Below are positions 1-64,000 of a stretch of 64,000 bases of DNA, piece by piece. This DNA comes from Polynucleobacter antarcticus. Its GTDB lineage: Bacteria; Pseudomonadota; Gammaproteobacteria; Burkholderiales; Burkholderiaceae. The notes under the pieces were generated by a model. The model was not told where the DNA came from. It worked only from the letters and a program-made list of their open reading frames with translations, and did no database searches. The position numbers and the translations under genes are program-made. Position 1 is the first letter of the stretch; each line of letters opens with the position of its first letter. Location of the stretch: positions 558,001 to 622,000 of the forward strand of contig NZ_CP028941.1 in NCBI RefSeq assembly GCF_013307245.1. Reading direction: 5' to 3'.

Positions 1-1313
1 CGGGTATGCAATCTGCTTTTATTGAAATTGGTCTGGAGCGTACTGCTTTTATGCATGTAGCTGACATGGCACAGAACAATCCACAAGCCCAAATAGAAAA
101 GTTGCTCTTTGAGGGGCAGAATGTATTAGTACAAGTCCTCAAAGATCCATTGGGTACCAAAGGTGCCCGCCTCACTACGCAACTAAGTATTGCTGGGCGT
201 AATTTAGTCTATTTGCCACCAGCAGGCTCTGACCCCGCCTCTGAAAAATATATTGGCGTATCCCAAAGAATTGACCAGCCAGAAGAGCGAGAAGCTATCA
301 AAGCGCGACTTGCAGGACTCATGCCTACAGATGAACAAGGTGGAATTATTGTGCGCACGAGCGCTCAAGATGCCAGTGATACCGAGTTAAAGCATGATTT
401 GCACTACCTACGCACTACTTGGGAGAAGATTCGGGAGGCAGTCAATCACAGTGCTGCTCCAAGCTTGTTGTATCAAGACCTCAGCCTAGCTGAGCGAGTA
501 CTGCGCGACGTTGCCAGCGAAACCACAAGCCAAATTCGAGTGGATTCTGCCGAAAACTTTGAAAAGCTCAAAGGATTTGCTGCTTTGTATATGCCCAATC
601 TTTTAAACAAACTGACATTGCATCGTGGTGAGCGTGCCCTATTTGATTTATTTGATGTGGATACTGAAATTAATAAAGCACTTGGGAGAAGAGTGGATCT
701 CAAATCCGGTGGCTACCTCATGATTGATCAAACTGAGTCAATGACGACCATCGATGTCAATACTGGCAGCTATGTTGGCGCCCGAAATTTAGATGACACC
801 GTTTATAAAACGAATTTAGAGGCTGCCCACGCGCTGGCACGTCAATTGCGTTTACGTAATTTAGGTGGAATCATCATTATTGACTTCATTGATATGATTG
901 GAAAAGATCATCAAGAGTTTGTATTGAACGAGTTGAATCGGAATTTAGAGCGTGATCATGCCCGCACCTCAGTCAGTGGATTTTCATCTTTAGGATTAGT
1001 CGAGATGACGCGTAAGCGCACACGAGAGTCACTTGCCCATATCACCTGTGAGCCCTGTGCTACCTGCCAAGGCAAAGGTGAGATTAAAACGCCACAAACC
1101 ATTTGCTATGAAATCCTTCGCGAAATTGTGCGGGAACATCGCCAATTTAATCCACGAGAATTTAGAATTGTGGCCGCACCAGATGTGATTGATCTCTTTT
1201 TAGAGGAAGAGAATCAATTCTTGGCTCAGCTTGGTGACTTTATTAACAAGCCCATTAAGCTCCAAGCAGAGGGTAGCTTCCGCCAAGAGCAATACGATAT
1301 TGTTTTAAGCTAA
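1..1313 (+). CDS. rng: Ribonuclease G, 5' end outside window
   Basis: RNase G/E-family endoribonuclease acting on structured RNAs, including 16S rRNA 5' maturation. The reading frame is already open at base 1: codons before the first ATG at 6 read Pro-Gly, as in the family motif PGMQSAFIEIG, so that ATG is internal and the N-terminal S1 start is off the window. Visible are the end of the S1 domain (FIEIGLERTAF), the DNase I-like catalytic core with the metal-binding Asp in TTIDVNTG and IIIIDFIDM, and the zinc-link CEPCATCQGKG near the C-terminus. The short C-terminus fits RNase G rather than RNase E, whose long scaffold tail is absent. About 436 codons are visible of roughly 490 expected. Confidence 0.93.
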   Translation, partial: GMQSAFIEIGLERTAFMHVADMAQNNPQAQIEKLLFEGQNVLVQVLKDPLGTKGARLTTQLSIAGRNLVYLPPAGSDPASEKYIGVSQRIDQPEEREAIKARLAGLMPTDEQGGIIVRTSAQDASDTELKHDLHYLRTTWEKIREAVNHSAAPSLLYQDLSLAERVLRDVASETTSQIRVDSAENFEKLKGFAALYMPNLLNKLTLHRGERALFDLFDVDTEINKALGRRVDLKSGGYLMIDQTESMTTIDVNTGSYVGARNLDDTVYKTNLEAAHALARQLRLRNLGGIIIIDFIDMIGKDHQEFVLNELNRNLERDHARTSVSGFSSLGLVEMTRKRTRESLAHITCEPCATCQGKGEIKTPQTICYEILREIVREHRQFNPREFRIVAAPDVIDLFLEEENQFLAQLGDFINKPIKLQAEGSFRQEQYDIVLS

Positions 1314-1332
1314 TTACTAATAGGAGGCATTT

Positions 1333-2337
1333 TTGAATATTCTATTAACAGGTGGAATGGGTTATATAGGTAGTCATACGGCTACATTGCTCGCAACTGC
1401 TGGTCATCAGGTTCATATTTACGATAATCTTTGCAATAGTAATATCGAGACTCTAGCTCGAATTAAAAAAATCACATCTAAAGATATAGCTTTCACTCAT
1501 GCAGATATTCGTGACACTAAAAAGCTGACTCAAGTATTGCAAGATGAAAATATTGATGCAGTGATTCATTTAGCGGGATTGAAGGCTGTTGGTGAGTCAT
1601 CTAAAAATCCCATTGATTACTACGCCAATAATGTACAAGGTAGTATTAGTCTAATTCAGGCAATGCAAGCTTCCAATATCAAAACCTTGGTCTTCAGTAG
1701 CAGCGCAACTGTCTATGGCGACCCCGTATATCTTCCTTACGATGAAGATCACCCTACTTCTCCCACCAATCCCTACGGTCAGAATAAACTGCATATAGAA
1801 GAAATGCTTCAAGATTTAGCTGTAAGCGATGCTGCCTGGAAGATTGCCTGCCTCAGATACTTTAATCCTGTCGGCGCTCATGAATCTGGCCTGATTGGAG
1901 AGGATCCTAATGGTATTCCTAACAATTTAATGCCCGTGATTGGCCAAGTAGTTACTGGAAAATTGTCATCTTTAAATATTTTTGGTGATGACTATGACAC
2001 ACCCGATGGTACTGGTAAGCGCGACTATATTCATGTCGTCGACTTGGCTGAAGGTCATTTAGCAAGTCTCAACTGGTTAAATAGCCACGCAGGTTGTCAT
2101 GCCTTTAATTTAGGGAGTGGCGATAGCTATAGTGTTCTAGAGTTACTTCACCATTTTGAAGCGGCTAGTGGGCAAAACATTCCTTATCAAATTGTAGGTC
2201 GACGCCTAGGTGACCTTCCTGAATATTATGCTAAAGCAGATAAGGCTCAGAGTCTTCTGGGGTGGAAAGCAAAAAGAGGTTTAGCGGAAATATGTAGCAG
2301 CTCATGGCTTTGGATCAAAAATACTAGGTCACATTAA
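1333..2337 (+). CDS. galE: UDP-glucose 4-epimerase
   Basis: NAD-dependent interconversion of UDP-glucose and UDP-galactose, supplying galactose for LPS or exopolysaccharide. The Rossmann motif GGMGYIGSHT is at residues 7-16, the catalytic region shows SSSATVYG and YGQNK (Ser and YxxxK), and the length of 334 aa is normal. The start is a TTG at 1333, chosen because a perfect AGGAGG lies at 1322-1327 and the protein begins exactly at the Rossmann strand (MNILLTGG). The gene sits 19 nt after rng on the same strand and its stop overlaps the msbA stop on the other strand. The neighbours (msbA and glycosyltransferases) place it in an envelope-glycan locus. Confidence 0.95.
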   Translation: MNILLTGGMGYIGSHTATLLATAGHQVHIYDNLCNSNIETLARIKKITSKDIAFTHADIRDTKKLTQVLQDENIDAVIHLAGLKAVGESSKNPIDYYANNVQGSISLIQAMQASNIKTLVFSSSATVYGDPVYLPYDEDHPTSPTNPYGQNKLHIEEMLQDLAVSDAAWKIACLRYFNPVGAHESGLIGEDPNGIPNNLMPVIGQVVTGKLSSLNIFGDDYDTPDGTGKRDYIHVVDLAEGHLASLNWLNSHAGCHAFNLGSGDSYSVLELLHHFEAASGQNIPYQIVGRRLGDLPEYYAKADKAQSLLGWKAKRGLAEICSSSWLWIKNTRSH

Positions 2338-4097
2338 GCGTTTGCAAACTGAATCCTATGTAAGTTGGCATATAAACCATCCTTCTTAATAAGATCAGCA
2401 TGGGAGCCATTCTCAATCACGTGACCATGCTCTAGTACTACGATTCTGTCAGCATGCTCAATCGTTGATAAGCGATGCGCAATCACTAAAGTAGTTCTAC
2501 CAGCCATCAATCGTTCCAGCGCATCTTGCACCTGACGCTCTGATTCAGAATCCAAGGCAGAGGTTGCCTCATCCAAAATTAAAATAGGTGCGTCTTTATA
2601 AATTGCTCGAGCGATAGCTAAACGTTGACGCTGCCCACCTGACAGGCGATTGCCGTTATCTCCAATGTGGGTATCAATACCCTCTGGAAGTTCTTTCATA
2701 AGTGCAGTTAAATTAGCCGCCTCTAAAGACTCCATTACACGCCCACGATCAACGCCCTCGGCACCCACTGCCCCATAGGCTACGTTTGCTGCAATGCTGT
2801 CATTAAATAAAATGACATCTTGACTCACAAAAGCAATTTGCTTACGCACATCCGATAAAACAATATCCTCAAGCGGCACATCATCTAAGAAAATATGGCC
2901 GCTCGTGGGCTTAAAGAACCGAGGTAGTAAATTAACCAAGGTTGACTTACCACCACCAGAAGGCCCCACAAAGGCCACTACCTCGCCCGGTTGAATATTC
3001 AAATTCACACTACTTAGGGCGTCTTTACGACCCTCTTCTTGTTGATAGGAGAAGCCCACCTCCTCAAATCGTATTCCACCCTTGGCTTTATCGAGGGATT
3101 TCATATTTGATTTACGCGGTTCATCTTCTTCAAAGGGTTGATCCATTAAAGCAAAAATCATTTCTGCAGCAGTTAGTCCGCGCTGTAAGGGCTGATTAAT
3201 ATCTGCCAAGTGCTTGATCGGTGAAATTACCAACATCATGGCGGTGATGAAGGCCGCAAAACCCCCGACCGTTGTGCCTTCTGTAGCGGACTGCATCAAA
3301 GCAATGACTAGCACAACCGACAGTGCCATAGAAGCAATCAGTTGTGTAATCGGTTGATTTAATCCACCAGCCACTGCGGCTTTCATTGCAAACCGACGTA
3401 AGTTTTCCGCTTTTTCCATAAAACGGCGCATTTCATATTCCTCAGCGCCATGCACCTTCACAATCTTGTAACCCGCAGCAGATTCTTCAACGATATAAGC
3501 AAGTTCACTGGTGAGACTCTGTTGCTGACGATTAAGCGAGCGCAAGCGCTTATTAATCTTGCTCATCACAAAAGCAATAATTGGAAAAATAACCAGCACT
3601 ACTAAGGTCAGCTTCCAATTTAAATAAATGAGATAGCTAATTAAACCGATCACCGTGAGTGAATCTCTCACCAAACTAATCAGCATGCTACCCATAATAG
3701 ACAGTACATTATTTACCTCAAAAACAACCGCATTAATTAAGTTAGATGCCGAGTTCTTTTGAAAGAAGGTGGTACTCGCATGGAGCAGCGTTTGAAACAT
3801 TTGCTCACGTAATTTAAGAAGCACAGCATTAATCACTCGGGTTAGCAAATAGCTAGATAAAAACTGGGCTGAGCTGCGAACTAAAGCCAGGCCTACTAAA
3901 AATACGGGTACTAGCCATAACTTGCCATCCATCTGACCAGTAAAACCTTGATCAAGTAAGGGCTTCATTAAAGCTGGGATAGAAGTTTCAGCACCAGCAA
4001 CCAAAGCCATAGCCAACAAAGAGCCAATAATCATGCCTTTATGAGGTTTGAGGTACTGAATTAAGCGATTTAGGGCGGTACGGTCTTGAGCATTCAT
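2334..4097 (-). CDS. msbA: Lipid A export ABC transporter MsbA (ATP-binding/permease)
   Basis: Half-size ABC exporter that flips lipid A-core across the inner membrane. The N-terminal half is a six-helix type IV exporter domain. The C-terminal half has Walker A GPSGGGKST, signature LSGGQRQRLAIARA, Walker B ILILDEATSALD and the H-loop in VIAHRLST. The frame remains open upstream to 4232, but the ATG at 4097 (MNAQDRTALNRLIQYLKPHK) matches where the family begins and gives 587 aa. It also leaves the divergent glycosyltransferase at 4108 free of overlap. Only 10 bp separate the two divergent starts, so each promoter must lie within the other coding sequence or the starts are slightly off. Confidence 0.93.
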   Translation of the reverse strand: MNAQDRTALNRLIQYLKPHKGMIIGSLLAMALVAGAETSIPALMKPLLDQGFTGQMDGKLWLVPVFLVGLALVRSSAQFLSSYLLTRVINAVLLKLREQMFQTLLHASTTFFQKNSASNLINAVVFEVNNVLSIMGSMLISLVRDSLTVIGLISYLIYLNWKLTLVVLVIFPIIAFVMSKINKRLRSLNRQQQSLTSELAYIVEESAAGYKIVKVHGAEEYEMRRFMEKAENLRRFAMKAAVAGGLNQPITQLIASMALSVVLVIALMQSATEGTTVGGFAAFITAMMLVISPIKHLADINQPLQRGLTAAEMIFALMDQPFEEDEPRKSNMKSLDKAKGGIRFEEVGFSYQQEEGRKDALSSVNLNIQPGEVVAFVGPSGGGKSTLVNLLPRFFKPTSGHIFLDDVPLEDIVLSDVRKQIAFVSQDVILFNDSIAANVAYGAVGAEGVDRGRVMESLEAANLTALMKELPEGIDTHIGDNGNRLSGGQRQRLAIARAIYKDAPILILDEATSALDSESERQVQDALERLMAGRTTLVIAHRLSTIEHADRIVVLEHGHVIENGSHADLIKKDGLYANLHRIQFANA

Positions 4098-4107
4098 ATA
4101 ATGAATT

Positions 4108-4869
4108 ATGCCCACCTTATCTGTCATACTCATTACCCGCAATGAAGAGGCCAATTTGGCCGACTGTTTGGCATCCCTAGAGGGGATTGCCCAGCAAATT
4201 GTGGTGGTAGATACCAACAGCACCGACCGCACCCTAGAAATCGCTAAATTACATGGTGCCGTGGTAAGTCAGCCCCCTGATTGGCCGGGTTTTGGCCCCC
4301 AAAAGAATAGGGCCTTAGAGCTAGCAACGGGTGACTGGGTTCTTTCTCTGGACGCGGACGAACGACTCACACCAGCCCTCAGAAGTGAGATTCTGACTGC
4401 TATCAACCACCCAGCCCAGATCGATTGTTTTGCGATTCCTAGGTTGTCTTGGTACTGTGGCCGCTTTATTCGCCACTCTGGATGGAACCCAGACTATGTA
4501 GATAGATTATTTAAGAGAGGCACTGCCCGTTTTTCTACTGACTTAGTGCATGAACGTCTTTTGCCCGATAGTCAAGTCGCTAAATTAGAAAACCCGATGT
4601 TGCATTTTAGTTTTATGAATTACTCTCAAGTGCTCCAAAAGATTGATCGCTATTCGACAGCATCAGCAGAGCAAGCGTTTGCAAAAGGTAAAAGAAGCAC
4701 CCCCCTGAAAGCGATATTGCATGGCTTATGGGCTTTTTTCAGAACCTACTTCATCAGAGCTGGATTTTTAGACGGCTCTGAGGGTCTTGCATTAGCGCTT
4801 TCTAATGCAGAGGGTAGCTACTATCGATATATGAAAATATGGCTTCTTCAACGCCAAGAAAAGAAATGA
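4108..4869 (+). CDS. Family 2 glycosyltransferase (WaaE/KdtX-like LOS core)
   Basis: GT2-family transferase that adds a sugar to lipooligosaccharide core. The GT-A fold starts at residue 4 (LSVILITRNEEANLADCLAS), with the nucleotide-binding VDTNSTDRT and the metal-binding acidic stretch SLDADERL near residue 90. A helical tail follows (WYCGRFIRHSGWNPDYVDRL), typical of the WaaE/KdtX branch. The 253-aa length is usual. It is the first of three glycosyltransferases in one operon and shares an ATGA overlap with the next gene. Acceptor and donor sugars cannot be read from sequence. Confidence 0.88.
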   Translation: MPTLSVILITRNEEANLADCLASLEGIAQQIVVVDTNSTDRTLEIAKLHGAVVSQPPDWPGFGPQKNRALELATGDWVLSLDADERLTPALRSEILTAINHPAQIDCFAIPRLSWYCGRFIRHSGWNPDYVDRLFKRGTARFSTDLVHERLLPDSQVAKLENPMLHFSFMNYSQVLQKIDRYSTASAEQAFAKGKRSTPLKAILHGLWAFFRTYFIRAGFLDGSEGLALALSNAEGSYYRYMKIWLLQRQEKK

Positions 4870-5648
4870 AGATCAGCGTTATTGTTGCTACCTACAACAG
4901 AGTTGATGCCCTCAATTTCGTATTGCAGTCTCTAGAGGCTCAAACAGATCATGATTTCGAAGTGGTGATTGCTGATGATGGATCAAGGGCAGACACCAAA
5001 GAGTTTATTGATACCTTTAAAAGTGTATCTAAGCTAACCATCAAGCATGTTTGGCATGAGGATCTTGGCTTTCGCCTATCACTAATCCGAAATCTTGCGA
5101 GCGCCCAGGCCTTAGGAGAATATTTAATATTTCTGGATGGCGACTGTATTGTGCAGCCTGATTTTGTCAGTCAGCATAGAAAATTATCAAAAAAAGGGTA
5201 TTTGATTACAGGCAGTAGAGCCTTATTAAATGCGGTGCTCACCAAAGAGCTACTCTCTTGGTCGAGCTGGGACTTTAAGCGTTTCATGGCGAGCCTGCTG
5301 CGTTATCGCCTTAGCGGCGGTATCAACAAATTCTGGCCGCTGACTATCAAGTTAGGTGATGGATCATGGCGAAATTACAAAAAATTTGTATGGCGCCGTA
5401 TTAAGGGTTGCAATATGGCATGCTGGAAGGTGGATGCATTAGCGATTGGTGGTTTTGATGAAACCATGACAGGCTGGGGGCATGAGGATGCAGATTTTGT
5501 TTTTAGACTTCAAAACATGGGTTTGATTCGTAAGTCTGGCTCTTGGTCCACCGAGGTCTTACACCTTTATCACTCTATCAATGATCAGTCCAATGCTGCA
5601 GAAAATGCCCGGCGGGTACGTGAAAAAATTCTGGCTAAAGCCAAATAA
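4866..5648 (+). CDS. Family 2 glycosyltransferase with GT7-like C-terminal domain
   Basis: GT-A glycosyltransferase: ISVIVATYNRVDALNFVLQS at the N-terminus, ADDGS, the metal-binding LDGDC, and the C-terminal acceptor-side motif GGFDETMTGWGHEDADF that is shared with galactosyltransferase (GT7 C-terminal) domains. The ATG at 4866 is preferred to one at 4839 because it overlaps the upstream stop as ATGA and starts right at the first beta strand (MKISVIVATY). This gives about 260 aa. It is probably translationally coupled to the preceding transferase and acts in the same envelope-glycan pathway. Its substrate is unknown. Confidence 0.87.
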   Translation: MKISVIVATYNRVDALNFVLQSLEAQTDHDFEVVIADDGSRADTKEFIDTFKSVSKLTIKHVWHEDLGFRLSLIRNLASAQALGEYLIFLDGDCIVQPDFVSQHRKLSKKGYLITGSRALLNAVLTKELLSWSSWDFKRFMASLLRYRLSGGINKFWPLTIKLGDGSWRNYKKFVWRRIKGCNMACWKVDALAIGGFDETMTGWGHEDADFVFRLQNMGLIRKSGSWSTEVLHLYHSINDQSNAAENARRVREKILAKAK

Positions 5649-5666
5649 AATTCAGAAATCAATGTC

Positions 5667-6824
5667 ATGAGCTCATTTTCAAGCTACAAACCTAAAAAGG
5701 TCTTGTTCATTGCGACCCGCCAAATTGGTGACGTCTTGGTGACTACCCCTTTAATTTCTAAAGCCCGTGAACTTTGGCCTGAGGCTGAGTTTCATTTTAT
5801 GGGTTACCGCGGCAAGCTTGATATGCTCAAAGGCAATCAAGATATTGCCAAGATTATTGAAACTTCAGATCGCCCAAGTTTTGGAGAGTACCTTACTTTA
5901 TTTTTCCGCCTTTTCCAACGCTATGATCTAGCCTTCATCACGCAGCCCAGTGATCGCGCCTATTTTTATGGCTCTGTAGCAGCTAATAAAAGAGTAGGCG
6001 TGCTTGGCGGTCACCCTCAAGGCCTTACTGAACTGGATCGAGCTAAAAAAAGTAAAAGTGACAAACAAAATGCTTGGAAGAAAGCGATCTGCTTGCATAC
6101 CGTAGCAGTGGATTACTTTCATCAACATGTCATCACTGAAAAGATTCGCCTACTTGAAGCATTTTGCAAAACAACGGCAGATCTATTTAGCAAGCCCATC
6201 TCTGTCACTCCACCAAACGGGGAAGCCATCACCCCCAGTATTGCCAGTAAGCTACAGACGACCTATGTCGTAGTGCATCCAGGTCCATTAACTGCCTATA
6301 AGCGCTGGCCACTTGCCTACTGGCAAACCTTAATTACTTGGATGGTTGCCCAAGGTTGGCAAGTTGTTCTCAGTGCATCACCAGCAAAACAAGATTTGCA
6401 ACTCAATCAAGACATTCTCTCTTTGCTTGACGATACAACCAGAAAAAATGTAATCGATACTGCCGGTCAATTAACTATTCCACAGGCAGGTACACTCATA
6501 CGGACTGCGCTAGCTTATGTAGGCGTTGATACTTCCATTACCCACTTAGCAGCAGCCTGTAATACCCCAACCATCGCCTTATTTGGACCAACACCACCAA
6601 GTAACTTTGGTCCGTGGCCCAATGGCTTTATAGGCGAGCAGCCATACCAACTCAAAGCGCGTTCTCAAACGGTTGGTAACATCACAATTTTGCAAGGGCC
6701 AGGAGAATGTGTTCCTTGTCGTAAGGCAGGATGTGATGATCATGTCAATAGTCATAGTGAATGTCTTGACCAACTAGAACCTACCCAAGTCATTGAAGCA
6801 CTTCAACGCATCACGCAGAAGTAA
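5667..6824 (+). CDS. Family 9 glycosyltransferase (heptosyltransferase-like)
   Basis: GT-B fold transferase of the ADP-heptose:LPS heptosyltransferase family (WaaC/WaaF/WaaQ). The N-terminus VLFIATRQIGDVLVTTPLI is the classical family start. The C-terminal half has VVHPGPLTAYKRWP and the donor-binding VGVDTSITHLAAACNTPTIALFGPT. A Cys-containing tail (CVPCRKAGCDDH) is common in GT9 proteins that end in a small Cys cluster. The length of 385 aa is normal. It lies 18 nt after the previous transferase and closes the operon. Which heptose (or other sugar) position it modifies is not predictable. Confidence 0.88.
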   Translation: MSSFSSYKPKKVLFIATRQIGDVLVTTPLISKARELWPEAEFHFMGYRGKLDMLKGNQDIAKIIETSDRPSFGEYLTLFFRLFQRYDLAFITQPSDRAYFYGSVAANKRVGVLGGHPQGLTELDRAKKSKSDKQNAWKKAICLHTVAVDYFHQHVITEKIRLLEAFCKTTADLFSKPISVTPPNGEAITPSIASKLQTTYVVVHPGPLTAYKRWPLAYWQTLITWMVAQGWQVVLSASPAKQDLQLNQDILSLLDDTTRKNVIDTAGQLTIPQAGTLIRTALAYVGVDTSITHLAAACNTPTIALFGPTPPSNFGPWPNGFIGEQPYQLKARSQTVGNITILQGPGECVPCRKAGCDDHVNSHSECLDQLEPTQVIEALQRITQK

Positions 6825-6858
6825 ACTGCTGACTTGGTTGTTTTGTTATTTTGTTGAT

Positions 6859-9800
6859 TTATAAATACTGAACTTGTACTACGTTCGATTGCTTAGCAGC
6901 TAAGATTTGATTAAGGCTATGTAAGCAAGCATCATCCGGATAGATTCGCAGATCCTCTGGAAACTGCATGAGACAAGCCCCTCCGCTAGTAGTGACGGCA
7001 GCAGTCAGCATGAGGCCCTTCATTCCTTCATTACCCCCCGACATCGTACTAAGTGCAGGGCCTAATTTAGGATCGCGTACTCGAGCACTCATTAAATAGG
7101 GGCTTAATTGGCTTCGCAAAGATCTCAAATCAATCGCAGAATCAATACTGAGGTGGAGATTACGTGCAAAGCGCATACGCGCCCCTGTGATATCCATCAC
7201 CGCCTCTGAAATAATCCGCATCCCACCCGAAAATTTATCTGGTGTCACATTTACTTTAGCCACTAATAGTTCATCCTCCTTAAGCCAGGAGCGATTGGGT
7301 TCGTACACCTCACCGTATAAGGTGATTTCTAGAGCGGTAGTGCCATCATCAATCGTGGCAATCATCATGCGACCACGTTGCCCTGTGAGCATACGTGCGG
7401 AGGTAATAATGCCTGCGATCAGCTGGTCTTTGCCTTCCGTCACTTTTACAAGCGGTTGCCGAATAAAGTGGGCCGTCTCTTCGCGATAAGCATCAAACAT
7501 ATGGCCGCTGAGACAAAGACCTAAGGCAGATTTTTCTTCTTGCAAACGCTTCTTCTCTGACCATGCAGGTTCACGAACCAATTCTGGTAAGTGCAGGTCT
7601 GCCTCGCCTGCTGCCTCAAATAAGCTCACTTGATTAATGGAGGCTTCTGCTTGCTCAGCAGCCTCAATTGCCCGTGCCAGAGAAGCTAATAAAGTCGCAC
7701 GAATATCATAAAGATTTCCGCCAGCAGGCATGGCGTCTTTATACAGACTGTCAAACGCACCAGCACGCATTAATGCTTCGATAGCGCGACGATTGACTTG
7801 CCTACGATCAACCCGTGCGCAAAAATCAAATAGGTCTTTAAATGGGCCGCCCGACTCACGCGCTTTGATGATCACTTCAATAGCAGCTTCACCTGTGCCC
7901 CTTACGGCACCCAAACCGTAACGAATATGACTCAGTGGTGCATCTAGTGGCGCATTGGGCGCGCGCAATGGTGTGAATACATATACGCCCGTATTAATAT
8001 CAGGCGAGAACACCCGAATTCCATTAGCCAAGCAATCGTCATACAGAATCTTCACCTTATCGGTGTCATCCATTGCAAGCGATAAGTTGGCCGCCATAAA
8101 TTCAGCAGGGTAATAAGCTTTTAGCCAAGCTGTTTGATAGGCTAAGAGTGCATAGGCGGCTGCATGAGACTTGTTAAAGCCATAGCCTGCAAAGCGCTCC
8201 ATCAAGTCATAGATTTCGTTGGCTTTATATTCAGTAATACCGCCCAGTTTGGCGCCATCACTAAAAATCTTACGATGTTGTGCCATTTCTTCTGGTTTTT
8301 TCTTGCCCATTGCACGACGCAGCATATCTGCGCCACCCAATGAATAACCACCAATCAGCTGCGCCATCTGCATCACCTGCTCTTGGTACACCATGATGCC
8401 GTAGGTTTCTTGAAGAACAGGTTCGATACGAGGATCGGGGTACTCTACCTTTTGACGACCATGCTTACGCTCAATAAAGTCTGGTATCAAATCCATGGGG
8501 CCTGGTCGGTAAAGCGCTACCAGAGCAATAATATCTTCAAATCGATCTGGCTTAGCATCACGCAACATACCTTGCATGCCGCGACTCTCTAGCTGAAAAA
8601 CGGCGACCGTATTGGCGTTCTTGAGTACTTCGAATGCTTTTTGATCATCGAGTGCAATTTCACCGATGTTCCAATCCTTGCGATCGGTATGTAAGATTTT
8701 AATCCACTTCTCCGCAGCGGCCAGAATGGTCAGGGTTGTTAATCCTAAAAAGTCAAACTTGACCAGGCCAATTGCTTCAACGTCATCCTTATCAAATTGA
8801 CTAATGACTGAATTACTATTTTGATCTTTAGAGTCTTTTGCTTCTTGGGTATATAGCGGACAAAAATCCGTTAAACGGCCAGGGGCAATGAGCACACCAC
8901 CGGCATGCATCCCCACATTACGGGTCATACCCTCTAACTGCTGCGCCAAGGATAAGAGTTGGCGCACCTCGTCTTCATTTTTCTCCCGCTCAGCTAATTG
9001 CTTTTCTTCTTTCTTCGCCATTTCAATAGTCATATATTGACCAGGCTTATTCGGAATTAATTTAGCAATTCCATCAACGAAGTTATATCCCTGCTCCAGC
9101 ACACGGCCTACATCCCGAATGGCCGCTCTAGCTGCCATGGTTCCAAAAGTCACAATCTGACTGACCGCATCCTTACCGTACTTATCCTTTACATACTGAA
9201 TCACGCGATCACGCCCCTGCTGACAAAAGTCAATATCGAAGTCAGGCATGGATACCCGTTCAGGATTCAAGAAACGTTCAAACAGCAAGTTGTAACGCAG
9301 GGGATCTAGATCCGTAATCCCTAATGAATACGCCACCAGCGATCCTGCACCAGAACCACGGCCCGGACCTACTGGCACGCCATTATTTTTCGCCCAGTTA
9401 ATAAAGTCTGCCACGATCAGAAAATAGCCTGGGAAACCCATTTGCCCGATAGTTTTCACCTCAAATACGAGACGCTCTTGATAGCGCGCTTGTTCTTTGG
9501 CGCGTATTTCAGGATCAGGAAAGTTGCGCGCCATATGACGCTTTAGCCCAATTTCAGATTGCTGTAATAAATAATCATCCAAAGTAATGCCCGGTGGTGT
9601 CGGAAAATCCGGGAGGCGTGGCTGACCCAAAACCAAGGAGAGATTACAACGCTTGGCAATCTCTACCGAATTAGCAAGGGCTACTGGTAAATCAACAAAG
9701 CGTTTTTCCATCTCCTCTTGAGAGAGAAAATATTGCTCATCATTAAATTTCTTGGGACGACGTGGGTTACCTAAGAGTTCACCTTCAGCGATACACACCC

Positions 9801-10485
9801 GCGCTTCATGGGCTATGAAATCACTCTTTTTCATGAACTGCACGGGATGGGTTGCGACTACCGGCAGATCGAGTTCACTGGCGAGATGACACGCCAGTTG
9901 TAAGTGTTTTTCGTCTTGTGGGTGACCACCGCGCTGAATCTCCATAAAAAATGCATTAGGGAATAATGTAGCCCAGCGCTTAGCAGCCTCTTTCGCTTGA
10001 TCTTCTTGGCCAGCCAAGAGTGCCGTACCAACATCACCCCAGCGCCCACCAGACAGGGCAATTAAACCATCGGCAAGAGTTTTCTTCGCCGCCTTATCTT
10101 CTGCTTTGGATGCAGGCTCTTTGAACCACTTCGGGTCGACCTCAGCCCGACCACGAGACTGATTATCTAAAGAGGCTTTGCTGAGTAACTGACACAGATT
10201 GAGATAGCCGGAATGATTTTGTACCAGCAGCAGTAAACGATGAGGTTGATCAGGGTCTTGCGGATTACTAACCCACACATCAGCGCCAGCAATGGGTTTT
10301 ATTCCACCAGCACGCGCTGCAGTATAAAAACGTACTAAACCAAATAAATTACTTAAGTCGGTCAGGGCTAAGGCGCCCATGCCATCTTTTTCAGCTGTGG
10401 CAACTGCATCGTCAATACGTACAATGCCATCCGTGATAGAAAACTCGGAATGGACGCGCAGATGAACAAAACGGGGTAAAGGCAT
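6859..10485 (-). CDS. dnaE: DNA polymerase III alpha subunit
   Basis: Catalytic subunit of the replicative polymerase. An N-terminal PHP domain (FVHLRVHSEFSITDG) is followed by the beta-nucleotidyltransferase-like palm with the catalytic Asp pair in PDFDIDF and GPGRGSGAGSLVAY. The thumb/fingers region contains YGIMVYQEQVMQ and NKSHAAAYALLAYQT, with a C-terminal OB-fold and tau-binding region. The 1208-aa length is slightly above E. coli DnaE and typical of Burkholderiales. The start ATG at 10485 begins two residues before the conserved PHP strand. It is transcribed alone, with its start 15 bp from the divergent gluQ start. Confidence 0.97.
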   Translation of the reverse strand: MPLPRFVHLRVHSEFSITDGIVRIDDAVATAEKDGMGALALTDLSNLFGLVRFYTAARAGGIKPIAGADVWVSNPQDPDQPHRLLLLVQNHSGYLNLCQLLSKASLDNQSRGRAEVDPKWFKEPASKAEDKAAKKTLADGLIALSGGRWGDVGTALLAGQEDQAKEAAKRWATLFPNAFFMEIQRGGHPQDEKHLQLACHLASELDLPVVATHPVQFMKKSDFIAHEARVCIAEGELLGNPRRPKKFNDEQYFLSQEEMEKRFVDLPVALANSVEIAKRCNLSLVLGQPRLPDFPTPPGITLDDYLLQQSEIGLKRHMARNFPDPEIRAKEQARYQERLVFEVKTIGQMGFPGYFLIVADFINWAKNNGVPVGPGRGSGAGSLVAYSLGITDLDPLRYNLLFERFLNPERVSMPDFDIDFCQQGRDRVIQYVKDKYGKDAVSQIVTFGTMAARAAIRDVGRVLEQGYNFVDGIAKLIPNKPGQYMTIEMAKKEEKQLAEREKNEDEVRQLLSLAQQLEGMTRNVGMHAGGVLIAPGRLTDFCPLYTQEAKDSKDQNSNSVISQFDKDDVEAIGLVKFDFLGLTTLTILAAAEKWIKILHTDRKDWNIGEIALDDQKAFEVLKNANTVAVFQLESRGMQGMLRDAKPDRFEDIIALVALYRPGPMDLIPDFIERKHGRQKVEYPDPRIEPVLQETYGIMVYQEQVMQMAQLIGGYSLGGADMLRRAMGKKKPEEMAQHRKIFSDGAKLGGITEYKANEIYDLMERFAGYGFNKSHAAAYALLAYQTAWLKAYYPAEFMAANLSLAMDDTDKVKILYDDCLANGIRVFSPDINTGVYVFTPLRAPNAPLDAPLSHIRYGLGAVRGTGEAAIEVIIKARESGGPFKDLFDFCARVDRRQVNRRAIEALMRAGAFDSLYKDAMPAGGNLYDIRATLLASLARAIEAAEQAEASINQVSLFEAAGEADLHLPELVREPAWSEKKRLQEEKSALGLCLSGHMFDAYREETAHFIRQPLVKVTEGKDQLIAGIITSARMLTGQRGRMMIATIDDGTTALEITLYGEVYEPNRSWLKEDELLVAKVNVTPDKFSGGMRIISEAVMDITGARMRFARNLHLSIDSAIDLRSLRSQLSPYLMSARVRDPKLGPALSTMSGGNEGMKGLMLTAAVTTSGGACLMQFPEDLRIYPDDACLHSLNQILAAKQSNVVQVQYL

Positions 10486-10500
10486 GAGATCATTTTAGCT

Positions 10501-11454
10501 GTGCCGAACTTAAAAAACCCTTCCTCCCCAGCCAAGGGCTATCGCGGGCGATTTGCCCCCTCACCTACTGGACCCCTCCATGCGGGATCCCTAGTTGCCG
10601 CCTTAGGAAGCTGGTTGGATGCCAAAAAACAAAGGGGTCAATGGCTGCTCAGAATCGAGGATCTGGATACCCCCAGATGCATTCCCGGGGCAGATCAAGA
10701 AATCATGCGCCAGCTGCTTGCTTGCGGCCTATCTTGGGACGAGGAGCCCAGTTGGCAATCTGAGCGTAAGGAGGGCTATCAAGAGGCTCTAGAATGCTTA
10801 AATGAGCGCAGCCTGGTGTATTCCTGCATATGTTCTCGTCAAAGCATTACCAGCACTCTGGAAGCTGATGGGCTCATTACTCCCCGCAATCAAGAAATAG
10901 TCTACCCAGGCACCTGTCGCCCTAAGGCTATCCAACCCCAACAAGCAATACAAGATCCATCGATCAAAGTCGCCTACAGATTGGCCTTGCCTCCAAACCA
11001 ATCTATTAAATTTGAGGATTTAGCTTTGGGAACACAAAAGCAAAATCTCAATACCGAGGTTGGGGATTTTGTTTTGCGCAGACGGGATGGCCTATTCACT
11101 TACCAACTGGCTTTGGTTGTGGATGATGCTCTGCAAGGTATTACCCACGTTGTGCGTGGCCAAGATTTGCTGAGCAATACAGCACGACAAATTCATTTAC
11201 AGCAGGCGCTTGAATATTCAGTGCCTGAATATCTACATTTACCGCTGGTACTGGATGAGCATGGTGAAAAACTGAGTAAGCAAACTTTAGCAGTAGCGGT
11301 TCATACCGAGGATGCAAGTCAATCCTTAACAGCATTACGTCAAGCGGCGATCCACTTAGGTTTACTTGACTTGCCAGATAGCCAGCACATTTCCATTGCT
11401 GAGTGGCTTTTAGCGGCCACTCACGCTTGGAATAGAAAAACTATTTTTTCTTAA
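10501..11454 (+). CDS. gluQ: Glutamyl-Q tRNA(Asp) synthetase
   Basis: Truncated GluRS paralogue that glutamylates queuosine at the wobble position of tRNA(Asp). It has the class I signature RGRFAPSPTGPLHAGSLVAA (HIGH equivalent HAGS), a zinc site (CICS and a later CR), and the KMSKS-like KLSKQ at the end of the catalytic domain, and it lacks the GluRS anticodon-binding domain (317 aa). The start is a GTG at 10501, 17 residues before the Rossmann strand. A slightly later start cannot be excluded. queG, which makes the modification this enzyme uses, lies 8 kb downstream. The 3' end overlaps rhlE (opposite strand) by 14 nt. Confidence 0.93.
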   Translation: MPNLKNPSSPAKGYRGRFAPSPTGPLHAGSLVAALGSWLDAKKQRGQWLLRIEDLDTPRCIPGADQEIMRQLLACGLSWDEEPSWQSERKEGYQEALECLNERSLVYSCICSRQSITSTLEADGLITPRNQEIVYPGTCRPKAIQPQQAIQDPSIKVAYRLALPPNQSIKFEDLALGTQKQNLNTEVGDFVLRRRDGLFTYQLALVVDDALQGITHVVRGQDLLSNTARQIHLQQALEYSVPEYLHLPLVLDEHGEKLSKQTLAVAVHTEDASQSLTALRQAAIHLGLLDLPDSQHISIAEWLLAATHAWNRKTIFS

Positions 11455-12874
11455 GGCCGCCGAGTAAAGCGCCGACAGCCGACTTAGCAGGCGTAATGCC
11501 TACTTTTTTCTCTACTGACGATCCATTCACGGAATCAGCGCTGCCCGTCTTCGGTGTTGCTGCTGCCTCATAAGGCTGATAGAAAAAGGGGTCTGCATGT
11601 TGCTTAGGGGAAGATGAACGCTGACTTTGGCTCGAACTTTGACTCGAACTCGGGATGGAGATAGCTGGTAAAGGCATGACATCTAACTTGCGCTTCATCA
11701 ACTTTTCAATATCATCTAACAAACGCTTTTCACTATCGTCTACTAAAGCAATAGCATCGCCTTTGCTACCAGCGCGACCAGTACGGCCAATGCGGTGAAT
11801 AAAATCTTCCGCGTTATAGGGTAGCTCGTGATTAATCACACAAGGCATTGACGGAATATCTAAGCCGCGTGCCGCAACATCGGTAGCGACTAAAGCTTCA
11901 ATGGCCCCTGATTTGAATGCATCGAGTGTCAAGGTACGCTCACCTTGGCTTTTATCGCCATGAATAGCGCCAGCCTTAATGCCATCGCGCTCTAAGGCTC
12001 GTGCTAATTTAGCGCAGCCCAAGCGGCTATTGGTAAAAATGATGCACTGACGTGATAAACCTTGACGGGTACGAGCTTCTAATACTTTGATAATCGCGCG
12101 CTGCTTGTCCGCACTCGACACCATATGCACTACTTGCTTAACAGTATCTGCCGCAGCATTTTGCCGTGCCACTTCAACAGTCACCGGCGTACGCAAATAA
12201 CTTTGTGCGAGCCTCTTGATCTCAGGTGAGAAGGTTGCTGAAAATAACAGGGTTTGTCGCGCTGCTGGAATGAGGTCAATGATGCGCTGAAGATCTGGCA
12301 AGAAGCCCATATCGAGCATGCGATCTGCTTCATCTAAAACGAGAATTTCTACTTGAGAGAGATTGGCTACTTTTGAACCCAAGTGATCAAGCAAACGTCC
12401 TGGGGTAGCAATCAAAATTTCTACGCCACCACGCAATGTTGCAACCTGTTCTTTCATATCCACGCCACCATAGACAACCGCAGACCGAAGATGTGTGTGA
12501 CGAGAATAACTCGCAGCATTTTCAGAGACTTGAACTGCTAATTCTCGGGTGGGCGTGAGTACTAAAGCACGAATCGGGTGGCGCGCAGGAGAAGAGCTAC
12601 TGCTAGCGTGACGCAAAATCTGCTGAATAATCGGCAGTACAAATGCGGCCGTCTTACCAGTACCCGTTTGGGCAGCACCCATCAAATCACGCCCAGCCAG
12701 AACGTGGGGAATCGCTTGTGCTTGTATCGGGGTGGGTATGGTGTAACCCTGCTCTAAGACCGCTTTCTGAATCTGTGGGTCTAAACCAAAGTCAGCGAAG
12801 GTGATGGTTGCTTGGGGGGCTGCAGAGTCTGCTGCCTCCGTGGGGGTATTTATTTCAGGAACAGTATTGATCAA
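11441..12874 (-). CDS. rhlE: DEAD-box ATP-dependent RNA helicase RhlE
   Basis: Superfamily 2 RNA helicase acting in RNA decay and ribosome assembly. The Q motif is FADFGLDPQIQKA...GYTIPTPIQ, motif I AQTGTGKTAAF, motif II VLDEADRMLD, motif III SAT, and motif VI HRIGRTGRAG. The C-terminal ~100 residues are Ser/Gln/Ala-rich and low complexity, as in RhlE proteins. The start is a TTG at 12874 (MINTVPEINTP); no ATG lies between it and the Q motif and the ribosome-binding site is weak, so the exact start is uncertain. It lies 6 bp after the GlcG-like gene on the same strand. Confidence 0.93.
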   Translation of the reverse strand: MINTVPEINTPTEAADSAAPQATITFADFGLDPQIQKAVLEQGYTIPTPIQAQAIPHVLAGRDLMGAAQTGTGKTAAFVLPIIQQILRHASSSSSPARHPIRALVLTPTRELAVQVSENAASYSRHTHLRSAVVYGGVDMKEQVATLRGGVEILIATPGRLLDHLGSKVANLSQVEILVLDEADRMLDMGFLPDLQRIIDLIPAARQTLLFSATFSPEIKRLAQSYLRTPVTVEVARQNAAADTVKQVVHMVSSADKQRAIIKVLEARTRQGLSRQCIIFTNSRLGCAKLARALERDGIKAGAIHGDKSQGERTLTLDAFKSGAIEALVATDVAARGLDIPSMPCVINHELPYNAEDFIHRIGRTGRAGSKGDAIALVDDSEKRLLDDIEKLMKRKLDVMPLPAISIPSSSQSSSQSQRSSSPKQHADPFFYQPYEAAATPKTGSADSVNGSSVEKKVGITPAKSAVGALLGGLKKK

Positions 12875-12880
12875 AGTAAC

Positions 12881-13288
12881 TTACAGAATAGCTGCAATGC
12901 CGGCTTTTGCAGTTTCGGCATCCTCAGTTGATTTAACGCCGGAAACGCCGACTGCGCCGATGGTAAAACCATTTACATCGATATTGACACCACCTTCTAA
13001 CATGCCTGAAATATGGGGGGCAGATAAGAAGGAGGTACGTCCGTTATTAATAATTTCTTCGTAAACACGGCTCTCGCGTTTACCCATGGCGGCAGTGCGT
13101 GCCTTCTCTTGAGCAATATAAGAAGAGACAGGCGCACAACCATCGCGACGAATTAAACCCATAACGTGACCACCATCATCACAGACAGCGATCGTGACTG
13201 CAAAATTATTTTTAGCCGCATGCTGATTTGCAGCGTCCAAAATCTTTTGCACATCTGCTTGAGTTAAATAAGGTTTAGTCGCTAACAT
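12881..13288 (-). CDS. GlcG/HbpS-family protein (DUF336)
   Basis: Small 135-aa protein of the GlcG/HbpS family, with the typical core VTIAVCDDGGHVMGLIRRDG, the alternating K/R region around EKARTAAMGKRES, and the Gly-rich end GVNIDVNGFTIGAVGVSG. Family members bind haem or small ligands or occur in glycolate operons; the molecular role is not settled. It follows the class V aminotransferase on the same strand with a 70-bp gap, and the window's glycolate-type dehydrogenase is nearby. That context supports a part in 2-hydroxyacid/glyoxylate metabolism (inference). Confidence 0.85.
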   Translation of the reverse strand: MLATKPYLTQADVQKILDAANQHAAKNNFAVTIAVCDDGGHVMGLIRRDGCAPVSSYIAQEKARTAAMGKRESRVYEEIINNGRTSFLSAPHISGMLEGGVNIDVNGFTIGAVGVSGVKSTEDAETAKAGIAAIL

Positions 13289-13358
13289 GGGTATTCTTTC
13301 TGTCTCTAATGCTGCTGGTATATATAGTGAATTATAAGTTGAGTCGAGTAATGCAGGC

Positions 13359-14543
13359 TTATTTCAGAAACTCCTGCGCTGCAACCACCCCACTAGCCTT
13401 AGGTTTGTAGCCCATAGCCCCTAGGCTCATTTCCACCCCGCTCAAGGCCGCCATCAAGCTCAGCTCATTGCAATCGCCCAAATGGCCAATACGGAAGGCT
13501 TTCCCTTTAATTTTGCCTAAACCAGTACCCAAAGAGAGATTGAACTTCTCTAAGGCATGTTTACGTAACTTATCGGCATCCATCCCTTCGGGCACCTTGA
13601 TGCAGGTCAATACGGGTGAGCAGCAGTCCTGATCTTGACTTTGATTCTCAAGACCCCAAGCATCGACTGCATGACGACAGGCTGCTGCCAAACGTTGATG
13701 GCGGGCGAAGATTGTTTCTAGGCCTTCTGTCATCATCATATCCATCGCTTCATGCAAGCCGTACATCAAATTAGTACTGGGTGTAGTTGGCCAGTAACCT
13801 GTTTTATTAGATTCTAAAATTTCATCCCAAGCCCAATACGATTTAAATGATTTGTTCGTTTTACTCACTTCAATAGCACGTGCAGAGAGTGCATTAAAGC
13901 CAATCCCGGGGGGGAGCATCAAACCTTTTTGCGAGCCAGAAACAGTGACATCTACACCCCAGTCATCATGGCGATAATCCGCTGAACCCAAGCCAGACAC
14001 GCTATCCACGATTAATAAGGCAGGATGATTGGCAGCATCAATTGCTTTACGTACTGCAGCGATATTAGAGGTCACCCCGGTAGAAGTTTCGTTATGCACA
14101 ACACAAACTGCTTTAATGGCGTGCTGTGTATCTTTCATTAAACGCTCTTCGATTACCGCTGCGTCAACACCCCAACGCCAGGTGTCTTGACCAGGCTTAC
14201 CAACAACCTCTACATTTAAACCAAGACGTTGACCTAAGGTACGCCACAAATTCGCAAAATGGCCAGTTTCATAAAAGAGGACATGATCACCAGGATTTAA
14301 TACATTCACTAAAGCACCTTCCCAAGAGCCTGTGCCTGATGCCGAATAAATCATGACGGGTTGTTTAGTCTGAAAAATCTTCTTAATGCCCTCTAAAACC
14401 TGAAGACCAAACACACCAAATTCTGGACCACGGTGATCAATGGTTTGGTAGCTGATGGAGCGCAGCACCCGGGATGGCACTGGACTAGGGCCAGGAATGT
14501 GTAAGAAATGACGTCCAGAAAGGTGGTTATCTAGTTTTAGCAT
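13359..14543 (-). CDS. Class V aminotransferase (serine-glyoxylate / alanine-glyoxylate type)
   Basis: PLP-dependent transaminase, probably converting glyoxylate to glycine with serine as donor. Visible are the N-terminal HFLHIPGPSPVPSRVLRS, the SGTGSWEGA substrate loop, the PLP-Asp in LIVDSVSGLGS, and the Schiff-base Lys in VSGSQKGLMLPPG. The 394-aa length is normal. The ATG at 14543 gives a clean start. The gene is divergent from a GntR regulator and a fused 2-hydroxyacid dehydrogenase. The shared 172-bp region carries two identical palindromes, so it is probably co-regulated with them. The substrate is inferred from family and context. Confidence 0.87.
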   Translation of the reverse strand: MLKLDNHLSGRHFLHIPGPSPVPSRVLRSISYQTIDHRGPEFGVFGLQVLEGIKKIFQTKQPVMIYSASGTGSWEGALVNVLNPGDHVLFYETGHFANLWRTLGQRLGLNVEVVGKPGQDTWRWGVDAAVIEERLMKDTQHAIKAVCVVHNETSTGVTSNIAAVRKAIDAANHPALLIVDSVSGLGSADYRHDDWGVDVTVSGSQKGLMLPPGIGFNALSARAIEVSKTNKSFKSYWAWDEILESNKTGYWPTTPSTNLMYGLHEAMDMMMTEGLETIFARHQRLAAACRHAVDAWGLENQSQDQDCCSPVLTCIKVPEGMDADKLRKHALEKFNLSLGTGLGKIKGKAFRIGHLGDCNELSLMAALSGVEMSLGAMGYKPKASGVVAAQEFLK

Positions 14544-14612
14544 GCTCAGTCTCGCGTAGTTTGGTAATTAATCTTGGACGTCAGTGTAAGCGAATTTTGT
14601 GAAATTCTCAAT

Positions 14613-14624
14613 TTTGTATACAAA
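14613..14624. promoter_or_regulatory. Probable GntR operator 1
   Basis: Perfect 12-bp palindrome TTTGTATACAAA in AT-rich DNA, 69 bp upstream of the aminotransferase start. FadR/VanR-subfamily GntR proteins commonly bind short palindromes of the form TTGTATACAA, and an identical copy lies 82 bp (about eight helical turns) away. The match to the adjacent regulator is an inference. Confidence 0.65.
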
Positions 14625-14694
14625 TTTATTTAAAATAATCTAAAATAAGCTTGTTTTAAAGGGCTTTAGTTGCCTAAAAATCATTTATAGTTAA

Positions 14695-14706
14695 TTTGTA
14701 TACAAA
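14695..14706. promoter_or_regulatory. Probable GntR operator 2 (autoregulatory)
   Basis: Second exact copy of TTTGTATACAAA, ending 9 bp before the gntR ATG at 14716. A protein bound here would cover the ribosome-binding or promoter region of its own gene, consistent with autorepression. Together with the copy at 14613-14624 it could allow looping or paired repression of both divergent transcripts. Confidence 0.65.
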
Positions 14707-14715
14707 ATTTAGCTA

Positions 14716-15405
14716 ATGGACATCGTGCTTACAACGCAAAATCATACCCAAAACCTGCATGAAGCAACCTTTCAGAAGTTGAGAGCCCTACTAGTGGAAG
14801 GTGCCATCACTCCTGGCAGCAAACTCAATGAGCGGGAACTGGCAGAACAACTAGAGGTATCTCGCACTCCTATTCGAGAGGCGATTCGTCGTCTGGCTGC
14901 GGATGGCCTAGTAGAGCTCATCACCAATCGTGGTGCCATTGCAGTACAACTAAGTAGAGAAGACATTCTTCACACTTTTGATGTGATTGCAAATTTAGAG
15001 GCTTACTCAGGAGAGTTGGCTGCACAGAATATTAGTGATCAAGCACTGATTGAATTAGAGGCCCTTCAGTATGAAATGATGGCATCGTATGCCCGCAGGG
15101 ACTTATCTAGCTATTACCGCTTAAATCTGCAAATTCATAAGGCCATTAACCAAGCCGCGAATAATCCCGTATTGAGTCAACTCTTTACGCAAGTGAATGC
15201 ACGTATTGAAGCGCTCCGCTTTCGATCTAATCAAGATGGTGTGAAGTGGGAGAAGGCCGTTGAAGAGCATCAAGAAATGCTCGATGCTTTAAAGGCGCGC
15301 GATGTAGCACGGATACGAAAAGTCATGATGCAGCACGTAATGAATAAGCGCAACGTGGTCGTCCAATTACTTGATTCAGAAACTTTAACGAAATCCGCCG
15401 CATGA
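14716..15405 (+). CDS. GntR-family transcriptional regulator (FadR/VanR subfamily)
   Basis: 229-aa repressor/activator. The N-terminal winged helix (residues ~15-80) contains GSKLNERELAEQLEVSRTPIREAIRRL, broken here only by family variation, and the C-terminal all-helical FCD ligand domain has the metal-binding pattern (His in LQIHKAINQAA and EEHQEMLDAL). It is divergent from the aminotransferase and overlaps the following dehydrogenase by ATGA (15402). It probably senses a small carboxylate such as glycolate, lactate or glyoxylate and controls both arms through the two palindromes at 14613 and 14695. The ligand is inferred. Confidence 0.9.
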   Translation: MDIVLTTQNHTQNLHEATFQKLRALLVEGAITPGSKLNERELAEQLEVSRTPIREAIRRLAADGLVELITNRGAIAVQLSREDILHTFDVIANLEAYSGELAAQNISDQALIELEALQYEMMASYARRDLSSYYRLNLQIHKAINQAANNPVLSQLFTQVNARIEALRFRSNQDGVKWEKAVEEHQEMLDALKARDVARIRKVMMQHVMNKRNVVVQLLDSETLTKSAA

Positions 15406-18400
15406 ACAAGCCTCTTGATATTAAAGCATTAGTCGCTGATCAAACAATATTAGCAAAACGTCTACGTCAAGAAACCTCTGGCGAAGTCATGACCGATATG
15501 GCGAGTCGTGGACGCTACGCTACGGACGCATCCATCTACCAAGCAATGCCCGTTGCCGTATTAGTACCTAAGACTGCTGAAGATGTTGCTACTGCCATTC
15601 AAATTGCAGCTGAGCTTAAAGTGCCAGTCCTTCCCCGCGGCGGAGGTACGAGTCAATGCGGGCAGACAACCGGTACTGCACTCGTGATTGATAACAGCAA
15701 ATACTTTCGTAAGCTGCTGGATGCGGATCCAGTCAATGCTACTGCAGTGGTAGAGCCCGGCATGGTTCTAGATCATCTAAATGCTGCCCTGAAACCCCAC
15801 GGGCTCTGGTACCCCGTAGACGTCTCTACAGGTGGACAAGCAACCATCGGTGGCATGGCTGGTAATAACTCTTGCGGTAGTCGTTCCATTGCCTATGGCA
15901 ATATGGTGCACAACGTATTAGGTATTGATGCTTGGCTAGCCAATGGCCAAGTTGCGCGCTTTGGTAACTATGCCAATAGCACTGGCGCTGCAAAACCCCT
16001 AGGCGATTTTGTGAAGCAGCTCTCAGACAAATTACAACCTGAAATCGAGGCGCATTTTCCGAAAGTATTACGCCGCGTTGCAGGCTATAACTTAGATGTC
16101 TTTCATCCCCAGAGTGAACTTCCCTATACCACTGATGGTAGCGTGAACTTAGCCCACCTCTTGGTTGGTAGCGAGGGTACCTTAGCGTATTTCAAATCGC
16201 TTGAGCTCAAGTTGGCGCCATTGCCACAACATAAAGTGTTGGGGGTTGTGAACTTTGCTAGCTTCTTCAAAGCCATGGACAGCGCACAACATATTGTCAA
16301 ACTCGGTCCTACTGCTGTAGAGCTTGTTGATCGCACCATGATTGATTTAGCCCGTCATAATCCGAGTTTTAAGAAAACCATTGAAACTGGTTTAATTGAT
16401 CCAAGCAGTCAAACTCCAGAGGCGATCTTGCTGGTAGAGTTCTCTGGTGAAGCCCATGCGTCCTTGCTAGATAAATTAAAGCTATTACAAAATCTTATGG
16501 GTGATTTAGGGCTTCCCGGCTCAGTAGTGCTCATGTCAGATGCCAGCCTGCAAAAGAATTTATGGGAAGTACGTAAAGCCGGTCTTAACATCATGATGAG
16601 CTTAAAAGGTGATGGCAAACCTGTCAGCTTCATTGAAGACTGTGCCGTACCCCTTGAAAGCCTGGCTGAATACACTCAAGCCCTCACCGATGTATTTGCC
16701 AAGTATGGGTCGCGTGGGACGTGGTATGCCCATGCCTCAGTAGGTACTTTGCATGTACGCCCCATCTTAGATATGCGTCGTGATGGCGCCCAAAAAATGC
16801 GGGCTGTTGCTGAGGAGGCTTCCGTCTTAGTACGCAAGTACAAAGGTGCCTATAGCGGCGAACATGGTGATGGTCTTTGTCGAGGTGAGTGGATCTCCTG
16901 GCAATTTGGTCCAAAGATTACCCAAGCATTATCAGAAATCAAACGGGCATTTGATCCTAAGGGCTTATTTAATCCTGGCAAGATTATTGATCCACCCAAG
17001 ATGGATGATGCAAATTATTTCCGCTACCCTCCTAGCTATCGAGTCATTCCGTTGAAGCCTGCATTAGATTGGTCTGCTTGGAACGTCCAAAATGATCCTG
17101 TTACCGAAGCCACTACCGCACCAGGTACGGGTGGTGATCCAGCCCTCGGTTTAGCTAAGGCAGTCGAGATGTGCAATAACAATGGTCACTGCCGTAAGTT
17201 TGATGCTGAAGTGATGTGCCCTAGCTACCGCGTTACTAGAGATGAGAAACACCTTACCCGGGGCCGAGCCAACACCTTGCGACTAGCCCTGTCTGATCAG
17301 TTAGATATTCCTAATAATAGTAGGGCCTCTGCTTCGCCTTTAGCGAGCGATGCCATCAAAGAAGTGATGGATCTCTGTGTGAGCTGCAAAGCCTGCCGCC
17401 GTGAATGCCCTACTGGTGTAGATATGGCAAAGATGAAAATTGAGTTTTTATCTGCCTACAAAAAACGTGTAGGTCACTCCTTGCGCGATCTGGCAGTGGC
17501 GTATTTACCTAAGTATGCCTCCATCATCAGCGCTATTCCGGGGCTACCAGCCCTACTGAATCTACGTAATCACATTTCCATCATTGCTCAATTACAAGAG
17601 CGCTTCATGGGAATTTCTGCGCAACGTAGCCTACCCATTTGGAAAGCCAAAACTTTTTGGAATAAGCCGCAGGCCATTGCCCCCTATCAATTTACCGCAG
17701 AAGAATTATCCAAAGAGGATGTAAACGGAAATAAAGGCGTTGTCTTACTGGCCGATACATTTAATGCTTATTTTGAAGATGAGAATTTGCAAGCAGCCCT
17801 TCAGGTTCTCAAACATGCCGGTTATCGGGTGCATATTCCTCAAAAATCAAAAACGCCAGACGTTAGTACTTTAAACAACACCTGCTCTAAAGAATTTTGC
17901 TGTGGACGCACATTCTTAGCAGCCGGTATGGTGGACAAAGCAAAAGAAACCTTAGGGGAGTTAGTAGATCATCTCAGTCCGTATGCGGAAAAAAATATTC
18001 CGATTATTGGTCTTGAGCCTTCCTGCTTATTTACTCTTAAAGATGAAGCTTTGGTGATGGGTTTCGGTGAGCGCGCCATTAGTGTGAGCAAGCATGCTCA
18101 ACTCTTAGAGGAATTCTTAGCCCAGGAATCAAAGGCAGGTAAGCTTAAGCTGACCCTCAAAGCGGCTACGCGCCCAGTTCTATTCCATGGGCATTGTCAC
18201 CAGAAATCATTTGCCGCGGTCACGCCAGCTTTAGAACTACTCAAGCTCATCCCTAATGCTGAACCTAAGCTAATCGAAACCTCTTGCTGTGGCATGGCAG
18301 GTAGTTTTGGTTATGAGTCTGAACACATTGATGTGTCTAAGAAAATGGCGGAGTTAAGTCTTTTACCCGCTATTCGTAAATCACCGGATAGCTGGGTAGT

Positions 18401-18491
18401 GGCCGATGGTACGAGTTGCCGCCACCAAATTGCAGATGGTACACAAAGAGAAGCCGTGCATATCGCTAAGATCTTGGCAGCGCATCTCTAA
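15402..18491 (+). CDS. Fused FAD-linked oxidase / Fe-S 2-hydroxyacid dehydrogenase (GlcD-GlcF type)
   Basis: 1029-aa flavoprotein joining GlcD-like and GlcF-like parts, as in YdiJ-type D-2-hydroxyglutarate or D-lactate dehydrogenases. Residues ~50-200 form the VAO-type FAD domain (PVLPRGGGTSQCGQ, TIGGMAGNNSCGSRS), followed by the FAD-oxidase C-terminal domain ending with YSGEHGDGLCRGEW and FNPGKIIDPP. The Fe-S half has CVSCKACRRECPTGVD, and the C-terminal CCG domains show CSKEFCCG and SCCGMAGSFGYESEH. It oxidises a 2-hydroxyacid and passes electrons to the respiratory chain. It is coupled to gntR by a 4-nt overlap. The substrate (glycolate, D-lactate or D-2-hydroxyglutarate) cannot be fixed; the glyoxylate aminotransferase nearby favours glycolate. 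Confidence 0.9.
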   Translation: MNKPLDIKALVADQTILAKRLRQETSGEVMTDMASRGRYATDASIYQAMPVAVLVPKTAEDVATAIQIAAELKVPVLPRGGGTSQCGQTTGTALVIDNSKYFRKLLDADPVNATAVVEPGMVLDHLNAALKPHGLWYPVDVSTGGQATIGGMAGNNSCGSRSIAYGNMVHNVLGIDAWLANGQVARFGNYANSTGAAKPLGDFVKQLSDKLQPEIEAHFPKVLRRVAGYNLDVFHPQSELPYTTDGSVNLAHLLVGSEGTLAYFKSLELKLAPLPQHKVLGVVNFASFFKAMDSAQHIVKLGPTAVELVDRTMIDLARHNPSFKKTIETGLIDPSSQTPEAILLVEFSGEAHASLLDKLKLLQNLMGDLGLPGSVVLMSDASLQKNLWEVRKAGLNIMMSLKGDGKPVSFIEDCAVPLESLAEYTQALTDVFAKYGSRGTWYAHASVGTLHVRPILDMRRDGAQKMRAVAEEASVLVRKYKGAYSGEHGDGLCRGEWISWQFGPKITQALSEIKRAFDPKGLFNPGKIIDPPKMDDANYFRYPPSYRVIPLKPALDWSAWNVQNDPVTEATTAPGTGGDPALGLAKAVEMCNNNGHCRKFDAEVMCPSYRVTRDEKHLTRGRANTLRLALSDQLDIPNNSRASASPLASDAIKEVMDLCVSCKACRRECPTGVDMAKMKIEFLSAYKKRVGHSLRDLAVAYLPKYASIISAIPGLPALLNLRNHISIIAQLQERFMGISAQRSLPIWKAKTFWNKPQAIAPYQFTAEELSKEDVNGNKGVVLLADTFNAYFEDENLQAALQVLKHAGYRVHIPQKSKTPDVSTLNNTCSKEFCCGRTFLAAGMVDKAKETLGELVDHLSPYAEKNIPIIGLEPSCLFTLKDEALVMGFGERAISVSKHAQLLEEFLAQESKAGKLKLTLKAATRPVLFHGHCHQKSFAAVTPALELLKLIPNAEPKLIETSCCGMAGSFGYESEHIDVSKKMAELSLLPAIRKSPDSWVVADGTSCRHQIADGTQREAVHIAKILAAHL

Positions 18492-18513
18492 ACTTCTCCT
18501 CTGAATGCCTGCC

Positions 18514-18855
18514 TTAGCGCATCACTCCATAAGAGACCATCAAAATCGTTCCAGTCAATAAGGCTGGAACGAGGCGACGTGCCGGTGTGGAAATCATGAC
18601 ACCCACACTCAAGACACAAATCAATATCCGTATCCATACGGGAACGGTGGCAAGTAAGCCAACGGGCATCAAGATCAAACGTACGGTGAGTGAAGCCACC
18701 ATAGCGTAAGTGACTGCAGCTAGCCAACGAAAGACTTCACTATCTTGATTAATCCGACCTGAGACTAAGACACCGATGGCTCGACAAATATAGGTTCCAA
18801 CGCACGCCCCAATCAGCGCAATCCATAGACCCCAACCTTGAAGAACATTATCCAT
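18514..18855 (-). CDS. azlD: Branched-chain amino acid exporter small subunit AzlD
   Basis: 113-aa protein with three to four hydrophobic helices and the family pattern TYICRAIGVLVSGRI near residue 20. It pairs with AzlC, encoded immediately upstream with a 1-nt stop/start overlap at 18855, to export branched-chain amino acids across the inner membrane. Length and pairing are standard. An overlapping frame on the same strand is a shadow. Confidence 0.88.
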   Translation of the reverse strand: MDNVLQGWGLWIALIGACVGTYICRAIGVLVSGRINQDSEVFRWLAAVTYAMVASLTVRLILMPVGLLATVPVWIRILICVLSVGVMISTPARRLVPALLTGTILMVSYGVMR

Positions 18856-19613
18856 TAGCCCATCACTCCTGCTCTTTTGCGTAAGACTTTTCGATCAATC
18901 AAATACGCAATCGTTCCGGCTACTAAGCCCGTAGTGAGCAAGCTAGTATCGCGATCCAAGATATAAAAAACGGGTCCTAATAAGCAACCTAAAACGATGG
19001 CAATCCGATTACCCCAGGGTTTGATTTCTGTAAAGGTAAGGAGAAAAAATAGGGGGTTAATAAAGATGAGGCCAAGTGTGATGGCCTGCGGAACAAATCC
19101 TGCCAAAAAATATCCCAATACCGTTCCTGGAATGGAGATCAGCCAGCACAACATGCCTAGCCCCAAAAAATAACTCAATCGATGCTTGGCTTCAATGGAG
19201 TGAAACTCGCGCATGGATACTGCCCAAGCAGTCATCGCCAGTAGATGCACAGAGGCATACAGCCCAAGATTGCGATCTTTTTCATGAAACTGGGGGAATA
19301 GTGTGACTGTCATCGTAACAAACCGAGTAGCCGTTAAGCTCACTGCTAATGCAATGGCGACAGCAGATGAGCCCGTGAGAGCCATCTCCATCAATACCAC
19401 TTGTCCGGGTAACGCAAACATAAAGAAGGTACTGAAGGTCGTGAACCAAACGTCAAAGCCATTGGTCCTACCCATCGCACCAAAACCCACCATCCCTGCA
19501 AATAGCACCATAGCAGGCGCTCCGGTTGCATCACGAATTCCTGACCAGAAAGCCTCTTTACGATCTTGGTATCGTTGGACACTTTCCGCTTGAGGAGGCT
19601 GTGGGGAATTCAT
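18855..19613 (-). CDS. azlC: Branched-chain amino acid permease AzlC family
   Basis: Inner-membrane permease subunit of the AzlCD exporter. The N-terminal FWSGIRDATGAPAMVLFAGM is the usual AzlC entry, and several hydrophobic helices follow to the end. The frame is open to 19679, but the ATG at 19613 (MNSPQPPQAESVQRYQDRKE) is preferred because longer forms would run into queG. About 252 aa results. It is transcribed after queG on the same strand and coupled to azlD. Confidence 0.88.
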   Translation of the reverse strand: MNSPQPPQAESVQRYQDRKEAFWSGIRDATGAPAMVLFAGMVGFGAMGRTNGFDVWFTTFSTFFMFALPGQVVLMEMALTGSSAVAIALAVSLTATRFVTMTVTLFPQFHEKDRNLGLYASVHLLAMTAWAVSMREFHSIEAKHRLSYFLGLGMLCWLISIPGTVLGYFLAGFVPQAITLGLIFINPLFFLLTFTEIKPWGNRIAIVLGCLLGPVFYILDRDTSLLTTGLVAGTIAYLIDRKVLRKRAGVMG

Positions 19614-19651
19614 AGGGTGATTGTAAGACCAGAATAGAAGCTGGCTTTCAT

Positions 19652-20755
19652 TCAGGCGGATGGGGGCATCAGTGCCCACTGAATATGTTCGGACACCAGA
19701 TCATCGGCCTGAGGTAATGATGTTTTGAGCGCTTTTCTAACAAGCTCTTTTTCAGAATCCGATATGTCGCTGGCTGTCAAACTATTCCCCAAGGCTACTG
19801 CCAAGTTTCTACGCCATCGCGCATAACCTATCCGACGAATCGCACTCCCCTCGTGACGCTTCTCAAACTCAGCCTCGGTCCAAGACCAGAGATGTAAGAG
19901 GCTCGATCCACCTAAACCATGACGCTCAGCAAAATCAGGTAGCGCAGATCGCTGTGCAAATTTATTCCAAGGGCAAATCAGTTGGCAATCATCACATCCA
20001 TAAACACGATTACCCATCGCTTTACGAAACTCTAGAGGAATCGCATCCGGGTTTTCAATGGTTAAATAAGAGATACAACGGCGGGCATCTAATTGATAAG
20101 GCGCTGTAATTGCTTGGGTAGGACAAACATCGATACACGCTTGGCAGGTACCGCAATGCTCTTGAACCTCTTGATCCATCGGTAAAGGAATATCTACCAA
20201 GATCTCCCCCAAGAAAAAAGTCGATCCGGATTCTCGATTCAATAAGAGGGTATGTTTGCCACGCCAACCTAAGCCTGCTTTGCGGGCTAATTCCACTTCC
20301 ATCAATGGTGCAGAATCCGTAAATACACGGTAACCAAAAGGGCCGATACGCGCTTCGATTAGTTTGGATAAGGCCTGCAGGCGATGACGTAAGACCTTGT
20401 GATAATCGCGCCCACGGGCATACAGAGAGACCATTGCCTGACGCGGGTCTGCTAAACCTTGCCACTCCTGATCGATATCGATTTGAGGAGAAAGATAATT
20501 CATGGTGACACAAATAACACGCACTGTGCCAGGTACTAAGAGCGCGGGGTCAGATCGAACCTCGGCATGCCGAGTCATGTACTCCATCTTGCCATGGCGC
20601 CCTTGTGCCAGCCACGCATGCAGACGCTCACTAGCGGGCCCCACATGGGTATCTGTAATCCGCAGCGCATCAAAACCTAATTTGCACGACTCGGCATCGA
20701 GCCATTCTCGAAGAGCGGACGGGTCAAAAGTCAGTGGCACTACGAAAGAAGTCAT
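19652..20755 (-). CDS. queG: Epoxyqueuosine reductase
   Basis: Cobalamin-dependent enzyme reducing epoxyqueuosine to queuosine in tRNA, the last step of the pathway. Two 4Fe-4S clusters are visible in CGTCQACIDVCPTQAI and CDDCQLICPWN. Upstream are DSAPLMEVELARKAGLGWRGK and the N-terminal GFDALRITD. The 367-aa length is normal. The divergent gene tsaE starts 43 bp away. GluQ-RS, which modifies queuosine in tRNA(Asp), is encoded in the same window. The neighbouring azlCD genes are not functionally related. Confidence 0.95.
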   Translation of the reverse strand: MTSFVVPLTFDPSALREWLDAESCKLGFDALRITDTHVGPASERLHAWLAQGRHGKMEYMTRHAEVRSDPALLVPGTVRVICVTMNYLSPQIDIDQEWQGLADPRQAMVSLYARGRDYHKVLRHRLQALSKLIEARIGPFGYRVFTDSAPLMEVELARKAGLGWRGKHTLLLNRESGSTFFLGEILVDIPLPMDQEVQEHCGTCQACIDVCPTQAITAPYQLDARRCISYLTIENPDAIPLEFRKAMGNRVYGCDDCQLICPWNKFAQRSALPDFAERHGLGGSSLLHLWSWTEAEFEKRHEGSAIRRIGYARWRRNLAVALGNSLTASDISDSEKELVRKALKTSLPQADDLVSEHIQWALMPPSA

Positions 20756-20798
20756 CAGGAATGCGGAATGAAGTTCAATAATTGAATAAACTAAGGAA

Positions 20799-21332
20799 AT
20801 GGCTCAAAACATCTTTATTCAACATTGTAGGCAGGAAGCAGAAACTACTGTTGTTTCCAAAAGATTGGCCTTGAGTATCCGGCAGTTTTTCAAGCTAAAC
20901 CCTGCTACCCATTTCAATATCTCCCTTGTAGGCAATCTGGGGGCGGGTAAGACCACCTTTGCTCGGCACTTTATCCAAAGCTTGGGATATGAAGGTCCCG
21001 TGAAGAGCCCTACTTACACCCTATGTGAGCCCTACTCGATTGAACCCGCGATGTCAGGCGGTCTGCAACATCCCATGTCAGTACACCACTTTGACCTGTA
21101 CCGCATGCAAGATCCTCGGGAATGGCAAGAGGCAGGTTTTGTGGAGTACTTTGATGAACCAGGCTTGTGCTTAGTAGAGTGGCCAGAAAAGGCTGAGGGT
21201 ACGCTGCCTGCATTTGATCTTCAGATTTTCCTCTCTTCAACGGAGGATGAAAATGAGAGAGTGATCGAACTCACCGCCCTCTCACCCACTGGCATCGTAG
21301 TATTGCAAGCACTTCATCTGCAGACTTTATGA
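20799..21332 (+). CDS. tsaE: tRNA t6A biosynthesis ATPase TsaE
   Basis: ATPase that drives the TsaBD complex making N6-threonylcarbamoyladenosine at A37 of ANN-decoding tRNAs. Walker A is GNLGAGKTTFARHF near residue 45, and the family motifs SPTYTLCEPY and HHFDLYRM and the end CLVEWPEKAEG are visible. At 177 aa it is within range. It overlaps amiC by ATGA at 21329, a common tsaE-amidase pairing in betaproteobacteria. Confidence 0.94.
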   Translation: MAQNIFIQHCRQEAETTVVSKRLALSIRQFFKLNPATHFNISLVGNLGAGKTTFARHFIQSLGYEGPVKSPTYTLCEPYSIEPAMSGGLQHPMSVHHFDLYRMQDPREWQEAGFVEYFDEPGLCLVEWPEKAEGTLPAFDLQIFLSSTEDENERVIELTALSPTGIVVLQALHLQTL

Positions 21333-22660
21333 GTAAGCTTTTAACAAATCTCTCTAGAAGAAGGCATCTGCAGGCTTCTGCAAAGCTTCTGGGCTTTGTT
21401 CTTCTGTTAGGTGAGATGGAGATCGCTTGGGGAGCGAAGATTTTAGGTGTGCGCATTTGGCCAGCAGAAGACTACACCCGTATCACACTGGAGTCTGATA
21501 AAGCACTCCCCATTACCCAGCAACTACTCAGCGATCCCAATCGCTTAGTAGTGGATATCCAGGGCATGGAACTCAATCCTACCCTGAAGGATTTAGTCGC
21601 TAAAGTCAAACCGAATGACCCGTATGTCTCACAAGTTCGGGTGGGGCAATTTCAGCCAGGTACGGTGCGTTTAGTCTTCGATCTCAAAGAACCCATTAAG
21701 CCCCAGCTTTTTACCTTAGAGCCTGTGAGCGAGTACCAATACCGGATGGTCCTCGATCTCTACCCCAGCACTCCTCCAGATCCTTTGATGGAACTGGTCA
21801 AAAGCAGTGCGCGTAAAGAGAGTGCACTTGGAAAAGCCAATGAAGAGATTGATCTGATTGCTCAATTTGCTACTAAGAAAGAACTTCCTAAAGGCCCTGT
21901 TGCACAAGCCATACCCGAAGCAAAAGAAAGCCCTGCCCCAGCCAAATACAGACGCCTCATTACCATTGCGATTGATCCGGGTCATGGAGGCGAAGATCCT
22001 GGTGCGATTGGCAGTATGGGCTCAAAAGAAAAAAATATTGTCCTGTCTATTGCCAAACGCTTGCGTGACAAGATTGAAGGTGAAAGCTACATGCGCTCAT
22101 TCCTCACTCGGGATGGTGATTATTTTGTACCACTGCATGTTCGAGTACAAAAAGCACGCCGTGTGGAGGCTGATTTATTTGTCTCGATTCATGCAGATGC
22201 GTTTATTGAAAAAAGAGCGCGGGGGGCTTCCGTATTTGCCTTATCCCAGATGGGAGCTAGTAGCACGACAGCGCGCTGGATGGCTAATAAAGAAAATGCT
22301 TCTGATTTAATTGGTGGCATTAATATTAAGACTCAAGATAAGCAAGTTGCCAACCTCTTACTAGATATGTCGACTACCGCACAAATCAAAGATTCACTAC
22401 AAGTAGGCAACTCTATTCTGAAGCAAATTGGTGGCTTTGCACCGCTACATAAGCCCCAAGTGGAGCAAGCCAGCTTTGCCGTTTTAAAGGCTCCAGATAT
22501 CCCATCGATCTTGATAGAAACTGCCTTTATTAGCAATCCTCAAGAAGAGGCTAGGCTCAATGATGATGGCTACCAAGACCGAATTGCTGAGGCGATTTTG
22601 AAGGGAATTAAGGACTATTTCTCTAAAAATCCACCTGTAGCAAGACGGACAAACTCGTAA
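21329..22660 (+). CDS. amiC: N-acetylmuramoyl-L-alanine amidase AmiC
   Basis: Zn-dependent periplasmic amidase that cleaves septal peptidoglycan for daughter-cell separation. The N-terminus has a twin-arginine type signal (SRRRHLQASAKLLGFVLLLG). An AMIN domain covers residues ~36-140 (ILGVRIWPAEDYTRITLESD), followed by a linker. The Amidase_3 domain starts at ~208 with IAIDPGHGGEDPGAIG (first Zn His), VSIHADAF and a final ILIETAFISNPQEE (catalytic Glu). The length of 443 aa is normal. It is coupled to tsaE, and the tRNA-Lys follows 87 bp later. Confidence 0.95.
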   Translation: MSKLLTNLSRRRHLQASAKLLGFVLLLGEMEIAWGAKILGVRIWPAEDYTRITLESDKALPITQQLLSDPNRLVVDIQGMELNPTLKDLVAKVKPNDPYVSQVRVGQFQPGTVRLVFDLKEPIKPQLFTLEPVSEYQYRMVLDLYPSTPPDPLMELVKSSARKESALGKANEEIDLIAQFATKKELPKGPVAQAIPEAKESPAPAKYRRLITIAIDPGHGGEDPGAIGSMGSKEKNIVLSIAKRLRDKIEGESYMRSFLTRDGDYFVPLHVRVQKARRVEADLFVSIHADAFIEKRARGASVFALSQMGASSTTARWMANKENASDLIGGINIKTQDKQVANLLLDMSTTAQIKDSLQVGNSILKQIGGFAPLHKPQVEQASFAVLKAPDIPSILIETAFISNPQEEARLNDDGYQDRIAEAILKGIKDYFSKNPPVARRTNS

Positions 22661-22747
22661 AACTCTTGTAAGTAGAGGGCATTAGGGAGGCACTACCCCA
22701 ACCTAGGTATGTTGATCGGACTTCTTGCTATAATTTCATTCTTTACT

Positions 22748-22823
22748 GGGTCGGTAGCTCAGTCGGTAGAGCAGCGGACTTTTAATCCGTTGGTCGCGAG
22801 TTCGAATCTCGCCCGACCCACCA
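22748..22823 (+). tRNA. tRNA-Lys(TTT)
   Basis: A full 76-nt cloverleaf can be folded by eye: acceptor GGGTCGG (22748-22754) pairs with CCGACCC (22813-22819). The D arm holds AGCTCAGTCGGTAGAGC, the anticodon loop CTTTTAA has anticodon TTT, the T arm is CGAGTTCGAATCTCG, and CCA is encoded at 22821-22823. Its last 46 nt recur exactly at 44229-44274 and the last 34 nt at 45320-45353, marking it as an integration target. Confidence 0.97.
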
Positions 22824-22836
22824 AGCTATATGGATA

Positions 22837-22858
22837 AGCGCACGAAAGTGCGCTTTTT
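22837..22858 (+). terminator. Rho-independent terminator after tRNA-Lys
   Basis: Stem AGCGCAC / GTGCGCT with a GAAA tetraloop, followed by a run of five T. It sits 14 nt after the tRNA CCA end. Confidence 0.85.
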
Positions 22859-23340
22859 CTTTTGCTACACACCGCTTACACACTTCTTGCCCATTTTCAC
22901 TACCCCCTTTAAGCTATTGGCTTAGAGAGCGATAAATGAGCCTACAAAAGCCCACTACACATACCCTCATAGAAAAGCTTTCTCAAGTAGTGGACCTAAA
23001 TTGACAGCATTTCACCTTTACTAATAAAAATAACCACAACATCAATAATGCCAACAATTAATAATGAGTCAATTTCTCTTTGATGCGGGCTTACGCCCTC
23101 CTCTACATGGCACTCTTATAACCTTATAGATGCACCATAACTTACTTTTTTAACGCTGACTTTGACTATTCAGCCGCCTTTTGCTTAGCAGTCAGGTTTA
23201 TTGCGGTTTATTAAGTTTTGTGAAGGAAATTAGACAAGCATCTCTTGTAAAGCCGTTTTTTGACTGAAACTAGATTGCATGGTGGGAATGCTAAGAAACC
23301 ATTTTATTTGTGGTGATCGTAAGGCAACATATTGAATTAG
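22859..23340. other. Intergenic stretch without recognised genes
   Basis: About 480 bp of mixed-composition DNA following the tRNA-Lys terminator. No convincing reading frame, RNA fold or repeat copy was seen. If the repeats flank an integrated element, this is its left end, where an integrase gene would be expected, but none is present. Confidence 0.5.
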
Positions 23341-23667
23341 TTACAGATCAACTTGGTCAATAAAACTAATTGGGCAAGACTGAGTGATTATTTGCTTTGT
23401 AAAACAGAATTCCAACTTACGCCAATTATTTTCTTTATACCGAGTACTCCATACCTTTAGATCCATAGGCCGCTGAGTAGGCTTATTGGACTCTAAAAAG
23501 AGCATATCACCTACTGAGTAAGTGGTCTTATATCTATTAAAACCTCTGTATATTTCAACGTTTGGTACGAGAACCTTTACTTCAAATGCATGAGGCTCTT
23601 TTTTAATAACAATAGACTCAATAAAGCCTTCTTTTGTGAGTAATGCGATAAATTGTGAGTAGCTCAT
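23341..23667 (-). CDS. Hypothetical protein (~108 aa)
   Basis: Not recognised. The frame is open to 23766, but the ATG at 23667 (MSYSQFIALLTKEGF) looks like a natural start, since the residues further upstream are unlike a protein N-terminus. The product is soluble and lysine/aromatic-rich, with no signal peptide or membrane helix. It stands alone in AT-rich DNA at the left end of the repeat-bounded region. It could be a small cargo protein or a chance frame; coding status is moderate. Confidence 0.5.
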   Translation of the reverse strand: MSYSQFIALLTKEGFIESIVIKKEPHAFEVKVLVPNVEIYRGFNRYKTTYSVGDMLFLESNKPTQRPMDLKVWSTRYKENNWRKLEFCFTKQIITQSCPISFIDQVDL

Positions 23668-23766
23668 TTTAAATATGGTCGGGCTTGTAAAACAGGGGCA
23701 TATTGTGACCAGTTTAGGGTGTATTCCGCGTGGCGCGATAATGAATATATGCAGTACGGGCCTCAA

Positions 23767-24277
23767 GCCATGCTGTCCAAAGGTTATTTATAAGGGATTT
23801 AAAGGCATTCAAAATTGATTCTTTCAAGTTGTTAGGGTAATTACTTAGTTAGTATGGACCAAATGAACAGCTCTTGCAGTCGAAGGAGTGACCTCTTTCT
23901 TATCAGTGTTTCTCGAAAAATCTGTTTATCGAAACCCAAACATTGACGCGAAAAACCAGTTGCAGTGAAGGGTTACTAGTGAACAAAATTGCAAGATGAC
24001 AACACTATTTTTAATGAAAAATTAAAAAATAATCGCAGCCAAAAAAGGAAAGATTAAAGAAAAAATTTATGGAAATAGCCTAAAATGAATCTTTAAATAA
24101 TAGTCAACAAAATGCAACCACTTATGTTCTAGTCAATTGCTTTTCAATAAAATACATAAAATATTTTAAAGGGCATGATCTTGAATCGGCCTAAGGCTCA
24201 ATATGTATAAAAAATTAACATTCAAACACCGTTTTAAAGGTTATTACTTTAGTCATTTAATCAAAAAAAAATTATTT
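23767..24277. other. AT-rich intergenic stretch
   Basis: About 510 bp with high A content, especially 24000-24180. No gene, tRNA or clear hairpin was recognised. Such AT-rich tracts are typical of horizontally acquired or non-coding spacer DNA. Confidence 0.5.
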
Positions 24278-24604
24278 ATGCAAGTATTTTTTAGTAGTTT
24301 GTTGGTAATAGTAGTCCTAACATCATCTAATTTAAGTTTCGCTCAAGCCATATCCAATGACTTCCAAAAAAACTGTGCTCGTGAACAACTCAAAGAACAT
24401 CGAGGAATAAAGGGAAAAGCTTTGACCGAGAGTGACTTTGCGGAATATTGCACTTGCCAAGCTGAATTTATTTCAAATAACGCAACTAGCCAACAAATTA
24501 ATGACCTAATAAAAAGTCCTAAGATCAAACCACAATGGTTAATAACAGTTGAGCAAAAAGCAATGAATTTTTGTGTCTCATCAGACTCAAAAATGCGAAC
24601 TTGA
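24278..24604 (+). CDS. Small secreted hypothetical protein
   Basis: Unrecognised exported protein. From the ATG at 24278 the N-terminus is a clear signal peptide (VFFSSLLVIVVLTSS) with a likely cut after SFAQA, leaving about 85 mature residues with Cys in NCAREQ, EYCTCQ and NFCVSS. Four cysteines in a small periplasmic protein suggest disulfides. The frame is also open from 24203, which would place 25 basic residues before the signal, so the later ATG is preferred. It may begin a group with the two small membrane proteins that follow. Confidence 0.6.
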   Translation: MQVFFSSLLVIVVLTSSNLSFAQAISNDFQKNCAREQLKEHRGIKGKALTESDFAEYCTCQAEFISNNATSQQINDLIKSPKIKPQWLITVEQKAMNFCVSSDSKMRT

Positions 24605-24707
24605 TAGGTGATACTCGCTACACCAACCCAGGTTCAGCACTTGAACTTATTGTTACTTAACAAATGACTAATTAATATTTTTAAATGTGTTTTAGTTGGA
24701 GAGAAGA

Positions 24708-24818
24708 ATGGAGCTTACACAAGAGGCATTGATGTTTGTAATTTATGGTTCTGGTGCAGTTATTTTAATTATGTTGAGCATCATTTTTATAGATCGCGTA
24801 CTTTTAAGAGGCCGATAA
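24708..24818 (+). CDS. 36-aa single-helix membrane peptide
   Basis: Very short frame starting MELTQEALMF and containing one hydrophobic helix (residues ~9-28) ending in the basic tail DRVLLRGR. A GGAGAGAAG purine run directly precedes the ATG at 24708, a good ribosome-binding site. The hydrophobic-then-basic layout looks like small subunits of membrane complexes, but no family is recognised. The 130-aa membrane protein follows 55 nt downstream, so they may be co-transcribed. Confidence 0.5.
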   Translation: MELTQEALMFVIYGSGAVILIMLSIIFIDRVLLRGR

Positions 24819-24873
24819 AATGTGTTTTCTAATTACAAATTTACAATCCTACCAATTTTTTAAAGGCATCTGA

Positions 24874-25266
24874 ATGTTTACTATTTTGAATTTCTTCTAT
24901 AAATCTATACTTTTTTTCTGGCGTGGTGGCTGGAAAATTATTAGCCCTAATCTCAATCCTTTAAAAAATGCCCCCATGTATGTGAAATATTTTTTTACAA
25001 TATTTCTTGGATTAGGTTGGAGCTTAGCTTTTTCACTCTACACTGCACAATTCTTCATAATTGGCCTCAACATGTTTGCACATTTAGCAGTGATTTCAGC
25101 AGCTTTTGTCACTTGGATCACTTTTAAAGGAATAAGTCGTCGTTACCCAGGTACATATCCCCTTATGCGTGATCCAACTGGTAGTCCCAAATGCTATGAA
25201 ATGACAGACAACGAACGGCTCGCGGCTTCTCAACAAGCTGATTTGATAATGAAACAAAAACAATGA
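24874..25266 (+). CDS. Hypothetical membrane protein (130 aa)
   Basis: Unrecognised. It has an amphipathic N-terminal part (NFFYKSILFFWRGGWKII), two hydrophobic helices at residues ~44-92 (YFFTIFLGLGWSLAF and FAHLAVISAAFVTWITF), and a polar cytoplasmic tail with YPLMRDPTGSPKCYEMTD. It lies downstream of the 36-aa peptide on the same strand. No enzymatic motif is visible. Confidence 0.6.
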   Translation: MFTILNFFYKSILFFWRGGWKIISPNLNPLKNAPMYVKYFFTIFLGLGWSLAFSLYTAQFFIIGLNMFAHLAVISAAFVTWITFKGISRRYPGTYPLMRDPTGSPKCYEMTDNERLAASQQADLIMKQKQ

Positions 25267-25476
25267 AACTGCAGCTCAAATTTACTATATTGCGATGTAG
25301 TTGATTAAAGGTTAGACGCTCCAATTAAAGACTGGTCACCACACTGTCCAATACGGATATGTCATTTCACAGTAAATTTTAAGTGTATTGGCCAGCGCTA
25401 ATGAATGGCTGATAAGCAACTTGGGCACAATTTAAACCCACTCATTGATATACATTTGCATTGATTGCAGGGTAAA

Positions 25477-25959
25477 TTAGGCTGCCTCTCTTTCAGACAT
25501 AATTTGTTTCATTCTATCTGCGCAACAACTAGCAGCAAACGCATTGGGTTTAACCAGTGGCGTCACATTGCACATGCCACGAATATATCCAATAGCTTCA
25601 TTAATGATGCATGATGAACCATTGATAGGGTTTGGAGAGATATCTAAATGAATTTCAACTTCTCTGTCTTCTAATATTTCTTGCATCTTTAGATATAGAT
25701 CTGCAATCTTCATGACTTCGTTCATGAGACGCATACGTGGTCTGTCTTTTTTATTGTCATAGTCTCTCTCACGAGAAACTTCCCCAAAAAGTTTACATCC
25801 ATTGTTACCGTTGATGTGAATAACAATAGCTAGTGTGTAATCAGCATACCAAGTATCACCAATCAACAATCGCTCAGAGTCACCCCCAATGTAGATCTTT
25901 GTTTCAGCACTCTGCGCTTCAATGAATGTTTTTACTTCATCGATATTGATAGGGTTCAT
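25477..25959 (-). CDS. RNase H-like fold protein (DUF458/YkuK family)
   Basis: 160 aa resembling the YkuK/DUF458 ribonuclease H-like family, a group with no settled role that is found in bacteria and phages. The acidic residues expected of an RNase H active site can be placed in IYIGGDSERL, the Glu/Asp of LMNEVMKIADL, the Asp of EIHLDISPNP and the final CCADRM. No signal or membrane segment is present. It stands alone with AT-rich flanks, consistent with cargo of a mobile region. Function is unproven. Confidence 0.6.
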   Translation of the reverse strand: MNPINIDEVKTFIEAQSAETKIYIGGDSERLLIGDTWYADYTLAIVIHINGNNGCKLFGEVSRERDYDNKKDRPRMRLMNEVMKIADLYLKMQEILEDREVEIHLDISPNPINGSSCIINEAIGYIRGMCNVTPLVKPNAFAASCCADRMKQIMSEREAA

Positions 25960-26191
25960 GAAACTACTTTTTTTATTAGAAATTGTAAAAATTATAGATG
26001 AATGGAAAACAAGAAATAAGGTATCTTAATTTTTACCATAAAATTAAAATTAGTATTTCCTTAAGTGTTACAGTTTTTACTGCCAGTAAACTACATAAAT
26101 ACTGTTGTTTTAATCAAACCCCATAATTTCTTTTCACATTTTGGGAAAAAAGCCCGAATTAAAAACACTATCCCTACTAATATGAATAAAC

Positions 26192-26467
26192 TTAATCATC
26201 GGATTTTGAAGCCTCATATTTTGCAGCTAATTTAGTCGGCTTAAAGTATTTCTTACGACCACCTTGACTACTTATACTAGTTTTCAAATAATTTAAGCTT
26301 ATCAGGTGTGTAATACGACCATATATCGTTTGTCTTGATCCGATCCAAGTTAATTGGACTAGGTCATTCATTTCGACTTTTATACCAGCGTGATTAGCTT
26401 GTAAAATAAAATCCAATAAATTTCTTTCAATGTCATCTAAACAATTTTCTGGGGTATTAGCAGTCAT
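26192..26467 (-). CDS. Small winged-helix DNA-binding protein
   Basis: 91 aa with the layout of a MarR-like winged helix: DDIERNLLDFILQANHAGIK (helix 1), MNDLVQLTWIGSRQTIYGRI (recognition helix), LISLNYLK, and a charged wing QGGRKKYFKPT. No ligand domain is present. It may regulate neighbouring cargo genes. The family assignment is by pattern only. Confidence 0.6.
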   Translation of the reverse strand: MTANTPENCLDDIERNLLDFILQANHAGIKVEMNDLVQLTWIGSRQTIYGRITHLISLNYLKTSISSQGGRKKYFKPTKLAAKYEASKSDD

Positions 26468-26705
26468 ATTATTGATACGATATAAAAACTCTAAAACAAA
26501 TAAATTAAGAAATTGTGGTCTGCAATCCTAAATTTTTTATAAGGCCATGAAGTTAATGCACGTAATCACAACAACGAAGTGACTTTACTAAGATGATAAA
26601 TAAAATTTGTTAGAAACTTTGAAATTCATCATTTTCTTAATTAGTCTTAAATAAATGAATTTGAAAATAAATCTAATTATTTTTCTTGAAAGCCTAGATA
26701 GGTAT

Positions 26706-27341
26706 TTAATTAATTAACACCAAGTCCTTATGAATAAAAACTCGATCCTCAATTTGGTGAACAAGAAAATGAGCAACACTTCGACGGGAAATAATTCCGT
26801 TACGCCACTCTAGAGGCGTTTCAAGAATTTTATAATTTTTAGTTAATAAACCCGGACTCAATACGCCTGGTCGTACAATTGTCCAATCAAGAGAAGATTC
26901 CTTGATGAGCTGTTCCTGCAAAGTTTTATCTTGATAAGCATGCCCAAAAACTAACTTAAAAGGTACACGTTGCAAGCAATGAATACTTTTTTTACTTTCG
27001 CCAGCACCAAACCCAGTAATTGAAACTAAACGTTTCACATCTTTTACTGCCATAGCAGCAATTAGTATTCGGGTAGCATTAGAAAAAAGATGTACTGGTC
27101 TAATCAAATCACTAAATCCCACCCCAACACTTTGAATCACGACATCCACTCCATCTAAAGCAGTTTCTATATCCTGACTTAATAGTGCATCGCCCCTTAT
27201 TTTCTCTAATTTTGAATTTGAGATATTGATTCTGTCAGCTGACCTTGAGAAAGCGCGCACATCATAGCCAGCTTTAAGAGCTTGTTTAGTTGTCTCTAAT
27301 CCAATTCCTTTACTAGCACCAATTATTAAAACCCGTGGCAT
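26706..27341 (-). CDS. NAD(P)-binding atypical short-chain dehydrogenase
   Basis: About 211 aa with a Rossmann start RVLIIGASKGIGLETTKQAL, the NADP-selecting basic RAFSRSADRI, VDVVIQSVGVG and the atypical-SDR feature SITGFGAGESK in place of the classical YxxxK. The C-terminal WTIVRPGVLSPG is typical of NAD(P)H-binding (NmrA/YwnB-like) proteins, which are redox sensors or oxidoreductases of unknown substrate. The ATG at 27341 (MPRVLIIG) is preferred over the one at 27353. Confidence 0.8.
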   Translation of the reverse strand: MPRVLIIGASKGIGLETTKQALKAGYDVRAFSRSADRINISNSKLEKIRGDALLSQDIETALDGVDVVIQSVGVGFSDLIRPVHLFSNATRILIAAMAVKDVKRLVSITGFGAGESKKSIHCLQRVPFKLVFGHAYQDKTLQEQLIKESSLDWTIVRPGVLSPGLLTKNYKILETPLEWRNGIISRRSVAHFLVHQIEDRVFIHKDLVLIN

Positions 27342-27426
27342 ATGCAACCTCAATCTTTTAGAAAAAAATTTAATAGAAAAAAGCTAGTAATGCTATATTG
27401 AAAAAGTTAAACATATTGACAAAAAA

Positions 27427-27451
27427 AGCCACCCTTAATACGAGGGTGGCT
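27427..27451 (-). terminator. Minus-strand intrinsic terminator
   Basis: Perfect 9-bp stem AGCCACCCT / AGGGTGGCT with a 7-nt loop. On the minus strand it is followed by a run of seven T (A-run at 27421-27427). It would stop leftward transcription entering from about 27.5-28.0 kb, where no minus-strand gene is recognised before coq7. Confidence 0.75.
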
Positions 27452-27453
27452 AA

Positions 27454-27469
27454 CTGGACAGTTGTCCAG
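27454..27469. repeat. Hairpin-forming inverted repeat
   Basis: CTGGACA / TGTCCAG with a 2-nt loop (GT), directly beside the terminator at 27427-27451. It lacks a T-run. It could be an operator or part of the same transcript end. Confidence 0.55.
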
Positions 27470-27823
27470 AGAGAGACATCACAACGAAACCATTAATTTG
27501 AAAATTAGCAGAACATTTAACGCATCAATAACTTGATTAAACAACCATTTTTACTATTAAGCTTTAACCTTATAGGATTCCAATACTATCAACAAGGTCA
27601 TTCAAGTACTCCGCTGCAAATCATCAAATTTCCTCAAAATACATCTGTAAACCAAAAGTTCGCGCTAATCGAATTTATAGCTGAAAAAAATCCTAAGCTA
27701 TTTGAGATCCATTCTTAACACTAGCTTATCGATATAAATTACTAGGGTAATTGACAACAATATTTTTATTTCTAACTTATGATGATAATCAGTTGATAGT
27801 AAATTTGGATTTAAACAATTAAT

Positions 27824-27988
27824 ATGCCAATTGAAAATACTGATTCAAAATTTTGTCCAAGTTGTGGACGACTGACTTCGATTGCTGAGTTAACACGACG
27901 CGTTTCAAGAAGCGGTGGCAAAGAGACCGTCACCTGGAGATGCAAAACATGTGTCAGCTTACGACAGCCAAGTACAAAAAATAGTTGA
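27824..27988 (+). CDS. 54-aa zinc-ribbon protein
   Basis: Short frame MPIENTDSKFCPSCGRLTSI with two Cys pairs, CPSCG near residue 11 and CKTC near residue 42, separated by a basic strand-rich stretch (TRRVSRSGGKETVTWR). This is a typical rubredoxin-like zinc ribbon. A ribosome-binding site is not obvious. It lies 39 bp from the convergent coq7 stop. Such proteins bind nucleic acid or serve as assembly factors; no specific role is assigned. Confidence 0.55.
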   Translation: MPIENTDSKFCPSCGRLTSIAELTRRVSRSGGKETVTWRCKTCVSLRQPSTKNS

Positions 27989-28027
27989 TCTCAATGCAGG
28001 GTCAATTCAGGATTGGGATGCTCCTAC

Positions 28028-28603
28028 CTATACGTATCGACAAATACCTACAGCTTTCTTAGAACCATTGCCTACGAGATAAACCCAGATCCTTAAAAAG
28101 ACATTAGCTTGACCACTCCAACGTGCACGTGCATCTTCCCGGTGATGCACTTCATCCATTTGACATTCGACCAACAAGGCCCGTAAATTTTGAAGAGAGG
28201 TTTTTTCTTGGGCTGTCGCTTGTAGATGCGTATTCTGATTGTCAGCATCTGCTAATAGCGCATCGATCATATTTACTTGCAAAGCATAGTGTTGATCTAC
28301 AAAGGTCTCAACAGCCTGTATGGTTGCATACACTGATCGGGAACCAAAAAAAGCAGGTACTGCACCAGTTAGCCAACCAGCCATTTTCCATAATGGCAAA
28401 AGTCGACTTCTCCAGCGAGTAGAAACTAATTCTTCCATTAAGGATAAGTGGCGAAGTTCAGTTTCAAGATGCTGAATGGCAAATTTACGTACATCAACAT
28501 CACGTGAGATAGCTAAAACACCTCGATAGATCATCAAAGCACCGGTCTCCCCTGCATGATCGGTTCTAAGCTCTCGGAGTAAATTTAGCGGTAAGGTGGT
28601 CAT
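28028..28603 (-). CDS. coq7: Demethoxyubiquinone hydroxylase (Coq7-type)
   Basis: Di-iron monooxygenase of ubiquinone biosynthesis (2-polyprenyl-3-methyl-6-methoxy-1,4-benzoquinol hydroxylation). The iron ligands are in ELRTDHAGETGALMIYRG (Glu19), HLETELRHLSLMEEL (ExxH), AVETFVDQHY and DEVHHRED (ExxH-type). At 191 aa it has the proteobacterial length. It is a core metabolic gene, which argues that not everything between the tRNA-Lys repeats is foreign DNA. Confidence 0.92.
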   Translation of the reverse strand: MTTLPLNLLRELRTDHAGETGALMIYRGVLAISRDVDVRKFAIQHLETELRHLSLMEELVSTRWRSRLLPLWKMAGWLTGAVPAFFGSRSVYATIQAVETFVDQHYALQVNMIDALLADADNQNTHLQATAQEKTSLQNLRALLVECQMDEVHHREDARARWSGQANVFLRIWVYLVGNGSKKAVGICRYV

Positions 28604-28748
28604 TTGTAAGTAGATAAATTAGAGTAAAAATTTAATTTAAACAGCAGGAAGTAAGATATTTAAATTTTAAAACAGATAAGTTATTGATATCGGTCTATCA
28701 ACAAATAGATAAACTATAATAGAACTACAAAAAAAGTCAGACACCATA

Positions 28749-29384
28749 ATGATACAAATACAAATTTGGGGAGATTTTGAATGCCCTTATACATATTACC
28801 AAGTACTAGTACTTTCGAAATTAAAGAAACAATATTCAAGCAATATTGATATTTTGTGGAGAGCACCAAAATTACCCATCAAAAAAGGGTCTTCAGTGCC
28901 AGATCAGTCTTATATTGATAATTTTCAAACTGCAGCACTCGATTCAATCGTAGATGAAAACCAATTAAAAATGCGAATCCCAAAATTACTTAGAGACACA
29001 TGGCTAATTCAGGAATGTGCCTTATATGCCAACACACTAGATAAAACTTTACCCTTTACAACCAAAATATTTGAAGCACTTTTTAAAAAGGGTACCGATA
29101 TAAGCCTAGAAATAGAAATTCTTAAAATTGCAGAAAAAGTTGGTTTAAACCCTGAAATTCTTCGTGGGATACTTAACACTGGTACGTACACTAAACAGAC
29201 TATCCTTGATGCTAATGAATATCAAACATACGGATTCCAAGGAATCCCAGCTATGTTGATAGGTGAAAAAAACTTTTCACCAAGGAGTTTCTCACCAATT
29301 ACAGGCTATAAGACATTTGAACAACTGCTCAAGCTTATACCAATAAGCTCACTAAATGGAGGCGGAAACCTAGAATCGAACTAG
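28749..29384 (+). CDS. DsbA/FrnE-family thioredoxin-fold protein
   Basis: 211-aa thioredoxin-fold protein of the DsbA-like 2-hydroxychromene isomerase/FrnE group. The N-terminus IQIWGDFECPYTYYQ has a single Cys in the CxxY position instead of CXXC. A long helical insert follows, then the cis-Pro loop GFQGIPAMLIGEKNF at ~175. No signal peptide is present, so it is cytoplasmic. Its last nine codons lie inside the opposite-strand tRNA-Cys gene, so the C-terminus after PISSL may be extended by chance. The exact substrate is unknown. Confidence 0.78.
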   Translation: MIQIQIWGDFECPYTYYQVLVLSKLKKQYSSNIDILWRAPKLPIKKGSSVPDQSYIDNFQTAALDSIVDENQLKMRIPKLLRDTWLIQECALYANTLDKTLPFTTKIFEALFKKGTDISLEIEILKIAEKVGLNPEILRGILNTGTYTKQTILDANEYQTYGFQGIPAMLIGEKNFSPRSFSPITGYKTFEQLLKLIPISSLNGGGNLESN

Positions 29385-29431
29385 GGTACACAGCTTTGCA
29401 AGCTGCAACATAACCACTCTGTCATTCCGCC
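29357..29431 (-). tRNA. tRNA-Cys(GCA)
   Basis: 75 nt including CCA. On the minus strand, acceptor GGCGGAA (complement of 29425-29431) pairs with TTCCGCC (29361-29367), followed by discriminator T and CCA. The anticodon loop reads CTTGCAAA, anticodon GCA, and the T loop contains TTCGATT. It matches the usual proteobacterial tRNA-Cys layout. It lies at the downstream end of the carotenoid operon, in the same orientation. Confidence 0.95.
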
Positions 29432-29468
29432 ATGTAATGTTTATATCTCAATATAATTAAATATATAT

Positions 29469-30347
29469 CTAGAGCTTTCCTAATTTCCATCCAGAAAAAC
29501 GTATTCGCTCAATTACAAGCATATGCGGAACAGTCAATCCTGCCAATCCAATAAAAAGTAATTGCGCAAGACGCGCTTCAACAGATTCACCGGTTGATAG
29601 TGCCATAAAAATTAATGCAAAAGCAACAACAACAATCATAGGCAATAACGTAGTCTTCATTAATATTGAAAGTGATTTGATGTTCGCGTAATCCCGGGTT
29701 CTCAAAATATGTCTTGCGCTATGCATAAAACAAAAATAAATTGTGAATCCTAATAAGGGTGGAGTAAAAGTAAGTAAAGAAACCATGGAAATTAATTCAA
29801 ATCCACGTATAAAGTTTGTTCTAAAATAGAACAATCCTGCTAAAAGTGACATACCTAGCCATGGAAACGATAACCATTCTAAATAATTTACAAGCAGCGT
29901 AGCAGCTTTTATCCCAGATAGAAAAATAAATATTTCAAGTACATCTCTTGAATAAAAAACAAAGGGGCTCAAAATAACTGCGCATCCATATAACAACCTA
30001 AACCATTTAGGTACATTATTTTCAGGGTCTCCAGAAAAATGAATTGCAGAGATTAAAAGAAATATAGCCAAAGCAAATCCTGGAAATAACCACCAGATAT
30101 AAACCACAATTGCTGCGATTAATAAATATAAAAATACTACAAAAATTTGACGAGTTAAAGTTTTGATGTTGATTGTTTGACGAATAAAAATAGTATCAAA
30201 AGCGCCGTGAGGAACACCAAGTAAGAGGATTACCGGGGCAAGTATTATGAATTGGTAATGAATATTTAGAGTGGGCAATAAGTTACTAAGAGCGATTACA
30301 CACCAAGCTAATACGCTAAACAAAATGCCTTGAGTTTTTAAACTCAT
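29469..30347 (-). CDS. blh: Beta-carotene 15,15'-dioxygenase (Brp/Blh family)
   Basis: Integral membrane oxygenase cleaving beta-carotene into two retinals, the chromophore of the rhodopsin encoded upstream. At 292 aa it has seven to eight hydrophobic helices. Conserved His are in LLGVPHGAFDTIF (~residue 47), AIHFSGDPE and CFMHSARHILRTRDY, the iron-binding pattern of the family. It is the last gene of the minus-strand operon and overlaps crtY by ATGA. Ends at 29469, with tRNA-Cys 38 bp beyond. Confidence 0.93.
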   Translation of the reverse strand: MSLKTQGILFSVLAWCVIALSNLLPTLNIHYQFIILAPVILLLGVPHGAFDTIFIRQTINIKTLTRQIFVVFLYLLIAAIVVYIWWLFPGFALAIFLLISAIHFSGDPENNVPKWFRLLYGCAVILSPFVFYSRDVLEIFIFLSGIKAATLLVNYLEWLSFPWLGMSLLAGLFYFRTNFIRGFELISMVSLLTFTPPLLGFTIYFCFMHSARHILRTRDYANIKSLSILMKTTLLPMIVVVAFALIFMALSTGESVEARLAQLLFIGLAGLTVPHMLVIERIRFSGWKLGKL

Positions 30348-31528
30348 AATGTGCTGCGCAAACTTAATAGCCTCGATCTACCGCTTCTTAAAAAAAGTAA
30401 AAATGCAGATTTAATAAACGGTAAGTAAGGCATTGCATAAACCACTGCAAGGCTATCAAATAGTCTAGCTTTTCCTCTTAAAAAACGAATAACACTAGCA
30501 GTTTTTGCGCCACTAAATAAAGAGTAAAAAATAATTCCTCCTTTTAAAGGCTCTCTGCGAAGAACATCTAAAAAAATCTTATCCATCGTTTGCAAAATGT
30601 AAGGATCTGACTTGTGACCAAGAGGAAAACCAGAAATAGATATTTCGTTTGCACACTCTTTAGCCCAAGCCTGAATTCGTTGAAATGCGTAACCAGTACT
30701 TGGTCTTGCTCCACCAGCCATAACTCCTGCATTAATATAACTTCGATCTTTAATCATCGGCAGATTTTGCAGTCCCATGGGCAAAATACCGTGTTCGCTT
30801 CGTATAACCTTAAATGATGATGTACCAACGCGCTTGGCGATTGCAACATCAAGATCAAACTGTAAATCTTGCTGTTCTAATGGCGAAGCCCCAAATACGG
30901 TAACTTCAATAACAGCACGAGTTTTAGACGTGGGCAAGACATAAAGGAAGGAAGCGCCCCGCTCATGTGGTGGCAAAAAATTCATCAAATCAAGTATTTC
31001 TGGATTAAAAACCGGCTCAATACATTCAATTTCTTGACCATAAAATGATTGCCATAATGTGGATCCATCTAAACATGGCTTTGATCCAGGACGCGTGTCT
31101 ACGATGGTGCGAGTTTTAATGAAACCATTATTTGTACTAATATTCCAAATTTTGTCTACTAATTTAGGCTCTCCGACAACAAAAGAATTCATCTCGATAT
31201 TGATATTTTTCTTTAAATTAATCATTGCTTGAGCAACTGAATAAAAATCTGTAGCAGATACCATGTGATACGGAGTTTTACCGCAGTCAAGTACAACGCA
31301 TTCATCTAAATTTGAGACAGTCATTTTTTGCCAAATATGTTGGCTTGGATATGCAGTAGTAACTTTCTTGTCGCTCCAAAAGCACCATGTTCGATCATTT
31401 TGATAGTATTCACGAGATTCTAAAATTAAAGTATCTGGGCATTTACTTTTAATTTGTGCAAGCTCCATTGATAAACTTAGCCCAGCACAACCACCACCAA
31501 TAATTACTAAATCATAAATGGTGCTCAT
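30344..31528 (-). CDS. crtY: Lycopene beta-cyclase (CrtY type)
   Basis: FAD/NAD(P)-binding enzyme converting lycopene to beta-carotene. The N-terminal dinucleotide motif is DLVIIGGGCAGLSLSMELAQ, with the cyclase signature EPVFNP-region and the later GGARPSTGYAFQRIQ, characteristic of CrtY/LCY. The 394-aa length is normal. It follows the crtI-crtB fusion by 12 nt and overlaps blh by 4 nt, so the three are probably one transcript. It provides the substrate for Blh. Confidence 0.93.
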   Translation of the reverse strand: MSTIYDLVIIGGGCAGLSLSMELAQIKSKCPDTLILESREYYQNDRTWCFWSDKKVTTAYPSQHIWQKMTVSNLDECVVLDCGKTPYHMVSATDFYSVAQAMINLKKNINIEMNSFVVGEPKLVDKIWNISTNNGFIKTRTIVDTRPGSKPCLDGSTLWQSFYGQEIECIEPVFNPEILDLMNFLPPHERGASFLYVLPTSKTRAVIEVTVFGASPLEQQDLQFDLDVAIAKRVGTSSFKVIRSEHGILPMGLQNLPMIKDRSYINAGVMAGGARPSTGYAFQRIQAWAKECANEISISGFPLGHKSDPYILQTMDKIFLDVLRREPLKGGIIFYSLFSGAKTASVIRFLRGKARLFDSLAVVYAMPYLPFIKSAFLLFLRSGRSRLLSLRSTL

Positions 31529-31540
31529 ATTTTTTTCATG

Positions 31541-33952
31541 CTAGATCTTTGCTTTTAAAAACATAGTAAGGGCACCATGTAATTTTGTATCGTGAGAGGC
31601 GCATTTAAACCAGAAATAGTAGTTAAAAGGTAGGAAGATTAAAGTCCTAAAGGATATTAAAAACTTTGATAATCGAGACACTGTAACTCTTCCCCTCCAG
31701 TAGAAATCTTTTTGATTAATAATTTTGATGCCTATTGCAGAGTAAATTCTTGATGCGAGTAATATACTAAATCTTGAATCAAAGGATAGATAAGATAAAC
31801 CATTTTCGCCACTCTTATAGTATGTGTCCGCAGTTTTAAGTAAGCTATAAATGCATTTTTCAACTATTAGCTTAGATTCTGGACTAGGCTCTACTAACTG
31901 TGCAGGCTTTAAATGATTGATTAATGTTGCCGGCAAATAACATCTTCCAGAAATAGCATCTTCGACAACATCTCGAGAGATATTTGTTAATTGCATTGCT
32001 ATACCAAGATCAATTGCATGGCTGATAGCAACCCGATTGTGGCAATCTAACACTTTACACATCATTGCGCCTACAGTACCAGCAACTTGATAGCAATACT
32101 GTATGAGTGACTCTTCATTAGTTATCAGTACATCACCCAAATCCGAAATGATACCCTCAATAAAGGATACGACTAAGGACTCTGAAATATTACACTCACG
32201 CATTAAATTTATAAAATCAGCTGTTTTAGAGTCCTTAGATGATCCCATCAAGATATCGGAAATAATTAAATTTAAAGCTAAATGTGGATCAATAACTAAA
32301 TCCCCTTCATCAGCAATATCATCAACATAACGACAAAAACCATATAAACGTGTAGCTCGCGCAGCATGTACTGGTGTCATCCATTCACGAGCCCAGTAAA
32401 AAGTCTTTCCTTTAGCTGAAAGTACTAAGTCTGCAGCCTTTAAGGCTTTCAATGCTTTCTTATTTTCTAAGGCTTCTTTAACAGTTTTAACTGATGGTAC
32501 AAGTGAGTCAATTACTTTAGCTGAACACAGCACACCTGGTAATCCAGCACCAGGGTGAGTGCCGGCGCCTACTAAAAAGAGATTTTCAATTCCTTCGGCT
32601 TTATTGTGAAAACGAAACCATGCAGATTGACGAAATATAGGCGATACAGAAAATCCTGCACCAAAGGCACTTAAGTAATCAGTTCGAAAATTCTCAGGTG
32701 TCATAATGAAATCACTAGTGATAGTGTCCCTCAAACCTGGCAATATAGTCTCATCTAAAGCCCTAACTATTCGTTCTTGCAAGAGTGGCCCTTGTAAGTC
32801 CCAATCTATGGCTCCCTTTAAGTTAGGTACTGGACAAAGTACATAAAAACTATCGCAACCGGCAGGTGCGAATGATGGATCTGTAGCAGTAGGCCGATGG
32901 AGATAAAGAGAAAAGTCTTGTGACAATTTTTTATGATCAAAAATATCAGCTAATAATTCTTTATAACGCTCTCCAAGCCAAATTGTATGATGAGCTACAT
33001 CTGGATATTGACGAGTAGTCCCAAAATATAATACAAATAAACCCATCGAGAACTCAGCATTAGCAAGTTTTAAGCGAGCAGATTTTGCCTGTTTCTCCTT
33101 TTTTATCATCGATGTATAAAGATGTGCAGGGTCAGCATTTGACACAATTAAGTCTGCTGAAATTATTGTTCCATCCTCTAGAGTTACGCCTGAAGCAACT
33201 CCGTCGTCAATATTAATTTGACTGATAGTAGTGTTTAGTTGGATATTTATACCTTGCCTCATCATCAAATCACCTAGGGCGTTGGTAATTGAAGAGGTTC
33301 CGCCCATTGCGAAGTGAACTCCATGAGCACGTTCTAGATAATGAATCAAACCATAAATGCTTGTTGTGTCAAAAGGATTTCCACCAACCAACAGGGGCTG
33401 AATAGAAAAAGCTTGGCGTAACTTGGGATTTTTAATATAACGAGCAACAAATTTCCAGACAGTATCTTGACTTCGCAATCTAAGTAGAGCCGGTATTTGC
33501 TTTAGCATAGTGCTTAGTCTATGAAAAGATACCGCTGATAGCTTTATAAATCCAACATTAAAGATACGTTCGGATTGAGCTAATAAATTTCTATATCCGT
33601 TACAGTCATTGGGCTCAATACGGGCGATTTCTGCCATTGTTTCCTCAAAAGTACCCCCATAATTAAAATAAGAGTTATCGGAAAAATGAAAGCGATACCA
33701 TGGTGTTAATGGAACCAAACGTACATAATCATCGAATTTTTCATTAAACAACGAAAATAACTCCTCAAATAAAAAAGGAGCTGTGATTACAGTCGGTCCA
33801 GCATCATGCTTAAAACCATCTCGCTCAAATATTTGAGCTCTTCCACCCAGACCAGCGCAACGATCAATGAGGGAGACTTGATAGCCTTTTGCACATAAAC
33901 GAAGGGCAGCTGCAATACCTCCAAAACCGGCACCGATAACAATTGCCTTCAT
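31541..33952 (-). CDS. crtI-crtB: Fused phytoene desaturase-phytoene synthase (CrtI-CrtB)
   Basis: 803-aa single frame carrying two enzymes. Residues 1-~487 are CrtI: FAD motif AIVIGAGFGGIAAALRL, GLGGRAQIFERDGFKHDAGP, and the C-terminal FLVGAGTHPGAGLPGVL. After an ~18-residue Lys/Ala-rich linker, residues ~506-803 are CrtB: LYGFCRYVDDIADE with the first aspartate-rich motif at 544-548, YCYQVAGTVGAMM, and QLTNISRDVVED with the second motif at 661-665. In most bacteria these are separate adjacent genes, usually with crtE. Here one protein converts GGPP to phytoene and then lycopene. No crtE is in the cluster, so GGPP must come from elsewhere. No frameshift or stop is seen at the junction. Confidence 0.93.
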   Translation of the reverse strand: MKAIVIGAGFGGIAAALRLCAKGYQVSLIDRCAGLGGRAQIFERDGFKHDAGPTVITAPFLFEELFSLFNEKFDDYVRLVPLTPWYRFHFSDNSYFNYGGTFEETMAEIARIEPNDCNGYRNLLAQSERIFNVGFIKLSAVSFHRLSTMLKQIPALLRLRSQDTVWKFVARYIKNPKLRQAFSIQPLLVGGNPFDTTSIYGLIHYLERAHGVHFAMGGTSSITNALGDLMMRQGINIQLNTTISQINIDDGVASGVTLEDGTIISADLIVSNADPAHLYTSMIKKEKQAKSARLKLANAEFSMGLFVLYFGTTRQYPDVAHHTIWLGERYKELLADIFDHKKLSQDFSLYLHRPTATDPSFAPAGCDSFYVLCPVPNLKGAIDWDLQGPLLQERIVRALDETILPGLRDTITSDFIMTPENFRTDYLSAFGAGFSVSPIFRQSAWFRFHNKAEGIENLFLVGAGTHPGAGLPGVLCSAKVIDSLVPSVKTVKEALENKKALKALKAADLVLSAKGKTFYWAREWMTPVHAARATRLYGFCRYVDDIADEGDLVIDPHLALNLIISDILMGSSKDSKTADFINLMRECNISESLVVSFIEGIISDLGDVLITNEESLIQYCYQVAGTVGAMMCKVLDCHNRVAISHAIDLGIAMQLTNISRDVVEDAISGRCYLPATLINHLKPAQLVEPSPESKLIVEKCIYSLLKTADTYYKSGENGLSYLSFDSRFSILLASRIYSAIGIKIINQKDFYWRGRVTVSRLSKFLISFRTLIFLPFNYYFWFKCASHDTKLHGALTMFLKAKI

Positions 33953-34102
33953 TTCTAAAATTCTTTCAATTTTTTACTTAGTAGATAAAGTTGAACAAAG
34001 GTGAGTACACGTTTGAAAGGTAGCCAGAAATCACGCTTAATTTTTTAAGAATTCATACGTAAACTAAATTATTGACCTGAAGCTGTATTTAAAACAAAAA
34101 AA

Positions 34103-34123
34103 CACGGGATGATAAATCCCGTG
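34103..34123. terminator. Bidirectional terminator between proteorhodopsin and crtIB
   Basis: Perfect 8-bp stem CACGGGAT / ATCCCGTG with loop GATAA, flanked by T-rich DNA on the plus side and by an A-run (34096-34102) that becomes a T-run on the minus strand. It lies 9 bp after the rhodopsin stop and 150 bp before the crtI-crtB start. It would end most rhodopsin transcripts and limit read-through to the carotenoid genes. Confidence 0.85.
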
Positions 34124-34132
34124 ATTTTTTTA

Positions 34133-34927
34133 TTAAGCTTTTAAGCTTTTCTCAGACTCGCTTACAGCAACGGACCAAATAATTAATCCGAAAGCGATTT
34201 TATTGAGTACATCAGCTGCGTTATAGATAATATTTAATGCATTTGCACTATCTGCAGGACTGGCGCCTGTCAGATATCCAAAGAAATAACCTATTGGATA
34301 AATAGCCCAGCCGAAAGTAACAATCAAACGCATCGTACTAAAAGCAGACTGAACTGATTTCGGTGCGGAAGCCGCATTGATCTTACTTGCTTCACCAGCG
34401 AATATCTCGTAAAGAATGTAGAACCAACCGACCATTCCTACAATAAATGCAATCCATACATCTGCGTATCCAGCCTCGCCTAAATAACCACCAATTAACA
34501 TTACTAAGGTGCCTATCATTAATCGCCAAAAAACGCCTACTGGCACTTTGGCAATTGCGGAAAGGATCAGATAAAACTCGATCATCAGTAAGGGCACTGT
34601 AATTAACCAGTCGATATAGCGAAAAACCGTTGGTGTAGATCCAGTCGCAACCCACACGTCGCGCATATAGAAATAGTGAACAGCAGCTATGAGTGTTACT
34701 AAACCAGACACAGTTAAGGATGTTTTCCACTTAGGGGAGACTCGATCTCGCTCCAAAAAGAAAAATACAGTTGATGCAATTAACGCCATGGAAATTATCC
34801 AAAACGATATCCCTACAAAGTCATCCTGCCTCAATGCTTCAGAAGATGCATTGGCTTGGGACGTAATTAACAGCAAAGTACCAAACAATGAAGTACTACC
34901 TATCCACTTTTTTAAATGCAACAGCAT
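34133..34927 (-). CDS. Proteorhodopsin, green-type light-driven proton pump
   Basis: 264-aa seven-helix retinal protein with a signal peptide (residues 1-27, cut near QANA). Proton-pump residues are all present: Asp106 (acceptor) and Thr110 in RYIDWLITVP, Leu114 at the spectral-tuning site (green-type), Glu117 (donor) in LLMIEFYLIL, and the retinal-binding Lys243 in VLNKIAFGLIIW. His84, the partner of the Schiff-base counterion, is also kept. The DTE triplet indicates outward proton pumping rather than sodium or chloride. It heads the minus-strand photosystem cluster but has its own terminator, so its level may be set separately from crtIB-crtY-blh. Confidence 0.96.
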   Translation of the reverse strand: MLLHLKKWIGSTSLFGTLLLITSQANASSEALRQDDFVGISFWIISMALIASTVFFFLERDRVSPKWKTSLTVSGLVTLIAAVHYFYMRDVWVATGSTPTVFRYIDWLITVPLLMIEFYLILSAIAKVPVGVFWRLMIGTLVMLIGGYLGEAGYADVWIAFIVGMVGWFYILYEIFAGEASKINAASAPKSVQSAFSTMRLIVTFGWAIYPIGYFFGYLTGASPADSANALNIIYNAADVLNKIAFGLIIWSVAVSESEKSLKA

Positions 34928-35112
34928 TTTTAACCTTCTATTCTATTAAACTACATTAGTAAAAAACAACGCTTTACTTTAAACGAAAAATAGCAAAATT
35001 GTTTTTTGATATTAGCCACACTGAGAGTAGTCTTTTTAATAACCCTTTAAATTAAAAAATTGCTTGTTGTCCTGCTACACACAAGCTGTAAAAATTAAAG
35101 GGTTTTTAGTAA

Positions 35113-35298
35113 ATTTATTTCTTTGTTGATGGGTATTGCATCAAAGGTAAGACCTATTTTTTGGGGGTTATTGATGAAATTATGTATCCAGGAACACAAG
35201 CATTTATGCGTTTTGAGTACCCTTCAAGATTGCCGAATGCGGTTCAGGATCGAGCCAAAGCTATTACCCAAAAAGTACTTGAAGGAAATGATAAATAA
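35113..35298 (+). pseudogene. C-terminal remnant of an ATP-grasp-like protein
   Basis: A 61-codon open stretch with protein-like content (VDGYCIKGKTYFLGVIDEIM, YPGTQAFMRFEYPSRLP) follows a stop codon at 35110 and ends with a normal stop at 35298. There is no start codon or N-terminal domain. The residues resemble the end of a biotin-carboxylase-like ATP-grasp domain (inference from pattern). A longer frame on the same strand at 35123-35482 is its shadow. It probably marks a gene lost or cut when the rhodopsin cluster was inserted or rearranged. Confidence 0.5.
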
Positions 35299-35302
35299 AA
35301 AA

Positions 35303-35342
35303 GTCGCCCGAAGGCGACAAGGGGATCTGGGTTACAGATCCC
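35303..35342. terminator. Two adjacent hairpins after the ATP-grasp remnant
   Basis: GTCGCC-CGAA-GGCGAC at 35303-35318 is followed directly by GGGATCTG-GGTTA-CAGATCCC at 35322-35342. The first has a stable CGAA loop. Neither has a strong T-run on the plus strand, though the A-run at 35297-35302 gives a T-run on the minus strand for the first. They lie in the 227-bp gap between the remnant and the fpr stop, so the first could end leftward transcripts from fpr. Confidence 0.55.
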
Positions 35343-35525
35343 GAGAGCCGAAATATTTTCCGCTGTTTCAAGTTTCAACGCGTGAAATTATATTTAAAAG
35401 GGTCTTTTGCAGGGAGGGCCTGCATCTTTTCTGTATTTTTTACTACGAGTTTAATGTGTACCGTTTGTGGCAAAGTGAGTAAGTTACCGTGTGTATTTGG
35501 CTTAAGTACCAAGACTTTTTAGACA

Positions 35526-36269
35526 TTATGTATCTACAAAGGCTTTCTCAAGCACAAAGTCTCCAGGCTTTCTTAGACTGCCCTCGGTCATACCCTTCTG
35601 TTCACACCAGGCAGCTACCTCCCGATTAAATGCCATATTGCCGCACAACATCACGCGGTCTTTAGCACAATCGATTGCTAAGGCACCGGATGCTAATTGC
35701 GCAGTAATCCTGGCATCCCCCGCACCAGTCACAATCGCTTGATAGTGCAATATTGGCCTAATAATGGAATGTAGATGCTTTGTTTCAGTACACGTTGAAA
35801 AGGCTGTTGTTAATTGATCTTGATAAGCAAGATCTGTAGAGTCCCTCACGCTATGAATCACATGTATACAACTCCATGCTTCTAAGATTTCCAAATCACG
35901 AATTAAACTCATAAATGGAGCCAAGCCAGTTCCTGTAGCCAATAACCATAAATTAGCTCCTGGTATTAAAGCTGCGTTTCTCAATGTACCCGTTGTTTTG
36001 GTAGCAATTAATATTTCATCGCCTTCCTTAATATACTGAAGTCGGCTTGTTAATTCACCGTCTGCAATCTTGATGCTAAGGAACTCTAGCTCATCACTCC
36101 ATGGAGGACTCACTATGCTGTATGCGCGCAAAATAGGCTTACCCGCATGTCTGATACCTACTAGTACAAACTCTCCCGCATTAAATCTAAATGCTGGGTC
36201 ACGGCTAGTACAGAAACTGAAAGTTCGATCACTCCAGTGGTGCACTGAAGTTACTGTTTCCCTGAACAT
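35526..36269 (-). CDS. fpr: Ferredoxin--NADP+ reductase
   Basis: 247-aa FAD/NADP flavoprotein exchanging electrons between NADPH and ferredoxin or flavodoxin. The FAD motif is ILRAYSIVSPPW, the NADP-binding motif LLATGTGLAPFMSLIRD, and the family C-terminus GDFVLEKAFVDT is intact. Length matches bacterial Fpr. It starts 7 bp after gltD on the same strand, suggesting co-transcription. That could mean this Fpr feeds the GltD-like flavoprotein or a shared redox pathway (inference). Confidence 0.92.
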   Translation of the reverse strand: MFRETVTSVHHWSDRTFSFCTSRDPAFRFNAGEFVLVGIRHAGKPILRAYSIVSPPWSDELEFLSIKIADGELTSRLQYIKEGDEILIATKTTGTLRNAALIPGANLWLLATGTGLAPFMSLIRDLEILEAWSCIHVIHSVRDSTDLAYQDQLTTAFSTCTETKHLHSIIRPILHYQAIVTGAGDARITAQLASGALAIDCAKDRVMLCGNMAFNREVAAWCEQKGMTEGSLRKPGDFVLEKAFVDT

Positions 36270-36276
36270 TTCTGAA

Positions 36277-37749
36277 TTACCTAGGTAATACCGACGTACC
36301 CATTAGATATTCATCAACAGCACGGGCACATTGACGGCCTTCTCTTATTGCCCACACCACAAGACTTTGTCCACGGCGCATATCGCCCGCTACAAAGACC
36401 CGAGGTACTGATGTTTGATAGGCCTTAGCATCCTCAGTTGATGCCAATGCATTACCCCTTGTGTCCTTATCAACACCAAATGCTTCCAAAACCTGCCGAC
36501 TTGGGCTGACAAAACCCATTGCTAACAACACAAGGTCTGCCTTGATTTCAAATTCACTATCAGGCACTTCTGTCATTTTTCCGCCTGTCCAATTCAGCTT
36601 TACACCAATTAATTTTTCTAACTTACCATCCTTGCCTTCAAAACGTTTGGTACCCATACTCCAATTTCTGTCACAGCCTTCATCGTGGCTGCTACTAACG
36701 CGCATCTTATTAGGCCAAAAAGGCCATACCAAGGGAGTGTCAGCTTCTTCAGGCGGCTGTGGCAGTAATTCAATTTGCGTAATGTGCGCCGCTCCGTGAC
36801 GATTGCTGGTTCCCACACAATCAGAACCGGTATCACCGCCACCTATTACAACAATATGCTTACCCTGGGCACTGAGCGGATTTTTCCAATCGCCAGCGTT
36901 CTCTTTATTTTGTGGAATCAAAAACTCTAAGGCGTAATGAACGCCTGCCAACTCTCTACCCGGTACCGGTAAATCACGGGGTTGCTCAGCACCGCCAGAT
37001 ATAATCACAGAATCAAAGTCTGCCAATAGCTCATCTGGATCTATACGCTGTTGTGAGTAGTCCTTAATAACAGCATCTGCGCTTTCACGTCCCACAAAAA
37101 CACCAGTTTTAAACACTACTCCCTCTGCCTGCATCTGCTCGACTCTTCGATCAATCAGAAACTTTTCCATCTTGAAATCTGGAATACCGTAGCGTAATAG
37201 TCCACCAATACGATCATTCTTCTCAAATACTGTTACAGAATGCCCTACTCGAGCCAGCTGCTGTGCTGCGGCCATGCCCGCCGGACCGCCGCCTATGATG
37301 GCTACTCGCTTGTTGGTTTTGATCGCGGCAGGTTGAGGTATCACCCAGCCATTTTCCCAACCCTTATCAATAATGGCATGCTCGATACTCTTGATACCTA
37401 CTGCTTTAGAGTTGATACCCAGAGTACACGCTGCTTCACAGGGAGCTGGACAAATTCGTCCAGTAAATTCTGGGAAGTTATTAGTGCTGTGTAGTACGTC
37501 AAGTGCCGTTCGCCAGTCGCCTGCATACACTAAGTTATTAAAGTCAGGAATAATATTGTTGACTGGGCAACCTGAGTTACAAAATGGGATACCGCAATCC
37601 ATACATCTGGCCGTTTGTTGCCCAACTTGAACATCATCGAGTGTAATGACAAACTCTTTGTAGTTTTTTACACGTTCTGCAACAGGAACATAGCCTTCTT
37701 CAAGACGGTCATATTGCTTAAATCCCGTTATTTTATTTAATACTGTCAT
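36277..37749 (-). CDS. gltD: Glutamate synthase small subunit (GltD-like)
   Basis: 490-aa FAD/NADPH and Fe-S oxidoreductase. The N-terminal cysteine clusters are in [19 protein letters not shown] and [15 protein letters not shown], the FAD motif is [20 protein letters not shown], the NADPH motif [18 protein letters not shown], and the end [17 protein letters not shown]. In GOGAT this subunit passes NADPH electrons to GltB. No gltB is adjacent here; instead fpr follows. It may serve a GltB encoded elsewhere or be a stand-alone GltD-like reductase. Confidence 0.92.
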
Positions 37750-38103
37750 TAGAGTTCATCCAAATTATGGTCAAGGAGGCTCGCAATAAGCCGAAAAAGA
37801 GGGTGTTGTAATCAAAACACTAATACCAAATACTGGTGTTGGTATTTTCACCTGTAAAGTATCCGGTACATAGTTTCCGTAAGCCTATTTAAATACAAAT
37901 AACCACGCCAATTGGAAGGTTTAACAAAAGACTTAACGAAGGTCTCAAATTAGTAAGCTTTACCACGTAAAAGGCTCAAATTCTTAGAAAATCACTAAGA
38001 TTTATATCCCCAACACGCATGATGTAAACAAAGAAAAATAAGGAATATGAACTTATCCCACTATTACAAGCAACGGACACAAAAAAAACTTCCGTATTGT
38101 TAA
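37750..38103. other. Intergenic region upstream of gltD
   Basis: About 350 bp. It should hold the gltD promoter on the minus strand. It contains the inverted repeat at 37822-37846 described separately, and AT-rich DNA towards 38100 without a gene. Confidence 0.5.
37822..37846. promoter_or_regulatory. Inverted repeat upstream of gltD
   Basis: AATACCAA and TTGGTATT, perfect 8-bp arms separated by 9 bp, 73 bp upstream of the gltD start. The size and spacing fit a dimeric regulator site. No specific regulator is recognised. Confidence 0.45.
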
Positions 38104-38544
38104 TTAATTTTCTACCTTAGTTTTATCGAGTTCCGTGAATTTATGCCCACATATGATTCCATTATGGGTAGCGCTACAAATGTCGGGACTGATTCTCCAA
38201 ATCTTACCTTCAGAGATTGCGTTACATTTACTACAAACTAGTCTCCAGCCCTTAACCACTCTGAATACTCTATAGTCTGAAAACTTCAGTAAATTAACAA
38301 CTAAATTCACATTTTCTGCTTGTTGCTGAGGGCTGTCGATGACAGTTACGCACTTACTAGCTCCATTGATGACCATTTTTGTTTTAAAAAATATTGTCGG
38401 ATTACTAATAACATCAGGAACAGGGTTTGTTGAGTAAATAATAATAAAATCGCTTATTGAAGAACTTAAATGGACTTCCAGATTTACATCTTCTAAAAGG
38501 TCTTGAATTAATTGAGGGTAGAAATCTGTATTTTTATCAATCAT
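38104..38544 (-). CDS. Hypothetical protein with C-terminal Cys/His cluster
   Basis: 146 aa, not recognised. The N-terminal two-thirds is mixed alpha/beta (VHLSSSISDFIIIYSTN, KCVTVIDSPQQ). The C-terminal 45 residues have a possible zinc site: CSKC, then DICSATHNGIICGH. No signal or membrane helix is present. It is divergent from the class II aldolase. It may bind metal or nucleic acid. Confidence 0.5.
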   Translation of the reverse strand: MIDKNTDFYPQLIQDLLEDVNLEVHLSSSISDFIIIYSTNPVPDVISNPTIFFKTKMVINGASKCVTVIDSPQQQAENVNLVVNLLKFSDYRVFRVVKGWRLVCSKCNAISEGKIWRISPDICSATHNGIICGHKFTELDKTKVEN

Positions 38545-38669
38545 ATGTTGCTACTTTTAGTATTGCTAGTTATTCAGTTGATTCAATTAAATATGCACTT
38601 AAAGGAGTAAAATCAAGGCCTATAGCAGCTTACCCTTATTGTATTAAATTTAGAAATTGGACAAGAACA

Positions 38670-39308
38670 ATGCTGGAAACAATCTGCGATGTAATGCTTG
38701 ATGCTTATAAACGCAACTGGATCACTAGTCGCGACGGTAACGTCAGTATTCGCCATCATGATAGAAGTCACTTTTACATTACACCAAGCGGTATTCGTAA
38801 ACAAACCTTGCAACCCGATCAATTTAAGAAAATTAATATTATTAAGGCCTTAAATTCATCTGAATATGCATGGGAAGAGATGGATCACACTGCTATAAGT
38901 AGCCAACTTTCACCATCAGGAGAAATTCCTCTTCATTTTGGCCTCCAAAAAATGATGGGGCAACATCAAGATGAAGTTCGTGTAGTTGTTCATGTACATC
39001 CTACTTACTGTATTGCTGCTATGCATGCGGGAATTGATCTTTCATCTATTAGCACTGCATTTCCAGAATTAAATCGTTACACAAAAGTTGCTCCTAATGT
39101 AGGTGATGTTCCGCCTACAAGCCAAAAGTTAGCAGATGAGTGCTTCAAGAAGTTAGAACTCGATTCTATGGGCAATATTAAGTATGACATTGTAGGAATA
39201 AAAGGACATGGCGTTGTGGCGATTGATGCTAACCCATGGAGCGCTTACGAACATATTGAACGGCTTGAACATATTTGTAAGATTGTTTTAGCAAGTAAAA
39301 ACTTTTAA
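38670..39308 (+). CDS. Class II aldolase/adducin-family protein (FucA-like)
   Basis: Zn-dependent aldolase or epimerase of the fuculose-phosphate aldolase/ribulose-5-phosphate epimerase family. The N-terminus has DAYKRNWITSRDGNVSIRH (the substrate loop), then FYITPSGIRKQTL. Zn-binding His are in VVVHVHPTYCIAAMHAG and IVGIKGHGVVAIDANPW. About 212 aa from the ATG at 38670; the open frame reaches 38457 but overlaps the divergent gene and lacks family residues. It is followed after 47 bp by glutathione reductase. The substrate is unknown. Confidence 0.83.
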   Translation: MLETICDVMLDAYKRNWITSRDGNVSIRHHDRSHFYITPSGIRKQTLQPDQFKKINIIKALNSSEYAWEEMDHTAISSQLSPSGEIPLHFGLQKMMGQHQDEVRVVVHVHPTYCIAAMHAGIDLSSISTAFPELNRYTKVAPNVGDVPPTSQKLADECFKKLELDSMGNIKYDIVGIKGHGVVAIDANPWSAYEHIERLEHICKIVLASKNF

Positions 39309-39355
39309 AAAAGTCTTTTGCTTAGTAAATGGATGTCTCTCAATAATGGGATTTT

Positions 39356-40720
39356 GTGAAAAATTTTGATTTAATCGTTATCGGTGGTGGATCCGGTGGT
39401 GTACGAGCCGCTAGAATTGCAGCGAATCATGGCGCCTCTGTTGCTCTTATTGAGGAATATAGACTGGGCGGTACTTGCGTTATCCGAGGCTGTGTACCAA
39501 AAAAGCTCATGGTGTACGCTAGTCGTTTTGCTCATGAGTTTGAAGATGCTAAGGGCTATGGCTGGAGCATTGGAGAAACCCAATTTAATTGGGCTCAATT
39601 AAAACTTAAAAGAGATCACGAAGTTGCACGACTTGAGGAAGTTTATCGAAAAAATCTCCTTGCTGCCGGGGTATGCATCTACCAAGGACACGCAAGCTTT
39701 GTCGACTCAAAAACTATTCTTTTGTCAAATAACGAAACATTGTCTGGTAGTCATATATTAATTGCCACGGGTGGAACGCCAGTAGCCAATGATGACTATC
39801 CAAATATTGAATACACAATTGACTCCAATGGATTTTTTGACTTAGATCATCTGCCCAAAAAGGTAGTCATTCATGGGGCAGGATATATTGCTCTAGAGTT
39901 TGCTTGTATTTTTAGATTATTAGGCTCTACAGTAGATATTATTGTTCGCGGAGACAATATCCTCAGAGGATTTGATAGTGACATTCAGTCTCAACTTAAA
40001 AAAGAATTGATACAAAGTGGTATCAATTTTCATTTTGGAAAAAATATTCAATCCATAGCTAGGCTTAATGACCAATTTTTGGTCACCTTAGATGACGATA
40101 CGAAATTAGATGCCAATTGCGTTTTAAGAGCTGTTGGACGTATCCCAAATACCCAAGATTTAAATCTAGAAAAAGTAGGGATTCTTTTAGACTCAAAAGG
40201 AGCTATTACAGTCAACGACTACTCACAGACTAATATCGAAGGTATTTATGCGGTTGGTGATGTAACAAATAGAGTCAATCTCACGCCCATGGCTATACGT
40301 GAAGGTCATGCTTTTGCCGATACCGTATTTGGTAAAAATCCTCGGTTAGTGAATCACTCCCTTGTACCCACTGCTGTATTCACTTCACCAGAGGTAGGTG
40401 TTGTAGGCCTTACAGAGGAGCAAGCATTAATCCAGTACCCAGAGCTTGATGTTTATATCGCCCACTTTCGTCCGATGAAGGCAACCTTATCGGGAGCACA
40501 AGATAAGGTGCTTTTTAAACTTTTAGTAGATCGTGCTACTGATAAGGTTCTTGGATTTCATTCTATTGGTCACGATACTGGAGAAATGATTCAACTGCTT
40601 GGCATAGCTCTTCAGATGAAAGTAACTAAAAAAGATCTGGATGCCACCTTAGCAGTCCATCCTACCGCTGCTGAGGAATGGGTTACTTTTAGAACTCCAA
40701 CAAGACAACACAATATTTAA
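39356..40720 (+). CDS. gor: Glutathione-disulfide reductase
   Basis: 454-aa FAD disulfide reductase regenerating GSH with NADPH. The FAD motif is LIVIGGGSGGVRAARIAA, the redox-active cysteines are Cys41 and Cys46 in GTCVIRGCVPKKL, the central NAD(P) domain has VVIHGAGYIALEFACIF, and the C-terminal catalytic region is TLAVHPTAAEEW. The CVIRGC spacing is that of the plant/cyanobacterial/alphaproteobacterial-type GR. The start is a GTG at 39356, directly before the FAD strand. It lies 47 bp after the aldolase. NADPH supply and peroxide defence fit a light-exposed lifestyle (inference). Confidence 0.93.
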   Translation: MKNFDLIVIGGGSGGVRAARIAANHGASVALIEEYRLGGTCVIRGCVPKKLMVYASRFAHEFEDAKGYGWSIGETQFNWAQLKLKRDHEVARLEEVYRKNLLAAGVCIYQGHASFVDSKTILLSNNETLSGSHILIATGGTPVANDDYPNIEYTIDSNGFFDLDHLPKKVVIHGAGYIALEFACIFRLLGSTVDIIVRGDNILRGFDSDIQSQLKKELIQSGINFHFGKNIQSIARLNDQFLVTLDDDTKLDANCVLRAVGRIPNTQDLNLEKVGILLDSKGAITVNDYSQTNIEGIYAVGDVTNRVNLTPMAIREGHAFADTVFGKNPRLVNHSLVPTAVFTSPEVGVVGLTEEQALIQYPELDVYIAHFRPMKATLSGAQDKVLFKLLVDRATDKVLGFHSIGHDTGEMIQLLGIALQMKVTKKDLDATLAVHPTAAEEWVTFRTPTRQHNI

Positions 40721-40784
40721 TACCCATGATGCTTACGGACCCCATTCAAGTTCAAACTTCCATATTTTAGATATTCGCCTATGT

Positions 40785-41177
40785 ATGAGTAATGATTACT
40801 CTAATCCAAGCTTACTAAATCCTAGCCTGCCAGAGCCTCATGTGGTTCAAGAAGGTTTTGATTTCTTAAAGCCATCACATGCAATTCATATCGAGCGCTA
40901 TTTGTATCTTACTAAGAGTGTCATGCCAACATTGGCTAAAACTACTCAAACTGACTGGCCGGTTCATAATGATCACTGCTTTCAGCGCATCGTACTAGAC
41001 ACTATTTGTGGTGGACCCTGGCATAACAAAATTATTCGCCCTGCATACCAGCACCTTAGCGAAACACAAGCGATACAAGCTGCACAACTTTGCGAAGAGA
41101 TTATTAACAATAAGGTGGATCTTAATTCTCTAAATCGTCAGTCATTAATATGGCGGCATAAGACGGATGCTAATTGA
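40785..41177 (+). CDS. Conserved hypothetical protein (130 aa)
   Basis: Soluble protein with a pattern common in Burkholderiales conserved hypotheticals, sometimes labelled GCN5-related acetyltransferase without an acetyl-CoA motif: DWPVHNDHCFQRIVLDTIC, WHNKIIRPAYQHL, LNRQSLIWRHK. No acetyl-CoA loop is seen, so that label is not adopted. It follows gor on the same strand by 64 bp. A perfect 10-bp inverted repeat (41166-41186) covers its stop codon. Confidence 0.65.
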   Translation: MSNDYSNPSLLNPSLPEPHVVQEGFDFLKPSHAIHIERYLYLTKSVMPTLAKTTQTDWPVHNDHCFQRIVLDTICGGPWHNKIIRPAYQHLSETQAIQAAQLCEEIINNKVDLNSLNRQSLIWRHKTDAN

Positions 41178-41186
41178 ATTAGCATC
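41166..41186. repeat. Inverted repeat over the stop codon of the 40785 gene
   Basis: GATGCTAATT, one G, AATTAGCATC: perfect 10-bp arms. It may end transcripts from either side (the convergent nodJ stop is 46 bp away), but no T-run follows. Confidence 0.5.
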
Positions 41187-41231
41187 TACGCAACTAGTTG
41201 TGCAGTTAGGTTGCGAAGTTAGGTTGTGCGA

Positions 41232-41993
41232 TTAGGTTTTAAAGCGTCGGCGAATGAGTTTCAAAGCGATTAGCCAGGCCCCCAATGAATAACTGCCGAT
41301 GACTAAAAAGGGTATAAGCACCTCAGTGGGCCATTGATCTAAAAATAGTGGTCTCACTAAATTAATAGCCTGGGTTAATGGTAGCCACTCAGAGGATGCT
41401 CGCAGCCAGTCTGGTAGCTGATCCCGCGGGAAAAAAACACCACTAAGAAACATCATTGGCGTAAGAAAAAGAGTGAAATAATAAGAAAAGAAGTCATAGC
41501 CCTTTGCAAGCGCAGTAAAGATCAGTCCGATACAACTAAACATCACTCCCACTAGGAGCAGAATCGGTAAAACTAATATCAACTTATACGAGTGACTTAC
41601 TCCCAAAGCGAGCATGACTAAAAGAATCGCAGTTACCGCAAAGAACGATTTAAAAGCGGCCCACAGCATCTCACCAAGTAGTACATCGCCTATACGTAAG
41701 GGTGTGTTTAAAATACCGTCCCAAGTTTTTTGTACATGCATCCTTGAAAATACAGAATACAGCGCCTCAAACGACGCGGCATTCATAGCGCTCATACAGA
41801 TTGAACCACTTGCAAGAAACACCAAGTAACGAACAGTCTGCCCGTTGTATATCACCTCACCCACCAAGGCTCCCATACCATAGCCAAAGGCAAGTAACCA
41901 CATCAAGGGCTCTGCAATATTCGCTATCAGACTAGGAATCAAAAGCTTACGCCAGACTAATAGATTTCGTAGGAAAACAGGCCAAGCGTACAT
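41232..41993 (-). CDS. nodJ: ABC-2 type permease (NodJ-like)
   Basis: 253-aa inner-membrane permease with about six helices. The N-terminus is YAWPVFLRNLLVWRKLLIPS, with the ABC-2 region FLTPMMFLSGVFFPRDQLPD typical of NodJ. It overlaps the ATPase stop by one nucleotide. NodIJ-type pairs export lipo-oligosaccharides in rhizobia, but in free-living betaproteobacteria the substrate is unknown. The stop codon lies within a short 13-bp-period repeat. Confidence 0.85.
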   Translation of the reverse strand: MYAWPVFLRNLLVWRKLLIPSLIANIAEPLMWLLAFGYGMGALVGEVIYNGQTVRYLVFLASGSICMSAMNAASFEALYSVFSRMHVQKTWDGILNTPLRIGDVLLGEMLWAAFKSFFAVTAILLVMLALGVSHSYKLILVLPILLLVGVMFSCIGLIFTALAKGYDFFSYYFTLFLTPMMFLSGVFFPRDQLPDWLRASSEWLPLTQAINLVRPLFLDQWPTEVLIPFLVIGSYSLGAWLIALKLIRRRFKT

Positions 41994-42925
41994 TAGCTGC
42001 CCTCTCGCATCTGTCGCCCAGTCAACTTTAAAAACAAATCTTCTAGATTCGCTGGTCTATGTAGTACTTTTAAACGCGGCTGCAATTCAAGTGCTTCTAG
42101 AAGTGGGTGTACTGCGTGGGTGTAAAAGAAAACAGTCTCACCACTTACTTCTACCCGCTCAGCTAAATCACGCAAACCGCTCTTTAATAATTCTTGCGGA
42201 TCTGCGCCATACACTTCAACGACATGCGGTTCAACATGAATTTCTATTAAATCCCGCGGTTTACCCTCAGCGATCTTACGACCATGATCTAGCACCAATA
42301 AGCGATCACAAAGCCGCTCTGCTTCATCCATAAAGTGGGTCGTCAGCAGGATTGATTTTCCCTTAGCCAATAGTTGCTGTAACCGTTCCCACATCAAGTG
42401 GCGCGCCTGCGGATCAAGCCCGGTTGTCGGCTCATCTAACAGCAACATCTGAGGATTATTGATTAGCGCTCGCGCAAGACTAAGGCGCCGCTTCATGCCA
42501 CCAGATAACTCTCCTGGTTTGGAGTGGGTTTTATTACTTAGAGCGGCAAACTCTAGCAATTCTGGGATACGTTCTTTCATAGTCTGATTCGACAGACCAA
42601 AATAACGGCCGTAGACAAGTAAGTTCTCTGCGCAGTCAAAATCAGGATCCAAAGTATCAAACTGGCTCACTACACCAATACGTGCTTTTATTGCCTGAGC
42701 CTTTGAAGGCATAGAAAGCCCAAAAAGATTAATCTCACCTGAATCGGGCTCACTAAGCCCTAGGCACATTCTTACTGTAGTGGTCTTGCCAGCCCCATTA
42801 GGACCAATAACGCCCAAACACTCACCTGGGTAAAGCGCAAAAGACAGCTCATCAACTACTAAAGAGTTCCCAAATCGTTTGGTGACATGTACACACTCCA
42901 GCTGGGGATTAGGCAATTCGCTCAT
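41993..42925 (-). CDS. nodI: ABC transporter ATP-binding protein (NodI-like)
   Basis: ATPase of the NodIJ-type exporter, about 310 aa. Walker A is [13 protein letters not shown], signature [16 protein letters not shown], Walker [13 protein letters not shown], and the H-loop LTTHFMDE. The ATG at 42925 is preferred; a TTG one codon upstream is also possible. The preceding small frame ends in a TGATG overlap with this start. Confidence 0.9.
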
Positions 42926-43233
42926 CAACTAAGCTGCAATCTAGCAAAGTGTGCACGAAGTCTATTTTGCATTTTCAAATCTTGATGCTGATCCTGCTCT
43001 ACCACCCGCCTAACCTCACTTATCTCAAACGTATTTTTAGTAATCAAGCAATAAACGGCGTTGCGGACAAAAGTAATGCAATCTACCAAACAACACGCAA
43101 TCATTCTAAGGATACGTAGTTTGCTAGGGTCAAACTTATTTTCTGAGAAAATGTTTGGCAGGCATAAATTAGCCATATTCCTAAATATTTTCTTAGTAAA
43201 CTGCATAAAATGGCTCGTAGTAATAATCTTCAT
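42925..43233 (-). CDS. Doubtful small frame upstream of nodI
   Basis: 102-codon frame ending in the TGATG that starts nodI, rich in Cys/Ile/Arg and without a recognised family. The possible coupling is the only support; a frame on the opposite strand overlaps it, and a clear ribosome-binding site is missing. It may simply be the nodI leader. Confidence 0.25.
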
Positions 43234-43546
43234 TAGAGTTTCAATATAAACTAAAGTTTATGTATCGTTAACATAAAATAGTCAAGTCATCCATTAATGA
43301 TGACGGTTTTTTACTGGTGATTCGCTAAAATTTGAAATCTTTTATAGTAAGTCCTATGAGCCACACCGTTACTTTAAGTAACGGTCACTCAGCTCTGCTT
43401 TGAGTCGAGTCAAACCAACACCACTAGAGCACCCCCCCCTGCTGGCGGATCAAGCTTAATGACTTTACAGTCTGGACTAGTCAATCCACTCCTCTTGAAT
43501 AGCTGGTTTGTATTCAAAAAGCAATATTCTTCAAACTTTTACTCTT
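43234..43546. other. Intergenic stretch with palindromic repeat copy 1
   Basis: About 310 bp between the doubtful frame upstream of nodI and the surface-adhesin-like gene. The palindrome at 43364-43383 (listed separately) is the only structure seen. A short C-run (43431-43438) lies nearby. Confidence 0.5.
43364..43383. repeat. Palindromic repeat copy 1
   Basis: CACCGTTACTTTAAGTAACG: nearly perfect palindrome (CCGTTACTT / AAGTAACGG arms with one central T). The same 20 bp occurs at 44070-44089, with a matching AGCC context upstream. The pair brackets the gene at 43547-43966. The size fits a regulator site or a small repeat element. Confidence 0.6.
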
Positions 43547-43966
43547 TTAGGATCTTGGTAATCGAACTAATAAATGGACTGATTCTGATTTACAAACATA
43601 GGCCATTAACTTTGCTCCGATACTGTCAATTGGAATAGGCACCCAATCGATGAAGGGCGCCTGCTGACTATAGTTTTGAATACCTTTCGCATCCGCACCT
43701 GAAAATGACTGTAATTGCTTGGCTGCCAATTGGGAGGTACGACAGTCAATCATGCTCTGGCTTTTATAACTGGAGTTGCCGTATTGATCTTTTGGACTGA
43801 AATTTTCAACAGTCCAAAAGGTGACTATAGTTCCGCTGCGCTTGATTGACGCAGTATCGAGCTTGGTGCTGTTCGCCCCACTACCAGCAATCAATATCCA
43901 ATCAGTAGCAAATGACGTTAGCGGCAGCAACAAAAGAGCTAAGAGTAGTTTTTTCTTTTTTATCAT
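43547..43966 (-). CDS. Secreted protein, surface-adhesin E-like
   Basis: 139 aa with a strong signal peptide (KKKKLLLALLLLPLTSFA). The mature part starts TDWILIAGSG and shows the surface-adhesin protein E-like pattern: SIKRSGTIVTFWTVENF, YKSQSMIDCRTSQ (first Cys), and LMAYVCKS near the end (second Cys). Such proteins are small periplasmic or outer-surface beta-rich domains. No operon partner is visible. It lies between two copies of a 20-bp palindrome. Confidence 0.7.
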   Translation of the reverse strand: MIKKKKLLLALLLLPLTSFATDWILIAGSGANSTKLDTASIKRSGTIVTFWTVENFSPKDQYGNSSYKSQSMIDCRTSQLAAKQLQSFSGADAKGIQNYSQQAPFIDWVPIPIDSIGAKLMAYVCKSESVHLLVRLPRS

Positions 43967-44069
43967 TGAACCATATTAAGCTATGTATGAGCTTGCACTT
44001 AACTCCAATGCTCTACGATTCGAACCAGCGCACTTGGCCTCAGAAGAAATCGTGACTGCTCAGAAGCCC

Positions 44070-44089
44070 CACCGTTACTTTAAGTAACG
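44070..44089. repeat. Palindromic repeat copy 2
   Basis: Exact second copy of the 20-bp palindrome at 43364-43383, in the same orientation (it is nearly symmetric), 104 bp upstream of the surface-adhesin-like start. Spacing from copy 1 is 706 bp. Confidence 0.6.
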
Positions 44090-44228
44090 CTTGTGCCGTA
44101 CTTGAAAGTTACGAATCTGAGCCTGAGATTCAAACTTTACGCCAAAAAGCAATCGCACACTCAATCGCACACCAGTTTTACACGCTTGCAAAGCATTGAT
44201 TTATATAAGTTTTTGAAGAGCCACTTTT

Positions 44229-44274
44229 ACTTTTAATCCGTTGGTCGCGAGTTCGAATCTCGCCCGACCCACCA
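44229..44274 (+). repeat. 46-bp copy of the tRNA-Lys 3' end (putative attR)
   Basis: Exact copy of 22778-22823, from the anticodon loop through the encoded CCA. The 5' half of the tRNA is missing, so it is not a functional gene. Integrases that target tRNA 3' halves leave exactly this structure. It is followed at once by a terminator (44284). Confidence 0.92.
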
Positions 44275-44283
44275 GCATCACTA

Positions 44284-44308
44284 AGCCTCGCTTTTGCGGG
44301 GCTTTTTT
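44284..44308 (+). terminator. Rho-independent terminator after the second tRNA-Lys end
   Basis: Stem AGCCTCGC / GCGGGGCT with loop TTTT (one T-G pair), followed by six T and TATT. It differs in sequence from the terminator at 22837, so the tail was not copied along with the repeat. Confidence 0.85.
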
Positions 44309-44400
44309 ATTACCTGCACTATCCTCTCAAATACCTCTTCAAACCTTTTTTGGGTTATTTTTTGACTAGGAAAACAGCACAAAACCATTAGAATAATCAC

Positions 44401-44598
44401 ATGCCCTCTAAGTTTGCTACCCAGTCCCAAGCACGCCAATACAACGTTTCTAACGCCGTGGCTTCGGCTCGAATTGAGGGCATTGTTCCAACCAAGCAGC
44501 TTGAGCAAAGCCTCACTGATTACGTTACCGGCAAAAAGACTATCGCGCAATTGATAGAAGAAACCAAAGAACGTTTTGATATAAATCGCCCTAAATGA
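44401..44598 (+). CDS. VbhA-like antitoxin
   Basis: 65-aa helical protein resembling the VbhA antitoxin domain: VSNAVASARIEGIVPT followed by LTDYVTGKKTIAQLIEET. Residues 22-27 read SARIEG, matching the Fic-inhibition motif [S/T]xxxE[G/N]. Here, however, the downstream gene is a zeta-type kinase rather than a Fic protein. It overlaps the toxin by ATGA (44595), the usual antitoxin-first arrangement. VbhA assignment is by pattern. Confidence 0.7.
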   Translation: MPSKFATQSQARQYNVSNAVASARIEGIVPTKQLEQSLTDYVTGKKTIAQLIEETKERFDINRPK

Positions 44599-45113
44599 TG
44601 TCCGCACAAAATAAAAAAATTATCATCATTGCCGGACCTAATGGCGCCGGCAAAACTACCTTTGCTAAAAACTTCTTGCCGCAAGAAGCGCATACATCTC
44701 GTTTCATTAATGCCGATCTTATAGCCGCTGGCTTGGCACCCTTTAAGCCTGAATCCGTTTCATTTAAAGCTGCGCGCTTAATGCTAAATGAATTAGATGA
44801 ATACACCAAAGCTGGTGAGAGCTTTGCTTTTGAAACAACTTTATCCGGAACTCATTACCTACAACGTATCCAGGAGTGGAAAGATTTGGGTTACATCGTC
44901 AAACTTTGGTTTATCTCACTAAGCTCCCCTGAGTTAGCTATTTCTCGTGTAGCGGAACGAGTGGCACAGGGAGGACATAATATTCCTGAAGATGTCATTC
45001 GTAGGCGCTATAAAGCAGGTTTGGAAAACCTCTCGAAATATCAAAAAGCTGTAAAATCTTGGGTATTGTTAAATGGTGATAAAACACCACCAGAACAAAC
45101 TGATCAAGGTTAA
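44595..45113 (+). CDS. Zeta-family toxin (P-loop kinase)
   Basis: 172-aa zeta/UNG-kinase-like toxin. Walker [18 protein letters not shown] is at ~residues 11-27. The substrate-binding strand has FINADLIAAGL with an Asp, then FAFETTLSG, LGYIVKLWFISL, and the lid-like EDVIRRRYKAGLENL. Zeta toxins phosphorylate UDP-activated amino sugars and poison cell-wall synthesis. It is coupled to the VbhA-like antitoxin (ATGA) and followed after 2 nt by a third small gene. The module fills the space between two tRNA-Lys end repeats. Confidence 0.85.
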   Translation: MMSAQNKKIIIIAGPNGAGKTTFAKNFLPQEAHTSRFINADLIAAGLAPFKPESVSFKAARLMLNELDEYTKAGESFAFETTLSGTHYLQRIQEWKDLGYIVKLWFISLSSPELAISRVAERVAQGGHNIPEDVIRRRYKAGLENLSKYQKAVKSWVLLNGDKTPPEQTDQG

Positions 45114-45115
45114 TT

Positions 45116-45313
45116 ATGACTATTCCAAGCAAAGATATACGTAATTCTTCGGATCCTGATATTTCTGGATCCTACTATGCCATGCAACGCGCTGGTCAAG
45201 CGGCAATAGACTTAGCAATTCAAACTAATACCGCAATCGTGACCACAGTTAACGGCAAGATTGTTCGGATTCCTGCTGCAGAACTCATTAAGCAGCGGCA
45301 ACTTACGGCCTAA
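45116..45313 (+). CDS. Small third gene of the zeta module
   Basis: 65 aa, found 2 nt after the zeta gene: MTIPSKDIRN, then AMQRAGQAAIDLAIQTNTA and TTVNGKIVRIPAAEL. This short helix-plus-strand shape is typical of small proteins beside zeta-type genes. It may be an additional antitoxin or accessory. Its stop is 6 bp before the third tRNA-Lys repeat. Overlapping frames here are shadows. Confidence 0.6.
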   Translation: MTIPSKDIRNSSDPDISGSYYAMQRAGQAAIDLAIQTNTAIVTTVNGKIVRIPAAELIKQRQLTA

Positions 45314-45319
45314 ACATCC

Positions 45320-45353
45320 TTGGTCGCGAGTTCGAATCTCGCCCGACCCACCA
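45320..45353 (+). repeat. 34-bp copy of the tRNA-Lys 3' end (third copy)
   Basis: Exact copy of the last 34 nt of the tRNA-Lys (T arm, acceptor 3' strand and CCA), from TTGGTCGCGAG onward. The preceding bases AACATCC differ from the tRNA's AATCCG. With the copy at 44229-44274 it brackets the zeta-toxin module in about 1.1 kb. Confidence 0.9.
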
Positions 45354-45651
45354 CTGCTTACATTACGCGAACTTAGACTTTCGTTATGCGTCAGCAGTTC
45401 TCAACAATGTACTACAGTGCGCACATTAGTTCCATGCTGCTTAGTTTAGTACTGTGAAAAATCTCATACATCTCAAACTAATATACACAGCAGAAAACAC
45501 CTCACCTACAAAAACAAGCAAGAGCACTGTATCAATGTCGTTACGAATCAGCAGGAAAAAAATGACTACTTTTACCTTATTTAAAATTAGGGAAGTTCGT
45601 TACCTATTGAGGTAAGATTGGCTTTTAAACAGTGCAAATACAAGGACCATA

Positions 45652-46125
45652 ATGCGATTCATTAACCTCTTTACCGCAACTCTGATGACTTTTTTTGCAA
45701 GTCAAGCTATTGCTGAGTCAACCATCGTTGTTACTCATCCTGCTATTCCAGCGCCCACTTTCTTGGACCTAGGTAAAACAGGCCAATCCATCGGCGATAT
45801 TCGTATCTGGCACTTCCCAGCAAAAGCAGATAATGGGGGAGATTTAATGACCGATTGGATTATGACTACTACTGGCATTGTAGAAAATAAGAAAATTGAA
45901 TATCGAATCATGAATGCGGTTTTTTCTTTTGGCGATGGCACAAAAGATCAAATTACAATTCAGGGAATTGGGCAATACTCAAGCCTCAAGGAAGCCTTGG
46001 ATGAATCTGCTGTCACCAGAAGGGCAATCACTGGTGGCACAGGAAAATTTGCAAATTCAATCGGTTGGGTTGAAACCATGCACCTTAAAGATGGCTCTTG
46101 GAAGCACACTTTATATCTTAAATAG
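45652..46125 (+). CDS. Secreted beta-barrel protein (allene oxide cyclase-like)
   Basis: 157 aa with a signal peptide (FINLFTATLMTFFASQAIA, cut near AES). The mature protein is beta-rich with Gly turns: DLGKTGQSIGDIRIWHFP, GDLMTDWIMTTTGIV and GGTGKFANSIGWVETM. The pattern resembles dirigent/allene-oxide-cyclase-like lipocalin-type barrels, a family of unclear role in bacteria. The assignment is tentative. It is monocistronic. Confidence 0.6.
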   Translation: MRFINLFTATLMTFFASQAIAESTIVVTHPAIPAPTFLDLGKTGQSIGDIRIWHFPAKADNGGDLMTDWIMTTTGIVENKKIEYRIMNAVFSFGDGTKDQITIQGIGQYSSLKEALDESAVTRRAITGGTGKFANSIGWVETMHLKDGSWKHTLYLK

Positions 46126-46282
46126 CCACTTATGCACTACTCAGTTTCGCTGAGCAATGAACAAGCATTCATCAGCGAAATTTAGATCTAAGCCTAATAA
46201 CGTAATGTGGGCTTAGATCGACTCACCTTTGCCTACTGCTGTATTTTTAAGATTACCACTCCAAACGGGTTTTCAATAAATA

Positions 46283-46712
46283 CTATTTGCTTGAAGTAAA
46301 TTCATCGCACCAGGCACTAGTCATCGTTTTAATCATTAATTTTTTCACTCGGCCAACACCACATCCAGACATTTTTTTGCCATCAATATGGTAGGTGCCA
46401 GCGCCATACTGATATGCTATCTGAAGAGTTTTCCCATCCACAGATAAAGTCCCGATTTCAATCGACTCAAACTCCGGTGTCTTAAATAGAAAACGTATAT
46501 GACTACCCTCTTGCGAAAGAATTTCTATAGAAGCTGACGTGTCTAGGTATGTTAAGGGTGCATTCTTTTTAGATAAATCAGCTGTGGTTGCAGAAACAGT
46601 CCCTGACCAATGTTTTTCAAGAACGGGAACGGATTGTGCAAGTGAAGTTACGCTAAAAAAAAGTAGCTCCCGTCAATAACACTAATGAAGCTTTTTTTAT
46701 TGGAATAAACAT
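46283..46712 (-). pseudogene. Signal-peptide protein broken by an 8-T frameshift
   Basis: On the minus strand an ATG at 46712 begins a normal signal peptide (FIPIKKASLVLLTGATFF), which stops at TAG because of a run of eight T (plus-strand A-run 46655-46662). With seven T the frame would continue SVTSLAQSVPVLEKHWSGTV and stay open to 46283, ending SAWCDEFTSSK. About 142 residues would result, with Cys in MSGCGVG and AWCDE. The rest of the frame is intact and protein-like. A real frameshift, phase variation or a sequencing error at the homopolymer are all possible. Confidence 0.72.
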
Positions 46713-46746
46713 TTATAGTCTTAGTAGTGTCATAAATTTACGATTA

Positions 46747-47244
46747 TCAATTCTCTATGTTTTGACTAGGCATGATCTGATTAAATTTAATATCAAGCTT
46801 TTCGATCATCGCCAACATCATGAGATTTTGACGCTCAAGATGAACTAGCATTACTGCAATTTCTTCTTCAGCTCGAACATTGATCTCAAGGTCATGCTCA
46901 GCACGCAATTCAGCATGTCTGCCAATGACGTTTTGCCCAACCATAATAAGGGGCATTAGTAGAATTTGAATTACATTAGAAATAAATAACCAGAGAACAA
47001 AACCTGTTGCTGGATCAAATCGCCAAGGCAATGGGGCTAAAAAATTCCATCCAAGCCACAATACAGTCCAAATCAGTATCAGCAAGAAAAAACCCATAGT
47101 ACCAATTCGATTGGTAATCCAAACTGCAGCCTGATCTAAGGAAGAAAGATTATCATCGTTTTCTTGGTTGATATTTCTTAAGGGTTTTCTTTGCTGCAGA
47201 AGTTCAGCAAGAGTTGGAGTGGCTCCCTCTGGTATCGATGGCAT
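46747..47244 (-). CDS. DUF1003 membrane protein
   Basis: 165 aa with two transmembrane helices around residues 48-70 (GFFLLILIWTVLWLGWNF) and 80-105 (GFVLWLFISNVIQILLMPLI), and the DUF1003 pattern VGQNVIGRHAELRAEHDLEI followed by a charged helix. The role is unknown; family members are small inner-membrane proteins. It is monocistronic within a group of small minus-strand genes. Confidence 0.83.
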   Translation of the reverse strand: MPSIPEGATPTLAELLQQRKPLRNINQENDDNLSSLDQAAVWITNRIGTMGFFLLILIWTVLWLGWNFLAPLPWRFDPATGFVLWLFISNVIQILLMPLIMVGQNVIGRHAELRAEHDLEINVRAEEEIAVMLVHLERQNLMMLAMIEKLDIKFNQIMPSQNIEN

Positions 47245-47335
47245 TTTCGTATTTTCTAAAAAATATCAGCAAAATTTTCCTACAGAGAAAAGCGCCTAAC
47301 CCCCAACATAATAAGCGCTACCTCCCCCTGCAACC

Positions 47336-47560
47336 CTATCCCACTCCAAATGATCGGATGACATATTTGCCGGATTGGGGGGGGATAACTAAGGTAAAAG
47401 TAGTGATTGTATTTTCCACAACCCTAACAACAGTACCCTCAGGAGGATGCATACCAACCGCCTTCAAAACTTTTTCTGGATTTGAAATCAGTTCGTTTTT
47501 AAAAACATCATCTTTCCAGCACAACTCTATTAAATGCTTGTAATGATCTGCTTCGAACAT
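47336..47560 (-). CDS. Orphan NHLP-type (nitrile-hydratase leader-like) peptide
   Basis: 74 aa resembling the NHLP leader family, whose members are RiPP precursors derived from nitrile hydratase alpha subunits: LIELCWKDDVFKNELISN, PEKVLKAVGMHPPEGTVVRV, VENTITTFTLVIPP. The usual C-terminal LSDEELxxVAGG cleavage region and core peptide are absent, replaced by GKYVIRSFGVG. No lanthionine synthetase, cyclodehydratase or exporter is nearby. It could be a degenerate precursor or a non-RiPP homologue. Confidence 0.65.
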   Translation of the reverse strand: MFEADHYKHLIELCWKDDVFKNELISNPEKVLKAVGMHPPEGTVVRVVENTITTFTLVIPPQSGKYVIRSFGVG

Positions 47561-47607
47561 GTCTTCACTCCATTTTAAAAGCGTATTGCAACAGTTTGTA
47601 AACTAGA

Positions 47608-47907
47608 TTAGCCGCCGTAAGGCTTCATTTCTTCAAGCGATAAAGATCCGTCACCGTCTTTATCCCATTTCTTCCACTCTTCAGCTGGAATGCCATAAGC
47701 AGTAGCCTCGTCTTGGGATATTTTGCCGTCTTTATTAGCATCAAGCGCTAAGAATTCATCTTGACCAATCTTGCCATCGTTATTTTTATCCAGCTTTTGC
47801 AACCAGGCTGGCTTAGAAGAAGCAGTATCAGGGCTCATAACTCTTAAACCTATATAAAGAGCAACGGCAATAATAATTAAAGCGATTAGAATTTTAGAAA
47901 ATTTCAT
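47608..47907 (-). CDS. Membrane-anchored EF-hand protein
   Basis: 99 aa with an N-terminal membrane anchor (ILIALIIIAVALYIGL) and three EF-hand loops in the periplasmic part: DKNNDGKIGQDE, DANKDGKISQDE and DKDGDGSLSLEE. All the Asp/Asn ligands at positions 1, 3, 5 and the final Glu are kept, so Ca2+ binding is likely. No enzymatic domain is attached. It may be a Ca2+ buffer or sensor. Confidence 0.88.
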   Translation of the reverse strand: MKFSKILIALIIIAVALYIGLRVMSPDTASSKPAWLQKLDKNNDGKIGQDEFLALDANKDGKISQDEATAYGIPAEEWKKWDKDGDGSLSLEEMKPYGG

Positions 47908-48090
47908 AATAATATTTCTCCTAGTATTTAGTTATCTTTTTTATATAAACAATACATTAACAAGCTTGGTAAGACAGTTGCAAAAAATATAACGACTTGA
48001 TGCATATATGAATTACCTTAAAACTCACCATCTGTGATTAATATAACATGGATGGTGAGCTAGAAATACTACTTTTGTAGGTAGTAAAGC

Positions 48091-48399
48091 TTACACGCTT
48101 GGCTTCATTCGATACAGTAACTCAAGGTCATTGCGATGAAATGGCTCCGCTAATTCGCCTGCAACATCAGCCATAAAACTGGCAAAATCAGTCCCATCCT
48201 CTAAATTGGCAGCGTGACTCGCATTTTCCCAAATACCAAAACCTTCAATAATGTTTTGAGCGGGGTTACCAATAATGATGACGTCGTGTAGATCTGAGTG
48301 GTGTGACATGACTTCATCCGCAAATTTATGAAAACGTTTACAAACTTTTTCATATGATCCAGGTTTAGTTTTAAGCCAACTGTGTCCGACATGTGCCAT
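48091..48399 (-). CDS. Antibiotic-biosynthesis-monooxygenase-like (dimeric alpha/beta-barrel) protein
   Basis: About 102 aa with the ABM-like ferredoxin fold: HVGHSWLKTKPGSYEKVCKR, HHSDLHDVIIIGN, FGIWENASHAANLED. Family members include heme-degrading and quinone-forming monooxygenases, but many are uncharacterised. The start is placed at the ATG 48399 (MAHVGHSW); 48417 is also possible. Function is not assigned. Confidence 0.7.
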   Translation of the reverse strand: MAHVGHSWLKTKPGSYEKVCKRFHKFADEVMSHHSDLHDVIIIGNPAQNIIEGFGIWENASHAANLEDGTDFASFMADVAGELAEPFHRNDLELLYRMKPSV

Positions 48400-48503
48400 T
48401 TCAATCTCCATTTTCAAATTGTTGAATTGTTTTTTTACTTCTATTGCAGAAACTACTTACAGCATTACGATACTTTTAAATATTAAGTTTTTTCCCTAAC
48501 AGA

Positions 48504-49061
48504 TCATTCATGTCCTGAATTACTGTGCATTACTTTTTCAGATAAAGCAAATATTAAGCCGGTAAAAACAAAAGTAATATGTATCCCAACCATCCAACCT
48601 AGATTATCTTTATTGACGCCTTCAATCTCTAAAAATGAAGCTAAAAGGTTTATGCCAGAAAGCGCAACAATAGAGCCAATGAGTTTAAGTTTTAAATTAG
48701 CAAAATCAACGCCACCCATCCATTTTGGTCTATCGGGATTAAATCTAGCGGTACCAATAATCGAGACAAAGTTTTCATAACCAGAAAAGATAATCAGGAT
48801 AAGTAAATTTCCTAATAAAGTTTTATCAACAATTTGCAAAACCCCCGTTACAAATTCTGCATCGCTTGCGCCCCAAAACGTCGTTGCTAGATGAAAAAAT
48901 TCTTGTAAAAACTTAATGCAAACTAATAGCAAGGTAGCAACTAGTATTAAATAAAAAATTGATAATATCCAACGGCTTCTAAAAATAATTTTTTCTATCG
49001 CTGTTTCAAGATAACCAGATGGGTCACGTTGGTTATCTACATGATGATGATTCGAGGACAT
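48504..49061 (-). CDS. UPF0114 (YqhA-type) membrane protein
   Basis: 185 aa with three to four transmembrane helices: WILSIFYLILVATLLLVCIK, LLGNLLILIIFSGYENFVS, LIGSIVALSGINLLAS, and a final helix. FSGYENFVS and RPKWMGGVDFANLKLKL are family signatures of UPF0114. The function is unknown. The N-terminus is His-rich and polar (MSSNHHHVDN). It is probably an inner-membrane protein. Confidence 0.88.
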   Translation of the reverse strand: MSSNHHHVDNQRDPSGYLETAIEKIIFRSRWILSIFYLILVATLLLVCIKFLQEFFHLATTFWGASDAEFVTGVLQIVDKTLLGNLLILIIFSGYENFVSIIGTARFNPDRPKWMGGVDFANLKLKLIGSIVALSGINLLASFLEIEGVNKDNLGWMVGIHITFVFTGLIFALSEKVMHSNSGHE

Positions 49062-49121
49062 TATTGAACTTTCCGATAAAAAATTCTGATGGTAGGAAAC
49101 ATACTAATCCGGATCTTAATA

Positions 49122-49856
49122 CTACAAGTAATCGTAAACTACTTCTCCCATGCCTAGTGTCAAATCAGCAATAAAATGTTTTGCTGAAAGTACCTCTATT
49201 ACAGGCAATTTTGCAACATCAGCCACAACATGAGAAAAAAGCTGTAAATCTCCTGGCGACGTCCATGCCCTTTTAACTCTTATATCCTGCAAAAAATAAC
49301 GCACTAACTCACATATTCTAGGATTTCCATCTACATGAGGAATAATTTTTAGTACAAAGTTTGGCTTTTTCAAAGAGGCCTCAACAGCGGCTTTATCAAG
49401 TGCCTTATGCTTAAACCCCATTGTCATAGTAGCGCAAAGGACGCTACCAAAATGTAACTTGCCTACGATTACTTCACCCTCATGGCTTACTTTTGGATTG
49501 GCCAGCTTTTTAGGAAAACCCCAAATTTCTCGTCCGCCAGAGATCGGTGACTCATCATCCAAGTACATTGAATGAATGTAAGAGCCGCTTTCTCCGTTTA
49601 AAACTACTGGAATAACCTGACCAGATTCTGTGTAGTCTCCAAACCCAGTTGAATTCGGCATCTTAATGAATTCAAACATCACAATGGGATCTGGAGCAAT
49701 TAATGGCTCAGGAAGAATTTATGCTAAGGCTAATGGATCCGTACGATAAGTAACAATAAGATACTCGCGATCCCGGAATTCATAAGGGCCTCTTGGGTAA
49801 GCTGGATTAGCCAAAGGCATTGCAAAAGCATTTTCTTTGATGTCTTTAATATTCAT
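49122..49856 (-). pseudogene. adc: Acetoacetate decarboxylase interrupted by an in-frame stop
   Basis: The full-length frame from the ATG at 49856 encodes an acetoacetate decarboxylase: [32 protein letters not shown], then TAA at 49719-49721 (codon 46), then ILPEPLIAPDPIV and the rest in the same frame to 49122. The catalytic region with the Schiff-base Lys is intact downstream (GGREIWGFPKKLA). Related enzymes have Lys at the stop position, so a single AAA to TAA change explains it. The N-terminal 45 codons and the remainder could not form an active enzyme as two parts, so this is scored a pseudogene unless it is a sequencing error. Confidence 0.85.
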
Positions 49857-49906
49857 AATTAACAATTAGTTATAGATAACGATTTCCATTAAGCCTGGCT
49901 TAAAAC

Positions 49907-50995
49907 CTAGCTTCTTCCAACTAGCAAATGCGTTCGTATTTCGCCCAAGCCTTTACATTCCATCAGACCGCCATCTTCAAAGATAAAGATATCTTTTAAA
50001 GCCTCATAGGTAGCCGGCGATACCTGAATTCTGCCATGCAAAGACGTTGACTCCATCCGACTTGCCACATTGACAGTATTACCCCATAAATCATATGAAA
50101 ACTTTGTAAAACCAATGACTCCAGCCACCACTGGACCAGAGTTCATACCAATACGCATATTTAATTCAGCATTATTTTCTTGATTAAAATTAGTCAAATC
50201 TTCAAACATCCCAATAGCCATATCAGCACAAATTTCAGCATGATCAGAGCGAGGGATAGGTATCCCGCCAACAGCCATATAAGCATCACCGATTGTTTTA
50301 ATTTTCTCTAAACCTAATTTTTCTGCACGAATATCAAACCGAGTAAATAAATCATTTAACAACTTGACTAAATTGGTTGGCGTGGTTGTAGAGGACATCT
50401 TAGTAAAGCCGACTAAATCGCTAAATAAAATAGTGACGTCAGGATAACTACCAGAGATATTTTTCTCACCTTTCTTTAAGCGCTCAGCAATAGGCTTAGG
50501 TAAGATATTAAGCATGAGCTTTTCTGTTTTCATTTGCTCAACTTCAAGCAATTGCTTCTCTTGATTTAACATTTCTAGATGTTGGCGATCAAGATCACGT
50601 AAATGCTTTTTTTCTAAAGATGAGAAAATCCGAGCCCGCAATAAAATAGGATCAAATGGTTTCGGTAAGTAATCCTCGGCACCGATTTCAATACATTTAA
50701 TTGTCTTTTCAAACTGCTCTGCCCCAGAAATAACAATGATTGGCAAAGATTTATAAACAGGGTCAGCTTTTAGCTCAGATAAAACGCCTAGACCATCGAG
50801 CTCAGGCATTTCCATGTCAAGCAACATCAGATCAACTGCCTTAGAGCGAACAACTTCGATGGCTTCCAGCCCATCTGCAGCCTCTAAAATATTATTGAAA
50901 CCAAGTGTATTGAGTTCGCGAATAAGAATTTTTCTGAGGGTGCGACTGTCATCGACAACTAATATATTGAAGGCGGAAAAAGTAGAATCAATCAT
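49907..50995 (-). CDS. Response regulator-adenylate cyclase (REC-CYC)
   Basis: 362-aa two-domain signalling protein. Residues ~8-125 are a receiver with Asp15/Asp16, phospho-acceptor Asp60 (LMLLDMEMPELDG), Ser90 and Lys112. A coiled-coil linker (~128-175) leads to a class III cyclase domain. Metal-binding Asp193 (ILFSDLVGFT) and Asp237 (TIGDAYM) are present. Purine-selecting Lys233 (EKIKTIGD) and Asp302 (YDLWGNTVNVASRMES) are the adenylate-type pair, with transition-state Asn306 and Arg313. It should make cAMP under control of CheA phosphorylation. It follows cheR by 51 bp and is the only output regulator in the cluster. Confidence 0.95.
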   Translation of the reverse strand: MIDSTFSAFNILVVDDSRTLRKILIRELNTLGFNNILEAADGLEAIEVVRSKAVDLMLLDMEMPELDGLGVLSELKADPVYKSLPIIVISGAEQFEKTIKCIEIGAEDYLPKPFDPILLRARIFSSLEKKHLRDLDRQHLEMLNQEKQLLEVEQMKTEKLMLNILPKPIAERLKKGEKNISGSYPDVTILFSDLVGFTKMSSTTTPTNLVKLLNDLFTRFDIRAEKLGLEKIKTIGDAYMAVGGIPIPRSDHAEICADMAIGMFEDLTNFNQENNAELNMRIGMNSGPVVAGVIGFTKFSYDLWGNTVNVASRMESTSLHGRIQVSPATYEALKDIFIFEDGGLMECKGLGEIRTHLLVGRS

Positions 50996-51046
50996 TGAGT
51001 AAGGAGTTCCTGAGAAATTATTTCTGTTTCCATGCCAAGCCTATAT

Positions 51047-51865
51047 TCATTTATTAGCCTTATAGTATGTAATTTTTTCAAGTGACTGCAATCTATATAA
51101 ATCGTCAGCATAAATTGATTCAGCAGCCCCTAAAATTAGTATTCCATCAATTGGCCTGAGTTGCTGTTTAATTTTTTTCAAAACATTGTTTTTTACTTCT
51201 TGATTAAAGTAGATCAATACATTTCTTAAAAGAATCAAATCAAATTTAGAAAAAGATGGCCATGCCCCTACTAAGTTATGCGCTGAATAATGAATCATCT
51301 TCTTAATAGAGGGCTCAATTTGAAAGTTACCATTTTCAAGTTTAGTAAAGTACTTTTCTGTATAAATAGGATCAAGTCCACGACGTACTTCCATTGCGTT
51401 ATAGATACCAGACCTTGCTTTTTCTAAAATTGATTCTGAGATATCTGTAGCATTAATAACAATATCCCAGTCATATAGCTCCGGAAAAGATTCCCGAATC
51501 AGAATGGCTATGCTAATTGCTTCTTGCCCCGAAGAACAGGCACAACTCCATATTCTGAGAGTTTTATCTACGCGACGCGATTCAATTAAACCCGGAAGAA
51601 TGGTTGATTTGAGGGCATTAAAGACATGGTTGTCTCTAAAAAAAGAAGTTTCATTAGTTGTCAATGCTTCAAATGCCTGGCGATGCAATGAATCCACTGG
51701 TGATTGAATTAATTGCTTGATAAAGCTATAAACGTCGGCATGGCCGCCCTGCTTTGCTAAGGGTTGCAGTCGAGACTCTAATAGATATTGTTTTGTATTA
51801 TCTAAAGCAATGCCAATTTGCTTCTCTATGAGCGTAAAAAACTGCGGCAAGCTTTCTTTAGACAC
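51047..51865 (-). CDS. cheR: CheR chemoreceptor methyltransferase
   Basis: SAM-dependent methyltransferase that methylates Glu residues of chemoreceptors. The N-terminal helical domain (SLPQFFTLIEKQIGIALDN, TTNETSFFRDNHVF) is followed by the catalytic domain with SAM motif LRIWSCACSSGQEAISIAI and FDLILLRNVLIYFN. The GTG at 51865, which overlaps the cheB stop, is the preferred start (~272 aa); a longer form from 51943 is possible but would run within cheB. It sits between cheB and the cyclase, forming the adaptation pair with CheB. Confidence 0.92.
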   Translation of the reverse strand: MSKESLPQFFTLIEKQIGIALDNTKQYLLESRLQPLAKQGGHADVYSFIKQLIQSPVDSLHRQAFEALTTNETSFFRDNHVFNALKSTILPGLIESRRVDKTLRIWSCACSSGQEAISIAILIRESFPELYDWDIVINATDISESILEKARSGIYNAMEVRRGLDPIYTEKYFTKLENGNFQIEPSIKKMIHYSAHNLVGAWPSFSKFDLILLRNVLIYFNQEVKNNVLKKIKQQLRPIDGILILGAAESIYADDLYRLQSLEKITYYKANK

Positions 51866-53057
51866 GTCCGAGCATCCCCACTTTGCGTGCTCTGAAGTTA
51901 ATCTCTTCAGCCATTTTATCGATTGGTAAAACAGCGTCTGCAATTCCAGCCTGAACTATAGCTCCAGGCATACCCCAGATAACACTGGTTGCCTCATCCT
52001 GAACAATTATCTGACCGCCTTTAGATTTGATAACTTCAGAACCTTTAAGCCCATCGTAGCCCATACCCGTTAATATCACTGCCAACACACCATCCCTGTA
52101 TACCTCAGCAGCAGATCGATACAAAACATCTACTGCTGGGCGGCAAGAATTTTCAGGGGGCTGCGTATTTAAATGAATAATCGTTTTTATGCCCGGCCTT
52201 GCCACAGTCATATGAAAACCGCCTGGAGCAATATAGACCATACCAGGCAAAGCAACTTCTCCTTCTTCGGCTTCTTTAACAGTCATTACGCTAGTTGCAG
52301 TTAAACGAGCTGCGAGTAATGCCGTGAAATCAGCAGGCATGTGTTGAACTATAAAAATAGGAACATCAAGCGGGGCTGTAAATGCGCCAAATACTTGCAT
52401 CAAAGCCATAGGCCCACCAGTAGATACACCAATGCAGACTGCTTGCACTGGTTTATTGATTTGTCCTGTGGGCTTATGATTTATGGGAGACAAGGTAGTC
52501 TGCACATACGTATTTTTTATTGGTGAATGAGCCTTTGAGGACTGGACCATTACCGGGCTAACTTGAGAGCTAATGGGGGTAGAAATTTCTTTGAGAGCCT
52601 CCTTAGCAATACGGGTTTTTGCCCGCTTAGCTAACCCAATAATTTTAGGAATTAGTTCAGCCTCTAAAACTTGAAAGGCAATATCCACACTACCGCCTTT
52701 TGAAGGCTTTGCAACGTAATCACTTGCTCCAGCTGTCAACGCCATTACAGCAGCTTGTGCTCCCTGATGGGTCATAGAGCTAAACATAATGATTGGTAAA
52801 TATTTATGTGTCTTACGAATTTCTCTCAATGCAGTCAGCCCATCCATTTCTGGCATCTCAATATCTAAGGTAATGATATCGGGGCAACAAGTAGCAATAG
52901 ACTCAATTGCTTGGATTCCGTTATTAGCAAAACCAGCCACTTCAATATCAGGATTTTTTTGCAAAGCACTAGCGATAATCTTACGCATTACCGCAGAATC
53001 GTCAACTATGAGGACGCGAACTTTATCCAAACCATTCTTAATAGGAATCAAGCTCAT
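51858..53057 (-). CDS. cheB: CheB receptor methylesterase/deamidase
   Basis: 399-aa response regulator. The REC domain (residues ~13-130) has VRVLIVDDSAVMRKII with phospho-acceptor Asp65 in ITLDIEMPEMDG. After a linker, the esterase domain has Ser in GVSTGGPMAL, His in VQHMPADF and the Asp in ILTGMGYDGL. Phosphorylation by CheA activates demethylation, giving adaptation. Its start overlaps the preceding small gene by TGATG, and it overlaps cheR at the 3' end. Confidence 0.95.
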   Translation of the reverse strand: MSLIPIKNGLDKVRVLIVDDSAVMRKIIASALQKNPDIEVAGFANNGIQAIESIATCCPDIITLDIEMPEMDGLTALREIRKTHKYLPIIMFSSMTHQGAQAAVMALTAGASDYVAKPSKGGSVDIAFQVLEAELIPKIIGLAKRAKTRIAKEALKEISTPISSQVSPVMVQSSKAHSPIKNTYVQTTLSPINHKPTGQINKPVQAVCIGVSTGGPMALMQVFGAFTAPLDVPIFIVQHMPADFTALLAARLTATSVMTVKEAEEGEVALPGMVYIAPGGFHMTVARPGIKTIIHLNTQPPENSCRPAVDVLYRSAAEVYRDGVLAVILTGMGYDGLKGSEVIKSKGGQIIVQDEATSVIWGMPGAIVQAGIADAVLPIDKMAEEINFRARKVGMLGRV

Positions 53058-53323
53058 CAGCTTTGCAAAAGCCGAGCGCTAGAGATAATCTTATTTGCAT
53101 CTAAGACGGACAACAACTCATCAACCAGAGTATGAGCCCAAATAATTTTCTTCTGAGCGTTAACAACTAAATTACCAGCTAACTTTTCAATGCAAACTTT
53201 ACTTACTTTACTTACTTCCATAGAATTGTTCACTTGCTCCACCAATAGAATAAGTAAGCAATCTTGAAACAGAATACTAGGGGCTGTGTTTGCTTTAAGC
53301 TGCATTGATAAATTCAATCTCAT
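53057..53323 (-). CDS. Small chemosensory-operon protein (possible STAS-like)
   Basis: 88 aa, translationally coupled to cheB (TGATG at 53057). The order of strands and helices (APSILFQDCLLILLVEQV, SKVCIEKLAGNLVVNAQKKI, TLVDELLSVL) loosely resembles a STAS domain, which sometimes occurs in chemosensory operons, but the characteristic loop and the phosphorylatable Ser are not clear. It is 440 bp after the cheW stop. Function is unassigned. Confidence 0.5.
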   Translation of the reverse strand: MRLNLSMQLKANTAPSILFQDCLLILLVEQVNNSMEVSKVSKVCIEKLAGNLVVNAQKKIIWAHTLVDELLSVLDANKIISSARLLQS

Positions 53324-53762
53324 CCGAAAATTAATTACAACAACAATTTGGCCTCGAAAAAATCGGTGAGGCTCACGTTAAAATGACCGATTGATATACA
53401 AATTAAAAACACTGATACAAAACATCACATATTGCTAAAAGCCCATGAATTTCTTAACTTACTATACCAAATTATTAACAACCTATATTCTAGAATTCCC
53501 GAAAAAGGGCATCTTCCTAACCAAAGTAATTTTTACGTAAATTGAAAAAATAGGCTAGCAAGCTAAGGTCTGCTGCAATGCCATAATCTGGTTTTCTGCT
53601 TCAGACATAAAAAGAGCCTCTAAACTCCCAATTCTTGTCAGAGCTTATTAAAGTGAGAATTTTTTAGGGGGAATTGGCTTACTGCAGACCAGTAGTAGCT
53701 GATCGTGCATTAGCTTTCTGAAAATGTAATAGCGATAGTAGCTAAAAACCTTAAATAGGCGA
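53324..53762. other. Intergenic gap within the chemosensory cluster
   Basis: About 440 bp between cheW and the small protein upstream of cheB. No gene was recognised. It is long enough for a separate promoter for the small gene-cheB-cheR-cyclase part. AT-rich, with no strong palindrome. Confidence 0.5.
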
Positions 53763-54230
53763 TTAAACGAGCAGGGAATGAGCTCCACTGATGCTATGGA
53801 TACTAGGATTTTGGGCATTGTGAGCTAATGCTGACGTACTCAAGATAATCAAAAGGCCCTCAGTTAAGCGAAAGGCTCCCAAAATAGCCTCTTCAAACTG
53901 TCCACTGGAATCGGCTGGTGGGAGAACAAGCTCATCCGTCTTAAAGGTCAAGATATCTCCGATAGAGTCCACCATTAGGGCAATAAAGTTATCTTGAACT
54001 TTTAAGATGATACAAAACGACTCAGATTTTGCATCAGCAATCTCTAAATAAGCTCCTATATCAATAGCTGGCATGATTAAGCCACGTAAATTTAAGATAC
54101 CCCGAATCATTTTTGGGCTACCGGGTACCTTAGTGCAACTTAAATTTCGATTCACTTCAATCAGCTCATCAGAGGGGATTCCTAGATGGTAGGGGCCAAC
54201 TTTAAAGGCAAGGTAAGAGCGCTCAATCAT
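53763..54230 (-). CDS. cheW: CheW coupling protein
   Basis: 155-aa scaffold linking receptors to CheA: YLAFKVGPYHLGIPSDELIE, KMIRGILNLRGLIMPAIDIG (the RGxxxPxxD-type motif) and NFIALMVDSIGDILTF. The single SH3-like double-barrel domain is complete. Its start overlaps the cheA stop as TAATG. It is the only separate CheW; CheA itself carries two further CheW-like domains. Confidence 0.93.
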   Translation of the reverse strand: MIERSYLAFKVGPYHLGIPSDELIEVNRNLSCTKVPGSPKMIRGILNLRGLIMPAIDIGAYLEIADAKSESFCIILKVQDNFIALMVDSIGDILTFKTDELVLPPADSSGQFEEAILGAFRLTEGLLIILSTSALAHNAQNPSIHSISGAHSLLV

Positions 54231-56479
54231 TAATTTGGGACGTACATATCAATAATATTGGGATATTGAGTAGCTTCTTCTTGCATATTATGCATAGTTA
54301 AAATCTCTTCTAAATCTAACATGTTGATTACCAGATCGTTATAAATCACGCTTCCATTCAGCCCTTTTTGTGGAGACGATAATTCATACAGTTTTGCGGG
54401 CACATCTAAAATATCCGTCGCATGTTTTACTACAAGCCCATAAAGGCGGCCACGATAATTGCAGGTGAGCACTGGAACCTTGGTATTTAATAAATTTAAA
54501 TTTTTTGCCCCCCCACTTACATAGCGCTCTACACAGACTAAATCCATCAACTGATCATTAAAATAAATCACCTGTCTACTACCATTTTGCTGAATTTGTG
54601 TAGGATCTAGCATAACGATATGCTCAATAGCGTCTAGTGGTAAGGCTATTTTATTCAGGCCTGGAATTTCAAAAAGTAATACTGCGAGCATCTTTTCAAC
54701 AGTAGGTATATAGCTTTGATCCTGTCTAATAGGATTGAGCTTCAAGCGCTCAACTAGGCCAGATTTTCTAGCGATACCGTCCACGTCGAGTATTAGGGCT
54801 ACCTGGCCATTTCCCATAATGGTTGCCCCGGCAAAATTCGACATATCCCTTAATAGCTCACCCAAGGGCTTAATAACTACATCTTGAATATTCAAAACTG
54901 TTTCGACCACTAAGCCAAAAATAGTGCCATTAAAATCAAGAACCACAACAAATAGTTTTTGATGTGGCTTTCTCAAAGAGCACTCTAGGCCCAACTGCTC
55001 GCTTAAAAACAAGAGTGGAATTAACTTATCCCTCAAACGATAGGTGGGCGTTCCATAAAAGTCCTCAACACCATTATTAGCTTCATTAGGGGCAAAACGT
55101 ACTAGCTCTAAAATACGATTTTGAGGAATCAGAAAAATTTCGTCTGCAGAGCATACGAATAAGGTTGGCAAAATTGCTAAGGTAAGAGGTATTTTTAACT
55201 TAACATGCGTTCCTTGGTGCGGGATACTGGTGATTTCAATACTACCGCCAATATTGTCAATATTGCTTTTCACAACGTCCATGCCGACACCCCTACCGGA
55301 GAGATTGCTTACTGTATCCCGAGTAGAGAATCCTGGTAAAAATATTAAGTCGACTAACTCTTGATGAGTAAGAGCGCTTGCCTTATCTGAGTCAATTAAC
55401 CCTCTAGTGATTGCTCTTTGTCTTACGCGCTCGTAGTCAACCCCCGCTCCATCATCAATGACCTCAACAATGACAATGCCATTTTGATGGGAGGCACGTA
55501 ATACTAAATATGCTACCTCTGATTTGCCTTTTTTGAGGCGATCTGAAGGCATCTCGATACTATGATCAATACTATTACGTATTAAATGAATCAGAGGATC
55601 ACGAATACTATCGAGCAAAATACGATCTAGCTCAGTTTCTGCGCCCTCTTGTAAAAGCCGTACATTCTTTCCGCATTCAGCGGCAACGTCACGAACTAAG
55701 CGCGGAAACTTAGTCCAAATATGTGAAATGGGCTGCATGCGCATTTTCATCATGCGCTCTTGTAGCTCCAGAGTCAGAAGGTCAATACTTCGGACAGCAC
55801 TAGTGAATAACTTATCACTTAACTGGTGAGAAAAAGGTAAAAGTCGATTACGAGCCAAGACCATTTCACTCGCGATATTCATCAGCTTATCTAAAACCTC
55901 TGGATTAACTTTCACAGGCACTACTACCTCTTGCCCTGAAGCGCCTCCAGTCAAAATATCCGAAGGCTCTTGAGGCTGGATCAATACCTCTAGAGACTCG
56001 ACTTCTTTAACTTCCTCATCCAGATCTTTAGCTTCAATTACTGTAACTACTTCATCTACGTATGTTGGAGCAGCTTCATTAACCTGAGGAGTTTTGGCAT
56101 GCGCCTCATTCAACAACATTGCTATTAGCTCTTGATCATCTCCAGCGGGCTCCGTATGGTTCGTTTCTAAATCCTCAATAATGAGTCTTAGAATGTCATT
56201 CATTTTTAGCAATAGATTAGATTGAGTGGTATCTAAGGTTGTTTGACCTGAGCGAATTTCTCCCAATAAGGTCTCACCCGCATGAGATAGCTTTTCTAAG
56301 CGCTTCAGAGAGAAAAAGCTACTGCTACCCTTGAGAGTGTGTAAACCCCGAAAAATATCGCCAATAAGAGGGGAGTTATTCGGGTTTTCCTCCAGTCGGA
56401 TAAAGTCTACATCTAGCCGGTCGATAATTTCCCGAGCTTCAAGAATAAACTCCACGAGGATTTCGTCGTTAATTCCCAT
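54230..56479 (-). CDS. cheA: CheA histidine kinase with two CheW-like domains
   Basis: 749-aa kinase. The P1/HPt domain has phospho-acceptor His47 in IFRGLHTLKGSSSFF. An acidic linker (~110-195) replaces the usual CheY/CheB-binding P2 domain. The dimerisation P3 region starts near VNPEVLDKLMNIAS, and the ATPase domain has DPLIHLIRNSIDHSIE, VIDDGAGVDY and FSTRDTVSNLSGRGVGMDVV. After it come two CheW-like domains (starting near LPTLFVCSADEIFLIP and VLLFEIPGLNKIALPL). The kinase should phosphorylate CheB and the REC-cyclase. It is divergent from the mcp gene (153-bp shared region). Confidence 0.95.
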   Translation of the reverse strand: MGINDEILVEFILEAREIIDRLDVDFIRLEENPNNSPLIGDIFRGLHTLKGSSSFFSLKRLEKLSHAGETLLGEIRSGQTTLDTTQSNLLLKMNDILRLIIEDLETNHTEPAGDDQELIAMLLNEAHAKTPQVNEAAPTYVDEVVTVIEAKDLDEEVKEVESLEVLIQPQEPSDILTGGASGQEVVVPVKVNPEVLDKLMNIASEMVLARNRLLPFSHQLSDKLFTSAVRSIDLLTLELQERMMKMRMQPISHIWTKFPRLVRDVAAECGKNVRLLQEGAETELDRILLDSIRDPLIHLIRNSIDHSIEMPSDRLKKGKSEVAYLVLRASHQNGIVIVEVIDDGAGVDYERVRQRAITRGLIDSDKASALTHQELVDLIFLPGFSTRDTVSNLSGRGVGMDVVKSNIDNIGGSIEITSIPHQGTHVKLKIPLTLAILPTLFVCSADEIFLIPQNRILELVRFAPNEANNGVEDFYGTPTYRLRDKLIPLLFLSEQLGLECSLRKPHQKLFVVVLDFNGTIFGLVVETVLNIQDVVIKPLGELLRDMSNFAGATIMGNGQVALILDVDGIARKSGLVERLKLNPIRQDQSYIPTVEKMLAVLLFEIPGLNKIALPLDAIEHIVMLDPTQIQQNGSRQVIYFNDQLMDLVCVERYVSGGAKNLNLLNTKVPVLTCNYRGRLYGLVVKHATDILDVPAKLYELSSPQKGLNGSVIYNDLVINMLDLEEILTMHNMQEEATQYPNIIDMYVPN

Positions 56480-56632
56480 GAAAACTCATAGTGATAGGCA
56501 TTTATTTGAATTGAGCGGATAGAATGTGGATTATCGAGATATTAGCCTATATTGATGGATAATTGCACGATTAGTACTGCATCAAGCCCCAGCTTTAGTA
56601 ACGTATGTATGCCCTTAAGGAAGTCATAACGA

Positions 56633-58261
56633 ATGTTCCGCACCCAATTAGACCGATTTGAAAGAAAATCTACAGTTAGAACCAAATTGCAAGTCAGTTT
56701 TGGTCTGATCCTGTTTTTTACTGTTGTAGTCGGTGGTATCTCCTTATACGGCTATCAGGTAATGGGCAACAGTGCGAGCCAAATCTACTTGCAAGGTGCG
56801 CAAGGCGTAGGAGATGCCAAACAGCTTCAGCTAGAGGCAGTAGAAATAGATAACCAATTGGGCCGCTACCTTCTAGCCTCTAGCTTTGTTGATAAAGCTG
56901 AAGCATCGCTACAGCGTGATGATGCGATGGCCAAAATTGAAAAACTGCGTACCGCCCTAGAGGAAACTAAAAAAAGGGTTGAAGTTAACATCATACGGTC
57001 TTCAACACGTATTGAATTTAATGAAGTAGTTGAAGATTTAGAAACATATTTAACTGCCATTGAGCAAATTCTGATTTTGGATAAAAGCTCCTCAACGAGC
57101 TCCATAGGAATGTTTTTTGGAGAAAAATATCAAGGCTTTAAGCCACGCATCAACAAAAATCTTCAGGATTTTGTAGCGGCCAAACTCGAAGGCGCACAGA
57201 TATCCTATGACAAGGCAATTGAAGCTAAGCATACCGCTATATTAACAACCGTCATCACTATTATAGTTGCCGTTTTACTGAGTATATTTATTGGCATACG
57301 TTTAAGAAGTTCTATTATTAGTCCTTTGAATAAGACTAGAGAATCACTAGATGCCCTAGCTGAATCCAAGCTGAATAATGAAATAGTGGGATTAGATTAT
57401 GTCGGGGTAACAGGTCAAATTGCAATCGCCGTCAAAACTCTGCAGAATAATTTACGCAATGCCATTCAAGAGATTAGTGGCAATGCCCTCATGATAAGCG
57501 CATCCTCTGAAGAGCTGGCTATGGTCAGCGCTCAGCTAAGTGCTAATGCAGAGGAGACCTCCTCACAAGCTAATGAGGTGGCACAATCATCAGAGATTGT
57601 GAGTCAAAATACCCAATCTGTTGCCACAGCAGCAGAAGAATTCAGCGCCAGTATTCGTGAAATTTCTATTAATGCCATGGAAGCTTCCCGTGTTGCTAAT
57701 CAGGCAGTGACCATCGCAAATAATACAAATCAACAGATGTCTAAACTCAATAGTAGCAGCATTCAAATTGGTGAAGTAGTAGCTGTGATTGCTGATATTG
57801 CAGAGCAAACGAATTTATTGGCCCTCAATGCAACGATTGAAGCAGCTCGCGCTGGTGAGCTGGGTAAAGGTTTTGCTGTTGTTGCTAATGAAGTCAAAGA
57901 GCTTGCGAGATCCACTGCGAAGGCTACCAATGAGATTGGTCAATCGATTAATGCTATCCAAGCAGACGCAAAGGGTGCGATCGAGTCTATTAATGAGATT
58001 ACACAGATTATTAATAGAATTGATGACATCTCTAGCATTATTGCAACCGCAGTAGAAGAGCAAGCAGCAACAGTGAGTGAAATCTCTCGCAATATTTCTA
58101 CTTCCGCAGATAGCTCTACCAGAATTACAGAGACCATTGAGAGTGTTGCCATTGCTGCAAAGGGAATTTCATCAGGCTCATCTGATATTCAAAACTCATC
58201 TGCTGAGTTAGCTAGAGTTTCCGCAACATTGAAAGATTTAGTTGCTAAATTTGAATGCTGA
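56633..58261 (+). CDS. Methyl-accepting chemotaxis protein
   Basis: 542-aa transmembrane receptor. TM1 lies at residues ~22-42 ([19 protein letters not shown]), a periplasmic four-helix-bundle sensor at ~43-199, and TM2 at ~200-222 ([20 protein letters not shown]). A HAMP linker and the methyl-accepting coiled coil follow, with the tip [20 protein letters not shown] and [15 protein letters not shown]. No C-terminal CheR-docking pentapeptide is present. An AAGGAAG purine run precedes the ATG. It is the only receptor gene in the window, divergent from cheA. Its ligand is unknown. Confidence 0.95.
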
Positions 58262-58277
58262 GCGCTCGTTAATTAAA

Positions 58278-58979
58278 CTAGTGTTCTGCTTTAGCTAGAT
58301 CTTCACCAGGATCGCGATTTAGATCTGCCTCTAAATATTCAGGGGTATGGGGTAAATCCATTACTACACTATCAATGGCTTGTATTTGGATAGAGACTTT
58401 CTCTGTCCTGCAATGAAGCAGGTGACCCCCCGATTTTTTATCATCACTGATAAAGTGTAGATGAAAACCAGGAACAGTGACTGAATGCATAAAGTTTGGC
58501 GTCCAAAAACCTACCAAAGTGCCACTGATGTCAGTAAATTCAAACTCCTGTTGCCCATGAGTAACATCAAGTAGCGTCTTATATGCGCTTTGTTTTTCAA
58601 CAGAACGTGTCTTGAGGTAAGTAAATTTACCATGAACACAGATAGCAAAAATCAGGTTTTTTGATATCAGCATGTTCGATAAAATTTTTAAAAAATTATC
58701 GTAGCTATTTTCACCGACGAGAATATGCTCTTGAGTTGGATAAAACTGAGTAACACAAGCATAAGGCGTCAATGTATCAGGAGTATTCACAGTCACGGCA
58801 CCATCACCATGAATTTGATAAGAGATGCTATCTAACAAAATCATTTCACCATCAAAATCGTTGATCGTACCTATCCCAAAATTGCCATGATTTAGTAAAT
58901 CTTGAATTGTCTTATCCTCCCTAAAAATGCCCTCTACCAAAGCATTGACGGGAGAGGATATATATAGGGAAGTTGGCAT
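58278..58979 (-). CDS. budA: Alpha-acetolactate decarboxylase
   Basis: 233-aa cytosolic metalloenzyme converting alpha-acetolactate to acetoin. The family motifs ALVEGIFREDKTIQDLLNHG, NFGIGTINDFDGEMILLD and VTVPGFHLHFISDDKKSGGH are present. The metal-binding His are in GFHLHFI and SGGH. Length is normal. No budB or budC is nearby. It separates the mcp gene from the phosphodiesterase gene and may belong to an unrelated function, or the acetoin/CO2 balance could matter for carbon-source signalling (speculative). Confidence 0.9.
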   Translation of the reverse strand: MPTSLYISSPVNALVEGIFREDKTIQDLLNHGNFGIGTINDFDGEMILLDSISYQIHGDGAVTVNTPDTLTPYACVTQFYPTQEHILVGENSYDNFLKILSNMLISKNLIFAICVHGKFTYLKTRSVEKQSAYKTLLDVTHGQQEFEFTDISGTLVGFWTPNFMHSVTVPGFHLHFISDDKKSGGHLLHCRTEKVSIQIQAIDSVVMDLPHTPEYLEADLNRDPGEDLAKAEH

Positions 58980-59415
58980 AAGATTAGATAATGAAATTCA
59001 AGACTTTTATAGTAAGTGCTCTTCTACAGTTGAGGGTCGAAAAACGAATGTCTCTTATTATTGATTAAGATAACATTTTTACCACATTGCACAAGTGAAT
59101 CAAAAAATTCTGCCCCATATCCTTAAGAGCTCTTTTTAATCCTCACCCGGGCTTCGGCAATATCACTGCCTCACAAAAGAGCAGGATCAAATATCGGGTT
59201 CAGACTCATAAAGCCAATATTACATAGGCTAGTTTAAACGACATGTCCCTTAGATTCGCTTAAAGGCAGCCCTAATTGATACTTTCAAGAAAAAATACTC
59301 ATAATTACATTCAAGTAGTGCTAATTGAGTGGTGGCCAGTTTCAACATCTTCAAATCAAGGAACTGGTTAAAATAAAGTTTGATCCATTTAAATGTGAAT
59401 TCTAAGTTAATCACT
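58980..59415. other. Intergenic region before the phosphodiesterase gene
   Basis: About 435 bp between the budA start and the phosphodiesterase start, which are divergent. No gene, tRNA or strong repeat is recognised; it should hold both promoters. Confidence 0.5.
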
Positions 59416-60288
59416 ATGTCCAGTAACACTTCCACAATTTTTCAATCGACTATCAACAATTTTTTAGACACTAAGCACACAGTGCGTGAGTTTAAAGAAG
59501 TTGAGTTGATTCAAAATGCAGTGGAAATACATTCAAATAATTTTTTGGACTTTATAGATGGAATACTAAAATCGCCATTATGGATTCAATGGGATTTTCA
59601 GAATAATCCTCTTAAGCAATTAGCACTTGATTTGGCTGCAGAAATTGATCGATTATCTACACTCCATCCAGAGCCCGCCTTTCACTCACGTAGGCACTTT
59701 ATGGATGTATGCATGATGTTGTCCTATTTGCTGATGCAACAAGAGCGCTGGTGCGATCAATCCCAATTAACCAGTCCCTGGTATGCATGTAAGGAAGAGA
59801 AATGGCTATTACTCATTGCTGCAATTTCTCATGACTTAGGTCATCCAGGATTAATCAATAAAAAGCCTTATGAATTAGAAAAAGGAAGTCTTGATTTACT
59901 CGATACATTTTTATCTCAATCAATGCATTTGGAGATAGGAATCAGTGATGTCCTGGGACAGATATCGCCTTGGATTTTGGCAACTGATCATGCGTATTAC
60001 AAGGCCTTGCTAGAAAAAGTATCTAAAGAATCAAGATCGCATGTTGATTGTATGTCGATGCTTTTAGTTGAGGCAGATTTAGCATCGAGTGTATTGCCAA
60101 ACCATGGGTTCACTTTGGCTCAGCGTTTGGCTGAGGAATGGCGGATTAACTACCCTGAAAAATCAATGGCTCTGACAACGCATGCAGGCTATCTACAATT
60201 CTTAAAAAGTCTTTCTTTCGTTAGTCCACAATCTATAGAGGCGCGTATCCCCCAGGCTTTACAAATCACCCTCTCCACACATCCATAG
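59416..60288 (+). CDS. Class I (eukaryote-like) cyclic-nucleotide phosphodiesterase
   Basis: About 290-aa HD-fold enzyme, hydrolysing cyclic nucleotides. In numbering from the ATG at 59416: metal-binding His90 and His94 in FHSRRHFMDV, His139-Asp140 in AAISHDLGHPGLIN (the class I signature HDxxHxG), Asp191 in WILATDHAYYKA (as in the TD motif), and Asp221 in LLVEADLASSVLP. This is the PDEase_I layout used by animal PDEs, rare in bacteria, which more often use class II or III enzymes. An upstream TTG start (59380) is less likely. The CNG channel starts 13 bp later, so the two are probably one operon. Substrate cAMP versus cGMP is inferred from the adenylate-type cyclase. Confidence 0.85.
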   Translation: MSSNTSTIFQSTINNFLDTKHTVREFKEVELIQNAVEIHSNNFLDFIDGILKSPLWIQWDFQNNPLKQLALDLAAEIDRLSTLHPEPAFHSRRHFMDVCMMLSYLLMQQERWCDQSQLTSPWYACKEEKWLLLIAAISHDLGHPGLINKKPYELEKGSLDLLDTFLSQSMHLEIGISDVLGQISPWILATDHAYYKALLEKVSKESRSHVDCMSMLLVEADLASSVLPNHGFTLAQRLAEEWRINYPEKSMALTTHAGYLQFLKSLSFVSPQSIEARIPQALQITLSTHP

Positions 60289-60301
60289 ATAAAATAACAA
60301 A

Positions 60302-61576
60302 ATGACGGATTTATCATTTCACCACTCCCCAGACATTAAGCTTAGTGATCGTCAAGTTATTTACTTTGCTCTTAACGGGCAGCTGCCTGCCTTTAGTGGT
60401 AATTATCTTGTAACGAGGAATATTAAAGCGCGTTACAGTAAGCTCCAGAGCTTCATCAGTAGCATATTGGTAATTAGCATCCTGCTTGCTGCCAGCACAC
60501 GAATTTTTCAGTCTGAAGCTTGGTCGATCCTGTGGATAGCCGATAATGTGAAATTTTTGCTTATCCCTATTTTATTCATTTTTATTCTTGAATATCTCTT
60601 GCGCCTGTGGACAGCTCCTGATAGCTGCCCCGATCTGCCAGAAAATAATGCAGAATTTGAGCAATACATTCGTACTCATCATTACCGCCTATTTTATGGA
60701 ATATCCTTTTTAGGGTTGATTGATCTTTTAGTTATTTTAAGTGGGCTATTTACTCTTATAAGCGGTAATTCAAGCGCCTGGGAAGGCTATTTGATTGTCT
60801 TTGCACTCCTTAAATTGAGTCGCTATATCCACGGCATTGAGATTATTGCAGCAGTCTTAAAAAAAGAGCGCCAAATACTAAGCGCTACCTTCATAACATT
60901 GGCGATATTGATCGTAATACTGTCGACAATACTGTATCTAGTAGAGCGCAACGTTCAACCTGAAGTATTTAACTCCATTCCCTCTGCATTGTGGTGGGGA
61001 ATTGTAACAATGACCACTACTGGTTATGGCGATATTATTCCTATGACTTCTATTGGTAGAGTAATTGGCGGTGTTGCAATGTTAGTTGGAATTGGTACGC
61101 TAGCTATACCTGCCGGTATTCTTGCAAGTGGCTTTGCTTATGAACTGAAACACCGCGAACAATTAAATAATTGGCACATTATTTCCAACTTAGAATTATT
61201 TGCAGGCCTTGATGCGAATTGCATAAAAGATATTACGCATTATCTTAAAGCAGAGGTCCTACCAGCTGGAGCCACAGTATTTAAAAAGCATAGTGCGCCA
61301 GATGCTATTTACTTCATAGCCGATGGAGAGGTAGAGATTCAGATCTTTCCAAAACCCCCAACTCCCATCCGACTGAGATCAGGGGACGTATTTGGTGAAG
61401 CAGGTCTTTTAGAAAATCGCAAGCGTAATGCCAGCATCAAGACAACTCAAAACTCACGATTTTTAGTTTTAGATTTACATGACTTCCATACTTTAATCTC
61501 TAAACATGTTGATCTAAAAAATAAAATTGAATCTATCAACAACCTACGCAAGTCCTCTTCACCTGATAGCAACTAG
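60302..61576 (+). CDS. Cyclic-nucleotide-gated potassium channel (6TM-CNBD)
   Basis: 424-aa channel with six helices. S4-like arginine/lysine residues lie in LLKLSRYIHGIEIIAAVLKK. The pore has selectivity filter TTTGYGD at 238-244 (K+ type). A C-linker leads to a CNBD at ~300-410 with the phosphate-binding cassette FGEAGLLENRKRNASIK: Glu366 (ribose) and Arg375 (phosphate) are present. It resembles bacterial MloK1-type channels. It follows the phosphodiesterase by 13 bp on the same strand. cAMP binding is expected to open it and drive K+ flux, setting membrane potential. Confidence 0.93.
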   Translation: MTDLSFHHSPDIKLSDRQVIYFALNGQLPAFSGNYLVTRNIKARYSKLQSFISSILVISILLAASTRIFQSEAWSILWIADNVKFLLIPILFIFILEYLLRLWTAPDSCPDLPENNAEFEQYIRTHHYRLFYGISFLGLIDLLVILSGLFTLISGNSSAWEGYLIVFALLKLSRYIHGIEIIAAVLKKERQILSATFITLAILIVILSTILYLVERNVQPEVFNSIPSALWWGIVTMTTTGYGDIIPMTSIGRVIGGVAMLVGIGTLAIPAGILASGFAYELKHREQLNNWHIISNLELFAGLDANCIKDITHYLKAEVLPAGATVFKKHSAPDAIYFIADGEVEIQIFPKPPTPIRLRSGDVFGEAGLLENRKRNASIKTTQNSRFLVLDLHDFHTLISKHVDLKNKIESINNLRKSSSPDSN

Positions 61577-61581
61577 ATTCT

Positions 61582-63045
61582 CTATTCATTAAAGAAAAAT
61601 TTAAGAATTAATTTACTAAGAGCCTTGCTTTTGCTATGTGAGGTTAAGCCTTGTTCACGAGTATTTTTAACTAATTCGTTTTGAGCTTGGCGCTCTACTA
61701 AGATATCTGAAATAAGACTGATTAACTCAGGACGACTTTCTAAAATCGGAAAAATATCATCTTTCTTAACCTCTATCATCAATGCAGATGTAAGTGCAAA
61801 AACATCTGCTGAACGTGGTGCACCAGTTAGAAGCGACATCTCACCAACAATATCACCTGGCCAGACTGAGGCAACAGTAACTAAGATGCCATCTGCGTTT
61901 AATATTTTGACCTCTAGGCAGCCCTCAAGCAATAAGAACATGCTTTGAGCTTCTTGTCCTGAAACGATTAATTGCTCATCTTTTGCAACACGCTTGAAGG
62001 TGGATTTTTTTGCTAAATAATCCAAATCCTCTTCGTTGAGTACCACTAAAAATCCAAGCGATGCAAAGGCTAAAAGGCGGTTTTTCAAATCTAAATCAGC
62101 ACCGGCTTTGCTAGGATTATCAGTAAAGTCTACTGCACCAGCTTTTAGAAAACGCATGATGGTATTGAGTACCAAGCTGTTGGTAAAGTCTTTGGGCAAG
62201 TCAGTTCTGGGGGAACACTCATAGCGTACCCGATAAGTAACTTGGCCATGATTAATCTCTGTCGCAGCACAAAGGTGCCAAGGCTGGAAAAAAGTATTTT
62301 TACTTACAACGCAATCCATAGCGAGATTTAAAATTGAAGTTACTTTTTCGCAATCGCAATGTGCACTTAAGGCAATCGTGAATTCACGACGAAAACCGCG
62401 GCCCGGATCCTGCTTGGTTGCGTTAATGTAATCTAAATCTAAAAATTTATTGTTATAAAACTGTTTAATGAGGCCATGCGTAGTATCACTTAGGGTGATC
62501 AGTCGATGCTCCATCTGTACCACTTGATAAGTCTCTGGAATACGATTATCGCCTTCAAAAATAACGATATGATCACCCAAGCTTACAAGTCCATCAATTT
62601 GTAATGAACTACTAGCGACAATATCTTTGATGCGATCCTGAAAGATATATCCCAAGCCAAGACCAATTGCCCCTGAAGCGGCAATTAAACTTGTAAAGTT
62701 TCGATCGAAGAGAAATATAAAGCCAGCCAATCCAACTAGGGCGAGAATAATAATTGAACCAGCAGTCACAACAATAATAGGTATCTTTTTCTGCGGATTG
62801 ACACGATTTAAGTTAACGATAGTGCGACGAAAAGCTTGATCTAAAGTTACTGCAATCAATGTAATTTGCATTAAGCCAACAAGATCTATTCCTATGGAAT
62901 CAAATCCATCACTAAGGTCAGCACTGACAAAAGCAAATACTTTGCCTAAGGTATAGGCATACATTGCTAAGGCGATATTAGCAATAATAAGAAGAATTAA
63001 AGCCCATTTTGGAACTGCTGTAATTTTCTCGTGTGAAAGGGTCAT
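61582..63045 (-). CDS. MscS-type channel with C-terminal cyclic-nucleotide-binding domain
   Basis: 487-aa membrane protein of the bCNG/MscS superfamily. Four hydrophobic helices precede the MscS pore-lining helix (AIGLGLGYIFQDRIKDIVAS) and the beta domain (QIDGLVSLGDHIVIFEG). The C-terminal CNBD has the canonical phosphate-binding cassette GDIVGEMSLLTGAPRSADV, with Glu and Arg ligands. Such channels are gated by cAMP or respond only partly to tension. It is convergent with the K+ channel gene (5-bp gap), so it is transcribed separately although it shares the ligand. Confidence 0.92.
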   Translation of the reverse strand: MTLSHEKITAVPKWALILLIIANIALAMYAYTLGKVFAFVSADLSDGFDSIGIDLVGLMQITLIAVTLDQAFRRTIVNLNRVNPQKKIPIIVVTAGSIIILALVGLAGFIFLFDRNFTSLIAASGAIGLGLGYIFQDRIKDIVASSSLQIDGLVSLGDHIVIFEGDNRIPETYQVVQMEHRLITLSDTTHGLIKQFYNNKFLDLDYINATKQDPGRGFRREFTIALSAHCDCEKVTSILNLAMDCVVSKNTFFQPWHLCAATEINHGQVTYRVRYECSPRTDLPKDFTNSLVLNTIMRFLKAGAVDFTDNPSKAGADLDLKNRLLAFASLGFLVVLNEEDLDYLAKKSTFKRVAKDEQLIVSGQEAQSMFLLLEGCLEVKILNADGILVTVASVWPGDIVGEMSLLTGAPRSADVFALTSALMIEVKKDDIFPILESRPELISLISDILVERQAQNELVKNTREQGLTSHSKSKALSKLILKFFFNE

Positions 63046-63633
63046 AGCTAGTGAATTTCTTATTTAATTGACAGTTGGGTTGACATCATCATAATAATCA
63101 ATAAGTTACAGTTTCATGGATTCAAGCACAAAGTGCAACCTAGTGTACGACTGGTAACGCGCTTCACTGAAGGGTTTAAATCCTGTGCCCTGATGATGTC
63201 GGCTATTTAGCTTCCATTTACTCATTTTAAGCCCCTATCATGCATGGTAGATGACCACTTTTGGGATGTATTGTCGCAATAATCTATTGTTTACAGCGCT
63301 GCATCAATTCGTGAGTACCATGTAGTCGCCTGTACCCAATAATTTGCTATTAATTGAAATAGTTTAATGAGAATCTCAAGCATGTTCTTAAATTCATGGC
63401 CGACAAATTGAGATTTTGCAAAATTCAATATTTTGATCGCGAGTGAGTGCCTTACCCAAAACACTATTACAAGTGATGAATAATTTAACCTCATAAAAAG
63501 CATGCTGGCAGCCATCGGAAATTGACTTCATTGAATTTTGGCCTTACTGAGCATTTTTAAATAACTTTTAGTAAAAAAAATTAGATTCGGTAAGATAGAG
63601 TTAAGATTTATTAGCAACTATTAGGAGGTACTC
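63046..63633. other. Intergenic region before cytochrome b561
   Basis: About 590 bp with no recognised gene. A minus-strand frame at 63291-63515 has no family features. The right part should hold the cytochrome b561 promoter; the left part should hold the promoter of the MscS-type channel. Confidence 0.5.
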
Positions 63634-64000
63634 ATGCTACAGAGCTATCCATTACTGGCCCGCCTTTTGCATTGGCTTACGGCTTTTTTTATCCTAATCT
63701 TATTTATTCTTGGTATTTGGATGACTGAGCGTTCCGGTGCAAATGTATGGGATGCACTCACGAACACGCTTTATGCATGGCATAAGTTCATTGGGTTCAC
63801 TCTTTTATGCCTAGTAATACTGAGATTTGCTGTCAAACTAAACTCCCAACGACCTGCTTATCCCAGCAGTATTTCACCGGCCAACATTAAACTAGCTTCA
63901 GCTGTTCATGGCATTCTCTACCTTCTTTTATTAATCGTACCGTTAATGGGATGGGCTGGAGTAACAGCATATCCCGCGTTAATTACGGTTGGAGGCTTTG
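63634..64000 (+). CDS. Cytochrome b561 (3' end outside window)
   Basis: Di-haem inner-membrane cytochrome b561 (CybB type). Starts MLQSYPLLARLLHWLTAFFI, with the first haem-ligand His in LLHW and a second in AWHKFIGF, then a third helix (ASAVHGILYLLLLIVP). Visible to base 64000, about 122 codons. A perfect AGGAGG at 63623-63628 fixes the ATG. It probably shuttles electrons from quinol to periplasmic acceptors such as superoxide. Confidence 0.9.
   Translation, partial: MLQSYPLLARLLHWLTAFFILILFILGIWMTERSGANVWDALTNTLYAWHKFIGFTLLCLVILRFAVKLNSQRPAYPSSISPANIKLASAVHGILYLLLLIVPLMGWAGVTAYPALITVGGF

What the first reader, a model, noticed from the sequence alone, without database searches (positions are those of the whole stretch)
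49907..63045. Chemosensory array wired to cAMP and two cAMP-gated ion channels
One 13-kb locus encodes receptor, CheA, CheW, CheB, CheR, a response regulator whose only effector is a class III adenylate cyclase, a cyclic-nucleotide phosphodiesterase, a cyclic-nucleotide-gated K+ channel and a MscS-type channel with a CNBD. There is no CheY, CheZ, CheD or flagellar gene. This is a complete sense-make-read-erase-effector cascade for a nucleotide second messenger, resembling in layout (not homology) animal sensory transduction by GPCR, cyclase/PDE and CNG channels. Chemosensory clusters controlling cAMP are known (e.g. Pil-Chp/CyaB), but a cluster with PDE and CNG channels alongside is, as far as I know, undescribed. 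It predicts that an external signal changes membrane potential and ion flux rather than swimming.
Basis: partly seen in the sequence, partly recalled or inferred. Interest (0 to 1): 0.9.

Follow-up and report, generated by a model that had tools for sequence, protein, structure and literature searches.

The report
Bacterial sensor array wired to channels
An apparently non-swimming Polynucleobacter carries a chemotaxis-type sensor array whose only evident output enzyme should make cyclic AMP, beside an enzyme that should destroy cyclic AMP and two membrane channels that should be gated by it, so an outside signal probably changes ion flow instead of swimming; this is inferred from sequences and gene order and has not been tested in the laboratory.

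Summary
In detail: every gene named is at the stated place, plus an acetolactate decarboxylase gene and a truncated second CheW. The genome (Polynucleobacter, 2.15 Mb) has one MCP, one CheA, no CheY-sized receiver protein and no FlhA. Of its five CNBD proteins only the two channels here keep the canonical cassette. REC-cyclase is adenylyl-type and follows cheR in 32 of 32 genomes that carry it, of 186 in the genus. PDE and MscS-CNBD co-occur with it (23 of 32 vs 17 of 154; 26 of 32 vs 23 of 154), and CNBD matches lie near it 18 times against 1.55 expected (not corrected for descent). Effectors and sensors are exchanged around it between genomes. Weak points: the K+ channel is rare and elsewhere lies away from array genes; the window's MscS-CNBD is not of the che-linked lineage; MscS-CNBD also occurs without arrays. 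Best reading: an alternative-function chemosensory pathway, like Wsp but with cAMP, acting on cAMP-gated channels. Ten open-access library searches showed no report of it. Phosphotransfer, cAMP change and currents are untested.

The parts
49907..50995 (-). response regulator with adenylyl cyclase output (REC + class III cyclase)
   Evidence: Pfam PF00072 and PF00211; aligns to AC9 and bacterial adenylate cyclase structures; KIKTIGD, FSYDLWGNTVNVASR and FSDLVGF motifs
51047..51943 (-). CheR methyltransferase (start probably downstream of the listed TTG)
   Evidence: Pfam CheR and CheR_N; cheR directly upstream of REC-cyclase in 32 of 32 genomes
51858..53057 (-). CheB methylesterase with receiver
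   Evidence: Pfam; motifs
53057..53323 (-). truncated CheW remnant of the other (type A) array lineage
   Evidence: blastx 42-45% identity to residues 46-147 of CheW in L147, L148, L149, L151; no Pfam hit above cut-off on its own
53763..54230 (-). CheW coupling protein (type B)
   Evidence: Pfam CheW; 69-72% to type B modules vs 32-35% to type A
54230..56479 (-). CheA kinase (type B), no receiver domain
   Evidence: Pfam Hpt, dim, HATPase, CheW; tree places it with the modules that have no response regulator, 100/100
56633..58261 (+). only MCP of the genome, 4HB periplasmic sensor
   Evidence: Pfam; single MCPsignal match in the genome
58278..58979 (-). alpha-acetolactate decarboxylase, probably not part of the pathway
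   Evidence: Pfam PF03306
59380..60288 (+). class I-type cyclic nucleotide phosphodiesterase (ATG start probably at about 59416)
   Evidence: Pfam PF00233, partial; predicted fold pLDDT 91.8, 22 best PDB matches all class I PDEs; metal-motif residues invariant in 29 sequences
60302..61576 (+). 6TM K+ channel with CNBD, 13 bp after the PDE gene
   Evidence: Pfam; MloK1 structure 1.3e-45; TTTGYGD and GEAGLLENRKRNA
61582..63045 (-). MscS-type channel with CNBD, convergent with the K+ channel
   Evidence: CNBD by Pfam; MscS by profile (E about 1e-37) and fold; GEMSLLTGAPRSA
48504..49061 (-). UPF0114 membrane protein, a recurrent neighbour of REC-cyclase; role unknown
   Evidence: Pfam PF03350; next gene after REC-cyclase in G103, G114, G135, G136, G087, G159, G178 and G055

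Best explanation
An alternative-function chemosensory pathway. The single MCP, CheW and CheA form the sensor array (inferred from domains). CheA phosphorylates the receiver of the REC-cyclase and of CheB (inferred: they are the only receivers in the locus and no CheY-sized receiver protein was found in the genome). Phosphorylation changes cAMP synthesis (inferred; sign unknown). CheR and CheB adapt the receptor (inferred from family). The class I-type PDE removes cAMP (predicted fold and metal motifs shown; substrate inferred). cAMP binds the CNBDs of the K+ channel and of the MscS-type channel and changes K+ and small-solute flow, hence membrane potential or turgor (inferred; they are the only two of the five CNBD proteins found in the genome with the canonical cassette). 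The pathway is modular: between genomes the sensor half and the CNBD effector are exchanged around the cyclase and PDE.
For: One MCP, one CheA, no FlhA, one T2SSE ATPase over cut-off, of PilT size, no CheY-sized receiver protein. Five CNBD proteins; three lack the GE-x(6-9)-R-x-A cassette: an FNR-like and a weak CRP-like regulator and a DUF294-CBS protein. cheR-REC-cyclase in 32 of 32 (window). PDE 23 of 32 vs 17 of 154, MscS-CNBD 26 of 32 vs 23 of 154; 18 CNBD matches within 12.5 kb of REC-cyclase in 16 of 32 genomes, window included, 1.55 expected. The gene directly 3' of PDE is a CNBD gene in 21 of 30 informative loci (16 co-directional, window included; seven with a 4-bp overlap). Effector exchange: SulP-STAS-CNBD after REC-cyclase in G131, CNBD alone in G131, G049, G091, G133. 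Sensor exchange: dCache-cyclase beside PDE and CNBD in G084 and, by gene order, G062; hybrid kinase + REC-cyclase + CNBD in G156. The window joins a type B MCP/CheA/CheW (75/75/69% to the module without response regulator in G103) to type A CheB/CheR/REC-cyclase (72/62/89%), with a CheW remnant at the seam; type B CheA (70% or more) occurs in 13 of 186 genomes, 11 of them with REC-cyclase.
Against: No biochemistry. The K+ channel is rare and elsewhere not near array genes. The window's MscS-CNBD is of another lineage than the che-linked ones. In 7 of 32 REC-cyclase genomes with ample flanks, and in G140 as far as its contig goes, no CNBD gene was found near REC-cyclase. MscS-CNBD occurs in 23 of 154 genomes without REC-cyclase, for example beside a GGDEF gene (G078, G167) or secretion-ATPase and secretin genes (G069); G102 keeps PDE, MscS-CNBD and UPF0114 with no array between them. 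The che-linked PDEs are not one clade and the PDE tree is poorly resolved. A second cyclase-like protein exists in the genome. Counts are not corrected for shared ancestry. CNBD-bearing MscS channels need not be gated by cAMP.
Confidence: 0.66

Rival explanations
1. The array drives REC-cyclase and cAMP, but the main cAMP reader is not the channels: a transcription factor or an unknown receptor is. The K+ channel and MscS-CNBD belong to an osmotic or other function and lie here by chance or weak linkage.
For: The K+ channel is only weakly associated with REC-cyclase (5 of 32 vs 6 of 154) and, like the window's MscS-CNBD lineage, sits away from array genes in G037, G148 and G056. MscS-CNBD also occurs in genomes without REC-cyclase (23 of 154). 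In Pil-Chp, cAMP acts through Vfr (PMC12632253, passages).
Against: Neither CRP-family protein found in this genome keeps the canonical cassette. CNBD proteins of several kinds recur beside REC-cyclase and PDE. In G056 a PDE gene is again directly beside the same channel pair.
Confidence: 0.22
2. REC-cyclase is not a CheA target; it is phosphorylated by another kinase or works constitutively, and the array acts only through CheB or an unlinked regulator.
For: A hybrid kinase beside a related REC-cyclase in G156 and, by gene order, G177 shows that this class of cyclase can have other partners. Phosphotransfer is untested. Ten other receiver proteins exist in the genome.
Against: cheR-REC-cyclase linkage in 32 of 32; two CheA lineages both joined to REC-cyclase; no CheY-sized receiver protein.
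Confidence: 0.07
3. An ordinary motility pathway (flagellar or twitching) with an extra cyclase.
For: Six of 32 REC-cyclase genomes do have FlhA. Pil-Chp raises cAMP through CyaB (PMC12632253, passages).
Against: This genome has no FlhA match and one T2SSE ATPase over cut-off, of PilT size, so no pilus extension motor was found. FlhA is, if anything, rarer in REC-cyclase genomes (6 of 32 vs 55 of 154).
Confidence: 0.02
4. The messenger is cGMP or another nucleotide and not cAMP.
For: The PDE fold matches cGMP-type as well as cAMP-type enzymes.
Against: The cyclase has the adenylyl-specific lysine and aspartate aligned with AC9 (the roles of these residues are recalled).
Confidence: 0.03

Closest known systems
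Wsp surface-sensing system (Pseudomonas; ACF chemosensory class)
   Same: MCP with a 4HB_MCP_1 domain, CheA-type kinase that phosphorylates the REC domain of a nucleotide-cyclase regulator, not a motility pathway (PMC8846402, passages).
   Different: WspR makes c-di-GMP; here the regulator is a class III adenylyl cyclase. This CheA has no receiver domain. PDE and CNBD channels lie beside it.
Pil-Chp -> CyaB -> Vfr (Pseudomonas aeruginosa)
   Same: Chemosensory control of cAMP (PMC12632253, passages).
   Different: There PilG activates a separate cyclase and cAMP acts on transcription through Vfr; here the cyclase is itself the response regulator, no pilus extension ATPase was found, and the canonical CNBD readers are channels.
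MloK1 (mll3241) cyclic-nucleotide-gated K+ channel
   Same: Pore, filter and CNBD align over residues 140-404.
   Different: Here in a PDE-channel pair beside a sensor array; gating untested.
bCNG channels (MscS + CNBD; Caldwell et al. 2010, seen only as a reference-list entry)
   Same: MscS fold plus CNBD.
   Different: A divergent lineage below Pfam's MscS thresholds; here with a possible input pathway.
Cyclase + PDE clusters of Campylobacterota
   Same: Cyclase and PDE genes clustered (PMC9239204, passages).
   Different: CHASE2 sensor cyclase, no array, FecR-domain and TPR-domain neighbours and not channels.

Membership tests
Chemosensory pathway with alternative cellular function (ACF) | MCP, CheA, CheW, CheB and CheR present together | tested here: met
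Chemosensory pathway with alternative cellular function (ACF) | no flagellar or pilus motor output | tested here: met
   no FlhA, one T2SSE over cut-off, of PilT size, no CheY-sized receiver protein; other motor genes not searched
Chemosensory pathway with alternative cellular function (ACF) | CheA falls in the published ACF class by phylogeny | not tested
   no class models on hand
Wsp system | output regulator is REC-GGDEF | tested here: not met
   REC + Guanylate_cyc
Wsp system | CheA is a hybrid with receiver domain (recalled) | tested here: not met
   no Response_reg in CheA
Pil-Chp | CheY-like PilG/PilH and type IV pilus machinery (recalled) | tested here: not met
Class III adenylyl cyclase | two metal aspartates, adenine-specifying Lys/Asp, transition-state Asn/Arg | tested here: met
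   motifs and alignment to AC9; residue roles recalled
Class I cyclic nucleotide PDE | class I fold and HD metal motifs | tested here: met
   (Foldseek E 4e-4 to 1.4e-2); Pfam covers only part of the domain
Cyclic-nucleotide-gated K+ channel (MloK1 type) | 6TM pore with TxGYGD filter plus CNBD with canonical cassette | tested here: met
Cyclic-nucleotide-gated K+ channel (MloK1 type) | opened by cAMP | not testable with these tools
   needs electrophysiology
bCNG (MscS-CNBD) channel | MscS pore module plus CNBD | tested here: met
   Pfam MscS model not reached for this protein at E 0.1
Chemosensory pathway with cAMP-gated channel output (proposed) | conserved linkage of array, REC-cyclase, PDE and CNBD channel | tested here: inconclusive
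   strong for REC-cyclase, PDE and CNBD proteins as a class; weak for the K+ channel itself

The most novel reading that the evidence does not exclude
A complete bacterial chemo-electrical transduction pathway: one receptor array whose only output is ion conductance, through cAMP made by its response regulator, erased by a class I PDE and read by two cAMP-gated channels. It would use the same cyclase, PDE and channel families as animal sensory cells but with a chemoreceptor array in place of GPCR and G protein, and it would evolve by exchanging sensors and CNBD effectors around a fixed core.
Probability: 0.5. Interest if true: 0.9.

Novelty: new variant of a known kind. Interest (0 to 1): 0.77.

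Why it matters
Bacterial CNG channels such as MloK1 and the bCNG family have been studied mainly as structural models; which signal opens them in their own cells is, as far as I know (recalled), open. Here is a locus, conserved in part across the genus, that supplies the sensor, the synthase, the eraser and the channels, in a genome with one receptor and one kinase and with no other CNBD protein found that keeps the canonical cassette, so the whole chain can be tested by single deletions. It would also extend known chemosensory outputs (motors, pili, transcription, c-di-GMP) to ion flux.

Tried and rejected
Flagellar or pilus output: rejected for this genome. Chance cluster: rejected by the 32-of-32 linkage and the proximity counts. 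The idea that the 700-bp gap between cheB and cheW is empty: rejected, it holds a CheW remnant. Of three 50-52% homologs elsewhere in the order, L202 and L203 show no che genes in their 4-kb loci, and in L204 my ORF caller missed even the cyclase, so it says nothing. So the che-linked form looks confined to Polynucleobacter and perhaps near kin in what I sampled. Phmmer of the PDE against PDB sequences gave nothing, so I used the fold. My first labels put the CheA of G134 and G056 in type A; the tree puts them at the base of type B (the tool warns of long branches meeting), so both lineages have been joined to REC-cyclase.

Literature: ten searches. Searches found no paper; others showed only the top 25 of 82, 15 of 1,049, 15 of 176 and 12 of 34. 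None of the listed titles and abstract starts describes such a locus. Passages read: PMC12632253, PMC4560390, PMC9239204, PMC8846402, PMC8584932; all others seen as search listings only. The library misses most subscription journals.
Full report
WHERE IT IS. The window is bases 558001-622000 of the single 2,154,412-base contig of its genome.

WHAT IS THERE. The ORF list and Pfam confirm all genes at the stated places. REC-cyclase, cheR, cheB, cheW and cheA run on the minus strand, the MCP on the plus strand 153 bp from cheA. After an alpha-acetolactate decarboxylase gene (minus) come PDE and K+ channel on the plus strand, 13 bp apart, and the MscS-CNBD gene convergent, 5 bp on.

ARE THE PARTS INTACT? 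The cyclase domain aligns with adenylyl cyclase 9 and bacterial adenylate cyclase structures and has KIKTIGD, FSYDLWGNTVNVASR and FSDLVGF motifs: adenine-specifying Lys and Asp, metal aspartates, Asn and Arg, all in one chain, so a homodimer could work (residue roles recalled). CheA, CheB and CheR show motifs of their families. The K+ channel aligns with MloK1 at 1.3e-45. The PDE has only a partial Pfam match and no direct PDB sequence match, but its predicted structure (pLDDT 91.8) has class I PDEs as its 22 best PDB matches (PDE8A, 5A, 6C, 1B, 10A, 2A, 4 and parasite enzymes; Foldseek E 4e-4 to 1.4e-2, five of them under 0.001; TM by query 0.51-0.65). The HxxxH and HDxxH positions and a later Asp are invariant in 29 sequences. 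The MscS half of 61582-63045 escapes Pfam, but a profile of 70 relatives, some with Pfam MscS domains, matches E. coli MscS at about 1e-37, and the model of this protein (pLDDT 82.6, pTM 0.66) matches MscS structures.

WHAT ELSE THE GENOME HAS. One MCP. One CheA at E 1e-30. No FlhA. One T2SSE-family ATPase over cut-off, of PilT size (not tested further), and one sub-threshold match. Twelve receiver domains, REC-cyclase and CheB included, smallest open frame 220 aa, so no stand-alone CheY. Two class III cyclase-like proteins, the second distant and with an N-terminal part that looks HTH-like by eye. Five CNBD proteins: the two channels; a CRP-family protein with FNR-like cysteines (recalled motif); a DUF294-CBS protein; a weak CRP-like protein. 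Only the two channels keep the GE-x(6-9)-R-x-A cassette. As far as CNBDs go, cAMP here has no other canonical reader.

IS IT CONSERVED? Of 186 genomes of the genus, 32 encode the REC-cyclase at full length and 69% identity or more (not counted: a contig-edge fragment in G138, 42% copies in G156 and G177, a cyclase-only match in G007). In 32 of 32 the gene before it is cheR (window). CheA is in the same cluster in 23, absent from it in 4 (G087, G037, G148, G175), and undecidable in 5 because of contig ends (G178, G055, G015, G139, G151). PDE (E 1e-10) is found in 23 of these 32 against 17 of 154 others; MscS-CNBD (E 1e-20) in 26 of 32 against 23 of 154; the K+ channel (46% or more; 62 genomes match at E 1e-20, most only over the pore) in 5 of 32 against 6 of 154; FlhA over cut-off in 6 of 32 against 55 of 154. 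Of 125 CNBD matches in the 32 genomes, 18, in 16 genomes, lie within 12.5 kb of the REC-cyclase on the same contig, where 1.55 would be expected; two of the 18 are the window's own. The other 16 genomes: three show an MscS-CNBD gene cut by the contig end beside the cluster (G024, G151, G181); five are limited by short contigs (G145, G159, G178, G055, G139); seven with ample flanks have none (G003, G037, G090, G148, G147, G167, G056), nor has G140 as far as its contig goes. None of these counts is corrected for common descent.

EFFECTORS AND SENSORS ARE EXCHANGED. MscS-CNBD stands upstream of the MCP in G103, G114, G135 and G136, and directly downstream of REC-cyclase in G117, G137, G015, G024, G134 and G138 (some of these are pieces at contig ends). 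In G131 the gene after REC-cyclase is a SulP-STAS-CNBD transporter. In G131, G049 and G091 a CNBD-only protein follows PDE, and in G133 one follows REC-cyclase. Of 31 PDE genes whose flanks I read (30 relatives and the window; 31 of the 40 genomes with a PDE match), one is at a contig edge; of the other 30, 21 have a CNBD gene directly 3', 16 of them co-directional (window included) and 5 convergent and overlapping; nine do not (G134, G147, G037, G148, G145, G156, G020, G041, G161). These loci were chosen partly because of PDE, channel or cyclase hits, so the share is not unbiased. The sensor side changes too: a dCache cyclase stands beside PDE and a CNBD protein in G084 and, by gene order and size, G062, and a PAS hybrid histidine kinase with REC-cyclase and CNBD in G156 and, by gene order, G177. 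So PDE and CNBD proteins tend to travel with cAMP synthesis whatever the sensor.

THE WINDOW IS A NATURAL SENSOR SWAP. Its MCP, CheA and CheW are 75, 75 and 69% identical to a three-gene module in G103 beside which I found no response regulator, and only 37, 45 and 35% to the array genes beside REC-cyclase in the same genome; its CheB, CheR and REC-cyclase are 72, 62 and 89% identical to the latter. The CheA tree agrees (100/100), and the CheW remnant marks the seam. G099 shows the two modules side by side. Type B CheA (70% or more) occurs in 13 of 186 genomes and REC-cyclase in 11 of these; the two misses are incomplete genomes (G026, 64% complete; G153, 85%, whose contig ends inside cheR). 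In G037, G087 and G148 the only CheA found is type B and lies away from cheB-cheR-REC-cyclase. I take this as the best sequence evidence that these kinases feed REC-cyclase.

AGAINST. The K+ channel is rare, and in G037 (64 kb from REC-cyclase), G148 and G056 (other contigs) it is paired with the MscS-CNBD orthologs of the window, away from array genes. MscS-CNBD also occurs without arrays: beside a GGDEF gene in G078 and G167, beside a T2SSE ATPase and secretin in G069. G102 has PDE, MscS-CNBD and UPF0114 in the order of G103 but no array between them. So the channel pair may be a separate cassette that has come beside the array here; the PDE groups (100/99) with a set of mostly che-linked PDEs (six of the other eight; G147 and G102 are not) and so may be the original one, but che-linked PDEs as a whole are not a clade and that tree is poorly resolved. 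Gating, phosphotransfer and substrates are untested.

KNOWN OR NEW. Wsp is the nearest in logic: 4HB-type MCP, array, REC-cyclase regulator, but c-di-GMP (PMC8846402, passages). Pil-Chp controls cAMP through a separate cyclase and transcription (PMC12632253, passages). Ten library searches (listed under Tried and rejected, several with capped lists) showed no paper on an array with a REC-adenylyl cyclase, PDE and CNBD channels; the library lacks most subscription journals. I file it as a new variant of a known kind: an alternative-function chemosensory pathway with cAMP and, probably, channel output.

ON THE ANIMAL COMPARISON. By family, cyclase, PDE and K+ channel are related to the animal parts, though not shown to be orthologous; receptor and coupler are not. 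That makes the likeness a reuse of the same protein families, probably assembled independently.

Noticed in passing
window 58278-58979: Alpha-acetolactate decarboxylase gene between MCP and PDE; a 52% copy lies two genes after REC-cyclase in G138 (L123) and another about 3 kb from MscS-CNBD in G003 (L184).
   Followed up: no
window 48504-49061: UPF0114 (YqhA-like) membrane protein is the gene after REC-cyclase in eight relatives; in the window an acetoacetate decarboxylase gene (49122-49682) separates them. Its function is unknown and it may belong to the pathway.
   Followed up: partly
window 53057-53323: Truncated CheW-like ORF, the seam of an exchange of the sensor half of the array.
   Followed up: yes
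L177 7645-10791: G102 keeps UPF0114, MscS-CNBD and PDE in the usual order but lacks the array with REC-cyclase between them: an empty-site counterpart of the G103 locus.
   Followed up: partly
L153 14138-16276: SulP-STAS-CNBD transporter directly after REC-cyclase in G131: a transporter as possible cAMP effector.
   Followed up: partly
L168 2744-4333: Second cyclase-like protein of the genome (529 aa) with a cyclase domain and an N-terminal part that looks HTH-like by eye (no Pfam hit there).
   Followed up: no
L120 1768-5656: Gene run CNBD-only protein, PAS hybrid histidine kinase, REC-cyclase (40%) in G156; similar in G177 (L121).
   Followed up: partly
window 48091-48417: 108-aa protein without Pfam family; its relative lies directly upstream of PDE in G103 and G135 and one gene further in G114, G102 and G178.
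   Followed up: no
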